Shown here: piece by piece, positions 1 through 64,000 of the stretch
How positions within the stretch are numbered: position 1 is the stretch's first letter
Layout of the letters: each line of letters opens with the position of its first letter
NCBI RefSeq assembly: GCF_000170755.1
Contig: NZ_ABCK01000010.1
Coordinates: forward strand, 1 to 64,000
Origin: Lentisphaera araneosa HTCC2155
Lineage (GTDB): Bacteria; Verrucomicrobiota; Lentisphaeria; Lentisphaerales; Lentisphaeraceae
Direction of reading: 5' to 3'
DNA length: 64,000 bases
Notes under the pieces: generated by a model
Told to the model about the DNA's origin: nothing
Databases searched by the model: none
What the model saw: the letters and a program-made list of their open reading frames with translations, nothing else
Position numbers and translations under genes: made by a program

Positions 1-2
1 AT

Positions 3-2636
3 ATGCGTCTATTTCTTTTTAGTCTAATACTTATCACGTGCTCGCTTTGGTCTCAATCGACACAAGTTGAGCCTTACGACGTATCCGTAAGTGTTTTTTA
101 CCGACCCAACCAACCAGAACTCCCCACGACTAAACGTTTGATCGATTTAATGCAAGAAGACAAGACCATCAGTATCCAGCAATGGGGTGGAATTGAGTTG
201 CCTGGTGGCGGCGCCAAAGCTAGTTTGATGATGTCCATCGCCGGTGACACGGCACCCGATCTTGGCGAAGCTTGGTTCCACGTCATCGGTTCCGAAGTAC
301 GCAATGGCTTTCTTTACCCACTCAATGAATGGATTGGTGAAGATGAAGATGGCAACGGAATAATTGATGATCACGAAGCTAAATGGGATGGCTGGAAAGA
401 TGTCCCCACACTCTGGCGTAAAGTTGCTATGCATGATGGCAAGATCTACGGTATTCCTCAAGCTACAAAAAGTACCATGGGGGTCATCTTCAGAACTGAC
501 CTAGTTAAAGCGGCTGGTTTAAACCCCAATAACCCACCTGAAACCTGGGAAGAATTCCGTCATTGGTGCGATGCCCTAACTCAGAAAGATAAAACGGGTT
601 TGATCACTCAACGTGGCATTGGCTTACAACCCTATGGTTTCACCTTCCTCCCATGGATCCAAAGTGCTGGTGGTTCACCAATTGTACAGTACAAAACCAG
701 CCCCACAAGCGGCGAAAAAATTGCTTTTCCAGCTGATGCAATAAGTTTCAAAAGCCCCAGTGGAGAAGATTTATCTAATGTCCCCTCTGAATGGCAAGCT
801 AACTTTGACTCTCCAGAAGCTGCGCAAGCCGCAAAACTCTATCACGATCTCATCTGGCAAAAATGGATTAAGCACCCGGAGACGGGCAAAAGCATTTATT
901 TAACGAAGGAGGATATTGCCAAAGGTGCCGTTAAAATTGATGGCAAAGAGATTTCATTTACTCAAGCAGAGCTCTATACAGGCACAGCCATTGGCCAAAC
1001 AGGTCAACGCGGTGAGAGCGCCTTCGATTATTTAGCTAATGGTCGTACTGCTATGGTCACTTGGTTCGCCGATGACCTCAACAGCATGGGACAAAAAGTT
1101 AATATAAGTCCAGATCTCCTTTCTTGGTTTCCTTTCCCAAAAGGCCCCGGCCCTAAAGCAACGCAAGCTGTCCAAATCCAGAATCACTATATCGTCATGT
1201 ATGAAGGTGTAGCTAGAAGATCCAAAGCTGAAAGAGATAAAATCTGGGAAGTGGCTACCGCACTAAGCGATAAAGAAGTGCGTGATAATGCCGTCAAACA
1301 AAAAGTCCTTTCCGGCATGGCCCGTTTTGCCAAGCCCAGCGATCTAAAGCGCCTCGGTTATGATGAGTATTTGGCGGAGATTCCCCAAGCGATTAAAGAT
1401 AATTTCAAAAAAATGGATAGTGGGAAAATTGCCGCTGCGACAGAGCCTTACATGGGTTTCTGGAATACCGTTGATGGCGCTCTAAATCGCGAAGTCCTAA
1501 GTTTAATCATTTCTCAAACAGGTGAAAATTTTGATTACGACACAGCATTAAAAGCAGTTAATACCAAAGCCAACGGCGGCATGATGTTTGCCATGACAGA
1601 CGAAAAACTTGACCAATATCGACCCAATGCCCGCATTATTTTCGGAATTATAGTCCTTATTATGGTCTTATTGGTGGTCAAAATCGTCAAAAACAATCTC
1701 AAGAATAACGATTCTAAACTTACTAAGAAAGAAGGCGCACGCAATGTCTATAATAAATATCTCGCTTGGGGCATGGTACTGCCAGCATTACTCCTTATAG
1801 CTCTTTGGTCTTATTATCCACTCTTTAAGGGTATGGTTATGGCTTTCCAAGACTATAAAATCACTGGTGATTCACCATTTGTTGGATTGGACAACTTTAT
1901 TGCTCTCTTTTTAGACAAGAGCTTTTGGGCTTCCATTGGTCGAACTTTTTACTTTGTGGGGCTCAATATGATTTTTGCTTTCACCGCTCCTATTCTTCTA
2001 GCTGTTATGCTGACTGATATCCCTAAATACAAGATTTTTTATCGTACCCTATTCTTCTTACCACAGATGTCTTCGGGCCTAGTCATTGCTCTTCTCTGGA
2101 AGTTAATGTACGAACCCACTCCCCAGGGTTTCTTTAACCAAATCATCACTTTTATGAACCACATCCCCTTTGTCAACATCGATCATCAACAATGGTTACA
2201 AGACCCCCAATTAGCTATGCTTTGTGTGGTTATACCAACGGTATGGGCCTCTATGGGTATGGCTTCTCTGATCTACTTGGCGGCATTAGGCTCGATTCCA
2301 AGAGATATGTATGAGGCAGCGGACATTGACGGGGCATCAATTTTTCAAAAATTTAAGAAAATCACCCTACCGAGCATTCTCCCATTAATCATCATCAACT
2401 TTGTAGGAGCCTTCATCGGTACTTTCCAAAACATGGGCAATATCTTCCTCATGACTTTCGGGGGGCCAGGTGAGTCCACCACAGTTGTGGGCCTCAAGAT
2501 TTGGATAGAAGCTTACAATAACCTACGCTTCAGTATGGCCACCGCCATGGCTTGGGTGCTGGGTTCACTCTTGATCGGATTTACTTACTTCCAGATCAAA
2601 TTCCTCGGTAAAATCGAATACAAAAAAGCTAAATAG
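3..2636 (+). CDS. ABC sugar importer: solute-binding protein fused to MalF-type permease
   Basis: Predicted sugar-uptake subunit that joins a family-1 extracellular solute-binding protein to a MalF-type membrane permease in one 877-residue chain. Residues 1-18 look like a signal sequence, about 25-535 are the binding lobe, about 545-562 are a membrane helix followed by a lysine-rich linker, and about 590-877 are the permease. The ATPase-docking loop (EAADIDGASIFQKF) lies near residue 770. An EF-hand-like loop, DEDGNGIIDDHE, sits at 114-125. These two parts are normally separate proteins. The ATG at base 3 is the first visible; the upstream sequence is outside the window, so a longer protein is possible. 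The next gene starts 11 bases downstream. No ABC ATPase gene is in the window, so a shared ATPase encoded elsewhere is inferred. Confidence 0.88.
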   Translation: MRLFLFSLILITCSLWSQSTQVEPYDVSVSVFYRPNQPELPTTKRLIDLMQEDKTISIQQWGGIELPGGGAKASLMMSIAGDTAPDLGEAWFHVIGSEVRNGFLYPLNEWIGEDEDGNGIIDDHEAKWDGWKDVPTLWRKVAMHDGKIYGIPQATKSTMGVIFRTDLVKAAGLNPNNPPETWEEFRHWCDALTQKDKTGLITQRGIGLQPYGFTFLPWIQSAGGSPIVQYKTSPTSGEKIAFPADAISFKSPSGEDLSNVPSEWQANFDSPEAAQAAKLYHDLIWQKWIKHPETGKSIYLTKEDIAKGAVKIDGKEISFTQAELYTGTAIGQTGQRGESAFDYLANGRTAMVTWFADDLNSMGQKVNISPDLLSWFPFPKGPGPKATQAVQIQNHYIVMYEGVARRSKAERDKIWEVATALSDKEVRDNAVKQKVLSGMARFAKPSDLKRLGYDEYLAEIPQAIKDNFKKMDSGKIAAATEPYMGFWNTVDGALNREVLSLIISQTGENFDYDTALKAVNTKANGGMMFAMTDEKLDQYRPNARIIFGIIVLIMVLLVVKIVKNNLKNNDSKLTKKEGARNVYNKYLAWGMVLPALLLIALWSYYPLFKGMVMAFQDYKITGDSPFVGLDNFIALFLDKSFWASIGRTFYFVGLNMIFAFTAPILLAVMLTDIPKYKIFYRTLFFLPQMSSGLVIALLWKLMYEPTPQGFFNQIITFMNHIPFVNIDHQQWLQDPQLAMLCVVIPTVWASMGMASLIYLAALGSIPRDMYEAADIDGASIFQKFKKITLPSILPLIIINFVGAFIGTFQNMGNIFLMTFGGPGESTTVVGLKIWIEAYNNLRFSMATAMAWVLGSLLIGFTYFQIKFLGKIEYKKAK

Positions 2637-2647
2637 GAGGAACTGAT

Positions 2648-4825
2648 ATGTCACATTTACCAACCGTAGGTCGCAAGCACTGGAAAAGCCGTTTCTATCT
2701 CTTCTCGCTATACATTTTATTGTCTTTTATGGCGATAACCATGGTCGTCCCCTTCCTCATTACTGTTGGAGGCAGCGCCACTAATGACTTCGATTACCAA
2801 CGCTTCAGTCCTGTGCCGCGTTTTCTTTACTCACAAGAAGATCGTTATGTTAAGGAGCTGACTAAGTACTTTAATAACTACCGAGGCTGGGACCGTCAGT
2901 TCCGAGCTTATTACACTGAGGCTCCAGCTCATTGGTCTTCTTGGATGAAAATTGGCGAAAACACCGAACTCTCGGATGAGTTCGCACTCAAATACCTCAA
3001 GGTCTTTAGATCAGATCGTGAACGCCAAGAATTCATCGCACAAGATTACTCTGAGTTCATGGACACTTATCCCATGATGGATACACAAGTTAGTCTTGAG
3101 CAAATTGAGGCTATCGAATTCCTTCGTCAGTACTACACTGATCAATACCTGCAGCAACACCCTGAGGCAAAAAATCTTTCCAACAGTGATCTAAGAGCTG
3201 CCTCGCTAAAACTTCTTTCAGATACTTGGCAAACGCCCTACGCCACTTATTACGCAATCAAGTTTCGCTCTGAAAGTAAATACCCTATGGAGTTCCAATC
3301 CTGGTACCCACCAGCTATGGACCCCAAATACGCTGATTATCTTAAGATCAAGGATGCTTACCGCAAGCAAATGTTTGTTCCAGGTTTAGAAGATCAATGG
3401 CTCGAATACGCTCAGTCAAAAGGTTTAGCTGCCAAGTTCCCCATTGCGCAAGATGCCGATCAAAAAACTCTCGACACTTGGCAACAATTTAAGGCTCAAC
3501 AAGCACCTGCTTCCATGGTTATCCCCTTTGCACTTAGAGCAGAATGGTACCGCTTCCTCAGTGAAAATGAAATAGCACAAAACATTGCGGGAATTGCTCT
3601 ATCGCAAAAATTCACTATTGCCGAATACAATCAACTAGCGGGTACAAACTATACTCAGCTCAACACCACTCCTTTTCCTATCCCACAAGATTTTGGACCA
3701 AAAATGCAGGAGCTATGGAAGTATTTTGTAAAAAACAAATACCCCCTACGCCTCAGCTCTTTCGAAGTAACTGCAGAGACACAAAAACTCTACACTCAAT
3801 TCATTGAGAAAGAGATAAAAGTCATTCGCATTGCCAATGAACTCATCGGTACCAACCATGATTCTTGGGATCAATTCCAGGTTACGGGTTCTGCACCCGA
3901 AGGCTTTAGCAAAGAGGAACAAAATGCTCGTTCCATTTGGATGAATTTCATTAAGTCTTTGGAGCTCAAGTACCACCAAAAAACGTCCTCGGAAATTGCC
4001 TACCAAAAATTCCTAACAGAAAAATACGGCAATGTGGAAAAAGTCAATCAAACTTACGGCTGGGAACTCGCCCGTATTGAAGAGGCCTTTCCTCCCCTTG
4101 CCACGGCCTACACATCAACTTTCCTCAAAAACGAAGGCGCCATGACCAAAACTCCAGTGCTCAAGAATTACCGCATGATTTTTGATTTCTTAATCCTCAA
4201 TGGCAAGGCCCTTGGCGTCACCTTTATCTTGGTATTACTCACCATCATCGCGACTCTAACGATTAATCCAATTTGTGCTTATTCACTCAGTCGCTTTAAC
4301 CTTCCCGGTCAAAGTAAAGTCATCCTCTTCATGCTCGCCACAATGGCCTTCCCTGCCATGGTTTCGGCCATTCCAGCCTACCTTTTAATGCGCGACTTAG
4401 GCATGCTCAATACCTTTACTACCTTAGTTCTCCCTGGTGCCGCCAATGGCATGGCGATATTTATCCTCAAGGGCTTCTTTGACTCCTTACCCCAAGAACT
4501 CTATGAGGCTGCCACTATTGATGGTGCCAGTGAAATGCAAATCTTTAAAATGGTTGCCATGCCCATGGTTAAGCCTATCCTAGCCATTAACTGTGTGAGT
4601 GCTTTCATTGGAGCCTATAATGGCTGGGAATGGGCTCTCATTATCTGTCAGGACCAAGATATGTGGACCCTCGCAGTTTGGATGTACCAAGCCTCACAAT
4701 GGTGGAAGGAATCCCCTTGGATTGTTAGCGCTGGATTTGTGGTTATTTCCATTCCGACCATGATCGTCTTCCTCTCAACGCAAAAAATCATCCTGAAGGG
4801 AATTGTTGTCCCTTCAATGAAATAG
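2648..4825 (+). CDS. ABC sugar importer permease, MalG-type, with large extracytoplasmic insert
   Basis: Second permease of the importer. It is 725 residues long against roughly 280 for ordinary MalG-type proteins. The first membrane helix is at about 16-40. A hydrophilic stretch of roughly 470 residues (about 42-512), rich in Tyr, Gln and Glu, follows. The remaining helices and the EAA loop ([15 protein letters not shown], near 619) occupy the C-terminal third. The insert should face the periplasm, where it could contact the fused binding protein; I recognise no named domain in it. An AGGAGG ribosome site precedes the ATG. The stop is four bases before the GH95 gene, so the three genes form an operon and the imported sugar is probably a product of that enzyme. 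Confidence 0.87.
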
Positions 4826-4829
4826 ATCC

Positions 4830-7127
4830 ATGCAAACACAAACTATTTTCCACCATCAGCCCGCCGGGGCTGATTGGAATCGTGCCTTTCCTGCTGGTAA
4901 CGGACGACTTGGCGCCATGGTCTTTGGCGATATCGACGAAGAGCGTATCGCCCTTAATGACGACACCCTCTACAACGGTGGTCAACGCGATCGCTTTAAC
5001 CCCGATTGCCTACCAAACTTAGACTGCATTCGCCAACTCATTTTTGACGGCAAGCTCAGCGAGGCCGAAGCCCTTACCCAAGAAGCCGTGACGGGTCTTC
5101 CCCCCATCATGCGCAACTACGAGCCCCTAGCTGATTTGCTGATCTCGCAAAAGTATTCTAAAGAAGCCTACAAACAGGTCGATCCCAATAATTTTGACCC
5201 CATGGATTTGGCCTACGGAAAAATTTATCAGGCGGCTTTTAGCGATTACCGCAAAAGTTTAGACCTAGAGAATTCCATTATCACTACCGAGTTTGAAGTA
5301 GCGGGAATCAAGTATAAACGCGAGCTCATCAGTTCATTTCCAGACGACCTCATTTACCTACGTTTAAGTGCTTCCGAAAAAAAATCCATCAATGTTAAAC
5401 TGCGTATTGAGCGCGGCGATGCCGCCATGTACTCAACTCGTCATTACGACAAAGTGAGTAGCCCAGTGGAAAATAGCTTATTCATCGAAGGCAGAACAGG
5501 TTCCAATGAAGGTATAGATTTTGTCGCTGGCCTACGTACACAAGTGCAAGGTGGCAGCTGTGAAAAAATTGGTGAGAGCCTAATTATCAAAGATGCCGAC
5601 GAAGTAGTGATTGCTATCTGTGGTCACACCTCAGTGCGACAAAATTCACCCATGACTTCACTCAAAAAGAGCCTAGAGAAAAACTTTGATTGGCAAGAAG
5701 TATATCTTCGTCACAGAGAGGATTACCAAAAGCTCTACAAGCGCGTAAAACTTGAAATTGCTCATCAAGATGATGAAAACCTCCCCACCGATGAACGTTT
5801 GCGCAAAGCGCAAAATAATCAAAGTGATGTAGTTCTGGATCAGCTCTACTTTAACTTTGGTCGCTACCTGCTTATTTCTTGTTCACGGCCGGGAAGTATG
5901 ACCGCTAATTTACAGGGCATTTGGAACGATAGCTTCTCTCCAAGCTGGGGCAGCAAATACACTATCAATATCAATATTCAGATGAATTACTGGCCCGCTG
6001 AAGTTTGCAATTTAAGCGAATGTCATGAACCACTTTTTGATATGCTAGAAAAACTCCATATCAATGGTCAGGAAACAGCCAAAAAAATGTACAATTGCCG
6101 TGGCTTTGTTTGTCACCACAATACTGATAATACTTACGATACCTACCCTACTGATCGCAATGTTACCGCCTCTTACTGGCCCATGGGTGGTGCTTGGTTA
6201 GCGCTGCATTTGTGGGAGCACTATAAATTCACCCAAGATCGTGATTTTTTAAGTAAATATTATCAAATAATTCACGATGCCGCCCTCTTCTTTGTGGACT
6301 TCCTTTGTGAGAATCCTAAGGGGCAATTAGTAACGTCCCCTTCAGTTTCACCGGAAAACACCTACTTGCTCCCCAATGGGGAATACGGCACCATCTGTGC
6401 TGGCCCCACTATGGACAACAGCATTATTCGTGAAATTATTCTCGCCACTCAAGAAGCTTCGAGGCTTCTCAATAAAACCTTAGACCAAGACTACGACGGC
6501 ATCCTCGCCAAACTTCCTCCTCTAGAAATTGGCAAACATGGACAAATCATGGAATGGAGTGAGGACTGGGACGAAATCGAACAAGGTCATCGTCACATCT
6601 CGCAACTCTTTGCTCTCCACCCAGGTAATGAAATCGATGTAGACAAAAACCCTGACTTTGCGCAAGCCGCAAAAATCACCCTAGATCGTCGCCTCGCCGA
6701 TGGCGGTGGCCACACGGGCTGGAGTCGCGCTTGGATCATCAATTTCTTCGCTCGTTTGCGCAATCCGCAAAAGGCCTATAAAAACTTCCACGCCCTGCAA
6801 AGTCATTCCACCTTACCCAATCTCTTTGACGACCACCCACCCTTCCAAATTGATGGCAACTTTGGTGGCACCGCTGCGGTAGCAGAAATGCTCCTGCAAT
6901 CCCACCAAGGACGCATTGACCTACTTCCATGCCTACCAAAGCAATGGGCCACAGGCCGAGTCTCTGGTCTAAGAGCTCGTGGTTCAGTTCAAGTCGATAT
7001 AGAATGGCAAAATGAAAAAGTAACTAGCTTCCAGCTCCTCTCAGATTTTGATCAAGAAGTCACTGTGACTTTCAATAGTCAAAAACAAGTTATTAAACTG
7101 CAAGCCAAAGAGCCTTATCAGTATTAA
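4830..7127 (+). CDS. GH95 alpha-L-fucosidase / alpha-L-galactosidase-type glycoside hydrolase
   Basis: Inverting exo-glycosidase of family GH95, expected to release terminal alpha-linked L-fucose (some members L-galactose). The whole 765-residue protein fits the family. The N-terminal motif [14 protein letters not shown] is followed by the catalytic (alpha/alpha)6 barrel. Visible landmarks are the NxN pair N380/N382 in [10 protein letters not shown]509 in PSVSPEN (candidate general acid) and D675 in FQIDGNFGG (family knowledge: activates the Asn base). No signal peptide is seen, so it probably acts in the cytoplasm on imported oligosaccharides, which fits its place directly behind the transporter genes. 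There is no clear ribosome site and only a four-base gap, suggesting translational coupling to the permease. Fucose versus galactose preference cannot be read here. Confidence 0.92.
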
Positions 7128-7151
7128 ATTATCAATCTCTTTCAGCGTGAT

Positions 7152-8096
7152 CTAAGAAAACAAAATCTGGGAGTTTTTTTTCAAAACTTCTAAGTAGACT
7201 TTCTTCATATCATCTGACATAAAAGACTTATTGATCAGCTTGTAACTATGAGCTATTGTTGAATTTAAATCTTCATAAGCTTGATCAATAAGTCTTGTTT
7301 GAAGCTTCATCCTCTCAGCCATCAGTTTAAAGTCATTTGATTTTAAGTTGTTCTTTTTGCCATTGATAGTTAAGGCACTCTGCTCAATATCTTTAAACTC
7401 TTTATCATAAAACCTATAGACTGCGGTCGTATTTAATAAATCATAGGCTGGCGATAGCTGAATCACGCCTTTTTTAGTAGTGATAATAGAATAATTCTTG
7501 AGGTGCATGTCTTCATTTCCAAAGACAAAATTAAACAGAAGTAATCTAAAAATCTTAAGCATCTCGACTTTAGGAAAACTGCAATAAGTCTCAATCAAAG
7601 TCATCAGTTTTTCTACGCTATAATTATACTTCTTTTTTCGATTCAGTTCTGCTAATTGAGAAAAGTCTTCTACATGCAATTTTTTATTCCTAGCAATGCG
7701 ATCAAAACGCTTGATGAAATAGGACAAGGAACCATCCGAACACCTAACTAAACCATTGAGTGGAGTTTCTATGCCATAATGATCTGCCATGTGCATCGTA
7801 AACGCTTCATTTTCAGGAAACTGAACCCACTCAGGATTTTGAGGTTTTACGATAAAAGTTCCGTATTTTTCTACTAAATCAAAACATTCATTTTTCAAAT
7901 TAAGCCGCACGCTATATTTCGGCTGTACCCCTTGAATAGAAATTTTATCTACTTGATTTCTACTGATAATAATCTGCTGTTCTTGTGTATAGTTTAAGGT
8001 ATTCAATGAACGAAGTTTAGGATTTAACTTCCTTAGAACTTTAGCTGTGTAGTCTGCTTGAGAAACATCTTCCATTGAGATTAAACAGGTCTTCAT
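7152..8096 (-). CDS. hipT: HipT-type serine/threonine kinase toxin (HipBST system)
   Basis: Kinase toxin of a three-component HipBST module: 314 residues and lacking the N-subdomain-1 found in full-length HipA. The Gly-rich loop reads KISIQGVQPK with Ser53 and Gln55 where E. coli HipT has two serines, so only one of the two autophosphorylation positions is present. Catalytic features are GNEDMHLKN (D196, N201) and SPAYD (D219). Known HipT targets tryptophanyl-tRNA synthetase in E. coli; the target here is unknown. Its ATG overlaps the stop of hipS by four bases (ATGA), so the two are translationally coupled. It converges with the GH95 gene 24 bases away. Confidence 0.88.
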   Translation of the reverse strand: MKTCLISMEDVSQADYTAKVLRKLNPKLRSLNTLNYTQEQQIIISRNQVDKISIQGVQPKYSVRLNLKNECFDLVEKYGTFIVKPQNPEWVQFPENEAFTMHMADHYGIETPLNGLVRCSDGSLSYFIKRFDRIARNKKLHVEDFSQLAELNRKKKYNYSVEKLMTLIETYCSFPKVEMLKIFRLLLFNFVFGNEDMHLKNYSIITTKKGVIQLSPAYDLLNTTAVYRFYDKEFKDIEQSALTINGKKNNLKSNDFKLMAERMKLQTRLIDQAYEDLNSTIAHSYKLINKSFMSDDMKKVYLEVLKKNSQILFS

Positions 8097-8404
8097 TCTA
8101 CCAATTCCCTAACTGAAATGGCTCCTACAAAATCATCCCCAATAGCAATAAGTTGGGACATGTAATCATCTTCATCAATCTTCATACTTTTTAATAGGTA
8201 CTGCAATTGTAAACCTTCCGGTAATAAACCATCAAAGAATGCAGGGAAATGATCAAACTCATAGATTAATGATGAAGCTGGTAGAGCCCTTGAAATAGGG
8301 TCTCCATTGTAGGCATCTAAATATTCTAAAGAATAATGATTTTGATCATATTCAATAAGTACTGCAGCTACCTCACCATGTAAGGAGACCTCAACTTTCC
8401 TCAT
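8093..8404 (-). CDS. hipS: HipS-like antitoxin (HipA N-subdomain 1 as a separate protein)
   Basis: A 103-residue protein equal to the N-terminal subdomain of HipA (couple_hipA family), with the typical FFDGLLPEG and GDDFVGAISV motifs. In HipBST systems this separate subunit, not HipB, neutralises the kinase; assignment as antitoxin is by that precedent. The gene overlaps hipB by 14 bases upstream and hipT by four bases downstream, in the order hipB-hipS-hipT as described in enterobacteria. An alternative reading, a frameshifted full-length HipA, is unlikely because the ATGA junction is clean and HipT keeps its own N-terminal extension. Confidence 0.85.
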   Translation of the reverse strand: MRKVEVSLHGEVAAVLIEYDQNHYSLEYLDAYNGDPISRALPASSLIYEFDHFPAFFDGLLPEGLQLQYLLKSMKIDEDDYMSQLIAIGDDFVGAISVRELVE

Positions 8405-8612
8405 CTAAATCACCTTTAACTGAGCTCACTAATTTTATTTGTATATTCAGTATATCTATTACCTTAAGTAAGTTATCAAATCGAACTGACTCTTTCCCCT
8501 TTTCTATATCAAAAATAGTCGTTTTCCCTACTCCAGATAGATTTGCTAGGTCTATCTGACTTAGGCCCGCTAACTTTCGATGTTCTTTGATTATTTTCGA
8601 TATCTCTTTCAT
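8391..8612 (-). CDS. hipB: HipB-like HTH repressor of the HipBST operon
   Basis: Small Xre-type helix-turn-helix protein (73 residues from the chosen start) with the core LAGLSQIDLANLSGVGKTTIFDIEKG. It should bind operators upstream and repress the operon, perhaps in complex with HipS and HipT. I chose the ATG at 8612, which has AAGGATGG about eight bases upstream; an in-frame ATG at 8621 and a GTG at 8630 are also open. The GTG would place the start inside the nearest operator-like repeat. The C-terminus runs 14 bases into hipS. Confidence 0.83.
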   Translation of the reverse strand: MKEISKIIKEHRKLAGLSQIDLANLSGVGKTTIFDIEKGKESVRFDNLLKVIDILNIQIKLVSSVKGDLDEES

Positions 8613-8625
8613 AAAATCCATCCTT

Positions 8626-8788
8626 ATCACTGTTATAGCAGTAAAATATTACTGACATAGATTACAGTCAAGTTAATATATATAAAAATATGAAATAATT
8701 ACTGCTACAGCAGTAATAAAATCCCTTAAGAGCTTAAGGAGAGAAGAATAAGTCCTTCTCAAACTTAAATTACCACCTAAGCAGTAAT
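8626..8788. promoter_or_regulatory. Three 20-bp operator-like palindromes upstream of hipBST
   Basis: Three related sites occur at 8626-8645, 8698-8717 and 8769-8788. The central one, ATTACTGCTACAGCAGTAAT, has two perfect 9-bp arms around a 2-bp spacer. The gene-proximal copy keeps most positions and the distal copy keeps the right arm AGCAGTAAT with a degenerate left arm. Start-to-start spacing is 72 and 71 bp, close to seven helical turns, so all three would face the same side of DNA. They are probably HipB binding sites; the proximal one lies just upstream of the hipB start. Confidence 0.65.
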
Positions 8789-9034
8789 TTTATGTAAAAA
8801 AATCACCCATATATCAAATATCTACTATAATTTGGTTAACACGACAATCATGTACGGTTAATTAAAAGGTTTATTTTTAAATATAAAAATTATATATATA
8901 AAGTTAAATATATCAATTTATCCTTTATATAAAATAACTTATTATAACTAGAAAATACTGAAGAAAGAATTCTTGCGAACAATACAAAATACCTATCACA
9001 CGATCTCAGAGTTTAGAAAAGTCACTCACAAGTA
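8789..9034. other. AT-rich intergenic stretch without a recognised gene
   Basis: This is the rest of the roughly 400-base gap between hipB and the GH1 gene. It is very AT-rich with TA runs (around 8876-8950). I see no open frame with a ribosome site, no RNA gene and no convincing terminator hairpin for the GH1 gene, which ends at 9035 on the minus strand and reads toward this stretch. Confidence 0.5.
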
Positions 9035-10420
9035 TTATACTTTCTCCACCACCCCATTCTGGGCGATGATGTCTGAATAAACATTAGCCGATAACTTAGG
9101 CGTCCTCTCTTGCGTTTCGTAATCTACATGACACATACCAAAGCGCTGGCCATAGCCGTGGGCCCACTCAAAATTATCCATCAAAGACCAGGCAAAATAT
9201 CCCCGTAAATCCACCCCCTCTTCTATCGCCTGACCAGATGCTTTTATATAGGATTTATAAAAATCTGCGCGCATAGTATCATTTAATGCAATTTCTTTAT
9301 TGGGCTCATCACAAGCACAGCCATTTTCAGTTATATAAATAATAGGATTACCATAACGTTCTTTTATCCAATGAAGCAAACGTCGACAACCATCAGGTAC
9401 GATATTCCACCCCATATGAGTTTGCTGCCAGCTGGGGTCAACTGATAAATGGACATTTTGGTCATCAATCATACCTCCATTACCAGCTAAATTAAGCTCT
9501 TCCAATTGACTTGCATTGGGTTCAGAAGCTAACATGGAACTGTAGTGATTAAGACCAAAAAAGTCGCTAGAACCCACCAGTTCTTTTTTCTCATCTTCAG
9601 TAAAATTCGGTAAACGATCACCTAAGACTTCCCTCATAACTTGGGGGTAATCACCCTTCCAAACAGGATCGGCAAACCAGGCTAAAAAGAATTCTAAACT
9701 GCGTTGTGCCGCCTCTCGATCTTGCGCTGAGTCCGTCAATGGATAACGGTAATCACAGTTATTCGTGATGCCAATGACTCCACCTTGATCTTGAAACTCT
9801 GTTTTATAAACTTTAACGGCTCTTGCGTGGGAAAGTAATAAGTTGTGCGCCGCAAGGTAAGGTTCAACTTTAGAGACGCGACCGGGGGCATGCTCGCCTA
9901 AACCATAACCCAAGACAGCTGAACACCAGGGTTCATTAAGGGTAATCCAATGCTTGACCCGATCACCAAAATTCTCGAAGCAAATTCTAGCATATTTCTC
10001 AAAATAACTAACTATATCTTTATTGAGCCAGCCATCGTGCTCTACCTGTAATGCTAGGGGTAGATCCCAGTGATACAGTGTTACCCATGGCTCGATATCA
10101 TGTTCTAATAGGCAATCAATGAGTTTGTTATAAAAGGCTATACCCCGGGGGTTAACCTCACCTTTACCATCAGCTTGAATACGTGGCCATGCAATAGAAA
10201 ATCTATACGCTTTTAAGCCTAAAGACTTCATCAATTTTACATCTGCTTCAAAACGATGATAATGATCACAAGCCACATCGCCTGTTTCATTATTGGCAAT
10301 CTTTCCAGGGGTGTAACACATCATATCCCATATAGACATCCCACGACCTGCTTCTTTAACCGCACCCTCTATTTGGTAGCTAGCAGTAGCTGAGCCCCAT
10401 ACAAAATCTTTTGGAAACAT
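9035..10420 (-). CDS. GH1 beta-glucosidase-type glycoside hydrolase
   Basis: Retaining family-1 glycosidase of 461 residues, normal for the family, with the N-terminal signature FVWGSATASYQIEGA. The acid/base Glu is E163 in TLNEPW and the nucleophile is E365 in ITENG. There is no signal peptide, so it should hydrolyse imported beta-linked disaccharides (glucosides, galactosides or fucosides; specificity not readable). The start at 10420 (ATG) is preferred over a TTG at 10426 because AGAGG lies seven bases upstream. It is transcribed away from the GH52 gene, with which it shares an intergenic promoter region. Confidence 0.93.
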   Translation of the reverse strand: MFPKDFVWGSATASYQIEGAVKEAGRGMSIWDMMCYTPGKIANNETGDVACDHYHRFEADVKLMKSLGLKAYRFSIAWPRIQADGKGEVNPRGIAFYNKLIDCLLEHDIEPWVTLYHWDLPLALQVEHDGWLNKDIVSYFEKYARICFENFGDRVKHWITLNEPWCSAVLGYGLGEHAPGRVSKVEPYLAAHNLLLSHARAVKVYKTEFQDQGGVIGITNNCDYRYPLTDSAQDREAAQRSLEFFLAWFADPVWKGDYPQVMREVLGDRLPNFTEDEKKELVGSSDFFGLNHYSSMLASEPNASQLEELNLAGNGGMIDDQNVHLSVDPSWQQTHMGWNIVPDGCRRLLHWIKERYGNPIIYITENGCACDEPNKEIALNDTMRADFYKSYIKASGQAIEEGVDLRGYFAWSLMDNFEWAHGYGQRFGMCHVDYETQERTPKLSANVYSDIIAQNGVVEKV

Positions 10421-10647
10421 AATCAAACCTCTTAATCATCATTTTTCTAGAAAAGTATTGTACAAAAATACATGATAACCTTATATAACTTTTTTGAAAC
10501 TAATTTAAATAGTTTATTTCAATAAATTTGCTGACACATCTACCTATTAAGAAATAGTGACAATATCACTCCCTTAAATATTAAAAATAACTTGAATCCA
10601 TTTAAAAATAACCTAATTTAACTTAATAAATGTTAGGAAATATAGAT
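10421..10647. promoter_or_regulatory. Divergent promoter region between GH1 and GH52 genes
   Basis: A 227-base AT-rich spacer that must hold the promoters of two divergent glycosidase genes. A loose inverted repeat is visible around 10492-10523 (TTGAAACTA facing TAGTTTATTTCAA), which could be a regulator site. I cannot assign -35/-10 boxes with confidence. No small gene is seen. Confidence 0.35.
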
Positions 10648-12741
10648 ATGACTCCAGAAAACCCCGACTTCCACGCCCAGCACTCCCCGATGGGGGCACA
10701 CAGCTCTTTCACATTAGGAATGCACCACGCCAATAGTGGTGCCGTATCAGAAAAAGGCTCCGTTGCTGAAGGCGCAACTCTCGTAGGCTACCGCACTGCA
10801 TCCGGTCAATACCATTATTTCCCTTTCTTCGAAAAGCTCGAAAGTGAAAAAGATCGCTATGTCAGCGATGAAAACGCCGAAATTCTTCCCGATGTCATTT
10901 TTTCTAAGGAAAATATTGAGCGCGAATACCTCTGGGCCACGGATAAGTTCTCGGCACCGGGGATCCAAATGGAAGTCATATCTCCCTTTGACAGCATCCC
11001 CGATCCCGCACAAGCAAGTGATGATGAAATGCGTTTTGCCACCTGCCCCGCCACCCTAGTGCGATTGACTTTCGACAATCAGAGTAGCGAAGACTGGCAA
11101 GGCTTCTTTGCCCTCAGTCCCGACACGAGATGGACAGCTCTAGACAGCGACAACAATCGACAAGTCATCGGCGGGGTGAGTCGTGATCAACTGGCTGTGG
11201 CGACTACAGATCAAGAAGCTAAATCCTTTATGGACTTCACCCATGATACGGCTTTAGATCCGGACCATAGTCGACCCCACTTCTTACTGGGGCAAACCTG
11301 TGGCCTAGAAATCACAGTCCCAGCTGGAGAACAAAAAGAATTAGTTCTCTGCATTGCCTATTATTTAGAAAACAAAGCCACTTTTAATCGTTCGAGCAAA
11401 TACTACTACACCAAGCTTTTTACCGACATCAAACATGTTATCAACTATGCCATGACGGAACAAGGTCGTTACTTTGCGCTGGCCGCAAAACGCGACGAAG
11501 AGCTGAGTTTGCGGACAGACCTAAACGATGAACAAAAATTTCTCATCGCCCATGCCACGAGAAGCTATTATGGCTCAACTGAATTTTTAATTGAATCAGA
11601 TAAGCCTCTATGGGTGGTCAATGAAGGTGAATACTTGATGATGAACACCTTTGACCTCACAATTGACATGCTTTTCTTCGAGCTTAAATTCAATCCTTGG
11701 ACGGTTAAAAACGTTCTCGAGAACTTTGTTTCCCACTACCGTTATTACGATGAGGTCTTTTCACCGGAGAATCCTGAAAAGCTCTACCCCGGTGGCGTAT
11801 CTTTTGCCCACGACATGGGGGTTGCTAATCAATTCAGTCCTGAACCCTACTCCAGTTATGAGTCTTCTGGCCTTGATCGCAAATGTTTCTCTTTCATGAC
11901 CTATGAACAACTCTGTAACTGGGTTTTAACTGCCGGGGTTTACCTTGGTCAAAATAAAGATACTGACTTCTTCACTCGTCACCGAGGTATCTTCCAAGAT
12001 TGTTTAACGAGCTTACTCAATCGCGATAATCCCGATCCCGCAAAACGCAATGGCCTGATGTCTTTTGAGAGTTCTATGACCAAGGGTGGCGGCGAAATAA
12101 CTACCTATGATTCACTAGATCACTCCCTCGGTCAATCGCGCAACAACATTTATTTAGCAGGCAAAGCTTGGGCATCCTACCTCATCATTCACGACCTCTT
12201 CAAAGGTCTTGATACAAAACTGAGCGAAGAAGCCTTCTCTGCTGCTCAGTTAACGGCGAAAGCCTTGTGTGCAGGTTATGACGAAGACCTAGGCTTTATC
12301 CCCGCTGTTTTAGAAAATGACAACAAGAGTGCTATCATTCCAGCCATCGAAGCCCTGGTTTACCCATGGGAGTTTGGTTCCAAAGAATACTGCTCCGAAG
12401 ACGGTCCTTTTGCTCAATACATCAAGGTGCTCAAACGCCACTTTAATAATATTCACAATACCGACGCCTGCCTTTACCCCGACGGAGCCTGGAAGCTATC
12501 CTCGACCGCGGACAACTCTTGGATGAGCAAAATCTCTATCTGCCAATACGTCGCTCGCGAAATCCTAAAGATTGACCTCAAAGATGCCTCGGCACAAGCT
12601 GATTTAGCCCACGCACGCTGGCAACGGGAAGGCGCCAAGTACCATGCCTGCTCAGATCAATTCACTTCCGGCCAAGCCATTGGCAGCCTCTACTACCCAA
12701 GAATAGTCAGTAACATCCTTTGGCTCAAAGAAACTTGTTAA
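10648..12741 (+). CDS. GH52 beta-xylosidase
   Basis: Retaining beta-xylosidase of family GH52. The 697-residue chain resembles the Geobacillus XynB2 type along its length, from the N-terminal AQHSPMGAHSSFTLG to the C-terminal YYPRIVSNILWL. The nucleophile region is VVNEGEY (E326/E328) and the acid/base region is TYDSLDHSLGQ (D488/D491). There is no signal peptide; it should release xylose from short xylo-oligosaccharides in the cytoplasm. I chose ATG 10648, with TTAGGA upstream, over ATG 10630, because it leaves the short lead-in seen in the family. It is followed by uxaC on the same strand after 171 bases with no convincing gene; together they suggest glucuronoxylan-like substrates. Confidence 0.92.
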   Translation: MTPENPDFHAQHSPMGAHSSFTLGMHHANSGAVSEKGSVAEGATLVGYRTASGQYHYFPFFEKLESEKDRYVSDENAEILPDVIFSKENIEREYLWATDKFSAPGIQMEVISPFDSIPDPAQASDDEMRFATCPATLVRLTFDNQSSEDWQGFFALSPDTRWTALDSDNNRQVIGGVSRDQLAVATTDQEAKSFMDFTHDTALDPDHSRPHFLLGQTCGLEITVPAGEQKELVLCIAYYLENKATFNRSSKYYYTKLFTDIKHVINYAMTEQGRYFALAAKRDEELSLRTDLNDEQKFLIAHATRSYYGSTEFLIESDKPLWVVNEGEYLMMNTFDLTIDMLFFELKFNPWTVKNVLENFVSHYRYYDEVFSPENPEKLYPGGVSFAHDMGVANQFSPEPYSSYESSGLDRKCFSFMTYEQLCNWVLTAGVYLGQNKDTDFFTRHRGIFQDCLTSLLNRDNPDPAKRNGLMSFESSMTKGGGEITTYDSLDHSLGQSRNNIYLAGKAWASYLIIHDLFKGLDTKLSEEAFSAAQLTAKALCAGYDEDLGFIPAVLENDNKSAIIPAIEALVYPWEFGSKEYCSEDGPFAQYIKVLKRHFNNIHNTDACLYPDGAWKLSSTADNSWMSKISICQYVAREILKIDLKDASAQADLAHARWQREGAKYHACSDQFTSGQAIGSLYYPRIVSNILWLKETC

Positions 12742-12912
12742 TCATAAAAAATAATCAAGTTGTATTACGTAAAGAACTTCACTTAAAGAATCTTATTAAA
12801 AATTTGAAAGTGCTTTCTCTGAGCCAAAGAAACAAATTTTACAATGAGCATAAAAAACAAATTGTAAGCCCTTTAGAAATAGTTAAAATAGACAAATTTT
12901 AGGAATCAGCAC

Positions 12913-14316
12913 ATGAACTTTATTCACGACGACTTCGTACTTGAAAATCAGTACGCCAAAGACCTTTATCATCAGTTTTCAAAAGATCAGCCCATCATTG
13001 ACTACCACTGTCATTTGATCCCCCAGGAAATTGCCGAAGATAGGCGCTGGGAAAACATCACTCAAATCTGGCTTTATGGCGATCATTACAAATGGCGCGC
13101 CATGCGCAGCAATGGCGTGGATGAACGCTTTTGCACTGGAGAGTCTTCCGATTGGGAAAAATTTAAGGCCTTTGCCGACTGCATGCCTAAACTCCTGCGT
13201 AACCCACTCTACCATTGGACGCAACTGGAGCTCAAACGTTACTTCAATATCGATAAGCTTCTAGGACCTGATACAGCCGAGGAAATTTGGAACGAGGCCA
13301 ACAAAGTTGTTCAAGCAGATGACTTTTCAGCTCGTCAACTGATGGTTAAGAGTAAGGTAAAACTCGTCTGCACAACAGATGATCCCATCGACGATTTGCG
13401 TGGGCACAAACAAATTGCTGCCGATCAATTCCAAGTAAAAGTTCTCCCCACCTGGCGTCCTGACAAAGCCATGGCCGTGGATCAAAGCCAAGTCTTTACT
13501 GAATGGTATGCCCAACTCCAAGAGATCACCGATTTCCAAATCAATAGTTTTGACGATTACCTCAAAGCTTTAAAAATCCGCCAAGACTACTTTCATGAAA
13601 ATGGCTGCCGCCTAAGTGACCACGGCATTAATGAATTCTACGCTAGCGAATACAGCGATGCGGACATCGCAAAAATCTTTGATAAAGCTCGTTCTGGTGA
13701 AAAAGTTAGTGAACGGGAAGACCTGCAATTCAAATCTTGCATGATGTATCATTTTGGCCTGTGGAATCACGAAAAAGGCTGGGTACAGCAATTTCATTAT
13801 GGCGCCATCCGCAACAACAATACCAGAATGTATAATCAACTTGGGCCCGACACGGGTTTTGATTCCATTGGTTCGCCCAATACGGCATTAGCTATGAGTC
13901 GCTACTTTGACCGCCTAGATTCCAGTGATCAACTGGCAAAATCCATCATCTACAACCTCAACCCCGGCGACAACCATGTGATTGGTACTATGATTGGCAA
14001 TTTCCAAGATGGCTCAGCTGCGGGCAAAATGCAGTTCGGTTCAGGCTGGTGGTTCTTGGATCAAAAAGATGGCATGGAAAATCAAATCGAAGCTCTCTCT
14101 CAACTTGGCTCCCTATCACAATTTGTGGGAATGCTCACCGACAGCCGCTCATTCTTGAGCTACACTCGCCACGAGTACTTCCGCCGCATCCTGTGTAATA
14201 TTCTTGGTAAAGACATGGAAAAAGGCCTAGTCCCAGCCGACCTCAACTTAGTTGGCCCCATGATTGCCGATATCTCCTACAACAACGCCGCCAATTACTT
14301 CGATTTTAATCTTTAA
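12913..14316 (+). CDS. uxaC: Uronate (glucuronate/galacturonate) isomerase
   Basis: Converts D-glucuronate to D-fructuronate and D-galacturonate to D-tagaturonate, the first step of hexuronate catabolism. The 467-residue protein begins with the family N-terminus, including the metal-site motif DYHCHL (H32, H34), and shows the conserved DDPIDDLRGH and GCRLSDHGI segments. The next pathway enzymes are not in the window. An AGGAATCAGCAC leader precedes the ATG. The last 60 or so bases of this gene recur at 30567-30632, next to the second copy of the downstream block, showing that its 3' end took part in the duplication. Confidence 0.95.
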   Translation: MNFIHDDFVLENQYAKDLYHQFSKDQPIIDYHCHLIPQEIAEDRRWENITQIWLYGDHYKWRAMRSNGVDERFCTGESSDWEKFKAFADCMPKLLRNPLYHWTQLELKRYFNIDKLLGPDTAEEIWNEANKVVQADDFSARQLMVKSKVKLVCTTDDPIDDLRGHKQIAADQFQVKVLPTWRPDKAMAVDQSQVFTEWYAQLQEITDFQINSFDDYLKALKIRQDYFHENGCRLSDHGINEFYASEYSDADIAKIFDKARSGEKVSEREDLQFKSCMMYHFGLWNHEKGWVQQFHYGAIRNNNTRMYNQLGPDTGFDSIGSPNTALAMSRYFDRLDSSDQLAKSIIYNLNPGDNHVIGTMIGNFQDGSAAGKMQFGSGWWFLDQKDGMENQIEALSQLGSLSQFVGMLTDSRSFLSYTRHEYFRRILCNILGKDMEKGLVPADLNLVGPMIADISYNNAANYFDFNL

Positions 14317-14324
14317 AAAAAATT

Positions 14325-14350
14325 AAAGTCATGAATTCATTCATGACTTT
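14325..14350 (-). terminator. Rho-independent terminator between convergent uxaC and hydrolase genes
   Basis: A perfect 11-bp stem (AAAGTCATGAA / TTCATGACTTT) with a four-base loop. On the minus strand it is followed by AATTTTTTTT, so it best terminates the hydrolase operon. It could also stop uxaC transcription, although the plus side lacks a T run. Confidence 0.75.
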
Positions 14351-14762
14351 ATTATCAAAAACCTTCTTTATAGAGGAAGTTTTCGCAAGCTTGACACCAT
14401 TGACTTGCTTGATTGCTGCTTCGAGCCAGGTCTTTGGCTAAGCCCAAACCGTGGCGTCCATCTGGGTAAACATGGAGTTCATGACGAATTTTATGTTTTT
14501 GTAGAGCCATGGCATAGAGGTAGGCGTTTTCCACGGGAACGGTTCCATCTTCAACCGTATGCCAAATAAAACTTGGGGGAGTTTTTGCGTGAACCGCATT
14601 TTCCATGGAGGTTTTTGCCACTAATGCCTCACTGGCCTGCTGGCCCAATAAATTTTCTTTTGAGCCCAGGTGAGCGAATTCTCCCCAAGAGATAACGGGG
14701 TAACACAAATAAGGGTCTATGCCCGCAAGGGAACATACCCTGTAGTTGATTTTAGCTCTTAA

Positions 14763-15548
14763 TCAGCCTTCTGTCTCCTCCTGTGGTTTATTTTCAATTA
14801 GATCTATATACTCCTGAGTCAAAGATTTCGATAATCCTGTAGCGGCAGCTATTTTTTCGACTTTCCAACCTTCCTTTAAGCAAGTCTGAACTCTTTTGAA
14901 ATCATTGGTATATCGCGTAACAGCTCGAACTGAGTGTGTTGTTTCCCGAGCGGTTTGTTCAATAGACTTTCCTTCATAACAATGTTTTATACAAATAATA
15001 CGCTTATGAGTCAGCGTGGGACCAAGATCATGAATTGTACCTCGCCGAGGGACCAATCTGTTATGTTCTTTTTCATATTCTCTTAGATATGAAGAGATTG
15101 TACTTGGAGAAAGCCCCATGATGGCGCCAGCATCAGCAAGGGTTAAGACGCCTCCCTGTTGATAAGTTTGATCAAAGATTCGAACAACCTTCGTTATATT
15201 GCGTTTACGTTTCTTCTCCTTGGCTAAATACGCTTCAATATCATCATCGTGAATCATATCTAAAACAACAGGAACGAGCTTACATCGTTCAAGGGCTTTG
15301 CCATAACCGGCTGTTTCTGCGGCATCAACTGCGTACCACAAAGCTTGTCCCATTTTCATTCTTTCTGTTGCTGGATAATAGGTTTCAATAGTTTTAATGA
15401 GCTCTAAAACAAGACGTTCTACTAAGAGCTCGCCACCGAGCTGCGGACAATGCTGAAGAAAGAAATTCATGAGTACAGCTTTAAAATCCTTTTTAGTCCA
15501 GGCTGGCTCAGGTTTCGACTCTTTTTTATTAACGAGTTTATCTTTCAT
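14763..15548 (-). CDS. DUF1670-like helix-turn-helix protein, second gene of the element
   Basis: A 261-residue protein inside the insertion element. The N-terminal half (about 20-120) has no fold I recognise. The C-terminal half holds successive helix-turn-helix segments: LTLADAGAIMGLSPSTISSYLREY (about 134-157), HDLGPTLTHKRIICIKHCYEGKSIEQTARETTHSVRAVTRY (about 170-210) and a third around VEKIAAATGLSKS. The same arrangement occurs in the upstream gene, so the two are paralogues. It starts three bases after the stop of the upstream frame, implying translational coupling. It is presumably needed for transposition or its control; no catalytic motif is visible. Confidence 0.7.
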   Translation of the reverse strand: MKDKLVNKKESKPEPAWTKKDFKAVLMNFFLQHCPQLGGELLVERLVLELIKTIETYYPATERMKMGQALWYAVDAAETAGYGKALERCKLVPVVLDMIHDDDIEAYLAKEKKRKRNITKVVRIFDQTYQQGGVLTLADAGAIMGLSPSTISSYLREYEKEHNRLVPRRGTIHDLGPTLTHKRIICIKHCYEGKSIEQTARETTHSVRAVTRYTNDFKRVQTCLKEGWKVEKIAAATGLSKSLTQEYIDLIENKPQEETEG

Positions 15549-15551
15549 GTC

Positions 15552-16394
15552 TATTGCCCAGCCTTTTTTTTAGAGTCTACACTTTCCCAAAAACGGGTGC
15601 CCATAGTCTGTATTTCTTCCAAGCGCTCACGGTACGCAGCTGTTTTCATATACTGATCTCGAAGGTCAAGGCATTTGTTGGTCAAAGCTAATGAACAACC
15701 TACGATCAAGGATGTTTTCAAAGTATCAGAAACTTCGCTTTGACAATGGACTATACGACAAAAAGATGTGATATACGCTCTATAGCCCTGAGAGATGTTG
15801 CATATTACGGGCTATATCCTCGGGACATTCACCTTGGATAAACTTCTCTATGGCTTTTGTTCTGTGGGTAATACCTGGGCCGATATCTTTTTTGTTTCCC
15901 CGGGTTGGAACAAGGCATTCATGTTTCTTTTGATAATCACGAATGTCATTGCGCACCGTTTTTACATCACAATCCAGTATGCAAGCTAAATCTTCCTGAG
16001 TCAGTAAACACTCCTGATCATAGCATTCCTCACACATCCGAACAATTTGATTGGCTCGCTTGGCTGAGCGGCCATACTTCAAATACACTTCTTGATCATC
16101 CTCAAGCTGGTGAACCGTAAGGGTGATGATTTTGAATTGACAAGCTGCTAGAGGTTTTCCCGCAGGTTCCAAAGCACTTATTGCCTTCCATTTCATTTGA
16201 CCTGGCTGCAGTTCGGCGTCTGGACTATATGGGCCGATGCCAAATACCTCCACTGCTTTGTCGGCTATGACTTCTGATTCAAAGCGTGAGCAACTGGTTC
16301 CCTCAACAATGACATTAACCAGGGTTGAGGTATTACTTCTGAGCGCAAGTCGTTTGCTACTGTCTTCTTTACGATTTATTGTATCTGATATCAT
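15552..16394 (-). pseudogene. DUF1670-like helix-turn-helix protein, first gene of the element, frameshifted
   Basis: The start has a strong AAGGAG ribosome site. The frame encodes 204 residues ending NMQHLSGL at 15780, then homologous coding continues in another frame (YRAYITSFCRIVHCQSE...) to a stop at 15552-15554. The intact paralogue downstream has THSVRAVTRYTNDF at this point. Restoring one T near 15795 and one near 15776 would give HSLRAIERYITSF, matching that pattern. So two single-base deletions in T runs, or sequencing errors there, explain the break. Helix-turn-helix segments include LTQEDLACILDCDVKTVRND. If truly broken, the element may no longer move by itself. Confidence 0.68.
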
Positions 16395-16924
16395 GGGATA
16401 CTCCTTATTGTTTTTGCTTTTTCACAATTAATATAAGGGATGTCCCATGCTATTTTTAGAGCCCTAAATCTTTAGCGGGTATACGCCCGTATCGGAAAAC
16501 GCTCAAGTCTGGTCTAGCGCTCATCTTCTCCAATTCATCATCATAGTCTTGCTTGACTTCTGAATAGAGATTACTCAAACTAGCGGCGAGGTGCCCTCCA
16601 GCCGAAAAGCCCATCACACCTATGCGTTGGGCATCTATGCTTAATTCTTCGGCGTGAAAACGCAAGAACTGCATGGCACGTCGCGCATCCATCAAGGGCT
16701 GAGGATAACGAGCCGGCGCCACGGAGTATTCCAAAACAAAGGTACTTATGCCCAAGCTATTGAGCCAAGCGGCTATGGGAGCTCCTTCGTGCTTGGCACA
16801 TGTGTGATAGCCTCCCCCGGGTAAAATTAAGAAAGCTGGTAAGTGTGCACCATTTTCAAGAGCGAAATTTTGCAAAGTCACTTTCTGTGGCAAATCCGGC
16901 CAAAGATCCATTTTTTCGTAGAGC

Positions 16925-18499
16925 TTAAACATTGTATTTCTTTTTAAGTTCCTGGATAACATTTTCGGCGGGGTCTAAGTGTAAACAGTAATCTTTCTGG
17001 TACTGAGTAGATAAATTCTTGAACTTGCTAGGTAATGATTCGTAAAAATCCCAAGCTTGATCGTAATCTCCGATGCCTTGAATAATTGCTTCTTTATCGT
17101 CATTACGTACCGCAGCATCAGCATAAAAGAGCGAACGATAAATCATTGCCACGCCTAAACCATAGTGAACAGAACCTTTTGCGAAGTCCGCAAGTTCCTC
17201 ATCTGGCCAAGAAATTTGATCTGCTAAGGAACACATTTCCTGCCATATTGCCACGGCCTCATCTTTTAATGCTAGGCATTTCTCGATGGTCGCTTGATCG
17301 TCATGAATGTACTTAGGCCAAGCAAATCCCATATCTCTGGCCCACCACAAGTCCACATCACCTTCTAGGGTATTTCGCATGCGAATCACACCGTCTAAAC
17401 TCAATAAGCACAGCTTCCTAAAGTGTTGACTTGATGCCTCATCTAAATTGAGTTTTTCCTTGCAATAACGTTCAAAGACCTGTTCTTCACTTTGGCTGGT
17501 ATTTTGTGCCCAAGTGGCAATCACCCAGGCATTGAGCTCATACCACAATTTATTAGCTGCGAAGGGGCCATTCCAGCCACCGCCACGGCACCAAGTCCAA
17601 ACCCCGGCATAAAGCTCTGGCGTCTGATCAACAAAAGTTTTGAGGGAATAGATCTCTAAACCCTGATTAAGGTTTTCCTCAAAGCCATTGATTACCCCAG
17701 CGGCGATGTAATTGGGGTGGGCTGCCTTGCCCTCATACTCGCGAGAACACTGAACTTCAATAATCTGGGGATGACGCCCCTGCCCTATGATTCGACTAAA
17801 AGCAGTACCACGGTGGAAATCATCTTCACTGTGTTTTACAGCTAAAGTTAAGTACTCATGAGGTTCAACTTCCTGATTGATGAGAGCGTATTGTTCGGGA
17901 TCGCGGTCAAAGCTTAGCCAAGATCTGAAAATCAATTTTTTCTTGTGCTTTACGCAAATTTCTTCGCGCAACAAATTGATCAAAGGAATGATGGTCTCTT
18001 GGGTATTGTCTTTATCTTTAATGGCTCCTTGATGATGTGGGGCATCGTGCAAGTAGGTCTCGCCAATACGAAAAAGAAAACCATCCAAGTCGGGGAATTG
18101 CTCAAATGATTCGGCAATCTGTTTCTTAATCAAATCCACCACAAGAGGATTTTTGGGGTCACCAAATTCTTTTTCAATACCATAAGCTTGAATAAGACTT
18201 TTGGGGAGGAGCACCATGTCCGCTTGAGCATAGATAGCCAAGCCCGCAGCACGACATTTTGCGTGTTGCGCAAGAATGCTCTCACGCTTTTGCTTTAGCC
18301 ACTTTTCTGACTCAGAACCCTCTGGAAATACATCCACGTCCACACTGCGCCAATCAATTGCTAAACTGGGGGACTCGAAGAGAAAATAAGCTTTGGCATT
18401 ATAGCCAATTTCAGCTATGTAATCCGCCTCATTAAAAGGTGTTTCAAAAAGGGCTTCACCTGGGTTGTGGTGAACCATGTCCATAATGAGTGGAGACAT
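16925..18499 (-). CDS. GH67-like (alpha-glucuronidase-related) protein, copy A
   Basis: A 524-residue protein without a signal peptide and identical to that at 33212-34786. It resembles GH67 alpha-glucuronidases in the middle region, for example PQIIEVQCSREYEGKAAHPNYI, which corresponds to the EfQitqEYlG segment of GH67, and in the WTWCRGGGWNGPF stretch. The N-terminal GH67 domain is missing, so I call it related rather than a confirmed family member. A role in removing uronic acid side chains would fit the nearby uxaC and GH52 genes, but this is inference. Its start overlaps the GH36 stop (TAATG), and its stop lies inside the hydrolase start, so all three are coupled. Confidence 0.6.
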   Translation of the reverse strand: MSPLIMDMVHHNPGEALFETPFNEADYIAEIGYNAKAYFLFESPSLAIDWRSVDVDVFPEGSESEKWLKQKRESILAQHAKCRAAGLAIYAQADMVLLPKSLIQAYGIEKEFGDPKNPLVVDLIKKQIAESFEQFPDLDGFLFRIGETYLHDAPHHQGAIKDKDNTQETIIPLINLLREEICVKHKKKLIFRSWLSFDRDPEQYALINQEVEPHEYLTLAVKHSEDDFHRGTAFSRIIGQGRHPQIIEVQCSREYEGKAAHPNYIAAGVINGFEENLNQGLEIYSLKTFVDQTPELYAGVWTWCRGGGWNGPFAANKLWYELNAWVIATWAQNTSQSEEQVFERYCKEKLNLDEASSQHFRKLCLLSLDGVIRMRNTLEGDVDLWWARDMGFAWPKYIHDDQATIEKCLALKDEAVAIWQEMCSLADQISWPDEELADFAKGSVHYGLGVAMIYRSLFYADAAVRNDDKEAIIQGIGDYDQAWDFYESLPSKFKNLSTQYQKDYCLHLDPAENVIQELKKKYNV

Positions 18500-20508
18500 T
18501 ATTTTACCTCAATAAGCTGAGAGCTACGCGGCGCTAGTTCCACGCACAAATACTGACCATTGACTGTTATGGACTCATGGCTCCAAAAGTCAGACAATTG
18601 CTCCTTAGCAGAAAGTTGAGCTTTATCTAAAGAAAGGGTGATGAGCTTGCTTTCATTGGACCAGTTAAAGAAGGCAATATGTTGCTTCACGCCAGCTTGT
18701 TTCATGGGGCCGTCATCTTCGTAGCGCACCTGCAAGATCTCTGGCAAGGGCTCTCCCGTGAAGGCTTTGTCATCGAGTACATGTACTTTATTTCCACGAT
18801 CCGCATTAGTTAAGAGCTTATTAAAGATGGTGAATTGTTCGGGTGTATGTTCTTCCAACTTACCACCAAATTCTAAAATACCTTGCGTGATGTAGCACCA
18901 ATTGAGACGGAAAAACTGTTCGTTTTCTGGGTTGTCACCAAAGCCAAGGCTATCCATGTTAAGGAGGAAGGTATCTTTGCCTTTAATCATGGTTTGAGCC
19001 AATGTGCCCGAGCAAGCTCGAACCTGCTCGCTCCAGGTTCCATCGTGGATATCGAAACCACAACGATAGGAATCGGCATTTAGACCGGGAAAAGGGTTGC
19101 CTGCACTAAAGGCAATACAGGTCATAAAAAAGCCTTCATCGCCAATGCGTTTGCGGATTTCGCTAAAGGCAAAATCACGCCATTCTATACCACTTTTATG
19201 GCCAAATCGACTATCTTCTTTCAAGAACCACTGAGTCATAAAATCGTATTTCACACCCTCAAAACCCCACTGAACAAAGAGTGCATCAAGAACTTTTAAA
19301 TAGAACTCTCTGGCTTCGGGATGGGATAAATCAAGAAAACTCGATTGACCAATAATTCGAACTGAACCATCTTTATCTTTCTGTAACCACTCAGGTTTTT
19401 CCTTTGCTAAGGGTGAGGACAAGTAAACTTTTGGCGATAACCAAATACAGGGTTTTAGACCTAAGTCACGAATGCCATCGGCCACGATTTTCATACCATT
19501 GGGGAACTTTTCTTTATCGTAACCCTCAACTGGTACAGGATAAAATGAATCGATACCAGCATTGGGATTATTATAGGAATTGCGTAATGCTTGGTAGCCA
19601 TCATCGATCAAGAAATGAGTACAATTAGGCATGTTTTCAGCCATGGCCTTGGCTCGATTTAGAATCAAATCTTCTGTGATATTGCCAAAGGTTCCATAAT
19701 TCCAAGTACAAAACACGCCTTCGCGCAACATCTTTGAATTCTTGCCTTGAAAGTTATGGTGCTGGTTAAGCTTTGCCACATAATCATCGAAGGCATATTG
19801 AGGGTGAGTATCGTACTTTAGTTGATAAAAGACTCGAGAGACTTCAACTCTCTCACCTGCAGCAAGGCTAAAGCCATTACTTAATGTAAAACGCTGAATC
19901 CCTTTGTAAGTCTTGGCTAGTTTAGATTCAGAAATGCCATCCAAGCCGAGCTCCCAAGAACGCTCGAATTGTACTTGGTTTAAATCACCTTGCACCAAAG
20001 TACAAACATAATCACGGTCAGCAGTAACACCGAATACCGGAAAGTGATTGGCTTCATCGTGATTGAAATGCACCGCATCATAAGGAATACATTTTACATA
20101 GGGATGCTCAACACGGAAACGTGGAAACTTTTCAGTTTTGATATTCGACGAATGAAAATAACGTAATTTATAATAATCAATGGGACTAAAAGGTTCATCA
20201 AAACAAATTTCTCCATCGGCGCTCAGGATTCCATCACTAACCGATTTAAATACTAATGGAGAATCCTCGGTATTGGTGATGGTTCGGCTTACCACAAGAC
20301 TGGATGCAGCTGCATCTGTAGTAAAGTGAATCGTTTCGTTTACGCCCTGCCCTGCAAGTTTTACAGTTCCACCAGTGGACGTGATCTTGTTTTCTAATTC
20401 GGTATAACTAGAACTGAGTTGTCCGTTGAGTTCGAATTGAAAATTCTTCCAACCATGTCCAGATGTATCAAAAAAACTGAAACTCCCTAGTTCATATGTA
20501 AATTGCAT
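18499..20508 (-). CDS. GH36-type alpha-galactosidase, copy A
   Basis: A 669-residue melibiase-like protein. The N-terminal beta-sandwich covers about 1-230 and the TIM barrel follows, with HFLIDDGYQ, the nucleophile Asp in GVKYDF and a candidate acid/base Asp in CGFDIHDGTW. No signal peptide is present. It should remove alpha-galactosyl-type residues from imported oligosaccharides. The catalytic part is nearly identical to the copy at 34786-36795, but the first about 217 residues and a short segment near EEHTPEQFTIFNKLLTNADRG differ. This points to conversion between older paralogues, and the sugar preference of the two could differ. It is last before a decayed region on its 5' side. Confidence 0.85.
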   Translation of the reverse strand: MQFTYELGSFSFFDTSGHGWKNFQFELNGQLSSSYTELENKITSTGGTVKLAGQGVNETIHFTTDAAASSLVVSRTITNTEDSPLVFKSVSDGILSADGEICFDEPFSPIDYYKLRYFHSSNIKTEKFPRFRVEHPYVKCIPYDAVHFNHDEANHFPVFGVTADRDYVCTLVQGDLNQVQFERSWELGLDGISESKLAKTYKGIQRFTLSNGFSLAAGERVEVSRVFYQLKYDTHPQYAFDDYVAKLNQHHNFQGKNSKMLREGVFCTWNYGTFGNITEDLILNRAKAMAENMPNCTHFLIDDGYQALRNSYNNPNAGIDSFYPVPVEGYDKEKFPNGMKIVADGIRDLGLKPCIWLSPKVYLSSPLAKEKPEWLQKDKDGSVRIIGQSSFLDLSHPEAREFYLKVLDALFVQWGFEGVKYDFMTQWFLKEDSRFGHKSGIEWRDFAFSEIRKRIGDEGFFMTCIAFSAGNPFPGLNADSYRCGFDIHDGTWSEQVRACSGTLAQTMIKGKDTFLLNMDSLGFGDNPENEQFFRLNWCYITQGILEFGGKLEEHTPEQFTIFNKLLTNADRGNKVHVLDDKAFTGEPLPEILQVRYEDDGPMKQAGVKQHIAFFNWSNESKLITLSLDKAQLSAKEQLSDFWSHESITVNGQYLCVELAPRSSQLIEVK

Positions 20509-20692
20509 TATTTATTCTCTTTTGTTTTGTTTTTATTATAAAATTTCACGATTAGCCAGCTAACATTGAAAAACTTGATACAACTAATTTTTTTATAGAA
20601 TATTAATTACGTCTAAAAAAGGAGATGTATTATGTCTAAAAATAAAGTTCAATTTCAAGTAGAATTTAGTGCTCTTGAGTTTATCGACAACT
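20509..20692 (+). mobile_element. Remnant of an IS1595-like element (5' end of transposase)
   Basis: On the plus strand, an ATG at 20632 preceded by AAAAAAGGAGATGTATT begins MSKNKVQFQVEFSALEFIDN, which resembles the start of IS1595-family transposases. After about 20 codons the sequence switches at 20693 into a minus-strand GH5/GH43 gene fragment. The upstream 120 bases have no counterpart in copy B and could be the element's end. It sits exactly where copy A lacks the sulfatase and most of the GH5/GH43 gene. Confidence 0.5.
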
Positions 20693-21119
20693 TTGCATAC
20701 AATTCAGCAATATCCTTGACGAAATCCAAATAAAGCACACGTAAGTTGTGACCACCCTCATCGGGATGTTTGCACTTTAAGATGCGATCGGCATCGGTTG
20801 AAGTAAAAAATCCAAAAACGGGAATACCAGGGCATCTATTGAATAAGACAGGAATAACTTTTAAACCAAGCTTGCGATTGATCTCGATTTATTTTTGCAG
20901 CTTACGCAAAAATAATTCACGGTTGACCCACCAGGCATCAAGCAACAACCAAATACGTGTTGTGTTGTACCAAGGGAAATAGTTAATCCCCCGGCGCAGT
21001 TCCTCTTCAATTGTTGCAGTATTAAAACGATCCAGCCAACGGGGAATACCGTGACCTGCAAAGGAAGGTTGGTAGTTAAAGCCACGTATGTGACTGAGGG
21101 AAGTATTGTTAAGTTTCAT
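20693..21119 (-). pseudogene. Remnant of GH5-GH43 fusion gene (copy A)
   Basis: Corresponds to codons 1 to about 143 of the intact gene at 38327-40327. After 76 readable codons the Glu77 codon is replaced by TAA (20889-20891). The reading frame then continues as IEINRKLGLKV and PVFGFFTSTDADRILK until the sequence breaks at 20693. The GH5 catalytic residues and the whole GH43 part are absent. A stretch around 20836-20936 is clearly more diverged from copy B than its surroundings, repeating the mosaic pattern seen in GH36. Confidence 0.9.
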
Positions 21120-21142
21120 TATTATTACCTAAGAATTGACCT

Positions 21143-21883
21143 TTAAATTGAAATGGTTTTAATTTCTTTATTTTGAGCTTTTTCATCTAAGAAAATGACC
21201 GAGATATTGGCCGCTGGACGCTTTTTCTCTTCTTCTTTATCAGCGTAAGCTTTTTGTTGCAGGTAAAGGCGGAAGTTCCCCTTGGCATTAAATTGAATAA
21301 TACAGGCACCCTGCTCGGCTTTAATGCTAGTGATGATTTGTTTGTTAGTTGGATCATCAAGAGGGGCAATGGCTAATTCACCTACACCCGCTTTAGCTGT
21401 TACAACGGTAATTAAGTTCGGCATTTCGTTTGTCACTTTAAAGTCCCAATAAGCCGCGATCTCTTTGTTTGCTTTCCATAAGTTCCCTGCTTGATTTGGT
21501 GAACCAGCCTCTTGGCCATCAACAATTAGATTCAATTCACGCTTCTTAAGGCTGTCGTGCAAGCGATCCTTACGAACCGTCTTTTCATTAGTAACTTTAA
21601 TGAATTCAAAAGGTAGACCAACATTGAAATGAGGTTCGTAGCCTTTTGCCTGATAGCGAAATATAACATAGCCCTTTGAGCCTACCTGATTCGCTTGCAA
21701 ATTGCCTTGACCAGCTAAATCAATGCTACAAGCAGCTTGTCCTTGATTAAAAGCCTGGGAACTTATAGCTAAATCACCTTTGACGTTTGAATAAACGCTG
21801 ACATTGCTTGCGACTTGCGCAAATAAACCTTGAATGAGTAAGAGTAATGTTGATAAATATTTTAGTTTCATTTTTGTTTTCAT
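21143..21883 (-). CDS. Small secreted protein of unknown function (copy A)
   Basis: A 246-residue protein with a signal peptide (KLKYLSTLLLLIQGLFAQVAS). I do not recognise a named domain. The mature part is very similar to 40352-41092 and, more distantly, to the last about 200 residues of the 1332-residue protein at 43837-47835: LAGQGNLQANQVGSKGYVIFR matches WSGQGTLRDNKIGRLGFVIFR, and QGACIIQFNAKGNFRLYLQQ matches EGLCVIQFNFSGKVRLNLKQ. It is probably a beta-rich extracytoplasmic domain. Copy A lacks five residues (WWDAN region) present in copy B. The start could also be the internal ATG at 21871, which matches copy B. Confidence 0.75.
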   Translation of the reverse strand: MKTKMKLKYLSTLLLLIQGLFAQVASNVSVYSNVKGDLAISSQAFNQGQAACSIDLAGQGNLQANQVGSKGYVIFRYQAKGYEPHFNVGLPFEFIKVTNEKTVRKDRLHDSLKKRELNLIVDGQEAGSPNQAGNLWKANKEIAAYWDFKVTNEMPNLITVVTAKAGVGELAIAPLDDPTNKQIITSIKAEQGACIIQFNAKGNFRLYLQQKAYADKEEEKKRPAANISVIFLDEKAQNKEIKTISI

Positions 21884-21994
21884 GTTTTAATTGACGGCTA
21901 AAAGCAGTCATTTTTAATGATTAGAATATCAATCTACAAAGACGACTGCAGTACCATCTAAGCTTTTATTTATAGGGACTTATATATATCCAAG

Positions 21995-23164
21995 CTATTT
22001 AGTAAAAATAATAATTTTGGATGAAACTGTCAACCAACCTGTTGTTATAAGATTGAGGTATGCAGCTGTGCAGTTATTGGGCAAATCAGCGGTTATACTA
22101 TTGTTTTCAATATTAATTTGTGCACTAAGAGTATGCCACTCACGTTCTGGCCAATTACACTTGTCTAAAGTCATAACAAGATTCGCATGATGTAGATGCT
22201 TAGCATCATCGTATTGAATAGATATTGTATTATTATTAATAACAGGAGAGCTTACATAAGGTAATTGACGACCTTCCATAAGGTAGGTATTTAAAAAACT
22301 TTCTAGCTCTGGTGTTTCTTCGGATTCTGGTATATGACCATGGGGCCAACGTACTTTCATACATAAGTGAGATGGGCCTTTAACAGTATCAATTGATTTT
22401 TGCCAAGCTGATGGCCAATAAGCAAAGTCATTAGTACCATTTAACCAAAACATTGGTGTTTTAATCTGCTGTAAAACTTGTGAGGGGTCGAAGTTTGCTT
22501 TCCAAAAGTCTGCTTGTTCATTTGTCAGACCATTAATCGCTCCATTTTCTGTCCATTCGCTACCTTCAGTAATAAAACCACATCCATATACGGGCGCAGC
22601 TACTTTAAAACGCGGGTCAATTCCTGCCACCATACAAGTTAAATAACCACCCCATGAAATACCAGTTAATCCAATTCTTGAAGAATCAACTTGAGGATAT
22701 GAAGCTAGTAAGGTGTGAGCTTTTATAACTGCGGCTGGGGCATGATAACACCATTGATCCTCAGGAGCCCATGTCGCTTGATCCCACCCCCCCCAACCTT
22801 TGGGACCTGAATGTTGATGTCTTGGCCAATCTGCATTGCCAATTATTCCAGTATTAGGTAATGGCATTGCACCACAACAATCCATGGCAATAGCCGCATA
22901 ACCTCTTTTATTCCACCATTTAACCCATCGTGAAAAAGCACTACCACCGCCTCCATGAATTAAAACTACCCCAGGTACAGAGTCCTTATCTGTAACACCA
23001 TCAGGTAACCCAACCCAAGCAAAGACCCTTGTGGCTTTCTTCTCAAAAGGAATGCTCTCATAAAACAAAGCTTCTAGACCTTCTTCCTCTAAATGCGAAC
23101 ATAACCATGTTTTAGGTGGTGGTTCATTTATCCATTTTTCAGCAGCTTTCGATAAAATACTCAT
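21995..23164 (-). CDS. Alpha/beta hydrolase, acetyl-xylan-esterase-like
   Basis: A 389-residue alpha/beta hydrolase without signal peptide. The oxyanion motif is VLIHGGGGSAFS, the nucleophile elbow is GISWGGYL, an Asp candidate is in NGTNDFAYWP, and a His candidate is in WPHGHIP. The WNKRGYAAIAMDCCGA stretch is typical of large sugar-ester and dienelactone-type hydrolases. The C-terminal about 90 residues look like a small beta domain. A role in removing acetyl or other acyl groups from imported oligosaccharides is inferred from context. It lies in a colinear run of minus-strand genes from 28951 downward. Confidence 0.8.
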   Translation of the reverse strand: MSILSKAAEKWINEPPPKTWLCSHLEEEGLEALFYESIPFEKKATRVFAWVGLPDGVTDKDSVPGVVLIHGGGGSAFSRWVKWWNKRGYAAIAMDCCGAMPLPNTGIIGNADWPRHQHSGPKGWGGWDQATWAPEDQWCYHAPAAVIKAHTLLASYPQVDSSRIGLTGISWGGYLTCMVAGIDPRFKVAAPVYGCGFITEGSEWTENGAINGLTNEQADFWKANFDPSQVLQQIKTPMFWLNGTNDFAYWPSAWQKSIDTVKGPSHLCMKVRWPHGHIPESEETPELESFLNTYLMEGRQLPYVSSPVINNNTISIQYDDAKHLHHANLVMTLDKCNWPEREWHTLSAQINIENNSITADLPNNCTAAYLNLITTGWLTVSSKIIIFTK

Positions 23165-23283
23165 TGTTGTATAAAACTCATTTGAATTAATCCCTACATA
23201 CTCTTTTTATATTTATCTTTAGTTTAGTTGTAAGCTAAACTAATTGATTTAGAGAGCTCCAAACTAAATAATTTGTGTGCTTA

Positions 23284-25065
23284 TTATTCAGGATTTTTAA
23301 TAAACTCTTTTCGAGCAAATGATCCTAGTTTTCCAAAATAGTTATTTTTAATATCCACTTTATCTGAATAATTTATGCTAATTACGCCAGTTGCTTTTAA
23401 GCGAATATCATTACCTGATTTATCACAATTTAATAAATGTGTATTTGAAAAAGTATTGCCTTCGACTGTTACATTGTCTGCAGAGGTAATTAATAGGCCT
23501 GGACCACCGACCCTCTCAATTTTATTATTGAGAATGCGAATATTACGGTTTTCTTGCACATATTTAGCTGATTTATCATGAAGAAAATGAAGTAAAACAA
23601 TTGCACCTGTATTAGCTGCATTTTTATCAAATGTACGTTCATCAAAACAAGAGTCCATTATCGTATTATTTTTTACAACTATATCTTCAATCCACCCCCC
23701 CTCATTATGAATTGCATGGGGCCCTAGACTTATAGGAGTTGATTTTATACGCTCAAAACGATTCTGTTCAATCAAACCATGGGAAGCTCCTAAGCGTAAG
23801 CCTCTTGCTCTGTGATCATGAAAATAGTTCCGACGAAAGACGAAATTAGGGCAAGCAATTGCTGGTACCTCAACTTTATTTCCAGCTTCTGCATTTACCT
23901 TCTTATCTAGCTTTACTTGGCTATAAAATATTTTAGCTTTAGTGGGAAGTCGCCATTTCTTACGTAAATTTTGATCTAGTTCCTGGGGAGGGATAATCTT
24001 CATAAGGTTTAAAATCTTTGCTTCATTGATCAAACCGAAATCATTCCCATCAAGTATTCTAATTTTATCACCTGGCAGTACTTTTTGAAGTGGTTCATCT
24101 GACCAAGCACGGCCAATTAAAAATGTACTATCATCTATTTTCTTAACTACACTCATAAATGATCCATGTAAATTTACAGCATCATCGCCCATATAGGAAA
24201 ATTCGCATTCCTCCATGGTAACACCCTGCCTGGAATAGGCGAGATTGAACCCATCTGCAATCGTACTCAATAAACGCTCATGTACGGCTCCCTTTGGTTT
24301 TGGCCCTTTTTCTATTTTACAGCGTTTCATTATCACTTTACCCGTACAGGTTCGCATTAAGAAGCCAGCTCCGGGTCCGGTATTCACTATGACATCCTCC
24401 ATTGTGACATCACCACACCCTTTAAATAAAAAAACATTCCCATACATATTTTTAAAAGCAACATAATCACCTACTTTTATATTTCTGTACCCTTCCATTA
24501 GGTGTTTGAATGTAAATTGCCCTTTTCTTAGACTGATGCTTGTACTGTCTTTTGTATACAGATCAGGAACATTATCTTTCCATCTCAATGTCTTGGGGTC
24601 AAAGACAAAAATACCACTTCGTCCGATTGTTTTGTATTTTGGGAAGGCATCTAAACTTGGGTACCCTGGGTGCACTTCGTATTCATATTCAAGATGATCG
24701 TCACTAATTTTAGTAATTGTCCCCTGAGTGAATGGTAGTGGGTCACAATCAACGGTTAAGTTTTTTATGTGAATATTTTGTATGTTGCTAAAAAATAATA
24801 ATTCGCCTTTGGGAGGCATGATCAAAGTGGAACCATTTCCATTAATGGTGAGAGATTTCGTATTGTTTATATGGATAGCCTCAGAGATTTTGTATCGACC
24901 TTTGGGTAGGTTTAGCTCTGTTTTTCCCTGAGCGAGAAGCTTTGTGATCTCATCTTTTAAGTCGAGCGATTCCATTTTCATCTTTTCCTCTATTTTTCTA
25001 CTTACACAGGAAAATAAAGATAAACATAACAACGGTAAATATATTCGTTTCATTATTATTTTCAT
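23284..25065 (-). CDS. Lipoprotein with parallel beta-helix, GH110-like
   Basis: A 593-residue protein with a lipoprotein signal (LCLSLFSC lipobox, Cys about 20), so it is anchored to a membrane and faces outward. The body is a right-handed parallel beta-helix with repeated short strands (INGNGSTL, IHIKNLTV, VTMEDVIV, VIMKRCKI, VTMEECEF, IRILNNKI, VTVEGNTF). The segment MGDDAVNLHG has paired Asp residues in the place used for catalysis by GH28 and GH110 enzymes. I favour a GH110 alpha-1,3-galactosidase-type function, but PL6- or GH28-like activity is possible. AAGGAT upstream supports the 25065 start. The neighbouring gene upstream is another beta-helix protein two bases away. Confidence 0.62.
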   Translation of the reverse strand: MKIIMKRIYLPLLCLSLFSCVSRKIEEKMKMESLDLKDEITKLLAQGKTELNLPKGRYKISEAIHINNTKSLTINGNGSTLIMPPKGELLFFSNIQNIHIKNLTVDCDPLPFTQGTITKISDDHLEYEYEVHPGYPSLDAFPKYKTIGRSGIFVFDPKTLRWKDNVPDLYTKDSTSISLRKGQFTFKHLMEGYRNIKVGDYVAFKNMYGNVFLFKGCGDVTMEDVIVNTGPGAGFLMRTCTGKVIMKRCKIEKGPKPKGAVHERLLSTIADGFNLAYSRQGVTMEECEFSYMGDDAVNLHGSFMSVVKKIDDSTFLIGRAWSDEPLQKVLPGDKIRILDGNDFGLINEAKILNLMKIIPPQELDQNLRKKWRLPTKAKIFYSQVKLDKKVNAEAGNKVEVPAIACPNFVFRRNYFHDHRARGLRLGASHGLIEQNRFERIKSTPISLGPHAIHNEGGWIEDIVVKNNTIMDSCFDERTFDKNAANTGAIVLLHFLHDKSAKYVQENRNIRILNNKIERVGGPGLLITSADNVTVEGNTFSNTHLLNCDKSGNDIRLKATGVISINYSDKVDIKNNYFGKLGSFARKEFIKNPE

Positions 25066-25067
25066 TT

Positions 25068-26762
25068 CTATATATCCTTATAGTATTCTAATTCTTTGGG
25101 CCACACCATTTTTTGAACTGTTTTTAACAGCTCCTCACGAGTTGATCGGTATTCAATATAGCGATTAAACAGTTCCTTTGAACAACCAACATTGTGAGGT
25201 AGTTGTTGGTATTGATTTTGTATGGGGCCTTTAAACTCGATTTCAATAGGAGTAGTATTTACCATATTTTCAGGATTCTCTTGCCCCCATTTTACAAGAG
25301 GTGATTTTTGGAATGGGGGCTTTTTACCCCATTCTAAAAGTACTGACTTTGAATAAGATGAATTCTTAAGCACAAGAATATTTTTTGGATTTGTATCTCG
25401 AATATGAATGCGACCATTCTCTAAGGCCAATATACAGCCCTCAAAACAAGCACTACTTTTATCAACACGAATTAGACCAGATCCAATGATTGTTACACTT
25501 TTAATCATGACATTCTCGCCAGCTTCAATACCAGTCTGAGTCTGATTGTCTGTAGATGCATCTGAAATGGCTAAAATATTTTCCATATTTGATTGGTGTG
25601 TTTTGATTGGACAATTGATGGCTATAGAGTTTTCAATGACTCCTCTTACAGTACCTTTATCATTTTTAAGACCACCTGTATTAGGACTATCAACAATCAC
25701 ATTACGTATGATTGTTGAAGAATTGTTTACATTGTGAATACCATTTGAACAATAGAGGAAAATGCCCCCATCAAGGGTAGTTTCACACTGACCATGAGAG
25801 CTAAAGCCTTCATCACCTGTAAAAAATGCGTTGCAATTTTCAAAGCGAATCTGTTTGGCCTTTCCATGAATATTGTAACCATCATTACTTGTATAGGCTA
25901 CATTCAGGTTTTTAAATGTTATATGCTCATTCACATGATTGATAGTAACTCCACTTGGTCTTAAAATAGCCATCATATCTACCGGTTTTTCACCTGTGTG
26001 TGGACGGTAATACAATTCTTTGTCTTGAATCATACAGGAAGTGCCTTCTGGCAAGCGATCTAGGGCCGGAGAATCTAACAAAGGTGCTTCTACTCCATTT
26101 ATTTGTATGGATTTAGGCGCCTGTTTAAAACCCCGCAAGCGTTTTAGCTTCGGGTTGTGCCTGTAGTTTGTATGTCCCCATTCAGCAGCTTCTACTTCTC
26201 GTATGCTTCCATCTCCTAAGATAATCTTAAACTTATCTGATTGATATGTATCTGTTGTGTAGAAATATAAAATATTAAATTTTTCTTTATACCAAAATTC
26301 ACCTGGTTTTAAAGCATCAACATGATCTAGAACTGGAATTTTTTCTTTGTTTTTATATAGCGGGATCCCAAAATGGAATGTTCCTTTGAGTCCCTCTAAC
26401 TTATAAACCTCCTTGGACCCATTTGGAGATAAACTCCAACGATCATTTGCTAAAGGGTCTATACAAGTTATCCAAGAATTATTGCCCTCTATCGTTATTT
26501 TTTGGGTCTCTTTACCTGACATCTCTTTAGGAATATTAATACTTTGGCGGTAGATTTTACCAGTATTGATAATGTGTAAGGTATCACCAGCTTGCAACAT
26601 ATGCAGTGCTTTATTAATTGTTTTTAGTGGTCCAGAATCACCTTGGATTTCACTCGATCTGCCATCTCTTTTATCATCACCAATTTTATTACTGACATAG
26701 TAATCTGAAGCAAAAGTTGATAATGCTAACATATAGATCGTTATTTTTGCAAGTTTCATCAT
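25068..26762 (-). CDS. Secreted parallel beta-helix protein (polysaccharide-active candidate)
   Basis: A 564-residue protein with a signal peptide (ITIYMLALSTFAS). The N-terminus has the DYYVSNKIGDDKRDGRSSE and GPLKTINKALHMLQAGDTLHI motifs typical of DUF1565/PL6-like and related beta-helix proteins. Later repeats include ITFKNLNVAYTSNDGYNIHG and TTLDGGIFLYCSNGIHNVN. No catalytic set can be named with confidence. It starts 38 bases after the sulfatase-pseudopilin fusion and abuts the next beta-helix gene, so it is probably part of the same transcript. Confidence 0.72.
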   Translation of the reverse strand: MMKLAKITIYMLALSTFASDYYVSNKIGDDKRDGRSSEIQGDSGPLKTINKALHMLQAGDTLHIINTGKIYRQSINIPKEMSGKETQKITIEGNNSWITCIDPLANDRWSLSPNGSKEVYKLEGLKGTFHFGIPLYKNKEKIPVLDHVDALKPGEFWYKEKFNILYFYTTDTYQSDKFKIILGDGSIREVEAAEWGHTNYRHNPKLKRLRGFKQAPKSIQINGVEAPLLDSPALDRLPEGTSCMIQDKELYYRPHTGEKPVDMMAILRPSGVTINHVNEHITFKNLNVAYTSNDGYNIHGKAKQIRFENCNAFFTGDEGFSSHGQCETTLDGGIFLYCSNGIHNVNNSSTIIRNVIVDSPNTGGLKNDKGTVRGVIENSIAINCPIKTHQSNMENILAISDASTDNQTQTGIEAGENVMIKSVTIIGSGLIRVDKSSACFEGCILALENGRIHIRDTNPKNILVLKNSSYSKSVLLEWGKKPPFQKSPLVKWGQENPENMVNTTPIEIEFKGPIQNQYQQLPHNVGCSKELFNRYIEYRSTREELLKTVQKMVWPKELEYYKDI

Positions 26763-26800
26763 GTTACGTGTTTCCTTAAGTTAAAAGTTGTACTCATTTG

Positions 26801-28951
26801 CTACAAGCCGCCTTGATAAGTAGAATAAGGCCAAATCCCTTGTCCTCCATATGCACCATCTTTACCTGAATTGCCTCGCTTAAAATCCCACCAACCAGCG
26901 GCGACACCACTTGGGACATTGATCCATTTTGCATGCCCATCAATATAGACACTATTCAAGCCCTCTGCTTCATGACAGGCTAATGTGTCATCGCCTGCAT
27001 TAGCGCCAACAGCATCAAAATAACATTGGTAGTAGCTGGTCGCTGGGATCCCAGTACCACTATTTTGATAGGGGGAAGCTGCGTCATTATAACCGATGTT
27101 TTCACCTTCAAATCCAAACAAGCCTTCTTTCTCATAAAAAAAGTACCCACCGTACATATAGCTGGAATAAACGGCTGGAGAGCCATTTGGGTTGTTGAGT
27201 GCAGCGTTAAATCCACTCAAAAGCTCATCTCCATTCTTCGCATATACCGAATCTATCTTATTGCTTTCTGGACATAGTAAATTGTCTCCGACATTGATAT
27301 AATCTAGAGATGCGACAAGTGCGATCCCAAAAAATTGTCGTTTCTGTATGCTCGAACCATAGGGAAAGCCATTTGAAAAAAAGTTACGATAGTGACCAGG
27401 GTTATTAAATCCGTTCCAAGACGCAGTTGGTAATTTTCCATCAAAATCTTCGCTATACATACTTGTGGCAAGATACATTTGTTTAAGATTGTTCATGCAA
27501 CTGGTCCGTAATGCTTTAGACCTTGATTTATTTAATATAGGTAATAGAAAACTGGCCAGTATACCAATTATTGCAATTACGACCAATAGTTCAATTAAAC
27601 TGAATTTCCTGGCATATCTATGATTCTTGTGTTTCAAATCATTTAGCTCCGGCAAGGCGTATGCAGTGTAATCACGATGTTCTTTTTCTATGATTGCTTT
27701 TAGTTCGGCAAAGATTTCAGGATTATCAGATTTAATATCTCTATCCTCATGAATATCTTCGTCTAGATTGAATAAATGTTCTTCTCCTTTAATATCCTTT
27801 AAATACTTCATCGCTCCTCTACGAACAGCAATTTGTCCTTCAAATTCAAAGTAAAGATACGCATGTTTTTGTTGATTTTCCTCATCTCCTAGCAATACGG
27901 GCTTCATACTCAGACCATCATTAGGACCCTCTGCTTCTAAGCCTGCTAATTCACAAAAAGTATTCATTAAATCAGGAAAATAGAACAAATCAGAATTGAC
28001 TTGACCTGCTGGTATTCTACTAGGACAATGAGCTATAAAAGGTACCCGGATCCCACCTTCATGTAAGCTGCGTTTATATCCTTGGAAAGGACCCGCCGAA
28101 TCAAACATTGTCACCTTGTGACCACCTTCTTCATGGGGGCCATTATCGCTTGAAAACAAAATAATTGTATCTTGATCTAGATTTAGTTCTTTTAATTTAT
28201 CTACTATTTTCCCGACAGATTCATCGATACGTTGCACCATGCGCGCAAAACCTTTCTCATTATCTTTCCAAGGTTTATCTTTGAACTCACCATAATGATC
28301 CACTTCCATTCCATCTGCCGTATTTCCACCTTCATTGTTTGCATGAGGTAAGTTGGTACAATAATAGAGAAAAAAAGGATTGTTTTTATGTTCTTCAATA
28401 AAATCTAAAGCTTTAGATTCTACCATATCAGGCGAATAATCGATTTTTGTTTCAGCTACCCCAACACCAGTCTCCCACTGTAAAACATCTCCTTCTGGTG
28501 GGAGGTTACGAGTAAAAAACTTTTTGCCATTCTCCAATAACCATGGCGGGAAAAAATTATGCGCATGCTTCATACAATTATAACCATAATGAGAACCAAA
28601 GCCCTTCTGTAAGGCATCATCGTGTTGTTGCCCATTACCCACACCATACTTGCCTTGTATGCTACTTACGTACCCGGCCTTATTAAAAACTTTTGCAATA
28701 TTATTATAATCGTTTGGTAAATATGGGTCATTTAATTCTCGAATCGGCAAATGACCTGAATGTAAACCAGTCATAATAGATGCTCGAGCTGGTGAACAAA
28801 CTGGTGACGTGGAATAAAAATTACTAAACCTCGTCCCCTCTTCTGCTAGTCGATCAATATTTGGTGTTTTAAGTGTTTTTTGTCCATAACAAGACAAGTC
28901 ACCCCAGCCTAGATCATCACAAAGAATAAAAATTATATTTACAGGCTTCAT
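26801..28951 (-). CDS. Sulfatase fused in frame to a pseudopilin-like domain
   Basis: One uninterrupted 716-codon frame. Residues 1 to about 440 are a formylglycine-type sulfatase with the modification motif CSPAR (C52) and metal-site segments CDDLGWGD and SSDNGPH. From about 448 onward it is a prepilin-type protein: [20 protein letters not shown], then [13 protein letters not shown] and a C-terminal [14 protein letters not shown] (a variant of the H-X9-DG motif). There is no stop between them. An in-frame TTG ([12 protein letters not shown]) about nine bases after GGAG could give a separate pilin start. The sulfatase has no signal peptide, which is odd if the pilin helix is to be exported. 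AAGGAG supports the 28951 start. Confidence 0.82.
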
Positions 28952-29049
28952 TAAACAGCTCCTTGATTTTAGATTAAATATAATTTATATACACTTTTAT
29001 TTTATTTAAATAGTATTAATTTATAATTTATTATACTATAATATGATTT

Positions 29050-29898
29050 ATGAATATTGAAGCACTTAATTATTTAGAGCACATCATAACTGATGGTGGT
29101 ATAAAAAAACTATACATCAGCGACCAAAGTGTATTAGCGTTAGCCAAGCATAATTTTAGTTCTGGTTATCGTCTGGCTATTCCTTTGGATGGTTGCCATC
29201 GTATGAAAATCCCCTTAAATGGAAAAATTGAAACTATTTATCCCAAAAGGTACTCGGCAACTTTCATGCCTAAGAATAGCTGGAACTTACCCGACTGGGA
29301 GCTACCCGTAAAAGTCGTAACTTTGTTATTCAACGACGATGGCTTTATTTGTAATTACGTCAATACTCAGGGTGGATATGATCACTCTAAATTAAGCCAG
29401 AAAAGTATATACTGGTCAGGATTAGAAGGTCACACCGTCCTTAATTTATTGAAAGCGAGCCCTAAGCACGACCTACAAAAGCCCTATATACACTTAGTTA
29501 ATGCTTTGCTGTTTTACTGTTTAAATTCATCAAGTAATCAGCTCGAGAATAAAAGCAGTAGCAAGGCCGAAAATACTTTTAAAAACATTTATCTATATCT
29601 CGAAGAAAATTATTCTTTGGTCAACTCTAGGGAAGATGTTGCCACTAACTTCAAATTAACTCCCAATTATATCTCACACTTATTTAAATCTCAAACTGGC
29701 ATGAGCTTTAGTCATCACCTTACTACCATACGTATAAATCAAGCTTGCTACTTGTTGAAAAAATTCAATCAGAATATTGATGAAATTGCACGTGTATGTG
29801 GATATCATGAAACGAGCTATTTTTGTAGAGTCTTTAAAAAAATCAAAGGGCACACACCCAGTGCCTACAGGCTTAAACATAGTGTACGAAGCTATTAA
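29050..29898 (+). CDS. AraC-family transcriptional regulator
   Basis: A 282-residue regulator. Residues about 1-170 are a ligand-sensing domain without a close match I can name. Residues about 180-278 are the AraC DNA-binding domain with two helix-turn-helix units (DVATNFKLTPNYISHLFKS and IDEIARVCGYHETSYFCRVFKKIKGHTPSAYR). It is divergent from the sulfatase-pseudopilin gene with a 98-base spacer, so it likely controls the minus-strand genes from 28951 downward in response to a released sugar. Confidence 0.92.
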   Translation: MNIEALNYLEHIITDGGIKKLYISDQSVLALAKHNFSSGYRLAIPLDGCHRMKIPLNGKIETIYPKRYSATFMPKNSWNLPDWELPVKVVTLLFNDDGFICNYVNTQGGYDHSKLSQKSIYWSGLEGHTVLNLLKASPKHDLQKPYIHLVNALLFYCLNSSSNQLENKSSSKAENTFKNIYLYLEENYSLVNSREDVATNFKLTPNYISHLFKSQTGMSFSHHLTTIRINQACYLLKKFNQNIDEIARVCGYHETSYFCRVFKKIKGHTPSAYRLKHSVRSY

Positions 29899-30312
29899 CT
29901 TTCTTTTCAAGATTGAACATTATAACAAAGAACAATTGCAATCAGTACTCATTGATCTCACTCCAAAAATTATTCATGTACACACAAATGGGCTAAACGT
30001 AAATGCAGACTCCTCTTTGGGCAGGGCAACTCAAGGTGATTTAATTGATGATCATTGGGCCCCGTCCCATATTCAATCCTCCCCCTTAATGGGAGGGAGC
30101 TTTAACCTAAAAAACTCAGTTAAACCAATGCAAGAGGTAACGCAAGCCCCATTATAAAATGGAGAAGAGTCATTAAACTAAGGCTGCTTTTTGCTGGATG
30201 AACTCCGACGGTTCTCTAAAAAGGCTATTAAAATAGTGTAAAAGAGTAAATCTTTTACCTTACCTGTTATATTAAAGATACTTACACACAAAAACAACAC
30301 AGAGAAAACTTT
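29899..30312. other. Intergenic stretch with no supported gene
   Basis: Lies between the AraC gene and a set of remnants. Open frames here are continuations of other frames and lack ribosome sites. A short GC-rich inverted repeat (CCTCCC / GGGAGG, 30078-30096) could form a hairpin but has no T run. Nothing else is recognised. Confidence 0.4.
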
Positions 30313-30480
30313 ATGGACTTTACACTTATCCCCGATATTTTTTTAATGACAAACTTAAAGAAACTGCAGGAATTTTAAGTGGTCTGCTTAGTATTGCGGG
30401 TAAAATCCTACAAAATCCAGATTTTGATGAGATTCAAAAATCAATAGAAAATGATCAAAGAGAACTCAGTAAATCTCGAG
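30313..30480 (+). pseudogene. Fragment of an unknown small gene
   Basis: An ATG at 30313 begins MDFTLIPDIF and stops after 22 codons. A second frame then reads NDKLKETAGILSGLLSIAGKILQNPDFDEIQKSIE..., amphipathic and gene-like, until it runs into the pilin fragment at 30481. This looks like a frameshifted and truncated gene. I do not recognise the family. Confidence 0.4.
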
Positions 30481-30570
30481 CTGCCTCTTTAATACTAGAG
30501 TCACCTTGCAACCTTCCACCAAGGTAATCTTCATACAGCATTAACATGGCATCTGTTGTATTGTCACCAT
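30481..30570 (-). pseudogene. Fragment of a pseudopilin gene
   Basis: About 90 bases that match, with scattered differences, 52230-52319 inside the pseudopilin gene at 51724-52536. The minus strand reads [14 protein letters not shown]. It ends at the shared CACCAT, where the uxaC tail begins, suggesting joining at a short homology. Confidence 0.8.
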
Positions 30571-30632
30571 GATTGCCGATATCTCATACAACAACGCCGC
30601 CAATTACTTCGATTTTAATCTTTAAAAAAATT
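30567..30632 (+). repeat. Duplicated 3' tail of uxaC
   Basis: Matches the end of uxaC from 14258 through the stop and the following A run with one base difference in the coding part. No complete reading frame precedes it. It marks the left edge of the duplicated block and shows that the ancestor of copy B lay next to a uxaC end, as copy A does today. Confidence 0.92.
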
Positions 30633-30663
30633 ATGAGCTAGTTCTAATCCATGGAACTAGCTC
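30624..30663 (-). terminator. Terminator downstream of hipA
   Basis: A perfect 10-bp stem (GAGCTAGTTC / GAACTAGCTC, 30635-30663) with a nine-base loop. On the minus strand it is followed by ATAATTTTTTT. It lies 23 bases after the hipA stop and should end hipBA transcription. Confidence 0.8.
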
Positions 30664-30686
30664 GCTATAGTTCTCGGTCTTAACGA

Positions 30687-32009
30687 CTATTTTTTCTTAT
30701 TTAACTTATTCAAGCGATCAATAAGAACTCCTTGAAAGTCTTTTTTGTCATCATTACTGAGTAAACTCTTTTCAATCATTTCCAAAATAACATGGTGACC
30801 TTTATTGAGTTTAGATAAATGGCTATCTAAAAGTTTAGTGGACACACCCGCTAGCTCGTACAAATAAGCAAATGTCTGATATGAGCTATGACCATCTCTT
30901 AGATAAATTTCTGATTCATAATCCCTGAAAAAATCTATGGCCATTTCATAGCTATGTCCTGGCATATTTCTAAGTAAACTTTCTGTATTGATGCAATCAT
31001 ACAATGGGCTTAGTCTTTTATATGTCGAATTTTTTTGAATATCTATTAGGGCAATATTCTTTAAATGAAAATCATCATTACCTATATAAAATTGAATGAG
31101 CAAAGCATGTAAAAATTCAACGACTGAAAAAGTATTGCTATGTTTTTGAATAGCTGTACAAACTTCTTCATAAGTCCCATCAAATTGATCTAAGTTTAGT
31201 ATTTGTGATAAATCTTCAAAGTGGTGTTTTTTATTTCCTCTATCAAAGCGTTTGGTCAAATAAGCCAAATTTCCATCTTGTAGTTTAATCAAAGCACATT
31301 CAGCAAGCTTTCCCTTCAAAAGTTTTTCTGAAATTTTCATGCTTAGGTGTTCATAGATTGCTGATTGCTTTAAATCAGCAATGGCTGGTTTCAAAATAAA
31401 TTGGCTACCAACTGCTTGTGGTTTCAACATTCCTTCTTCTAATACAACACCAATTTTTACTTGCATACCAGACATCGAAGCTCTTCTTACATCAGCATAA
31501 ACTCGTAAATCAAAATCGCTTCTACTTAAAGGAACCACTGGTTCTTGTGTACTTCCGAAAAATTTCTTTAAACATTTTAAATGATAATCTGAATCACATG
31601 TCTCGAGACAGATCAGGCACATCCCTTCTCCATGAGAAATTTTATTCTTTACTGAATAATCATTTCTCAGTAAGGGAGTCATTTTTTCCACAGTTTTGAG
31701 TTCTACTGCACCAGGTAAATCTAAGCCATTCACTGCAAGCAAAGTAAAGGTATCTTTCGGATCAATACGATCTAAATTAAGTAGAGTCTTTTTATACCAC
31801 CCTTGAGGCTCTAAACCTCTAAAAAAACTATGTAAATGCTCGGATAAAAATTCCTCGTTTCTCAATGGTAAAGTACAGGATATGGGTAAGGCATATTGAT
31901 CTTGCAAATAATCACTTGCATAACGAAAAGAAAAACTAGCCTGATTACGTTCTAAATAACCCGCTTTCTTACCATCGTAATAAACGTCTACTCGATCTAT
32001 CTTATTCAT
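30687..32009 (-). CDS. hipA: HipA-type serine/threonine kinase toxin with Cys-rich insert
   Basis: Full-length HipA-like kinase toxin, 440 residues. The N-subdomain-1 covers about 1-110 (FFRGLEPQG, LAVNGLDLPGAV). A short Cys/His insert, CLICLETCDSDYHLKC (C131, C134, H143, C146), could bind zinc and recalls the Cys-rich segment seen in some Bacteroidota HipA-like proteins. The Gly-rich loop SMSGMQVK keeps both serines (S178, S180). Catalytic residues are GNDDFHLKN (D313, N318) and SPLYD (D338). It probably phosphorylates a cellular target such as an aminoacyl-tRNA synthetase; the target is unknown. It overlaps hipB by eight bases, the usual antitoxin-toxin coupling. Confidence 0.9.
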   Translation of the reverse strand: MNKIDRVDVYYDGKKAGYLERNQASFSFRYASDYLQDQYALPISCTLPLRNEEFLSEHLHSFFRGLEPQGWYKKTLLNLDRIDPKDTFTLLAVNGLDLPGAVELKTVEKMTPLLRNDYSVKNKISHGEGMCLICLETCDSDYHLKCLKKFFGSTQEPVVPLSRSDFDLRVYADVRRASMSGMQVKIGVVLEEGMLKPQAVGSQFILKPAIADLKQSAIYEHLSMKISEKLLKGKLAECALIKLQDGNLAYLTKRFDRGNKKHHFEDLSQILNLDQFDGTYEEVCTAIQKHSNTFSVVEFLHALLIQFYIGNDDFHLKNIALIDIQKNSTYKRLSPLYDCINTESLLRNMPGHSYEMAIDFFRDYESEIYLRDGHSSYQTFAYLYELAGVSTKLLDSHLSKLNKGHHVILEMIEKSLLSNDDKKDFQGVLIDRLNKLNKKK

Positions 32010-32289
32010 TAAAGAAGACCTTTAAACCTACCGCATGAGTAACTTTTAAAAAATTCTCTAACTTGACAGTTAAATGTCCAGCCTCAATGGCGGCAATAAC
32101 ATTTTTACTAAGACCTAAAGCTAAAGCAAAATCGTTCTGAGTAATCCCACGATCTTTTCTAAATCCCTTAATAAAAGGACCTACTTGTTCCAACTCAATA
32201 GCTTCTTCACGTTTCTTTCTTTCGTGCAATTCGAGGACTAAAGATTTGAAGGCATCTATATCTTGCAATACTTTTTGAATATCTTTCAT
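32002..32289 (-). CDS. hipB: HipB-type HTH antitoxin
   Basis: A 95-residue protein with an N-terminal helical lead-in (about 1-35, Glu/Lys-rich) and an Xre helix-turn-helix (ITQNDFALALGLSKNVIAAIEAG). It should bind and repress its promoter and hold HipA inactive. It is unrelated in detail to the hipB at 8391-8612. It lies directly downstream of the copy B hydrolase on the same strand. Confidence 0.85.
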   Translation of the reverse strand: MKDIQKVLQDIDAFKSLVLELHERKKREEAIELEQVGPFIKGFRKDRGITQNDFALALGLSKNVIAAIEAGHLTVKLENFLKVTHAVGLKVFFNE

Positions 32290-32304
32290 AGTTAATAAAA
32301 AGGT

Positions 32305-32373
32305 TTATTATAAATAAAATGTAATTATAACACTATAAAACGACTATTATAAAATAAAAAGTATTTATAATAA
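32305..32373. promoter_or_regulatory. Candidate HipB operator pair upstream of hipBA
   Basis: TTATTATAAATA at 32305-32316 and its exact reverse complement TATTTATAATAA at 32362-32373, 57 bases apart start to start, lie just upstream of the hipB start. A similar TATTATAAAATA lies between them. The whole spacer is extremely AT-rich, so chance is a concern. Confidence 0.35.
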
Positions 32374-32430
32374 CTATTTCATATACAAAATATTAAAATA
32401 GACTTTTTATCAACTTTTTTGTATATGGAT

Positions 32431-33219
32431 CTAAAAACCTTCTTTATAGAGGAAGTTTTCGCAAGCTTGACACCATTGACTTGCTTGATTGCTGCTTCGA
32501 GCCAGGTCTTTGGCTAAGCCCAAACCGTGGCGTCCATCTGGGTAAACATGGAGTTCATGACGAATTTTATGTTTTTGTAGAGCCATGGCATAGAGGTAGG
32601 CGTTTTCCACGGGAACGGTTCCATCTTCAACCGTATGCCAAATAAAACTTGGGGGAGTTTTTGCGTGAACCGCATTTTCCATGGAGGTTTTTGCCACTAA
32701 TGCCTCACTGGCCTGCTGGCCCAATAAATTTTCTTTTGAGCCCAGGTGAGCGAATTCTCCCCAAGAGATAACGGGGTAACACAAAACGCTCAAGTCTGGT
32801 CTAGCGCTCATCTTCTCCAATTCATCATCATAGTCTTGCTTGACTTCTGAATAGAGATTACTCAAACTAGCGGCGAGGTGCCCTCCAGCCGAAAAGCCCA
32901 TCACACCTATGCGTTGGGCATCTATGCTTAATTCTTCGGCGTGAAAACGCAAGAACTGCATGGCACGTCGCGCATCCATCAAGGGCTGAGGATAACGAGC
33001 CGGCGCCACGGAGTATTCCAAAACAAAGGTACTTATGCCCAAGCTATTGAGCCAAGCGGCTATGGGAGCTCCTTCGTGCTTGGCACATGTGTGATAGCCT
33101 CCCCCGGGTAAAATTAAGAAAGCTGGTAAGTGTGCACCATTTTCAAGAGCGAAATTTTGCAAAGTCACTTTCTGTGGCAAATCCGGCCAAAGATCCATTT
33201 TTTCGTAGAGCTTAAACAT
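32431..33219 (-). CDS. Alpha/beta hydrolase, acetylesterase-type (intact, copy B)
   Basis: Intact version of the gene broken at 14355-16932. From the ATG at 33219 it encodes 262 residues; an earlier in-frame ATG at 33249 would add ten residues inside the upstream gene. It shows GGGYHT, the elbow GFSAGG, an Asp candidate in VEDGTVPV and a His candidate in PDGRHGLG, typical of BD-FAE-like sugar esterases. There is no signal peptide, so it acts in the cytoplasm. Its uninterrupted sequence is the empty site that defines the DUF1670 element's ends. It overlaps the GH67-like gene by eight bases. The terminator found after copy A is missing here; hipBA follows instead. Confidence 0.88.
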   Translation of the reverse strand: MFKLYEKMDLWPDLPQKVTLQNFALENGAHLPAFLILPGGGYHTCAKHEGAPIAAWLNSLGISTFVLEYSVAPARYPQPLMDARRAMQFLRFHAEELSIDAQRIGVMGFSAGGHLAASLSNLYSEVKQDYDDELEKMSARPDLSVLCYPVISWGEFAHLGSKENLLGQQASEALVAKTSMENAVHAKTPPSFIWHTVEDGTVPVENAYLYAMALQKHKIRHELHVYPDGRHGLGLAKDLARSSNQASQWCQACENFLYKEGF

Positions 33220-34786
33220 TGTATTTCTTTTTAAGTTCCTGGATAACATTTTCGGCGGGGTCTAAGTGTAAACAGTAATCTTTCTGGTACTGAGTAGATA
33301 AATTCTTGAACTTGCTAGGTAATGATTCGTAAAAATCCCAAGCTTGATCGTAATCTCCGATGCCTTGAATAATTGCTTCTTTATCGTCATTACGTACCGC
33401 AGCATCAGCATAAAAGAGCGAACGATAAATCATTGCCACGCCTAAACCATAGTGAACAGAACCTTTTGCGAAGTCCGCAAGTTCCTCATCTGGCCAAGAA
33501 ATTTGATCTGCTAAGGAACACATTTCCTGCCATATTGCCACGGCCTCATCTTTTAATGCTAGGCATTTCTCGATGGTCGCTTGATCGTCATGAATGTACT
33601 TAGGCCAAGCAAATCCCATATCTCTGGCCCACCACAAGTCCACATCACCTTCTAGGGTATTTCGCATGCGAATCACACCGTCTAAACTCAATAAGCACAG
33701 CTTCCTAAAGTGTTGACTTGATGCCTCATCTAAATTGAGTTTTTCCTTGCAATAACGTTCAAAGACCTGTTCTTCACTTTGGCTGGTATTTTGTGCCCAA
33801 GTGGCAATCACCCAGGCATTGAGCTCATACCACAATTTATTAGCTGCGAAGGGGCCATTCCAGCCACCGCCACGGCACCAAGTCCAAACCCCGGCATAAA
33901 GCTCTGGCGTCTGATCAACAAAAGTTTTGAGGGAATAGATCTCTAAACCCTGATTAAGGTTTTCCTCAAAGCCATTGATTACCCCAGCGGCGATGTAATT
34001 GGGGTGGGCTGCCTTGCCCTCATACTCGCGAGAACACTGAACTTCAATAATCTGGGGATGACGCCCCTGCCCTATGATTCGACTAAAAGCAGTACCACGG
34101 TGGAAATCATCTTCACTGTGTTTTACAGCTAAAGTTAAGTACTCATGAGGTTCAACTTCCTGATTGATGAGAGCGTATTGTTCGGGATCGCGGTCAAAGC
34201 TTAGCCAAGATCTGAAAATCAATTTTTTCTTGTGCTTTACGCAAATTTCTTCGCGCAACAAATTGATCAAAGGAATGATGGTCTCTTGGGTATTGTCTTT
34301 ATCTTTAATGGCTCCTTGATGATGTGGGGCATCGTGCAAGTAGGTCTCGCCAATACGAAAAAGAAAACCATCCAAGTCGGGGAATTGCTCAAATGATTCG
34401 GCAATCTGTTTCTTAATCAAATCCACCACAAGAGGATTTTTGGGGTCACCAAATTCTTTTTCAATACCATAAGCTTGAATAAGACTTTTGGGGAGGAGCA
34501 CCATGTCCGCTTGAGCATAGATAGCCAAGCCCGCAGCACGACATTTTGCGTGTTGCGCAAGAATGCTCTCACGCTTTTGCTTTAGCCACTTTTCTGACTC
34601 AGAACCCTCTGGAAATACATCCACGTCCACACTGCGCCAATCAATTGCTAAACTGGGGGACTCGAAGAGAAAATAAGCTTTGGCATTATAGCCAATTTCA
34701 GCTATGTAATCCGCCTCATTAAAAGGTGTTTCAAAAAGGGCTTCACCTGGGTTGTGGTGAACCATGTCCATAATGAGTGGAGACAT
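33212..34786 (-). CDS. GH67-like (alpha-glucuronidase-related) protein, copy B
   Basis: Identical in all 524 residues to 16925-18499, whose entry gives the motif evidence. The start has GAGG upstream and overlaps the GH36 stop. Complete identity next to clearly diverged GH36 N-termini implies recent homogenisation or selection for dosage. Function is inferred only from distant GH67 resemblance. Confidence 0.6.
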   Translation of the reverse strand: MSPLIMDMVHHNPGEALFETPFNEADYIAEIGYNAKAYFLFESPSLAIDWRSVDVDVFPEGSESEKWLKQKRESILAQHAKCRAAGLAIYAQADMVLLPKSLIQAYGIEKEFGDPKNPLVVDLIKKQIAESFEQFPDLDGFLFRIGETYLHDAPHHQGAIKDKDNTQETIIPLINLLREEICVKHKKKLIFRSWLSFDRDPEQYALINQEVEPHEYLTLAVKHSEDDFHRGTAFSRIIGQGRHPQIIEVQCSREYEGKAAHPNYIAAGVINGFEENLNQGLEIYSLKTFVDQTPELYAGVWTWCRGGGWNGPFAANKLWYELNAWVIATWAQNTSQSEEQVFERYCKEKLNLDEASSQHFRKLCLLSLDGVIRMRNTLEGDVDLWWARDMGFAWPKYIHDDQATIEKCLALKDEAVAIWQEMCSLADQISWPDEELADFAKGSVHYGLGVAMIYRSLFYADAAVRNDDKEAIIQGIGDYDQAWDFYESLPSKFKNLSTQYQKDYCLHLDPAENVIQELKKKYNV

Positions 34787-36795
34787 TATTTTACCTCAAT
34801 AAGCTGAGAGCTACGCGGCGCTAGTTCCACGCACAAATACTGACCATTGACTGTTATGGACTCATGGCTCCAAAAGTCAGACAATTGCTCCTTAGCAGAA
34901 AGTTGAGCTTTATCTAAAGAAAGGGTGATGAGCTTGCTTTCATTGGACCAGTTAAAGAAGGCAATATGTTGCTTCACGCCAGCTTGTTTCATGGGGCCGT
35001 CATCTTCGTAGCGCACCTGCAAGATCTCTGGCAAGGGCTCTCCCGTGAAGGCTTTGTCATCGAGTACATGTACTTTATTTCCACGATCCGCATTTTCTAA
35101 GATTTTGTTAAAAATAGCAAACTGCTCTGGGCTATGCTCTTCTAATTTACCTCCGAACTCCAAGATTCCCTGGGTGATGTAGCACCAATTGAGACGGAAA
35201 AACTGTTCGTTTTCTGGGTTGTCACCAAAGCCAAGGCTATCCATGTTAAGGAGGAAGGTATCTTTGCCTTTAATCATGGTTTGAGCCAATGTGCCCGAGC
35301 AAGCTCGAACCTGCTCGCTCCAGGTTCCATCGTGGATATCGAAACCACAACGATAGGAATCGGCATTTAGACCGGGAAAAGGGTTGCCTGCACTAAAGGC
35401 AATACAGGTCATAAAAAAGCCTTCATCGCCAATGCGTTTGCGGATTTCGCTAAAGGCAAAATCACGCCATTCTATACCACTTTTATGGCCAAATCGACTA
35501 TCTTCTTTCAAGAACCACTGAGTCATAAAATCGTATTTCACACCCTCAAAGCCCCACTGAACAAAGAGTGCATCAAGAACTTTTAAATAGAACTCTCTGG
35601 CTTCGGGATGGGATAAATCAAGAAAACTCGATTGACCAATAATTCGAACTGAACCATCTTTATCTTTCTGTAACCACTCAGGTTTTTCCTTAGCTAAGGG
35701 TGAGGACAAGTAAACTTTTGGCGATAACCAAATACAGGGTTTTAGACCTAAGTCACGAATGCCATCGGCCACGATTTTCATACCATTGGGGAACTTTTCT
35801 TTATCGTAACCCTCAACTGGTACAGGATAAAATGAATCGATACCAGCATTGGGATTATTATAGGAATTGCGTAATGCTTGGTAGCCATCATCGATCAAGA
35901 AATGAGTACAATTAGGCATGTTTTCAGCCATGGCCTTGGCTCGATTTAGAATCAAATCTTCTGTGATATTGCCAAAGGTTCCATAATTCCAAGTACAAAA
36001 CACGCCTTCGCGCAACATCTTTGAATTCTTGCCTTGAAAGTTATGGTGCTGGTTAAGCTTTGCCACATAATCATCGAAGGCATATTGGGGGTGAGTATCG
36101 TACTTTAATTGATAAAAGACTCGAGAGACTTCAACTCTCTCACCTGCGGCTAAACTAAAGGCATCGCTCAGTGTGTACTTTTGTAAACCCTCATAAGTTT
36201 TGATAAACTTGCTATCAGACTCACCTTCTAGCCCCAAGTTCCACGAACGCTCAAACTTAACTTGATTTAAATCTCCTTGGACTAAAACAACTGAATGCTC
36301 ACGATCAAACTCTACGGCAAAAACCGGAAAGTGGTTCGCTTCGTCACTATTGATGTGTACCGCATCATAAGGAATACACTTGATATAGGGATGCTCCACA
36401 CGAAAGCGGGGATATTTTTCCGTTTTGATGTTGGATGAATGGAAGTAACGCACTCGATAATAATCAATCAATTTCATCTCTCTTGTGTAACATAATTCTG
36501 CGTCACTAGCCAAGATGCCATCTCGGATTGAATTCAGTTCCAAAACTTGCTCAGACGTATTGATGATACTGCGGCTTAAAACCAGACTATTGCTCTCGCC
36601 ATCAAGAGTAAAATTAATCTCTTCTTGATAGCCTGAACCCGACAAAAGCACAGTGCCACCTTGATCAGATAACGTATTGGATAATTCTTGTAGCTTAGAA
36701 CTTAAGACTCCATTGAGCTCAAATTGTAAATTCCTCCAACCATTACCCTCTTGATCCACAAAGGAAAAAGCTCCATCTTTATAAGTAAAATTCAT
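34786..36795 (-). CDS. GH36-type alpha-galactosidase, copy B
   Basis: A 669-residue GH36-type enzyme. The start is ATG 36795 (MNFTYKDGAFSF), which aligns with copy A; a TTG at 36804 is open but unlikely. The barrel with HFLIDDGYQ, GVKYDF and CGFDIHDGTW is nearly identical to copy A. The first about 217 residues and the EEHSPEQFAIFNKILENADRG segment differ. It lies 14 bases downstream of the sulfatase gene, so desulfation and galactose release are probably coexpressed. Confidence 0.86.
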   Translation of the reverse strand: MNFTYKDGAFSFVDQEGNGWRNLQFELNGVLSSKLQELSNTLSDQGGTVLLSGSGYQEEINFTLDGESNSLVLSRSIINTSEQVLELNSIRDGILASDAELCYTREMKLIDYYRVRYFHSSNIKTEKYPRFRVEHPYIKCIPYDAVHINSDEANHFPVFAVEFDREHSVVLVQGDLNQVKFERSWNLGLEGESDSKFIKTYEGLQKYTLSDAFSLAAGERVEVSRVFYQLKYDTHPQYAFDDYVAKLNQHHNFQGKNSKMLREGVFCTWNYGTFGNITEDLILNRAKAMAENMPNCTHFLIDDGYQALRNSYNNPNAGIDSFYPVPVEGYDKEKFPNGMKIVADGIRDLGLKPCIWLSPKVYLSSPLAKEKPEWLQKDKDGSVRIIGQSSFLDLSHPEAREFYLKVLDALFVQWGFEGVKYDFMTQWFLKEDSRFGHKSGIEWRDFAFSEIRKRIGDEGFFMTCIAFSAGNPFPGLNADSYRCGFDIHDGTWSEQVRACSGTLAQTMIKGKDTFLLNMDSLGFGDNPENEQFFRLNWCYITQGILEFGGKLEEHSPEQFAIFNKILENADRGNKVHVLDDKAFTGEPLPEILQVRYEDDGPMKQAGVKQHIAFFNWSNESKLITLSLDKAQLSAKEQLSDFWSHESITVNGQYLCVELAPRSSQLIEVK

Positions 36796-36809
36796 CTTAT
36801 TCAACTCTT

Positions 36810-38318
36810 TTATTTAGCCTGTGGCGGCCAAGGTTTTTTTGTTTCATAGACTTTTATTAGGTCGCTGTAGTAAGCCTTCTCTTTCTGCAAAAGTGCCGAG
36901 AAACTATGCTTTCTTTTTTTATTAATAACTTGATCCAGTTCATTATAGGTTTTTCGCTGATAACTCATATGGTAATTGAGTACTTGCTGCATCAAATCCA
37001 TGCGAATGCTTTGGTAGTCGGCATGGGACCACAAGTTGTTTAATTCATCCGGATCATTGCCGCGATCATAAAGCTCACCCTCACCCGTCTCACGATAGTA
37101 AACAAGTCGGTATTGCTTAGTACGTATGGCAGTAGAAGTGTGATGTTCGCAAATAATCGCATCACTACCCTTGGCTTCACCCTTAGCGACTGGAACTAAA
37201 CTGCGGCCATCCACATTGTCTGGAGCCTGGATATTGCACAAATCACATAGTGTCGCGTACCAATCAACTGATTCAACCAATTCTTTGTTTTTTACACCTG
37301 TTGGACCGCCGGGCCATTTGAGTAAAAATGGAATTCGATGAATCGATTCATAGATGCCAAGATTCTTTAAAAAGAGTCCATGCTCACCCGCAAAATCACC
37401 GTGATCGGCTGTATAAAAAATGATGGTGTTATCGTACTCTCCCGTTTCTTTGAGGTGATCAATGACGCGACCAATTTCTTCATCAATCTTAGTGATCAAT
37501 GCATAATAACTGGCCAGGGCCCGTTTGAGTTTGGCTTCATCCGCTACACACATGGGGTAGTCGCCAGGATTCGCCACATAATCTTGCATGAATTGCGGTT
37601 TACCAACAAACTTATTCTCAAATAAATCGCTGATACTCTCTGGCAAAACGATATCTTCTGGATTGTACATATCGAAATCTTCTGGAGCCGGCGTAATAGG
37701 GTCATGGGGACGCTGAAAACTCATCTTTAAAAAGAAGGGACGATCCTGATCGCGATTTTCCAAAAACTCCAAACTCTTATTGCCCGTGTAATGCTCAATT
37801 GAATGCTTATAAGGCAAAGAAGCTGGCTGTGAACCATCGAGTGTCTGTTGACCTTCTTTTGGAGAACCCTCTTCGTAGTGATCTGCTAGGCCACGCTGAG
37901 CGAGGTAATCGAAGTAGTGACAAGTATGGGGATCATTATCATCTGCATCACACATATCCGTGTAACGAATGTATTCAAAGCCCTCTTTGTCCCAGCCCGT
38001 AATCATGTGACTCTTGCCAACGAGTCCCGTTTGGTAACCAAAACGGCGAAAGAGGCTTGATAGAGTATTAGGATTAGGAGTCGTAACATCGTTATTTCTA
38101 TTGCCCAAATAGCCGTGATTATTGGTGTATAAGCCAGTGATAAAACTCAGGCGAGAAGGACTGCAAATGGGATTGTTACAAAAGCCCTGTTCAAATTCTA
38201 CTCCCTCATTAGCCAAATCGTCTAGATTGGGAGTTTTCACATTTGGGTTACCTGCATAACCGGTGCAATTAGCATTGTGCTGATCACTCATCAGCCATAA
38301 AACATTTGGTTTAGACAT
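36810..38318 (-). CDS. Formylglycine-type sulfatase
   Basis: A 502-residue S1-type sulfatase with the modification motif CSPSR (C52), the metal Asp segment MSDQHN, and YTADHGDFAGEHG. The pattern resembles carbohydrate sulfatases from marine degraders. No signal peptide is seen, so either it acts in the cytoplasm or it uses an unrecognised route. Maturation needs a formylglycine-generating enzyme (FGE or anSME) that is not in the window. It is present in copy B only. It sits between GH36 and GH5-GH43 genes with short spacers, and AGG precedes the start. Confidence 0.92.
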   Translation of the reverse strand: MSKPNVLWLMSDQHNANCTGYAGNPNVKTPNLDDLANEGVEFEQGFCNNPICSPSRLSFITGLYTNNHGYLGNRNNDVTTPNPNTLSSLFRRFGYQTGLVGKSHMITGWDKEGFEYIRYTDMCDADDNDPHTCHYFDYLAQRGLADHYEEGSPKEGQQTLDGSQPASLPYKHSIEHYTGNKSLEFLENRDQDRPFFLKMSFQRPHDPITPAPEDFDMYNPEDIVLPESISDLFENKFVGKPQFMQDYVANPGDYPMCVADEAKLKRALASYYALITKIDEEIGRVIDHLKETGEYDNTIIFYTADHGDFAGEHGLFLKNLGIYESIHRIPFLLKWPGGPTGVKNKELVESVDWYATLCDLCNIQAPDNVDGRSLVPVAKGEAKGSDAIICEHHTSTAIRTKQYRLVYYRETGEGELYDRGNDPDELNNLWSHADYQSIRMDLMQQVLNYHMSYQRKTYNELDQVINKKRKHSFSALLQKEKAYYSDLIKVYETKKPWPPQAK

Positions 38319-38326
38319 GATTCAAC

Positions 38327-40327
38327 CTACTTATTTAATTTCCATTCATCGTGGTAAACCACATGGGCAAAACGATTATTTTTTTTATCGAATTCGACGG
38401 GTAGCCAGACGTAACGAGAATCACCCAAATCATCCTGATTCCAGCGGTCCGCCATAAAGATTACCTGATCTTCTTTGCCGTCTTCCTGAACCACAAGAGC
38501 AAAGGAGCTTTGTGACTCAAAAGTCGTCGCTTGGTGCTCGGGGTCACCCTTAAGGCATTCACCACCACGTAGAGTAAACCAATCGCCCATGATGTCTTCT
38601 GCTGTAGTCAACCATGCACGGTTATCATTCCAGCCCGTACAGGCGGAAGTGAAGAGATAATAATAGCCATTTTTCTTAATGATTGCGGGTGCTTCGCGAA
38701 CCATATTGATTAAGATACGGTGCGGTTCCCCTACTGGCTTGGTAAAGCTTTCATCCAGCAAGGAAATATGTATTGTTGAGTTATTCTCAGAAGTATAAAT
38801 TAAATACCCCTTACCATCATCATCTTTAAAGAGGGTCATATCACGCAACATGCTGTCATTGGGTTGCATACTGCCTAGGTATTCAAAAGGACCTGTTGGT
38901 GAATCGGCAATGGCCACCCCACCCTTTGCCCAGGAGTAATCTTCGGCATCCAAGTGGAACCACATGACATACTTGCCTGTCGCATCATTATAAAGTACTT
39001 TTGGACGCTCCAAGACATTGCGTGGATGCAATTCATGGCCTTCTTCATTAACAGCTTCAAGAGCCAAGCCTTCATACTTCCAATTGTAGAGGTCTTTGGA
39101 GGAATAACAGGATACACCAATTAGCGGAGTACGAGCTGTCCCCAAGGAATTGACCGTTGTTTCGGCATCTTTATTTTCGCCATACCAGTAGTAGGTATCG
39201 TCAATTTTGATAATACCACCACCGTGGGCCTGAATTGGTTTACCATCTACATCATTCCAGACTTTTCCCGGTCGAAAGCTATCATAGGGCGCATTGGCAT
39301 CCGCTTGTGTGTCAAAAGGATTATTTTCTATTGGGTACTGAGCCACCACATCGTTGATGGCTTCATGACCTTTGCGAAGCTGACCATTTTTGCGGATAAA
39401 GCAAAGATCTTCTGGAGCGCCCCAGCCATAGACTAAACCAACTTCTTCGCCGTGGGCATCCATCGCTGGACTCTCGCAAAGAATATAAGGAACCATGCCG
39501 GCACCAATCTCGAGAAAGACACTTAGTCCAGGGATATTCTCTGCGCGCTTCTCATCATCCCAAGCACCCCATGAGCATTCATTTACACACCAGGGTAAAT
39601 TGTGCTTATTACAAAAATCAACGGTTTGCTTTACATTCTCACGAAATTTTTCAAGCGTCATGCAGTGAGGCACGTAATAACGGTGTGTTAAAATACAATC
39701 CACAAAGTGCACCACTCGCTCGTCATCACGCACGGGACCAAAATTTCCGACTCCAATAGGCGCCTGAACACCATGTGTACGCAGTTCTTCAGCTGATTTT
39801 TCAAGTAGCAGGAAGATCGCTTCACGAACAAAATCGCCTTCTTCTTTGTATTCCAGCCCTGGTTCATTACATAAATCCCATGCAGCAATAATATCATCCT
39901 TTGCATACAATTCAGCAATATCCTTGACGAAATCCAAATAAAGCACACGTAAGTTGTGACCACCCTCATCGGGATGTTTGCACTTTAAGATGCGATCGGC
40001 ATCGGTTGAAGTAAAAAATCCAAAAACGGGAATACCTGGAACTCCATTAAACAAAACAGGCATGACCTTTAGGCCGAGCTTACGATTGATCTCGACTTCT
40101 TTTTGTAGGTTCTTTAAAAACAGTTCACGGTTATCCCACCATGCATCAAGCGACAACCAAATACGTGTTGTGTTGTACCAAGGGAAATAGTTAATCCCCC
40201 GGCGCAGTTCCTCTTCAATTGTTGCAGGATTAAAGCGATCCAACCAACGGGGAATACCGTGACCTGCAAAGGAAGGTTGGTAGTTAAAGCCACGTATGTG
40301 ACTGAGGGAAGTATTGTTAAGTTTCAT
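38327..40327 (-). CDS. GH5-like / GH43-like bifunctional glycoside hydrolase
   Basis: A 666-residue two-domain protein. Residues 1 to about 340 form a TIM barrel of GH5/clan A type, with LCNEPG (E155, acid/base candidate) and CVNECSWG (E250, nucleophile candidate). Residues about 355-666 are a GH43-like five-blade propeller starting DVDGKPIQAHGGGI and YYWYGENKD, the pattern of the GH43_24/GH43_34 galactan-active groups. The Asp base at the usual N-terminal position is not seen, as known for some of those groups. There is no signal peptide. A galactan backbone or side-chain role is inferred. Its remnant in copy A ends at a nonsense codon. Confidence 0.75.
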   Translation of the reverse strand: MKLNNTSLSHIRGFNYQPSFAGHGIPRWLDRFNPATIEEELRRGINYFPWYNTTRIWLSLDAWWDNRELFLKNLQKEVEINRKLGLKVMPVLFNGVPGIPVFGFFTSTDADRILKCKHPDEGGHNLRVLYLDFVKDIAELYAKDDIIAAWDLCNEPGLEYKEEGDFVREAIFLLLEKSAEELRTHGVQAPIGVGNFGPVRDDERVVHFVDCILTHRYYVPHCMTLEKFRENVKQTVDFCNKHNLPWCVNECSWGAWDDEKRAENIPGLSVFLEIGAGMVPYILCESPAMDAHGEEVGLVYGWGAPEDLCFIRKNGQLRKGHEAINDVVAQYPIENNPFDTQADANAPYDSFRPGKVWNDVDGKPIQAHGGGIIKIDDTYYWYGENKDAETTVNSLGTARTPLIGVSCYSSKDLYNWKYEGLALEAVNEEGHELHPRNVLERPKVLYNDATGKYVMWFHLDAEDYSWAKGGVAIADSPTGPFEYLGSMQPNDSMLRDMTLFKDDDGKGYLIYTSENNSTIHISLLDESFTKPVGEPHRILINMVREAPAIIKKNGYYYLFTSACTGWNDNRAWLTTAEDIMGDWFTLRGGECLKGDPEHQATTFESQSSFALVVQEDGKEDQVIFMADRWNQDDLGDSRYVWLPVEFDKKNNRFAHVVYHDEWKLNK

Positions 40328-40351
40328 TATTCTTACCTGAGTAATTGACCT

Positions 40352-41092
40352 TTAAATTGAAATTGTGTTTATTTCTTTATTTTGAGCTTTTTCATCTAAG
40401 AAAATGACCGAGATATTGGCCGCTGGGCGCGTTTTTTCTTCTTCTTTATCAGCGTAAGCTTTTTGTTGCAGGTATAGGCGGAAGTTCCCCTTGGCATTAA
40501 ATTGAATAATACAGGCACCCTGCTCGGCTTTAATGCTAGTGATGATTTGTTTGTTAGTTGGATCATCAAGAGGGGCAATAGCTAATTCACCTACACCCGC
40601 TTTAGCTGTTACAACGGTAATTAAGTTCGGCATTTCGTTTGTCACTTTAAAGTCCCAATAAGCCGCGATCTCTTTGTTTGCTTTCCATAAGTTCCCTGCT
40701 TGATTTGGTGAACCAGCCTCTTGGCCATCAACAATTAGATTCAATTCACGCTTCTTAAGGCTGTCGTGCAAGCGATCCTTACGAACCGTCTTTTCATTAA
40801 TAACTTTAATGAACTCAAAAGGTAAGCTCACATAAAAATAAGGTTCGTTAGCATCCCACCAGCCTTTTGCCTGATAGCGAAAAATAACATAGCCCTTTGA
40901 GCCTACCTGATTCGCTTGCAACTTGCCTTGACCAGCTAAATCAATACTACAAGCAGCTTGTCCTTGATTAAAAGCCTGGGAACTTATAGCCAAATCACCT
41001 TTGATGTTGGAGTAAAGGCTGACATTGCTTGCGACTTGCGCAAATAGACCTTGACTGAGGATGAGTAATGTTGATAGGTATTTTAGTTTCAT
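40352..41092 (-). CDS. Small secreted protein of unknown function (copy B)
   Basis: A 246-residue protein with a signal peptide (KLKYLSTLLILSQGLFAQVAS). It differs from copy A at a few sites and has five extra residues (GWWDANEPYFYVSLPFEF). The mature region is homologous to the C-terminal domain of 43837-47835. The repeated association with polysaccharide genes suggests a glycan-binding or surface role, which is inference. AAGGAAAC lies upstream of the start. Confidence 0.75.
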   Translation of the reverse strand: MKLKYLSTLLILSQGLFAQVASNVSLYSNIKGDLAISSQAFNQGQAACSIDLAGQGKLQANQVGSKGYVIFRYQAKGWWDANEPYFYVSLPFEFIKVINEKTVRKDRLHDSLKKRELNLIVDGQEAGSPNQAGNLWKANKEIAAYWDFKVTNEMPNLITVVTAKAGVGELAIAPLDDPTNKQIITSIKAEQGACIIQFNAKGNFRLYLQQKAYADKEEEKTRPAANISVIFLDEKAQNKEINTISI

Positions 41093-41161
41093 TTTTGTTT
41101 CCTTTTTTTTATAATTAAATTTTCTCTGAAGTGAAAGATGGCTGTAATTTTTTAAAATCGT

Positions 41162-42430
41162 TCATCTTTCAAGGACCCCTGCCTCACCACCGGCAAGACA
41201 GATACTTTCAATGCGCAGTTCCTGTGCTTCATCCTTGCTCAAAATTGGTCTTATTTCCAAAGTATGAATCGTATTGGGATCAAGATCAGTCATTAATAAT
41301 TGATAATGCTGACAGTTGCCTCCGAAACGTTTTGAGGAGGCATCAAATATCGTTTTTTTCTTACGACTCCATGTGCAAGGTTTACCATCAACAAAAGCCT
41401 CATATTTTCCAGATTTTATGGTTTCTTCTCCAAAAATCAAAACACTTTCAGCTTTGAATTTTACGATTAAAGGCTCAACCAATAATTTGTTTGTGATTGT
41501 TTCTTTGGTCTTCTTGTCTTTCTTTACATCCATATTTTTTGCCGAGACAACATCATCGAGCCAGCGTGGCATATAAGCATCATACCAGGCAGAAGTAATG
41601 GATGGGTACGTGACTTTCCAACCTTTTGGAAGCGCTCTGAGTTGCGAGAGGCGATTGCGCGACCAAGTCATATAAATGTCTTTATTCAGCATCTTTGCCG
41701 GTGGGGTGCAAGTCATGTTTTCGCTGATACCTTTTTGGAATGCTTGCCAAGCTACGTCAGCAAAAACTTGATAGCCGTAATCGCCCGGATGACCATTACT
41801 AAGATCAGTATAATATTCCCAAATTTTATCAATAGTATTTCTATCTGTGTCAACCAACTTTTTGATGTGAAGGACCGCATCTCCGACTGGTACGTGATAA
41901 GCCTCGGCTATTTTAAGGTGAGCCGTTCGCCCTCTCATCTTCTCGAGAGTACGCCCGGGGTTATAATCCCATGGGAAAGGAAAGATAACCTGTACAAGGG
42001 CAGCCTTACCCTCAGTTATAATCCTGCGCACCAATGATTCGTATGCCGCAAGCGTCTCAGGGTCATCACTGTAAATATTATCGTTCGCCGAGAAGTCCAA
42101 AAAGACAAGATCAGGCTTATATTTCAAACAATCGCGTTGCAAACGAAAGACACCGAGGTTTGAACGCGTACCACCAATAGCACCATCAATGAAGGTAAAG
42201 TGCGCTTCTGGATATTTCTCTTGCAGCTTTTCCGCTATTCTCGCCCTGTATGAAGTGCGAGATTGGTCGCTGGCACAGGCTCCCCACGTTAGAGATGCTC
42301 CAAAGAAAGCAACCGTCAGTCGCTCCCCTTTTTTTGCGGCTTTATCAAAAGCAGAAAAGGAACAATCCTGTGCAGCAACAGGCATGGCTAATCCGACAAC
42401 TGACAAAATAACAATTGAAATAGCTCTCAT
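41162..42430 (-). CDS. Secreted SGNH/GDSL-type hydrolase (carbohydrate esterase candidate)
   Basis: A 422-residue protein with a signal peptide ending near VAAQ (about residue 21). It shows the SGNH block I motif FFGASLTWGA, the Gly block GGTRSNLG, the Asn block LDFSANDN and a late His in SNGHPGDYGYQ. The Asp normally three residues before that His is Ser here, so the triad may be incomplete. A C-terminal beta domain covers about 270-422. It probably removes acyl groups outside the cytoplasm. It sits between the small secreted protein and a sulfatase on the same strand. Confidence 0.82.
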   Translation of the reverse strand: MRAISIVILSVVGLAMPVAAQDCSFSAFDKAAKKGERLTVAFFGASLTWGACASDQSRTSYRARIAEKLQEKYPEAHFTFIDGAIGGTRSNLGVFRLQRDCLKYKPDLVFLDFSANDNIYSDDPETLAAYESLVRRIITEGKAALVQVIFPFPWDYNPGRTLEKMRGRTAHLKIAEAYHVPVGDAVLHIKKLVDTDRNTIDKIWEYYTDLSNGHPGDYGYQVFADVAWQAFQKGISENMTCTPPAKMLNKDIYMTWSRNRLSQLRALPKGWKVTYPSITSAWYDAYMPRWLDDVVSAKNMDVKKDKKTKETITNKLLVEPLIVKFKAESVLIFGEETIKSGKYEAFVDGKPCTWSRKKKTIFDASSKRFGGNCQHYQLLMTDLDPNTIHTLEIRPILSKDEAQELRIESICLAGGEAGVLER

Positions 42431-42457
42431 TTTTTCACCTAATTTTAAACATAAGAA

Positions 42458-43783
42458 CTAAACTTTAGGAAATTCAAAGTCATCATTAATTTTTTGAGCC
42501 CAAGTTCTAATTAAATTATTTAATTCACTTCGTTTCTCATGAAACGCAGTATTAAAAGCTAAATTATTTTGCTCATAGGGGTCATCATTAAGATTAAACA
42601 GCAACCACTCGCCACCTCTTATGCACGCATATTTCCACCCATCCCGAGTAACCACACAGCGCCAAGCGTAAGCAGACTCTCTATCCCCAATTAATTGTGA
42701 ATAAGCACTGTCCGGCTCTTCGTACACCCGTTTTTCTAAGTTCACTCCTGTGCGCCTATGGGAGTAATCAAAACCTTCCATCCAATCGGGGATGTCGACC
42801 CCACAAAGCCCTAAACTTGTGGGAGCGATATCAACATGATTCACAAGGCCAGGAGTATTCCCACATCGACGTCCATCATAGGCCATTGGCTTACCACCAC
42901 CTATAATAAATGGTATACGAAGTGACTCCTCATATGGCACGCATTTACCGAATCGGCCCTGACTTCCCATCTGATCACCGTGATCACTAAAGAAGACGAT
43001 GTGTGTATCTTCAATCATCTCATTCTCTCTTAGGTAGTCAACAATTCGTCCAACATTGGCATCGACATTTTCAATCTGAGCATAATATCCTGAAGACTGG
43101 AAACGCGCTTCCTGTTCTGTATCGCTTGGAATATTTGGACGAAGCTCAAGTTGTTGTGCTTGATAACGACGATGCTCTGGAGGAGCTAAAGTTGGTAAAT
43201 GTGGAGGTTGCACAGACACAATCATAAAGAATGGATTGCTAGAATCCTTATATTTTGAAATTCGTTCAATCGCCATATCAGTCAGACAATCTGTTTCATA
43301 GCCAGGTAATCGATAGTGATCAATCTCTTTGCCATCTTCATGCCCGTGCACCCAACAGTCCCATTGACTATTATTATTATCGTAGCCGATCCATGTATCA
43401 AATCGACCCCGATCAATTACAGGCACTGTCTTAAGTGCTGAACGACCTTTCTCTTCTTTAATTCCTGCTAAATGCCACTTCCCAAGATAAATTGTATCGT
43501 ACTGATTATCATTAAACACGTCAGTTATTGTAGTAGTAGATGGATCAAGTCTATCCTCATGGATCTGAACTGAATGATTGTTTGCATATTTGCCTGTTAG
43601 CATGCTCGCTCGAAATGGGCAACACAAAGGATATCCAGATATCGCATTAGGAAAGTTCGTTCCACAAATTGACATGTTGTCGAGGTTAGGTGTAAAGATA
43701 TTTGGATCGCCGTTAACACCCATTGCCTGCCCTCGCATCTGATCGGCTATAAACCAGATTATATTTGAACGTTTTTCTTTCAT
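42458..43783 (-). CDS. Formylglycine-type sulfatase
   Basis: A 441-residue sulfatase with the modification motif CCPFR (C54), early metal segment FIADQMRGQ and FFSDHGDQMGSQG. It has no obvious signal peptide. It is not a close copy of the other two sulfatases in the window, so it probably targets a different sulfate ester. It is followed by the SGNH hydrolase after 27 bases and preceded by the 1332-residue lipoprotein. Confidence 0.92.
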   Translation of the reverse strand: MKEKRSNIIWFIADQMRGQAMGVNGDPNIFTPNLDNMSICGTNFPNAISGYPLCCPFRASMLTGKYANNHSVQIHEDRLDPSTTTITDVFNDNQYDTIYLGKWHLAGIKEEKGRSALKTVPVIDRGRFDTWIGYDNNNSQWDCWVHGHEDGKEIDHYRLPGYETDCLTDMAIERISKYKDSSNPFFMIVSVQPPHLPTLAPPEHRRYQAQQLELRPNIPSDTEQEARFQSSGYYAQIENVDANVGRIVDYLRENEMIEDTHIVFFSDHGDQMGSQGRFGKCVPYEESLRIPFIIGGGKPMAYDGRRCGNTPGLVNHVDIAPTSLGLCGVDIPDWMEGFDYSHRRTGVNLEKRVYEEPDSAYSQLIGDRESAYAWRCVVTRDGWKYACIRGGEWLLFNLNDDPYEQNNLAFNTAFHEKRSELNNLIRTWAQKINDDFEFPKV

Positions 43784-43836
43784 AGAAATATTTTTTCCTT
43801 AAATCTTAACAATAAGCTGTCTCAGACAGCGATTAT

Positions 43837-46800
43837 TTAATCCACAAAGATGGCGGTGATTGCTGCTGGCTTTCTCTTTTTCTCAGCAATCTCTTGATCT
43901 GTGTATGGGGCTTGCTTTAAGTTCAAACGTACTTTCCCCGAAAAGTTAAACTGAATCACACAGAGGCCTTCATCACCTTTGAGTTGAATCAATTGACGTT
44001 CTTCACCCTTGGCATTTGTTAAGCTAAAGCTTTGTTGACTGGCTTGATCAATGATGATAGTCATTTGGTGGAGCTTGTCATCTTTCGCCTCAAAATCCCA
44101 GTGAGCCACTTGGGCTTTCTTTTGTCGAGGCCATAAGGCCCCACCGAGAATTTTCTTAGGACCTGCAAGAGATTTACCATCTAAATTCATGCTGATCTTT
44201 CTGACTTTTGATCCAGCATAAAGACCATCATTAAAACGTCCAATTTTATGATGCTTAAAGCCAATCTTGTCACTGAGTTTCACTAGTGGAACATCATCGC
44301 TAAACCAGTCCTTGGCGTAAGGGCGGAAGATCACAAAGCCCAAACGACCTATCTTATTATCTCTCAAGGTCCCTTGACCCGACCATAGAATTTGCGCTTG
44401 ATTATTCTTTATATCTAACTCACCCGCAAGGCCAGTGTATAGGTCTACCGCATCGCCTCGTTCTTGGAGTAGCTCTTCAAAACTCAATTTCTTTTCTACT
44501 TTGAGCTTAAGCTCGCCCCATAAGGCTGGCTTTAAAAGAGATTCTTCCGGCGCATCAAAGAGCATCACGGTATTTTTATTACTCCAATAAAGGCGACGTG
44601 TTGTGGTATTGCCATTACCTAAGAGCACACCAATATCACCCGTGATTTTCTGTCCCTGTGGATTCAAGCCAATAAGCTTCAGAGGAACTGCCACTTCATA
44701 GGCATCACCATTGCGTAACTGAACTTTGGTCCCAAAGACCACATTGGTATCGTGATGAGCGACCTTGGTTTTCCCTTGTGCCCATTGAACTTGCTCACTC
44801 ACATCGGCAATGTAATCAAATTTCACGGTGCGATTCGGTGACGCAATTTCACTCGCATGACCTTGGTGTTTTGATTTCTGCTCGTAGTGAATGGCTCTGA
44901 GCTTGCCATTGACCTCACTCATTAAAAGACGTTGATCCCCTGATTTAGGATGACGCTTGTCATTTCCTGAAGTCGATATCATCAGATCTAAAGCTCCGCC
45001 AGTCTTGAACATGCCTTGCCAGGGATCTGAACCCGAGTTTTTCACTAAGTTTTTGTGAAGGGTTTTATACGCGAGGTATAACTTGTCCTCTGATAGACGC
45101 ATGGCACCCCAAGTACGATCATCAATCGCCAGCCAATCGGCTCCAGCCCAATCATCTAAGTTGCCATCCAAAGCAATCTCATCTTGACGAATCGCCACTT
45201 TCGCAGATTTTTTACCCAAAGCGGCCTGTCGTTGGGCTTCTGCCTTGGAGAACCAAGCCAAACAGTCATCTAATTGTGTTTTACTTACATTAATTGTCTG
45301 TAAAGGTAAACGTTGCAAGCTATTCAAGCCATTGACACGATTAATCGAACTCGTATGATTCATTGCTTGAACGTAGACATTCCCATCTGCCGTCTTGGTA
45401 ATGGTTTGCCAAAATCCCTCACCATCGCTGGTGTAATCATCCATAGCGATGCCACGCTCTGCTTTTAGGGGATTGGCTTTGGCAAAATAACCGTGTTTAA
45501 ATAGTGCCGTCACAAACAAACCATCCGTTGTGAAAAGATAGATTTGACCTGAATTGGCATTTAAGGCCCAAAGTTCTTCTTTATCCTGACTAACCTTGAA
45601 GGTGGTTCCAATGACTTTTGTTGTACCAATGATGTCACCCGGCTTAGGTTCACGATTAATCGGATAACTCTGAGAAGCATGTAAACCAGTCCATTGATTT
45701 GGGTAATACCAACGGCGACCATCAGCTGTGATGCCACTGACGGAGCCATAGGCTTTGCCGTTGGGCTCTAACTCAACGAAGCCACAAAATGCGATGTCAC
45801 CATTGCTAGCTGGAATGAGTACGGTATAGGGGATGGGAACACCGAGAGAACTAATGCGCTGAGCACCCTCCAAATCATAGTGTGGAACACCTTTCTTATC
45901 TATTTTAGAAACAGCTATTTTTAGAGCATCAGCCGTATAAAAGTTAAGCTGTTCATCTTGGTTCAAACCGCCTACTTTGCCGGCTCTTAGCTGTACTTCT
46001 TCGACTTGAATCTTCTGGTCATCATTCAAATCTGACCACGCATAAATCACCGCATTTTCATAAGGCTGTGTTCGGTCACTACGCCATTGCTGATTTGCAG
46101 GCACTGTAATGTCGTGTTCCGCAGGGATTTTATCCTTATAAGCCTCAGTTTTAAGGAAAGACTCAAAATTTGCCTGGCCAAGTGCTGCAACAGGTTTAGC
46201 AATACCATCTTCCACCAACCAAATTGTCGCTGTAACTCCGCCTCTAACCGGGTGCCCTGTGTAGGTATTGGTCATATACTGACGACCATTGATATAAATA
46301 GGAGTTTCGGGATTACCCGCTAAATCCCCTTTGTAGCTTGAGAATGGGATATTGTTTGGCTTATCTCGACGATAGAAAATATTTGTAATTTTATCTGTGC
46401 CCTTTTCCCAATCGAGCTCAAACTCCATTCCGAAGTAGTAGAAGCGCGTCTTATCTAAAGGATCAATTTTTCCACCACCACCATATTCGGTAGAACCGTA
46501 GAAAGCCTTTTTAAACGTGCCTTCTTTTGACCAGATGCTCACGCGCTTGGGTTGGTAATCTTCTTCAGCAACCCAAAGTTCACCAGAAGATGTAAGGGTC
46601 AAGCCCATGGGATAATGCATTTTTGTTTCGTCGTATTTGCCCACACTCGGTTTGCCTGCAGTACCAATTGTACGAAGTAACTTTCCTTGGGTATTGAATA
46701 CTTTTACTTGGTGCGCATCGCCGTGATCCGAAATATAAAAGTCGCCATTCCCATCAATGATCAATTCTTGTGGATCCGATAAATCTTTTGTATTGACTAC

Positions 46801-47835
46801 TTTTACCTGAACAAGTTTTTTACCATCGATTTTGAACTGAGTCAATTGCTTGGCATGTAAAACAAATAAATTGCCCTTGGCGTCAAAAGCTAAGCCACGG
46901 GGATCTTCTAGAGCATGGACAAAGTTTGGCTGACTCAGCTGTTTGCCGCTCGATAGATCAAAAAAGGCCAGTTCTTTACGCAATGAGTAAGAAATCACCG
47001 CTAGTTTTTTATAAACTGCTAAGCCCGCAACGGGGTAATCAACGATGTAATGACTTTTTTGATGCTTAATCTTCTCTTTGCGGTTAAATAAAGTTTTGTT
47101 TGCCTCTTCACCAATGGCAACAATGGACACTTCGCCGTGCCTTGACGCACCTAAGCCGTAGGCTAAAACATCCTTGTCCTGCCCGGCTTTATCCAGCGTT
47201 AAACGCACTGCGCCGGCCCAACCACCGCCAATGCCTTGAACCCCACGGATCTTTTCACCTTCAATATCTGTCCAAACGAGACCATGAGCACCTTCTGCTA
47301 ATGAACTGCCAATCAGCATTTGCTCACTCGATGGCAGGTAGAGAACAGAACTTGGTGGCGTATGATCCGCCAACCATTGGCCCGAGGCATCGGCATTTCG
47401 CCAACTCGGGTTCGTAGGGCTGTAAGGTGTAAATTCATAGGTAATATCAATTTTATCATGAATCAAGGTGCGAACCGTGTATTGTCCTGGATCAACTAGC
47501 CGACCCGTTTGGGTATAGTTCCCATGGGGACCAATATTGGCACGTCCATGGTCATCCATGCCATCCCAATACACCCAGTGAGAACCCGCTTTAAAAAACT
47601 GATCTTTGAGTATGTTGCGTACACGTGTCCCCTCTTGATTTTCAATCACCATGGTTACATGGCTGTCTTTTTCAAGAACTAAGGGAATAGCTATGGGCGC
47701 CTGATTGCTATCCTTGCGCGGCATTTCCACTGAAGGTGATTCAGAAACCTCGCTTTGAATTTTTGTATCAGGACTCTGACATCCCCAAAACACCAAACTT
47801 AATGAAGTTGCTAATATGATTTTTTTATTGAACAT
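43837..47835 (-). CDS. Giant lipoprotein: FlgD-like, NHL propeller, CBM9-like and unknown C-terminal domain
   Basis: A 1332-residue lipoprotein (LSLVFWGC lipobox). Domains as I read them: a FlgD-like beta-sandwich (about 50-145, ending PGQYTVRTLIHD); a long NHL-type propeller (about 150-850) containing an EF-hand-like loop DLNDDQKIQVEE; a CBM9/DOMON-like domain (about 895-1110, DEIALDGNLDDWAGADW); and a C-terminal domain (about 1130-1332) shared with the 246-residue secreted proteins. No catalytic motif is seen; a surface glycan-binding or lyase-like propeller are options. It overlaps the upstream 1293-residue gene by 11 bases, so the two are coupled and probably act together. Confidence 0.75.
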   Translation of the reverse strand: MFNKKIILATSLSLVFWGCQSPDTKIQSEVSESPSVEMPRKDSNQAPIAIPLVLEKDSHVTMVIENQEGTRVRNILKDQFFKAGSHWVYWDGMDDHGRANIGPHGNYTQTGRLVDPGQYTVRTLIHDKIDITYEFTPYSPTNPSWRNADASGQWLADHTPPSSVLYLPSSEQMLIGSSLAEGAHGLVWTDIEGEKIRGVQGIGGGWAGAVRLTLDKAGQDKDVLAYGLGASRHGEVSIVAIGEEANKTLFNRKEKIKHQKSHYIVDYPVAGLAVYKKLAVISYSLRKELAFFDLSSGKQLSQPNFVHALEDPRGLAFDAKGNLFVLHAKQLTQFKIDGKKLVQVKVVNTKDLSDPQELIIDGNGDFYISDHGDAHQVKVFNTQGKLLRTIGTAGKPSVGKYDETKMHYPMGLTLTSSGELWVAEEDYQPKRVSIWSKEGTFKKAFYGSTEYGGGGKIDPLDKTRFYYFGMEFELDWEKGTDKITNIFYRRDKPNNIPFSSYKGDLAGNPETPIYINGRQYMTNTYTGHPVRGGVTATIWLVEDGIAKPVAALGQANFESFLKTEAYKDKIPAEHDITVPANQQWRSDRTQPYENAVIYAWSDLNDDQKIQVEEVQLRAGKVGGLNQDEQLNFYTADALKIAVSKIDKKGVPHYDLEGAQRISSLGVPIPYTVLIPASNGDIAFCGFVELEPNGKAYGSVSGITADGRRWYYPNQWTGLHASQSYPINREPKPGDIIGTTKVIGTTFKVSQDKEELWALNANSGQIYLFTTDGLFVTALFKHGYFAKANPLKAERGIAMDDYTSDGEGFWQTITKTADGNVYVQAMNHTSSINRVNGLNSLQRLPLQTINVSKTQLDDCLAWFSKAEAQRQAALGKKSAKVAIRQDEIALDGNLDDWAGADWLAIDDRTWGAMRLSEDKLYLAYKTLHKNLVKNSGSDPWQGMFKTGGALDLMISTSGNDKRHPKSGDQRLLMSEVNGKLRAIHYEQKSKHQGHASEIASPNRTVKFDYIADVSEQVQWAQGKTKVAHHDTNVVFGTKVQLRNGDAYEVAVPLKLIGLNPQGQKITGDIGVLLGNGNTTTRRLYWSNKNTVMLFDAPEESLLKPALWGELKLKVEKKLSFEELLQERGDAVDLYTGLAGELDIKNNQAQILWSGQGTLRDNKIGRLGFVIFRPYAKDWFSDDVPLVKLSDKIGFKHHKIGRFNDGLYAGSKVRKISMNLDGKSLAGPKKILGGALWPRQKKAQVAHWDFEAKDDKLHQMTIIIDQASQQSFSLTNAKGEERQLIQLKGDEGLCVIQFNFSGKVRLNLKQAPYTDQEIAEKKRKPAAITAIFVD

Positions 47836-50800
47836 TTAATTCACCCCAGTTCTTAGGATCCAGTTTTAATTCAAATACTTCATCGTTTACCAGTCCTGTG
47901 CTTTTATTACTCCAGTAGTTGCGAAGTACTGTATCTGTTCCTTTGGCATCACCATAAGTCACACCAAAGTCAACTGCTAACTTGTCTCCAGCTTTTGGTT
48001 TGATTCCCAGAACTGACCATGGAATGGAGGCTTGTACCCAATAGTTTTCACCACGAATCGTACTTTGAACTTTTACTGATGGTTCAACAGCAACATAGTC
48101 AACAGGGAAGTCGGTAATCACACCGGAACTGAAGGACATAGGCTTTTTCTCTGCAGATTTTTCACGGTAAAGCACTGCCATATCTTTGCCTTTTAGATTA
48201 CCGATAGATAGACGTTGGTATGCCTTCTTCCCTTTGTAATCAGCCGCTTGAATTTGTAAGTCCACGGTATCGCCACGGCCATACATGTATTGCGCTTCTT
48301 CTGCACCGTTAATCCATGGTGTCTTATCTTTGACTTGCCAGCCCACATAAAGGTTCTTGTCATCGTACGATGCCACAACTCTCACGTGGGTATGAGTCGT
48401 TTTCTTGAATTTAATTTGTTCTTGACCTTTAAAGTCGGCATTTAAGTTGGCGAAATAAGCATCTGGCGTGTGCTTCTTGATTTTGTAAATGGAGGGTTCA
48501 TCCTTTTCCTTTGCCATTTTCATGGTTAGATCCGCCGCCTTTTGGAAGTCTTCAGTCGTCACCTTAACGCTTGTAACAGCTAAGCGCTTTGTCTTGTCAA
48601 ACCCTTTCAGTTCAAGGGACCAAAAAGCCGTATGACCACTTTGTGCATACACTTTGCCATCCTCGGTAACTTGTACATAGCCACCAAAGTCTTCTCCACC
48701 TCCACCTGATGGGGCACCATTCATACTCGCTCCATACTCAGGTTTTTCAGGCCATTTCCAATTCAAGTAATCGCCATTAAAGAGGTGAGTCAGATAAAAT
48801 CCTTCTTCGGTGAGTACATGCCATTCACCAACATTAGTGGTAAAGACCCAGGCATTATCAATGGGCTCTGGAAGTTTAACGCTGCTTAGCGGCCCATAAG
48901 AACCACGAATCAAACCAGTCTGTGGAAATGCTGGCCCCTTATGAGAACCTTGAACCCCAACAAAGGTATTTGGATATTTCCAAAGTTCTTCGCCGGTTTT
49001 TCGGTCATAAGCCGTATACCAGGAATTATATTTACCCCAGTCCTTACGGCTGTAGGACAGCATCACATCGCTATTGATTGATCCCACACCTGCAACCGGC
49101 ATGATCTCAGGATTGTTAATTTCAAAGATTGGCGCATTGCACTTTGTAAAGCCTTTGACAGGAAAAGCTTTTTCAGCTGAATAGAAAGTAAAATCACTCC
49201 ACACGTGAAGGTTCCAAGGGTTAAAGTGTAAGATTTCATCAACCGTCGTTACTTCATTGTCCTGCTTTTCACCATCACCGTTTTGGTCCGCCCAGTAGTG
49301 GGTCTTTTTAGGTATCGAATCGTCTAATTTCTTCTTTTTCCCAAAGCGTCTTTTCCCTTCGTAAGTAAAGCTAGCTCGTTTAACAAAGTCACCATTGCTA
49401 ATGCGTTCAAAAATATCCACATCACCGGCACGCCATTCTGTTGCTGAAATAAAGTAGACGCGACCATTGGATGCTTTAAATGCAACCGAGTTATCGGTGT
49501 TTTTACGAGTAATCACCCCGAGGCATTTAAAGGTCTGTGTTTTAGGGTCAAGCTCCCATTCCGCGCTATTACCCATCATCTTATTAGGATCGACCGGGTT
49601 AATGGCTGCACCAATAGCTCCGTAATTGGCCGCACCAAAGAATTCTTTAGAAAATGCACCTGTCTTGACATCCCAGCGACTAAAACGTAGAGGGTGATTG
49701 TCCGCTTCACAAACCCAAAGCTGATTATTTTTATCAACAGCAACGCCAGATACAAAGCGCATTCCATTTTGATCCCATGGCCCAGTTAGAGGACGTCCAC
49801 CTGCTTTACCAATTTTCTTGAGGAGTTTTCCCTTAGCATTGTAGACATAGACCTGGTTGGCTGGTTCGCGTATGCCAATGTATACTTCACCTGCTTTATC
49901 CACATAAATACCGCAAGCATTTTTAAGCCCAGCAAAGGCAAGTCTTGTTGCTTTTTTTGTTGCTGTATCAAGCTTATAAATTGATTGACTTTCTACGACT
50001 TTTGGTTCATGAATGCCATTATAGCCATTGGGATCAAGGGTATAATCGCCACCACTTAGAACGTACAGATTACCCTGTGGGTCACAACTGATCTGCGCTG
50101 GCTTAGGAACATCAAATTCCGCAAGTTGTTTACCCGATTTACTATCGTATGCTCGTATTTTATTTGCCTGACTAAAGCTCAGATAAAAACGATCCGCAAA
50201 AGCTGCAATGGCTGTTGCTTCTTGCAGCTCTGCGACATCACTCATCTTGTTGATTGCCAACTCAGCTTCCGGTGAACCTTTCCATGTTTTGTAGAGGCCT
50301 GTTGCCTGATCTATTTTGTACACCGATGCACCATTAGCACTTTTGCCACGGGAAGGACCACCCAATACAAAGAGCGTATCTCCCGCAGTCGCCAAACCTT
50401 TGACTGAACTCATGCCGCCGAACTTTTTGCGCCACATCACCTTTCCATCAAAATCCGTAGCCACCAACGCTCTGCCGGACTCCGACTTAAACCAACCAAG
50501 AAATACGCCTTTATCACCAGTCGCAATGGCTGTTGGAGAACCGTGGTCTGCTCCCCAATTTGTTTTTGGACCATTTTCCCATGGTGTTTGTGCAGAGGAA
50601 CCTGCCCAACCACGCCACATAATCTCATACTCTGGGTGCCATAAGCTATGAACAGTATATGCACCCGGTTGAATAGGCATGCCTAATGTCTCAAAATTTG
50701 GTGTTGACAAAACATCCCAGTTAAGAACATTCTTACCTTTTTTGACCTTCTGATTATTGGCTAAATGACGAACGATCTTTCCGTCTTTGTCTTTAATGAT

Positions 50801-51706
50801 TGTTGATAGGTAACCATCTTCAGGGGCGTTTACTGCAATATTTTTAAACCCATCACCCTTCACTTCCTTCTTTAGCCCCGTCCAATCAATACTTGGTTCC
50901 TTACCATTCATAATCGTTGGAAAAATTCTGCCGTCACTCAAGCGAACGTCCAAAGGCTTGGAAACAGCTTTATCAGCTAGAGTGACATAACCCCAAGGAC
51001 GAGGGTCTCTATAAGTAAATATGCGATCGATGGGTGAATTTGGGTCCCAGTTTCCCTTGATAGTAAGGCGTCCACCATTATCTAAAGTAAAGTTGGCTTC
51101 TGCAGCGAGTCTGAGTTTATCGCCTTTAACAAGCGCCTGTTTGTCCTTGGTAATCAATTCCCAGGGAATCGCCAGCTCTTGGATATAACCAGAACCATCA
51201 TTACGTACAGTAAAGCCCTGCTTTACACCATTTAATTTGGCATTTTTTATTACAAGCTTTTTTCCTTTTACACCAAGATTACCGTATTGAAAGGTCACGA
51301 TATCACCGCCCCCAACACCACGCCAAGCTGTTACATGGGTAATTTTTCTCTCTTTACCTTCCCCTGTCATGATACGAATTTGTAGAGAATCACCATACCA
51401 GCCATGATCTGCACTCACTTGTCCAGGATTATTCATGGGAGTCTTGTCATACCAGTAGCCGAGAAGATACAGATACTTTTCATCATACTTTGCACCGAAA
51501 CGCATGGCGTAGGTTTCGGCATATAAATGTACGTCGTTACAGATAAAGATGGTTTGGGATAGATCCCAATCATCGCTTTTACCATCGATCTCAAGCTTGC
51601 CACCGGCTGACAAGGCATTAAAACCATAATTTTCACTTGGTGTTGCCATAACTTGTATCGAAAAAAGACACAAGGTGATCATGACTATATATTGATAAGC
51701 CTTCAT
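47825..51706 (-). CDS. Giant secreted protein: two CBM9-like domains around FlgD-like and NHL propeller
   Basis: A 1293-residue protein with a signal peptide (IVMITLCLFSIQVMA). It has an N-terminal CBM9/DOMON-like domain (about 28-245, LEIDGKSDDWD), a FlgD-like sandwich (about 275-355), an NHL propeller (about 380-1040) with an EF-hand-like loop DQNGDGEKQDNE, and a second CBM9-like domain (about 1080-1290). It is a paralogue of the neighbouring 1332-residue lipoprotein with domains in a different order. It is probably exported and binds carbohydrate; enzyme activity is unknown. AAAGGAAAAATA precedes the ATG. It is 17 bases from the pseudopilin gene. Confidence 0.75.
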   Translation of the reverse strand: MKAYQYIVMITLCLFSIQVMATPSENYGFNALSAGGKLEIDGKSDDWDLSQTIFICNDVHLYAETYAMRFGAKYDEKYLYLLGYWYDKTPMNNPGQVSADHGWYGDSLQIRIMTGEGKERKITHVTAWRGVGGGDIVTFQYGNLGVKGKKLVIKNAKLNGVKQGFTVRNDGSGYIQELAIPWELITKDKQALVKGDKLRLAAEANFTLDNGGRLTIKGNWDPNSPIDRIFTYRDPRPWGYVTLADKAVSKPLDVRLSDGRIFPTIMNGKEPSIDWTGLKKEVKGDGFKNIAVNAPEDGYLSTIIKDKDGKIVRHLANNQKVKKGKNVLNWDVLSTPNFETLGMPIQPGAYTVHSLWHPEYEIMWRGWAGSSAQTPWENGPKTNWGADHGSPTAIATGDKGVFLGWFKSESGRALVATDFDGKVMWRKKFGGMSSVKGLATAGDTLFVLGGPSRGKSANGASVYKIDQATGLYKTWKGSPEAELAINKMSDVAELQEATAIAAFADRFYLSFSQANKIRAYDSKSGKQLAEFDVPKPAQISCDPQGNLYVLSGGDYTLDPNGYNGIHEPKVVESQSIYKLDTATKKATRLAFAGLKNACGIYVDKAGEVYIGIREPANQVYVYNAKGKLLKKIGKAGGRPLTGPWDQNGMRFVSGVAVDKNNQLWVCEADNHPLRFSRWDVKTGAFSKEFFGAANYGAIGAAINPVDPNKMMGNSAEWELDPKTQTFKCLGVITRKNTDNSVAFKASNGRVYFISATEWRAGDVDIFERISNGDFVKRASFTYEGKRRFGKKKKLDDSIPKKTHYWADQNGDGEKQDNEVTTVDEILHFNPWNLHVWSDFTFYSAEKAFPVKGFTKCNAPIFEINNPEIMPVAGVGSINSDVMLSYSRKDWGKYNSWYTAYDRKTGEELWKYPNTFVGVQGSHKGPAFPQTGLIRGSYGPLSSVKLPEPIDNAWVFTTNVGEWHVLTEEGFYLTHLFNGDYLNWKWPEKPEYGASMNGAPSGGGGEDFGGYVQVTEDGKVYAQSGHTAFWSLELKGFDKTKRLAVTSVKVTTEDFQKAADLTMKMAKEKDEPSIYKIKKHTPDAYFANLNADFKGQEQIKFKKTTHTHVRVVASYDDKNLYVGWQVKDKTPWINGAEEAQYMYGRGDTVDLQIQAADYKGKKAYQRLSIGNLKGKDMAVLYREKSAEKKPMSFSSGVITDFPVDYVAVEPSVKVQSTIRGENYWVQASIPWSVLGIKPKAGDKLAVDFGVTYGDAKGTDTVLRNYWSNKSTGLVNDEVFELKLDPKNWGELNVQ

Positions 51707-51723
51707 TATTTTTCCTTTATTTA

Positions 51724-52536
51724 TTATAAATTTCCGTAATCAAAAACATTTTTTCCGGTGACCAACCAGCCTCCTGGGCGACCAGATGTTTCAACATTTC
51801 CTGATCCATTATTCTTGAGAAAAAAGCTGGATATGGGTTGTAAAACTGAGCCATTAAGAGGACTTTTAGCTAAACTATTTTCTGTGGGAATATTCCCTCC
51901 GTAGTAGCGATACCAAGATACCGAACCATCTAAATGACTCACATTTGAACCGTCTGGGATGGACCCTTTTTCATGATTGGTATCTGCTGTTGTTCCGTAG
52001 GGCGTTGTACCGGTGAAGGCCATATCCGCCCACATGGCGGGACTGGACCCCCATGGTCCATTAACACTTGCATTTGCCATGCTAGAAAATCCTCTTTGCG
52101 CATCTGCCATACTCATTTTTATATCATTTGATGAACCCGCAAATAAACCATAGGAACCATATCTCCCTGACCAATAACTGTCCTTGGGATTACTAGGGCA
52201 AATATAAAAACCCGGTGGGTTAAATTTCACTGCCTCTTTAACACTAGACTCACCTTGCTGACCTCCACCAAGGTAATCTTCATAGAGCATTAACATGGCA
52301 TCTGCTGTATGAGCACCATACCAAGAACCACTCTGGCTTCCCAAAGCTGGTAGTGACTCAAAATCCATTTCATAGGCAATGGTGGCGGTACTCAATTGCT
52401 TTAAATTATTCTTACAAACAGCTTTACGAGATGTCTCTCGAGCTTTCCCCAGAGCTGGCAGAAGCAATGATGCTAAAATGCCAATAATGGCGACGACCAC
52501 TAAAATCTCTATAAGTGAAACTTGCTTTTTTCTCAT
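51724..52536 (-). CDS. Pseudopilin-like protein (prepilin N-terminus, H-X9-DG-type C-terminus)
   Basis: A 270-residue protein starting [14 protein letters not shown], with the prepilin-type helix continuing [15 protein letters not shown], the conserved Glu at mature position 5, and [14 protein letters not shown] after it. The late [10 protein letters not shown] fits the DG-type tail of PVC pseudopilins. The start at 52536 has AAGGAG eight bases upstream; the longer frame to 52608 runs into the regulator gene and is rejected. These proteins are abundant in Lentisphaera and Planctomycetes, and their role (secretion fibre, surface binding) is unsettled. A fragment of a close relative lies at 30481-30570. 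Confidence 0.9.
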
Positions 52537-52547
52537 TTTTTTTCTCC

Positions 52548-53654
52548 TTAGCTTATGGCTACAAGCTGGCTTACTTTTAATAAATTTTTTGAATGCTCTA
52601 TGGCGCATAATTCTTCTTCAAATTTGGGCTCAACCAAAAGCTTGCTTTCCACCTCTTCTCCGAGCCTTTGTTTATTGATGTGATTGATGATCTGTTGAAA
52701 TATATCCCGTACATCATAACCAAGACGCAAGCACGAATGCTTACTTTTCTGCAATAAAGGAAAGTTGGCGTGGCTCAAAACTTGCACCTTGCCAATCAGC
52801 TCCAACTGCTCCAAAACTTCTTCAACTTCTGGTAAAAAGTTATCGTCAAAGACAATTAATGAATCCGGTTTTTCTTCGGCTTTGAAGATCAGTGATAACA
52901 AATTTTTCGTCCATGATAAATGATGAATATCCAAAGATTGAAGCATGGACGCATCCATCTCTAGCCCCAAGCTCTTGGCCTGAAGAATTACAGCATCTTT
53001 TTGTTCATCATTAAATCCCATGGGCATTAGGGCTGCTACCTTTTTAGCCTGTGAAGACTTGAGTTTAGTCAAGGCCTTGCTAGAGAATGTACCCCTAGAA
53101 AACCTAAGAGAAGGAATATTTAAATTGTTGTGACTGAGAGAAAACCTTTGCAATTGTTGTGACTCCAAGACAGCTGTTCCAAGAAAGTCCTCTGGATTCA
53201 TCGCAAAAACAACTCCGGCTAAACGCTGGCTTTCTACATCATCTAAAAGCTTGAGGTAGGACTCCGATCGAGTCTCTGCATTAACATCTGTTCGAACTTC
53301 AAAATTAAAGCGACTATTTTTGCTGATTTCGCCACAGACCGTTTGGATCACTGACCAATAATTGGTCCAGCCAGGTGAATCAGCTTTTGATTTGATGAGA
53401 ACTGCAAAGTTATATTTGTGGGGCAAGTAGTCAGCAATATAGGTTCCTCTGCGCGGCACAACTTTAAGAAAGCCGCTCTGCACAAGTTGGTCACAGGATT
53501 TCTGTATTGTCTTAGGAGTTGTGGAAAAGCGCTGCTCCAACTCGGCTCTCGGTGTGAGCTTATCCTGGGGCTTTAAGTTCCCCTCAATAATCCATGAACG
53601 AATTTCACCAGCAATTGCTTTACTCAAATTGTATTCATTCTTAATCATGATCAT
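52548..53654 (-). CDS. GntR-type regulator with LacI-like sugar-binding domain
   Basis: A 368-residue regulator. Residues about 5-75 are a winged helix of GntR type ([41 protein letters not shown]), and about 80-368 resemble the periplasmic-binding-protein fold of LacI repressors, as in AraR-type proteins. It lies 11 bases upstream of the pseudopilin gene and starts the long minus-strand run to 32431, so it probably autoregulates that operon in response to a sugar. Confidence 0.88.
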
Positions 53655-53743
53655 CTCTGCTATATTTCATTAAACTACATAAGTATAGTACAGATAACGT
53701 GAGACTTCAAGAGCCGGAAAAAGATAAATTAACCTTTTATAAC

Positions 53744-54643
53744 CTAAGCTTGTTTAAGGCTTGCGATTTCCGCAAGGACTGAGCCCGATAGGTGAATATG
53801 CTTTTGCATTTCTTTTAGGGCTTGGCTCTTTTTATTTTCTTTGCAATAACGCAGTACGTTTAAATGATGAATGAGACCAGAAAAACTCCCCTCATCTTGC
53901 TCACGAACACGTAAAGTATTGTAGATAAAGAAACTAATCAACAACTTATAACGATCAAAAAAACGATTAGAACAAGCTTCGGTCAAACCATGATGGAACT
54001 TATTATCTAACTCCATAAACTGCTCAATTCCATAATTTTCCTGATTCTTCAACATCTCCTCATGCAAATCATAAAGAGCTTCAAAACCTTCTCTAACAGG
54101 GTCATCGGGATCACGCTCCAGCATCTGTCTCAAAGCAAAGAGCTCAATAGCCTCGCGCAAGTCCACTACTTCCCTAGTACTCTCAACATTAATAGGAACA
54201 ACGCGCCACTGACTACGGCCCTTCTTAAGAACCAAGCCATAAGATTGAATAGACAACAGCACTTCTCGAATGAGAGCTAAATGACAATCGTATTTTTTAG
54301 CTAAGTCGGTTTCGCTTAAAGCTTGGTCCGCTTGGTAATGGCCTGAGCCCAAGTCCATAAGAATCTCTTTCACAATCTGCGTCGACCTCTTCTCCGAACT
54401 CTCAGATATCTCAAAGTAATCATCACGAATAACAGCTCGACCAAAAGATTTTTTGTGGCCCTTAATGATCAATGTACCATTTTCCTCTAGAAGAGATTTG
54501 GCCCGTTGTACAGTAAAACGACTCACATCAAGTTTTTTCGATAAGTCACCATCGGTCAACAAAGCGCTTCCATCCTTATCTTTTAATAGATCAAGCCAGG
54601 AATTATAAACTCGCTTTATATAAACACTTAAATCTTTACTCAT
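53744..54643 (-). CDS. FCD-domain GntR-family regulator with two winged helices
   Basis: A 299-residue regulator. It begins with a winged helix (about 20-70, LTDGDLSKKLDVSRFTVQRAKSLL), then a second (about 80-145, LSETDLAKKYDCHLALIREVLLSIQSYG), then the all-helical FCD ligand domain (about 155-299) with candidate metal residues in DNKFHHG, LIHHLN and MQKHIH. FCD proteins usually have one winged helix. It is divergent from the glcD-like gene and probably senses lactate, glycolate or a sugar acid to control the 54835-61853 operon. AAGGCGA precedes the start. Confidence 0.87.
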   Translation of the reverse strand: MSKDLSVYIKRVYNSWLDLLKDKDGSALLTDGDLSKKLDVSRFTVQRAKSLLEENGTLIIKGHKKSFGRAVIRDDYFEISESSEKRSTQIVKEILMDLGSGHYQADQALSETDLAKKYDCHLALIREVLLSIQSYGLVLKKGRSQWRVVPINVESTREVVDLREAIELFALRQMLERDPDDPVREGFEALYDLHEEMLKNQENYGIEQFMELDNKFHHGLTEACSNRFFDRYKLLISFFIYNTLRVREQDEGSFSGLIHHLNVLRYCKENKKSQALKEMQKHIHLSGSVLAEIASLKQA

Positions 54644-54732
54644 TAAATTCGCCTTTCTTTCGCTCCTAAAAATTAGAGATAAAAGCGCACTTTACCAAAC
54701 AATCACAGAACTAATTTTTGAATAAAATATAT

Positions 54733-54777
54733 AAAAATGCATTGTTTTGCATTTTTTTAGATAAAATGCAATTTGAT
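54733..54777. promoter_or_regulatory. Candidate operator between FCD regulator and glcD-like gene
   Basis: AAAAATGC (54733-54740) faces GCATTTTT (54749-54756), forming a 24-base dyad, and a third half-site AAAATGCA follows at 54763-54770. Both lie in the 191-base divergent spacer. FCD/GntR regulators commonly bind such short palindromes; binding here is inferred. Confidence 0.5.
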
Positions 54778-54834
54778 AATACCCTATTATAACTTAATAG
54801 TATTTTTAGTTACAAAATATAAACAAGAAATGCT

Positions 54835-56295
54835 ATGGATACACACACAGAAAAAATTCAATGGCAAGAGACTTGGACTGAGCAGCTCAAGCAAGCCTGC
54901 CCCAAAGCCCAAGTTTTGACCGATCAAGCCGAGCTGACCGTTTACGAAAACGATGGCTTAGGATTTCACCGCTACCTTCCCGACTGCGTCATCATTGTTA
55001 GTCATGCTGACGAAATTGCTTCCATCTTAAAAGTAGCAAAAAACTGCGGTTTCCCTTACACTGTTAGAGGTGCTGGCACCTCATTATCTGGTGGTCCTGT
55101 CGCCCTCGAAGGTGGGCTCATTATTCATCTCTCACGCTTAAATAAAGTTTTAGAGATCAAGCCAGATGATATGTACTGCGTGGTTGAGCCTGGCTTGGTC
55201 CTCAACCGACTCAACACATATCTAAAAGAGTATGGACTATTCTACCCACCAGATCCCTCCAGTGGTTTTGCCTCCACTCTTGGAGGCAATGTGGCTGAAA
55301 ATGCCGGTGGCATTCGTTGCTTCCGCTATGGCGTGACTGCCAACTACGTTTTAGGCATGGAAGTCATCCAGCAAGATGGTCAATTAGTACGCTTCGGAGG
55401 TCCTAGTGCCCAAGGCGGCTCAGCGGGAACTTTCCACTGGAATAGCCTCATGGTAGGTTCCGAAGGCACCTTAGGCATCATCACCAAAATTTGGCTTAAA
55501 CTCAAACCTATCCCAGAGAAAGTATGGACTTTCCTCGCCGAATACAAAGACTTACAATCTTGTACTAAAGTCATTAATGAACTAGTGCATATGCCCACCC
55601 CACCGGTGGCTATTGAGTTCATTGACAATGCTGTAGTGCAATTAGTAGAGAACTCAAACATGGCCGTTGGCATCGATAAAAAGTCCTGGGTAATCCTTAC
55701 CGAAATCGACGGCCCGGCGCCCCTAGTAGATTGTCGTGTTGAGCAAGTTAAGCAAATCCTCCAGAGCTACAACGCAATAAAAGTCAGTGCCGAAGATGAT
55801 GATGAAAAACGCCTCAAATTGTGGAAGGCTCGCAAAGTTGCTGGTGGCCTCATGGGTCAATTAAGTCCCGGCCTGATGATTCAGGATGCGGTTATTCCTC
55901 GCGCTCACTTACAAGAAGTCTTGCAATATATTTATGATTTGGGTGATGAATTAGACATACCTGTACTCAACGTATTCCATGCAGGTGACGGTAACCTTCA
56001 CCCCAATTTTCTCTTTGACGATCGCGTTCCTGAAGAAATGAAAAATATTAAAACTTTATCCAATAAACTTATCGCCAAAGTTATTGAGCTAGGGGGTACC
56101 CTATCTGGCGAACACGGCTTAGGCAACGATAAGAGCTGTTACTTGGATCAAATTTTTTCTGCCGAAGAAATTGATTTTCAAATGAGCTTACTCCGTGCTC
56201 TCAATATCAACGACCAAATGAACCCGGGAAAAATCATTCCACAAAGATCCTTTGTCGGTTGTTGCGCTCCCCACAAACACGAAAGGAAAGCCTAA
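54835..56295 (+). CDS. glcD: FAD-linked glycolate/lactate oxidase subunit, GlcD-like
   Basis: Oxidises a 2-hydroxy acid (glycolate or D-/L-lactate type) to the 2-keto acid using FAD. The 486-residue chain has the FAD-binding segment VRGAGTSLSGGPV, the PPDPSS and NVAENAGGIRCFRYG motifs, and the C-terminal FHAGDGNLHPN and SGEHGLG. It is followed by GlcE- and GlcF-like genes, which form the complete oxidase that passes electrons to the respiratory chain. The downstream pathway is predicted to make lactate, so lactate is the likely substrate here. Confidence 0.92.
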   Translation: MDTHTEKIQWQETWTEQLKQACPKAQVLTDQAELTVYENDGLGFHRYLPDCVIIVSHADEIASILKVAKNCGFPYTVRGAGTSLSGGPVALEGGLIIHLSRLNKVLEIKPDDMYCVVEPGLVLNRLNTYLKEYGLFYPPDPSSGFASTLGGNVAENAGGIRCFRYGVTANYVLGMEVIQQDGQLVRFGGPSAQGGSAGTFHWNSLMVGSEGTLGIITKIWLKLKPIPEKVWTFLAEYKDLQSCTKVINELVHMPTPPVAIEFIDNAVVQLVENSNMAVGIDKKSWVILTEIDGPAPLVDCRVEQVKQILQSYNAIKVSAEDDDEKRLKLWKARKVAGGLMGQLSPGLMIQDAVIPRAHLQEVLQYIYDLGDELDIPVLNVFHAGDGNLHPNFLFDDRVPEEMKNIKTLSNKLIAKVIELGGTLSGEHGLGNDKSCYLDQIFSAEEIDFQMSLLRALNINDQMNPGKIIPQRSFVGCCAPHKHERKA

Positions 56296-56296
56296 A

Positions 56297-57190
56297 ATGA
56301 CGCGACTCAAGCACTTTTATGATCCAGATGACATGTCTATTTGTGTTCCTGCCCATATTAAACTCTCTGAGCTCAAATCAAGTATTGAGGCAGATCAGCT
56401 CTACTTCCCCTTAGCTTGGGATGATGATGCTAGCCTTTTAGAGATGCTCAAACTCAGTCCCATATCGAGCTATTCCATGATTTACGGTTCTTGGGCTGAC
56501 AATATCTTGGGCATGAACATTTCTTACAAAGGCCAAGACATTTCCATTGGTGGTCGCGTGGTTAAAAACGTCACTGGCTTTGACTTTACCCGCGCCATTG
56601 CCTATGGTGGCTGGTCGGTACTCGAGCCCAAGGATTTAGTCCTGCGTTTACGCCCCCTCAACAAAGTTCAGTCAGTTAAAATCAATGGTGAACTGGAGGA
56701 TCTCTTATCCTTTTGCTCAGCCTTAGCCCGCAGTCCCTGGGCTCTTGCCATTGATGTGCTGGACCTGAACTACAGCCAAAAAGAAGTTTATGTAAGCTTC
56801 CACGGCGAACAAGTCGAACTAGAAGTCCTCTTACAAGAGATGGCTAGACGCGCCAAAGAGAATGATTTATTTATTGCTCCTCTCGATTACAAGTTTCCCT
56901 TTAAGATGGAAGATGAACTCACCGTTATTCACTGCAAAATCAGTGATAGCATGCAGTGGTGTGAGCTCATGCAAAAAGGGCTGGGTGGCACGGGGGTCCT
57001 GCACTATGGCAATGCTAGTATCATCTGGAAATCTGAGCAGGCTTTAGCTCCAGAAATGATCGATCAATGGAACAAGGAACTCGCCATTGACGGCGGTTTC
57101 ATCAAAAGCAAAAACTACAGCCCAGTTATAAATGAAAATAATGAAGTCAGCCACCACAAATACCTCGAGCAATTAGGATTAACTCCATGA
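56297..57190 (+). CDS. glcE: GlcE-like FAD-binding oxidase subunit
   Basis: Smaller second flavin-domain subunit, 297 residues from the ATG at 56297, one base after the glcD stop and behind AGGAAAG. An upstream in-frame ATG at 56252 lies within glcD and is less likely. The region GGRVVKNVTGFDFTRAIAYGGWSVL matches the GlcE signature (VVKNVxGYDL). The N-terminal part is shorter than in E. coli GlcE. Its end overlaps the glcF-like start by four bases (ATGA). Confidence 0.85.
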   Translation: MTRLKHFYDPDDMSICVPAHIKLSELKSSIEADQLYFPLAWDDDASLLEMLKLSPISSYSMIYGSWADNILGMNISYKGQDISIGGRVVKNVTGFDFTRAIAYGGWSVLEPKDLVLRLRPLNKVQSVKINGELEDLLSFCSALARSPWALAIDVLDLNYSQKEVYVSFHGEQVELEVLLQEMARRAKENDLFIAPLDYKFPFKMEDELTVIHCKISDSMQWCELMQKGLGGTGVLHYGNASIIWKSEQALAPEMIDQWNKELAIDGGFIKSKNYSPVINENNEVSHHKYLEQLGLTP

Positions 57191-58380
57191 GCAACGAATT
57201 ACGCATTCAAAATTTACTGACCCAGGAATCCGACAAGCTTCTGAACTGCATTCACTGTGGTCTCTGCCTAGATTCATGCCCTACTTACAAGCTTACGGGC
57301 AATGAAAATAACTCACCACGTGGCCGCTTAGCTATGTGGCGAGCAGAAGATGAAGGTCGAACTCAGCAAGCAGAAAAAATCAATCACTACACAAGTGAAT
57401 GCCTCGGCTGCCTCGCGTGTGAAACGGCCTGCCCCGCCAATGTCCCCTACGGAGAAATCCTCATGGAACAGCGCATCAAGCAAGTTGAGCAAGGCGAAAA
57501 AGTTAACACCAAAGTCAAAGCTATTGCGGGCTTAGCAAAAAAGCCAGCTCTCATGAAAGCCGCTACCCTACCCATGCGCTGGCTGCGCAATGCTGGCATC
57601 CAAGTGGACCCACTCATCCCTCCGGGCAAGACAAGTCTATTTAAATCTAGTTATAGTTATGCCAAAGAAGCTCAAAAGCGGGAAGAATCAAAGGGCGAAA
57701 CCATACGGTTTTTCACTGGTTGTCACACCGAGAACTTCTATCCCGAGATCAACTTTGCCACCATTGACGTACTAGCGGCTAATGGCGTTCAAATTGAAGT
57801 CCCCAAAGAGCAACAATGCTGTGGTGCTATTCACGAACACTCTGGCTTAAAAGATAAAGAAGAATTGGACAAAAAGAATCAGGCGGTCTTTGATCAAAAC
57901 AAAGAAAAAGCTGTTCTCACTAATGCAGCTGGCTGTGGTTTGAGCCTGCAACACGCCCTAGCAAGCCCCGTTATGGACGCCTTGTCCTATTTGGGAAAAA
58001 TGGAGCTCAAACAACCAAAAAGATTACAAAGTGCAAAAATCTTTATCGACATGCCCTGCCATCTCTACCACGGTCAGGGAGTTCAAGAAATCCCCAAAAA
58101 TGTACTGGAGGTTTTGGGCTTAGACGTCGCTTATGCCCCCTCCTGTCAGGACTGCTGTGGTGCAGCTGGGACCTACAATATTGAAAAGGCAGAGAACTCT
58201 GAAAAAATCATTGACGAAAAAGTCTTGTTCCTCCAAAAACACACAGGACAAGAAGTGATTATCACCACCGCCAATGCCATTTGCATGCAGCAATGGTCAG
58301 CCTCTGTAAAACGCAATTTCCCCAATGAAAACTTTCGTGTGCAACACATCATGACTCTTTTAGCAGAAAATTATAACTAA
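57187..58380 (+). CDS. glcF: GlcF-like iron-sulfur subunit
   Basis: A 397-residue protein with two ferredoxin-type 4Fe-4S sites (C21/C24/C27/C31 and C72/C75/C78/C82, CIHCGLCLDSCP and CLGCLACETACP), and two CCG-domain motifs (CCGAIHEHSG and CCGAAGTYNI). It carries electrons from the flavin subunits to quinone. The same composition occurs in LutA/LutE-type lactate enzymes, but the GlcDEF order identifies it here. Confidence 0.92.
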   Translation: MSNELRIQNLLTQESDKLLNCIHCGLCLDSCPTYKLTGNENNSPRGRLAMWRAEDEGRTQQAEKINHYTSECLGCLACETACPANVPYGEILMEQRIKQVEQGEKVNTKVKAIAGLAKKPALMKAATLPMRWLRNAGIQVDPLIPPGKTSLFKSSYSYAKEAQKREESKGETIRFFTGCHTENFYPEINFATIDVLAANGVQIEVPKEQQCCGAIHEHSGLKDKEELDKKNQAVFDQNKEKAVLTNAAGCGLSLQHALASPVMDALSYLGKMELKQPKRLQSAKIFIDMPCHLYHGQGVQEIPKNVLEVLGLDVAYAPSCQDCCGAAGTYNIEKAENSEKIIDEKVLFLQKHTGQEVIITTANAICMQQWSASVKRNFPNENFRVQHIMTLLAENYN

Positions 58381-58389
58381 GGAAACACT

Positions 58390-59142
58390 ATGAAAAGATA
58401 TGAAAATCAAGTCGCCGCCATCACGGGTGGCGCGACAGGTTTAGGTAAAGCTATTGCTCAGCGCTTCGCAGAGGAAGGCGCAAAACTTGCCCTGATTGAC
58501 TTTAATGATGAGCTATTAGAAAAAACTAAAGCAGAATTCGAAGCCGCTGGTTACGAAGTTTTAACTTGCCAGGGTGACATTTCTTCTGAAGCAAGCGTCA
58601 ATGCCGCTTTTGATAAAATTGAAGCAACTTATGGCCAACTCGATGTGATGGTAAATTCAGCTGGCATTGTGGGGCCCACAAAAATCAATTTTGCAGATGT
58701 GGATCTGGCTGACTTTGAAAAAGTTAATGCAGTCAACCTGACTGGCTCATTCCTCACGGCCAAAGCTGCGGTAAAAATAATGGAGAAACGCAATTATGGG
58801 CGCATCCTCCTCATTGCTTCAATTGCCGGTAAAGAAGGCAACGCGGGCATGACTTGTTACTCAACTTCAAAAGCTGGTGTGATTGGCTTAGTGAAAGCCG
58901 CTGGTAAAGAATATGCTGAAACGGGCATCACTATTAATGGCTTAGCACCGGCAGTTATTCGCACTGCCTTCATCGAAACTATTCCAGATGATCAAGTTAA
59001 GTACATGACCGATAAAATACCCATGAAACGCTGTGGTACACTAGATGAAGTCACTGGCATCTGCGCTTATATTTGCTCACCTGAAGCCGCTTTCAATACT
59101 GGTTATACTTTCGATATTAGTGGTGGTCGCGCAACCTATTAA
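58390..59142 (+). CDS. SDR dehydrogenase, probable 2-keto-3-deoxy-sugar-acid dehydrogenase
   Basis: A 250-residue short-chain dehydrogenase. It shows the NAD motif TGGATGLGKAI, NSAG, and the catalytic pair Y157/K161 in YSTSKAG. The Asp in ALIDFND suggests NAD rather than NADP preference. Beside an FAH-family hydrolase and a lactonase it is best read as the dehydrogenase that makes a 2,4-diketo-3-deoxy acid in the L-fucose or L-rhamnose oxidative pathway. The exact substrate is not readable. An AAGGAAACACT leader precedes the start. Confidence 0.82.
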   Translation: MKRYENQVAAITGGATGLGKAIAQRFAEEGAKLALIDFNDELLEKTKAEFEAAGYEVLTCQGDISSEASVNAAFDKIEATYGQLDVMVNSAGIVGPTKINFADVDLADFEKVNAVNLTGSFLTAKAAVKIMEKRNYGRILLIASIAGKEGNAGMTCYSTSKAGVIGLVKAAGKEYAETGITINGLAPAVIRTAFIETIPDDQVKYMTDKIPMKRCGTLDEVTGICAYICSPEAAFNTGYTFDISGGRATY

Positions 59143-59160
59143 TTTTTAAAGGAGCAACAG

Positions 59161-59955
59161 ATGCTATTAAAAGAAAAAGTCGTCATCGTCACCGGTTCTG
59201 CCAATGGACTTGGCAAAGGCATAGCCCGAGCCTGTCACGCCGATGGAGCCAAAGTTGTCATTGCGGACTTGGAACAATCTGCCTGTCAATTAGTCGTGGA
59301 TGAACTCGGGTCAAATGCTTTGGCCGTAGCCTGTGATGTATGTAGTGATGAAGCACAACAAAATGTCATTGATAAGGCTATTGAGAAATGGGGTCGCGTG
59401 GACTGCATTGTCAATAATGCTGGTATCAACTTTGCTAAACCTTTCCTAGAAACCACTAAGCAAGACTGGGACAAGGTTCTCAACACCAATTTGCGTGCGG
59501 TCTTTTTCTTTATGCAAAAACTCTGTAAATACTGGATCGACAATCAAACCAAGGGGTCAATTGTGAATATTTCCAGTGTTCACAATCAAGCGACTTTACC
59601 AGGTGCTGGCCCCTATGCCGCTACTAAAAATGGCTTGTTGGGAATCATGAAATGTGCCGTCAATGAATTGAGCAGCAAGGGTATTCGCGTCAACACCGTC
59701 TCACCGGGTCTATGCAACACGAATATTTGGCAGGACATCATTGAAGCCGCACCTAATGAAAAAGAATGCCTAGATTATTGGAAGCAACAAATACCTATTG
59801 GTCGCCCCAGTGAACCAGAAGAAATTGGTTACACGGTGTCTTTCTTACTCAGTGATCGTTCCAGCTCCACTACAGGCACAAACATCTATTTGGATGGCGG
59901 CATGACGAGTCAACTAATCAGTCAAGCCCCTTATGATTCAGAGAGTATCGACTAA
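59161..59955 (+). CDS. SDR dehydrogenase, probable sugar 1-dehydrogenase
   Basis: A 264-residue short-chain dehydrogenase with TGSANGLGKGI, NNAGI, and catalytic Y152/K156 in YAATKNG. It resembles glucose/fucose-type sugar dehydrogenases, which oxidise the sugar to its lactone for the SMP-30 lactonase encoded nearby. This assignment versus the preceding SDR could be swapped. A GGAGC ribosome site lies upstream. A 139-base gap follows before the FAH gene, in which no gene or clear terminator was found. Confidence 0.78.
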   Translation: MLLKEKVVIVTGSANGLGKGIARACHADGAKVVIADLEQSACQLVVDELGSNALAVACDVCSDEAQQNVIDKAIEKWGRVDCIVNNAGINFAKPFLETTKQDWDKVLNTNLRAVFFFMQKLCKYWIDNQTKGSIVNISSVHNQATLPGAGPYAATKNGLLGIMKCAVNELSSKGIRVNTVSPGLCNTNIWQDIIEAAPNEKECLDYWKQQIPIGRPSEPEEIGYTVSFLLSDRSSSTTGTNIYLDGGMTSQLISQAPYDSESID

Positions 59956-60094
59956 GACTAAAAAATTAATTTATAACACCATAAAAAACTTAAACTCGCC
60001 AGAAATGATATGACTAAAGATACCTGTAGCCCCTACGTGAAACGGACTAATTGCTGGCAGTAAATAATTAAACTAAAAAAAGGAAAATAAAACA

Positions 60095-60943
60095 ATGAAA
60101 CTCATTCGTTTTGGTGAAAAGGGTTCAGAGAAACCCGGCGTATTACTTGAAGATGGAAAAAGAATTGATGTCAGCTCAATTGTAGCTGATTTTGATTATG
60201 ATTTTTTCAAAAACGATGGACTGAATAAACTCGCTCAAGCTGATTTATCTCAATGCCCAAGCGTAGCAGCTGATGTGCGCTTAGGCGCCCCGGTTAAACG
60301 TCCTGGCAAAATCATTTGCATTGGTTTAAACTTCAAGGATCACGCGGAAGAATCAAATATGGCCATCCCCGCAGAACCCGTGGTCTTTTTCAAAGCTACC
60401 AGCTCACTTGTTGGCCCCAACGATGATGTCATCATCCCAAAAGATTCGGAAAAAACTGACTGGGAAGTGGAGCTCGCCTTTGTCATGGGCAAAGATGCCT
60501 CTTACGTTTCTCAAGAAGAAGCCTTGGATTACCTCGGGGGTTATGTACTTCACAACGATGTTTCTGAGCGTGCTTTCCAGTTGGAAATGGGCGGTCAGTG
60601 GGTTAAGGGCAAGAGCTGCGACACCTTTGCACCCCTCGGTCCCTACATCGCTACTGCCGATGAAATTTCCGATATCAACAATCTTAAAATGTGGTTGACG
60701 GTCAATGGCGAAACGAAACAGGATGGCACAACGGCTAACCTGATTTTCGATATCCCCTACATCATTTCTTACCTCAGTCGTTTCATGACTTTAGAGGCTG
60801 GTGATGTGATCTCGACTGGTACGCCGGCGGGTGTTGGCTTTGGCTTTAATCCACAACAATACCTCAAGGATGGCGACGTGGTGGAATTAGGTATTGAGGG
60901 TCTGGGTTCTTCTAAACAAACCTTCAGAGCCTACCAAGCTTAA
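60095..60943 (+). CDS. Fumarylacetoacetate-hydrolase-family enzyme, probable 2,4-diketo-3-deoxy-fuconate hydrolase
   Basis: A 282-residue FAH-family protein with the core GLNFKDHAEES, metal-binding WEVELAF, HNDVSERAFQ, KSCDTFAPLGP and STGTPAGVG. Family members cleave C-C bonds of diketo acids. With the adjacent dehydrogenases and lactonase, cleavage of 2,4-diketo-3-deoxy-L-fuconate (or rhamnonate) to pyruvate and lactate is the best fit, and the lactate would then feed the GlcDEF complex. AAAAAAAGGAAAATAAAACA precedes the start. Confidence 0.85.
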   Translation: MKLIRFGEKGSEKPGVLLEDGKRIDVSSIVADFDYDFFKNDGLNKLAQADLSQCPSVAADVRLGAPVKRPGKIICIGLNFKDHAEESNMAIPAEPVVFFKATSSLVGPNDDVIIPKDSEKTDWEVELAFVMGKDASYVSQEEALDYLGGYVLHNDVSERAFQLEMGGQWVKGKSCDTFAPLGPYIATADEISDINNLKMWLTVNGETKQDGTTANLIFDIPYIISYLSRFMTLEAGDVISTGTPAGVGFGFNPQQYLKDGDVVELGIEGLGSSKQTFRAYQA

Positions 60944-60992
60944 AATATCCTGCCCCGACCCTTTGTTGGGGCTTTCACACAAAAGGAAAAAG

Positions 60993-61853
60993 ATGAAAAA
61001 CTATCAGGCACAAATTTGTTTAGAGCAAAAAGCTCAACTAGGCGAAGGCCCCCTCTGGGATCACGACAAGCAAGCCCTTTTATGGGTAGATATTCTCGGC
61101 AATAAGTTACAATGCTATGATCCCGAGACGGAACAGAATCAAGTTCTTGCAGAAATTCCCCATGTCTCAACTGTTGTTAAGAGAGCGAATGGTGGACTGG
61201 TGATCACCACGCCTGATGGTTTTTATTCCTTTAATGAAGAAACAAAAGAGCTCTCCCCCATCAATTTACCTGAGCAAAACAATCCTCAAGTTCGTTTTAA
61301 CGATGGTAAATGCGATCCTGCTGGTCGTTTTTGGGCGGGAACTATTGGCTATGAAACCAAACCCGAAACCGCCAAGCTTTATTGCTTAGAAGCCACTGGT
61401 GAACTCAGTGAAAAATTGGACAAGATCACCATTTCCAATGGCATTTGCTGGAATGGTGATAAAATGTACTACATCGATTCTCCAACTAAACAAATTCACC
61501 GCTTTGATTACGATCAAGCCACTGGCTCCATAAGCAATAAGCACATCCTCTTTGACGTGGGTCCAGAAGGTGGCTTCCCCGATGGTATGTGCCTGGATCA
61601 AGAAGGTTGCCTATGGGTAGCTTTTTGGGGAGAATCCATGGTGCGCCGCATCTCTGCCGATGGTGAAGAATTAGCCCAAGTTCACATACCAGGAGCTAGC
61701 CAAGTTAGCGCCTGTGCTCTAGGCGGTAAAGCTGGCGACACCCTCTTCATCACCACTGCTGCAGTAGAAATGGAAGACGAAGTCAATGCAGGTAAACTTT
61801 TCTCAGTAAAAGTCGACGCCAAAGCTGCCCCCACCTACTGCTTCGCTGGGTAA
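60993..61853 (+). CDS. SMP-30/gluconolactonase-family sugar lactonase
   Basis: A 286-residue six-blade propeller lactonase. Visible metal-site motifs are LGEGPLWD (Glu), RFNDGKCDPAGRFWAGT (Asn) and FPDGMCLDQEG (Asp). It should open the sugar lactone made by the sugar dehydrogenase. The start at 60993 has AAAAGGAAAAAG upstream; the longer frame to 60894 overlaps the FAH gene and is rejected. It is the last gene of the cluster. A sugar-acid dehydratase, needed between lactonase and the second dehydrogenase, is not in the window. Confidence 0.9.
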   Translation: MKNYQAQICLEQKAQLGEGPLWDHDKQALLWVDILGNKLQCYDPETEQNQVLAEIPHVSTVVKRANGGLVITTPDGFYSFNEETKELSPINLPEQNNPQVRFNDGKCDPAGRFWAGTIGYETKPETAKLYCLEATGELSEKLDKITISNGICWNGDKMYYIDSPTKQIHRFDYDQATGSISNKHILFDVGPEGGFPDGMCLDQEGCLWVAFWGESMVRRISADGEELAQVHIPGASQVSACALGGKAGDTLFITTAAVEMEDEVNAGKLFSVKVDAKAAPTYCFAG

Positions 61854-61935
61854 ATCAACACGAACAAGTTCTACAGACACTTCCCCCCTTCCTACAGATT
61901 TCTATTTCAAATAGAAAATACATCTACCCAATACT

Positions 61936-62100
61936 AAATTTGAAGAAAAAAGATATATGTTTTCATATAAATCTGAAGAAAAAAGATATATGTTTCTACA
62001 GATATTTGAAGAAAAAAGATATATGTTTTCATAGAAATTTGAATAAAAAAGATATATGTTTTCATAGAAATTTGAAGAAAAAAGATATATCATTATCTTT
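61936..62100. repeat. 33-bp tandem repeats, five units
   Basis: Units start at 61936, 61969, 62002, 62035 and 62068 with an exact 33-base period. Each contains TTTGAAGAAAAAAGATATAT or a near match. A further half-match (GTAAAGATATATAA) follows at about 62112 before the AAA ATPase gene. The period is about three helical turns, so the A-tracts are phased on one face. A minus-strand frame can be read through the repeat as FYENIYLFSSN units but has no ribosome site and is not supported. Confidence 0.92.
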
Positions 62101-62138
62101 AGAGTGAAGGGTAAAGATATATAAAATCTGGAATCATA

Positions 62139-63506
62139 ATGTATAGAAGTAAAGAAACTCATTTACAAAAGTGGTACTCTAAAAATCGCCGAAAACCACT
62201 TGTCATTAGGGGGGCTAGACAAGTTGGCAAATCCACACTAGTAAGAAACTTCGCTAAATCACAGGCTATTGACCTATTCGAGATAAATTTAGAAAGGCAC
62301 AAAAACTTAGAATTTATTTTCAAAGAATCAAATACAAAAGAAGTTTTGAAAGAACTCTCTTTTGCTATCGGTAAAGGGAGTATTAAAACTGAAAATAGTC
62401 TCTTATTTTTGGATGAGATACAAGCCACTCCAAGTGCTATACCTCTATTGCGTTATTTGTATGAGGATTACCCTAATTTAGCTATTGTATGTGCGGGTTC
62501 CTTATTAGAATTCACATTGGCAGATCACAGTTATTCTATGCCAGTGGGAAGAGTTGAGTATATGTATTTACAACCTATGTCATTTTCAGAATTTCTTTTA
62601 GCTCATAACATTTCTGATCTGTATGAACTCATTACAAATCTTACTACACATTCTATCCCTCTATCAGCACACCAAAGATTGATAGAACATTTTCGAGATT
62701 ATTTGTTAATAGGCGGCATGCCTGAAGCTGTCCTAGCCAGTAGTGAAGGTGAAGACAGTGAGAGTATTTTTGATATACAAGCTTCGATAATCGAAACATA
62801 TATAGATGATTTTGCTAAATATGGTAAAGGTAATCAATTAAATCGTTTACAATATTTGTTTAAATATATACCTGCCAATTTAGGGCAAAAAGTAAAATAC
62901 TCACACATTGATCCCCATAGCCAAGCTCGCGACATAAAGCCAATTATTGATTTACTCGATAAAGCTGGAATCATATCAAAAGCTTATCACTGCAATTCTA
63001 ATGGCCTGCCTCTACGCTCAGAAATAAATACCAAAGTACAGAAGCTATATTTCCTTGACGTAGGCTTAGTCAATAAAATATGTGGTATTCAACATATTAG
63101 TTTAGAAGATTTAAAGAGTATAGACTTTATCAACAAGGGTCAACTAGCTGAACAATTTATAGCTCAGCAGTTTCTTGCTACTGAAAAAGCCAACCAAATT
63201 CCTGAATTAAATTATTGGGTCAGAGAAGCCAAAGCAAACAATGCAGAAATTGACTTTATAAAAGTAATAAATGGAGATATTTATCCTGTAGAGGTCAAAG
63301 CTGGTAAATCTGGAACAATGAAATCATTACATCTTTTCATGTATGAAAAAAAGTCCTCTAAAGCTCTTAGATTTGACCTTAACCCACCGAGTACACAGCA
63401 AGTAAAAACTAGCTTCAAATTTGGTATAGGCTCAGCGGAAGTAAGTTATGACTTAATCTCACTACCTGTTTATATGGCTGAATTTGTGCAAAAATTTATA
63501 AATTGA
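62139..63506 (+). CDS. AAA-type ATPase with DUF4143 domain
   Basis: A 455-residue ATPase. The Walker A is GARQVGKS (25-32) and the Walker B is LLFLDEIQ. The C-terminal DUF4143 domain (about 200-400) contains YIDDFAKYGK and ends with a nuclease-like segment (NYWVREAKANNAEIDFI, YPVEVKAGKSG) of the PD-(D/E)XK type, often seen in this family. Its cellular role is unsettled. Family members are scattered and often horizontally acquired. It lacks functional links to the sugar genes and sits behind the tandem repeats. Confidence 0.88.
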   Translation: MYRSKETHLQKWYSKNRRKPLVIRGARQVGKSTLVRNFAKSQAIDLFEINLERHKNLEFIFKESNTKEVLKELSFAIGKGSIKTENSLLFLDEIQATPSAIPLLRYLYEDYPNLAIVCAGSLLEFTLADHSYSMPVGRVEYMYLQPMSFSEFLLAHNISDLYELITNLTTHSIPLSAHQRLIEHFRDYLLIGGMPEAVLASSEGEDSESIFDIQASIIETYIDDFAKYGKGNQLNRLQYLFKYIPANLGQKVKYSHIDPHSQARDIKPIIDLLDKAGIISKAYHCNSNGLPLRSEINTKVQKLYFLDVGLVNKICGIQHISLEDLKSIDFINKGQLAEQFIAQQFLATEKANQIPELNYWVREAKANNAEIDFIKVINGDIYPVEVKAGKSGTMKSLHLFMYEKKSSKALRFDLNPPSTQQVKTSFKFGIGSAEVSYDLISLPVYMAEFVQKFIN

Positions 63507-63577
63507 TAACCCCAATTCATCGCATTTGAATAAAACTTAAAATTTAATAAAATAGCTTACGAAATAAAATCGCAGAT

Positions 63578-63607
63578 TCTCTATCTTTAAACCTATAAAG
63601 ATAGAGA
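63578..63607. terminator. Hairpin between convergent genes
   Basis: A 12-bp perfect stem (TCTCTATCTTTA / TAAAGATAGAGA) with a six-base loop between the AAA ATPase and the minus-strand gene at the window edge. It could terminate both. Neither side has a strong T run, so efficiency is uncertain. Confidence 0.5.
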
Positions 63608-63613
63608 GCACAA

Positions 63614-64000
63614 TTACTCGGTGATCCACAAAGCTTGTAGGCAGGCAATAAAGCCCTTGTTCTGGAACCAATCGTTGAGCACCGCGGTTTGATTGGATCG
63701 TAGACCGATTCTCAGTGCATCAATTTCCAGCTCTTTTAAGTCAACTTCGAAGCTGTTGATCGCTTGCTGATTACGCACTTTAGGGATAGTCCAAAGCTGA
63801 GTGAATTGACTCAGTTCTTTAAAGCCACTTTTGACGGTGAGTTCATATTCCCAATCTAAGTTTTCGGGTGAATGACACATCAAATAAACTTTAAAGTTTT
63901 TCCCAGAGTCTATATAGCCTTGTAAATTTTCTATCTCGATATACAAACCACGGGGGTGGCACCAATAGGATTGACCGGGGCCGAAAGCAACACCGCCATC
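63614..64000 (-). CDS. Unrecognised protein, 3' part (cut by window edge)
   Basis: The frame is open to the last base of the window. The last 129 codons are visible, beginning DGGVAFGPGQSYWCHPRG and ending CLQALWITE. A TTG at 63946 is an internal codon, not a convincing start. The alternating hydrophobic pattern (YELTVKSGF, FEVDLKELEIDALRIGL) suggests a beta-sandwich, such as the C-terminal domain of a glycosidase or a carbohydrate-binding module. I do not recognise the family. Confidence 0.6.
   Translation of the reverse strand, partial: DGGVAFGPGQSYWCHPRGLYIEIENLQGYIDSGKNFKVYLMCHSPENLDWEYELTVKSGFKELSQFTQLWTIPKVRNQQAINSFEVDLKELEIDALRIGLRSNQTAVLNDWFQNKGFIACLQALWITE

Follow-up and report, generated by a model that had tools for sequence, protein, structure and literature searches.

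The closest described counterpart of the operon analysed here is hipBST of Legionella pneumophila, in which HipB binds every one of three operators, set apart by 53-bp gaps (18 + 53 = 71), in gel-shift assays (PMC10653801). As in the present locus, they are palindrome-derived 18-nt sites, 71 bp apart from start to start; O2 and O3 are asymmetric, and O1 is closest to hipB and most conserved (PMC10653801). HipB bound to these operators is supershifted by HipT, and by HipT together with HipS, while HipB alone gives gel-shift patterns suggestive of partly occupied complexes, which the authors contrast with the cooperative HipB of E. coli (PMC10653801). The hipBA system of E. coli K-12 has four TATCC-N8-GGATA operators, which HipB bends by ~70 degrees (PMC3920265), and the inter-operator distances of hipBST exceed those of hipBA, according to the Legionella authors (PMC10653801). 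The HipB of E. coli O127 hipBST represses on its own only at high level and at leaky level together with HipT; HipT has basic residues close to the DNA backbone, and HipBST forms a B2S2T2 hexamer (PMC10627512). Among unrelated proteins, the lac repressor uses phase-dependent paired sites, looping out 6-8 turns of DNA in vivo (PMC1762422, PMC5081198), and NrdR boxes accept spacings one turn apart, 15-17 and 26 +/- 1 bp (PMC12051234). No exact optimal lac loop length was found in the literature search.

The window, namely the whole 64,000-nucleotide stretch of Lentisphaera araneosa HTCC2155 that was analysed (positions 1 to 64,000 of contig NZ_ABCK01000010.1), carries on its minus strand intact hipB, hipS and hipT genes with overlapping ends (8612-7152), whose products have the Pfam domains HTH_3, Couple_hipA and HipA_C, respectively (Table 1). 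Their best PDB matches are HipB(Lp), HipS(Lp) and HipT(Lp) of L. pneumophila; for HipS and HipT the E. coli O127 chains rank far behind. The kinase motifs of HipT, aligned to HipT(Lp), are intact (SIQGVQPKYS of the Gly-rich loop, GNEDMHLKN and SPAYDLLNT). Gene order, domains, closest relatives and kinase motifs thus assign the operon, as a prediction, to the HipBST toxin-antitoxin systems. It differs from the Legionella system in coming from another phylum, with nearest relatives of Lentisphaera type. The likeness to E. coli O127 hipBST lies in the order hipB-hipS-hipT and in a HipB that represses there, better with HipT (PMC6581861, PMC10627512), but the O127 HipT is much more distant from that of the window (E 2e-21). 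The hipB start codon ATG 8612 is preceded at 8 nt by the Shine-Dalgarno sequence AAGGA (8621-8625). An in-frame ATG at 8621 is an alternative start; with ATG 8612, the distance from O1 to the start codon about equals that in two relatives described below (L025 and L026), for which the first ATG was used.

Table 1. Positions of the hipBST genes, the predicted operators and the candidate promoter elements in the window.
Feature	Positions	Strand	Description	Evidence
hipT	7152..8096	-	HipA-like Ser/Thr kinase toxin, 314 aa	PF07804 E 3e-46; HipT(Lp) 8ezr E 2e-79
hipS	8093..8404	-	antitoxin subunit, HipA N-terminal domain, 103 aa	PF13657 E 6e-19; HipS(Lp) 7vkb_B E 2e-26
hipB	8391..8612	-	Cro/C1-type HTH regulator, 73 aa, ATG 8612	PF01381 E 7e-12; HipB(Lp) 8ezt E 3e-20
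O1	8627..8644	-	TTACTGCTATAACAGTGA, reading towards hipB	repeat search; profile score 23 bits
Extended -10-like element	8632..8640	-	TGCTATAAC, inside O1; probable hipBST promoter	read from sequence
Alternative sigma-70-like promoter	8643..8671	-	TTGACT-17-TATTTT; -10 overlaps O1 edge	9/12 matches
Spacer O2-O1	8645..8698	-	54 bp, AT-rich	
O2	8699..8716	-	TTACTGCTGTAGCAGTAA; palindrome arms perfect	26 bits
Spacer O3-O2	8717..8769	-	53 bp, the Legionella gap length	PMC10653801
O3	8770..8787	-	TTACTGCTTAGGTGGTAA; second arm degenerate	18 bits

Three evenly spaced palindromes upstream of hipBST had been reported in the initial annotation, and a repeat search of the window recovered them de novo (8625-8645, 8697-8717 and 8768-8788, in steps of 72 and 71 bp). 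Their 18-bp cores are inverted repeats of the TTACTG-N6-CAGTAA type on the minus strand, 5' of the operon, and start at -32 (O1), -104 (O2) and -175 (O3) relative to ATG 8612. The last base of O1, which adjoins hipB, lies 14 nt upstream of the A of this codon. The arms proposed as common to the three sites are shared in general, with the qualification that the hipB-proximal right arm is AGCAGTAAA rather than AGCAGTAAT and that the left arms are imperfect in two of the three sites (one mismatch in O1, two in O3). The Legionella loci fetched for comparison carry the same motif, and O1 of the window is a single base off the O1 of many of them (TTACTGCTATAACAGTAA in L055, L083, L086 and others). 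The hipBA operator TATCC-N8-GGATA was also considered and rejected as a description of the window sites. Likeness to K-12 hipBA is found in the presence of several palindromic operators, a Cro-like HipB, DNA bending and a toxin acting as co-repressor; the motif, number and arrangement of sites differ, and the hipBA HipB doubles as antitoxin.

The motif alone is not rare: TTACTGNNNNNNCAGTAA with up to 2 mismatches has 5 matches in the 64 kb against 3.0 +/- 1.6 expected, of which three are O1-O3, in register. With a profile trained on relatives, O1-O3 score 18-26 bits; above 5 bits, the background in shuffled upstream sequence is 0.03 sites per 320 bp. The short core ACTGCTNNAGCAGT is not enriched in the genome when one mismatch is allowed (22 matches versus 28 for the reversed control), and for this reason only the longer motif was used for the genome search. 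Across the 6.02-Mb genome as a whole, TTACYGN6CRGTAA has 5 matches, 4 of them within two hipBST promoters, that of the window and that of a paralogous operon on another contig (G000:C7:305604-307246, L025; HipT 68% identical). This paralogue has a separate set of O1-O3, spaced 72/72 bp, and its HipB recognition helix is near-identical to that of the window HipB (GVGKTTIFDIEKGKE), so the two operons may cross-regulate each other. A genome of the same family (G005, L026) also has operators at 72/72 bp. The corresponding hipT match (contig 83, 5-920) is interrupted by stop codons and spread over several reading frames, so this copy seems to be defective, even with its three operators well preserved.

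Relatives were collected by a HipT scan of bacterial and archaeal genomes, from which the best 80 close matches were taken, together with two targeted sets; searches of plasmids and phages gained little. The profile scan covered 82 upstream regions from many phyla, many of them from metagenome bins and with kinship between loci partly controlled. At least two sites were found in 75 of the 82 and three in 63, so that some related loci have two sites only. The initial annotation had named conservation in relatives beforehand as a point on which its proposal could fail, and the proposal survived this comparison. No site above 13 bits was obtained with the profile at HipA-type and other distant Hip loci (n = 26). 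A fourth in-register site was seen in 1 of 62 loci, and one inside hipB in none of 75; three operators are therefore the rule.

The spacing between sites falls into two classes. Taking all gaps, 106 measure 69-73 bp, 31 measure 60-62 bp, one measures 68 bp and none 63-67 bp. Between O1 and O2, 19 gaps are of 60-62 bp, 1 of 68 bp and 55 of 70-73 bp; between O2 and O3, the figures are 12 of 60-62 bp, 1 of 69 bp and 50 of 70-73 bp. The lone 68-bp gap (L052) involves a weak proximal site beside three good ones at 72/71 bp, and the 69-bp gap (L109) depends on a weak O3. The class means, 71.30 (sd 0.72) and 61.32 bp (sd 0.59), are one helical turn apart at 10.2 bp per turn, i.e., seven and six turns. 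The "seven helical turns" of the initial annotation accordingly hold at ~10.2 bp per turn (71.3/7), but at 10.5 bp per turn the distance would be 6.8 turns. A quick HipT tree suggests about six independent one-turn switches. The short class occupies both gaps in a large Bacteroidales-type clade and arose separately in L076 and in L105; it is limited to O1-O2 in the clade of L050, L054, L039 and L093, and to O2-O3 in L146. Spacings confined to 60-62 and 69-73 bp, changing independently by single turns, back the earlier claim that the sites are placed on one face of the helix.

The operator sequence has been re-coded at least twice, in step with the recognition helix of HipB. Three Desulfobacterota-type loci, whose helix 3 reads GKN instead of GKT, have TTCCC-N8-GGGAA sites at 70-72 bp steps, and two alphaproteobacterial loci with helix 3 SRTA have TGATTTCT-N2-AGAAATCA-like sites at 71 bp. 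Both classes were replicated in further relatives fetched on purpose. The first pass for the TTCCC and SRTA sites used a spacing range of 55-80 bp, which was widened for TTCCC only: with any spacing of 40-110 bp allowed, the spacing in the GKN class still came out at 70-73 bp for 17 of the 19 loci, three of which are repeat records; of 950 shuffles, 4 yielded a triple of any kind. Among the SRTA loci, L145 is spaced at 72/71 bp, and L146 combines a gap of 61 with one of 72 bp. Helix 3 and operator class agree in 102 of 102 loci (GK[TSA] with TTACTG, 75/75; GKN with TTCCC, 21/21; SRTA with TGATT, 6/6); for the newly fetched loci the class was assigned from helix 3 first and the operators checked afterwards, some single SRTA sites being weak. 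In an alignment to the 434 repressor, the T/N position of helix 3 presumably corresponds to a base-contacting residue, which makes sense of the switch. Because the re-coded operators track helix 3 and keep ~71 bp, as do all three operator classes, HipB is almost certainly the protein that reads the sites, and spacing is conserved separately from operator sequence. That the palindromes are the HipB operators of hipBST, as first proposed, is strongly supported by cross-phylum conservation, by co-variation with helix 3 and by the Legionella gel shifts (PMC10653801); the window HipB itself would then bind O1-O3.

The DNA between the operators is also patterned. In a dereplicated set of 22 representatives below 60% HipT identity (34 gaps, aligned outward from the operator edges), GC minima lie at 1-3, 11-14 and 20-23 bp from the edge and maxima near 7, 16-17 and 25-26 bp. 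The amplitude of this GC wave at 10.2 bp is 0.144, versus 0.020 +/- 0.010 when gaps are rotated (maximum 0.069 in 5000). Rotation and shuffle nulls remove relatedness in part, and the effect stayed after dereplication. Note that no single exact period could be fitted stably (the long class gives 9.2, the short one 10.25), and peak positions alone are relied on. Arrays of the 61-bp class show the wave as well, as do those with TTCCC operators, and phasing of AT tracts to the dyads extends over three operator classes. Tested per locus, 33 of 46 arrays reach p<0.05 versus 6 of 45 upstream control stretches; taken on its own, the window is marginal (p 0.037), and no AT phasing is detected in the L025 paralogue (p 0.75). 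Measured from the dyad of the operator, AT content peaks at ~20.7 and 30 bp; AT-rich minor grooves would therefore face the minor-groove side of the dyad, occupied by HipB, and the inter-operator DNA is probably curved towards the protein side.

The probable promoter appears to overlap O1 (Table 1). The core TATAA[CT] is found within O1 in the direction of hipB in 24 of 75 loci versus 2 in reverse, and within O3 without direction bias (4 versus 5). Promoter-like matches in the region are no commoner than chance. With either candidate promoter, HipB on O1 would block initiation; the Legionella O1 overlaps a predicted promoter too (PMC10653801).

O1-O3 are almost certainly operators read by HipB, and we consider it likely that HipB, with HipT and HipS, autorepresses the operon in a phased and curved complex of three sites. 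A dimer of the operon's own HipB would sit on O1, over the promoter and probably holding its -10, and keep RNA polymerase out. O2 and O3, each ~71-72 bp (seven turns of ~10.2 bp) further upstream, would add two further dimers on the same helical face, and the intervening DNA would be curved towards the HipB face by AT-rich minor grooves that keep phase with the operator dyads. By forming a short loop or wrap, HipB2-HipT2-HipS2 complexes on neighbouring operators would most likely come together as a single, strongly repressing complex, which would weaken when HipB or HipST falls. The predicted phased assembly of the three sites is well supported by the comparison of relatives; looping, wrapping and cooperativity are extrapolated from it, and the assembly may take the form of a loop, a wrap or a stack. 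Cooperativity, if any, more likely needs HipT/HipS or DNA shape, and HipT/HipS are the likely bridge since HipB alone seemed non-cooperative in Legionella. A bolder and more tentative version, which may be true but which we would not favour, is that the hipBST promoters of this clade form a small wrapped particle, in which ~160 bp would bend round three HipB-HipT-HipS complexes at intervals of exactly seven (or six) turns. It would account for AT-rich minor grooves facing HipB every 10 bp and for geometry, not operator sequence, being conserved across phyla; the promoter would then be one three-site switch and not a set of separate repressor sites. The array would share phase-dependent sites with the lac and NrdR systems, and differs from them in its unrelated proteins and in having three sites versus two.

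Alternatively, the three operators might act independently, O1 repressing and O2 and O3 raising the local HipB concentration or titrating HipB, with no contact between them and a spacing that is inherited and not selected. The Legionella data lend themselves to this explanation, in that HipB alone seems to leave the operators at intermediate occupancy in gel shifts, and a 50-bp fragment with any one of the operators is bound by itself (PMC10653801); moreover, bound sites would be 240 A apart on straight DNA and would not touch. Independent sites are nonetheless unlikely: whole-turn spacing is kept while operators and flanks change, shifts occur in one-turn steps, and the phasing between AT tracts and dyads recurs in three operator classes.

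It is highly improbable that the sites are read by another regulator, such as a nucleoid protein, which the AT-rich spacers could attract, or a regulator of the adjoining sugar-metabolism genes: the array accompanies hipBST across phyla and gene neighbourhoods, was not found elsewhere in the genome nor at HipA-type and other Hip loci, and its sites change together with HipB helix 3. Least probable of all is that the palindromes are RNA hairpins (terminators or processing sites) or chance or mobile repeats. A terminator search does pick up O2 as a weak stem on the minus strand, and further small inverted repeats lie between O2 and O3, but the sites are at or upstream of the probable promoter, and two or three of them stand in DNA-turn register nearly always, in unrelated contexts, without dispersal in the genome.

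Under the favoured phased assembly, a description made for Legionella (three operators with equal gaps) becomes a rule of general validity in a widespread toxin-antitoxin family. The kind of array is already known from the O1-O3 of Legionella hipBST; its generality and geometry are new. The published account (PMC10653801), which deals with Legionella only, does not include turn-quantised spacing, re-coded operators, helix-3 co-variation or phased AT tracts. The geometry would be under selection, quantised in helical turns and outlasting changes of operator sequence. The three operator classes would provide a natural specificity code for HipB, and joint promoter control by HipB, HipS and HipT becomes directly testable. 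The array is not required for HipBST autoregulation in general, because none was detected upstream of E. coli O127 hipBST, either by a repeat search or by a search for palindrome pairs, in which the best pair stayed in the range of shuffled sequence.

Some features of the neighbourhood complete the description of the locus. The small inverted repeats between O2 and O3 (8724-8760, minus strand; GAGAAG..CTTCTC and CCTTAAGCTCTTAAGG) are possibly the end of an upstream glycosidase transcript. A two-gene Hip locus at 30687-32289 on the minus strand (L029) codes for a full-length HipA-like protein of 440 aa and an HTH protein of 95 aa; a search of its surroundings gave no TTACTG-type operators, and it serves as an internal negative control. 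A plasmid-borne member of the HipT family (NZ_LR134418.1, 258280-259206) is publicly annotated as a Dot/Icm effector. Translocation was not above control (PMC10653801), and the wide distribution of close homologues outside Legionella argues against such a general role. The genes around hipBST (4830-14316), named from ORF reading, putatively serve sugar degradation and include a family-95-like fucosidase, a beta-glucosidase, a phosphorylase-like and a uronate isomerase-like gene. Two genomes of the same genus have the beta-glucosidase and lack a close HipT, so hipBST looks accessory.
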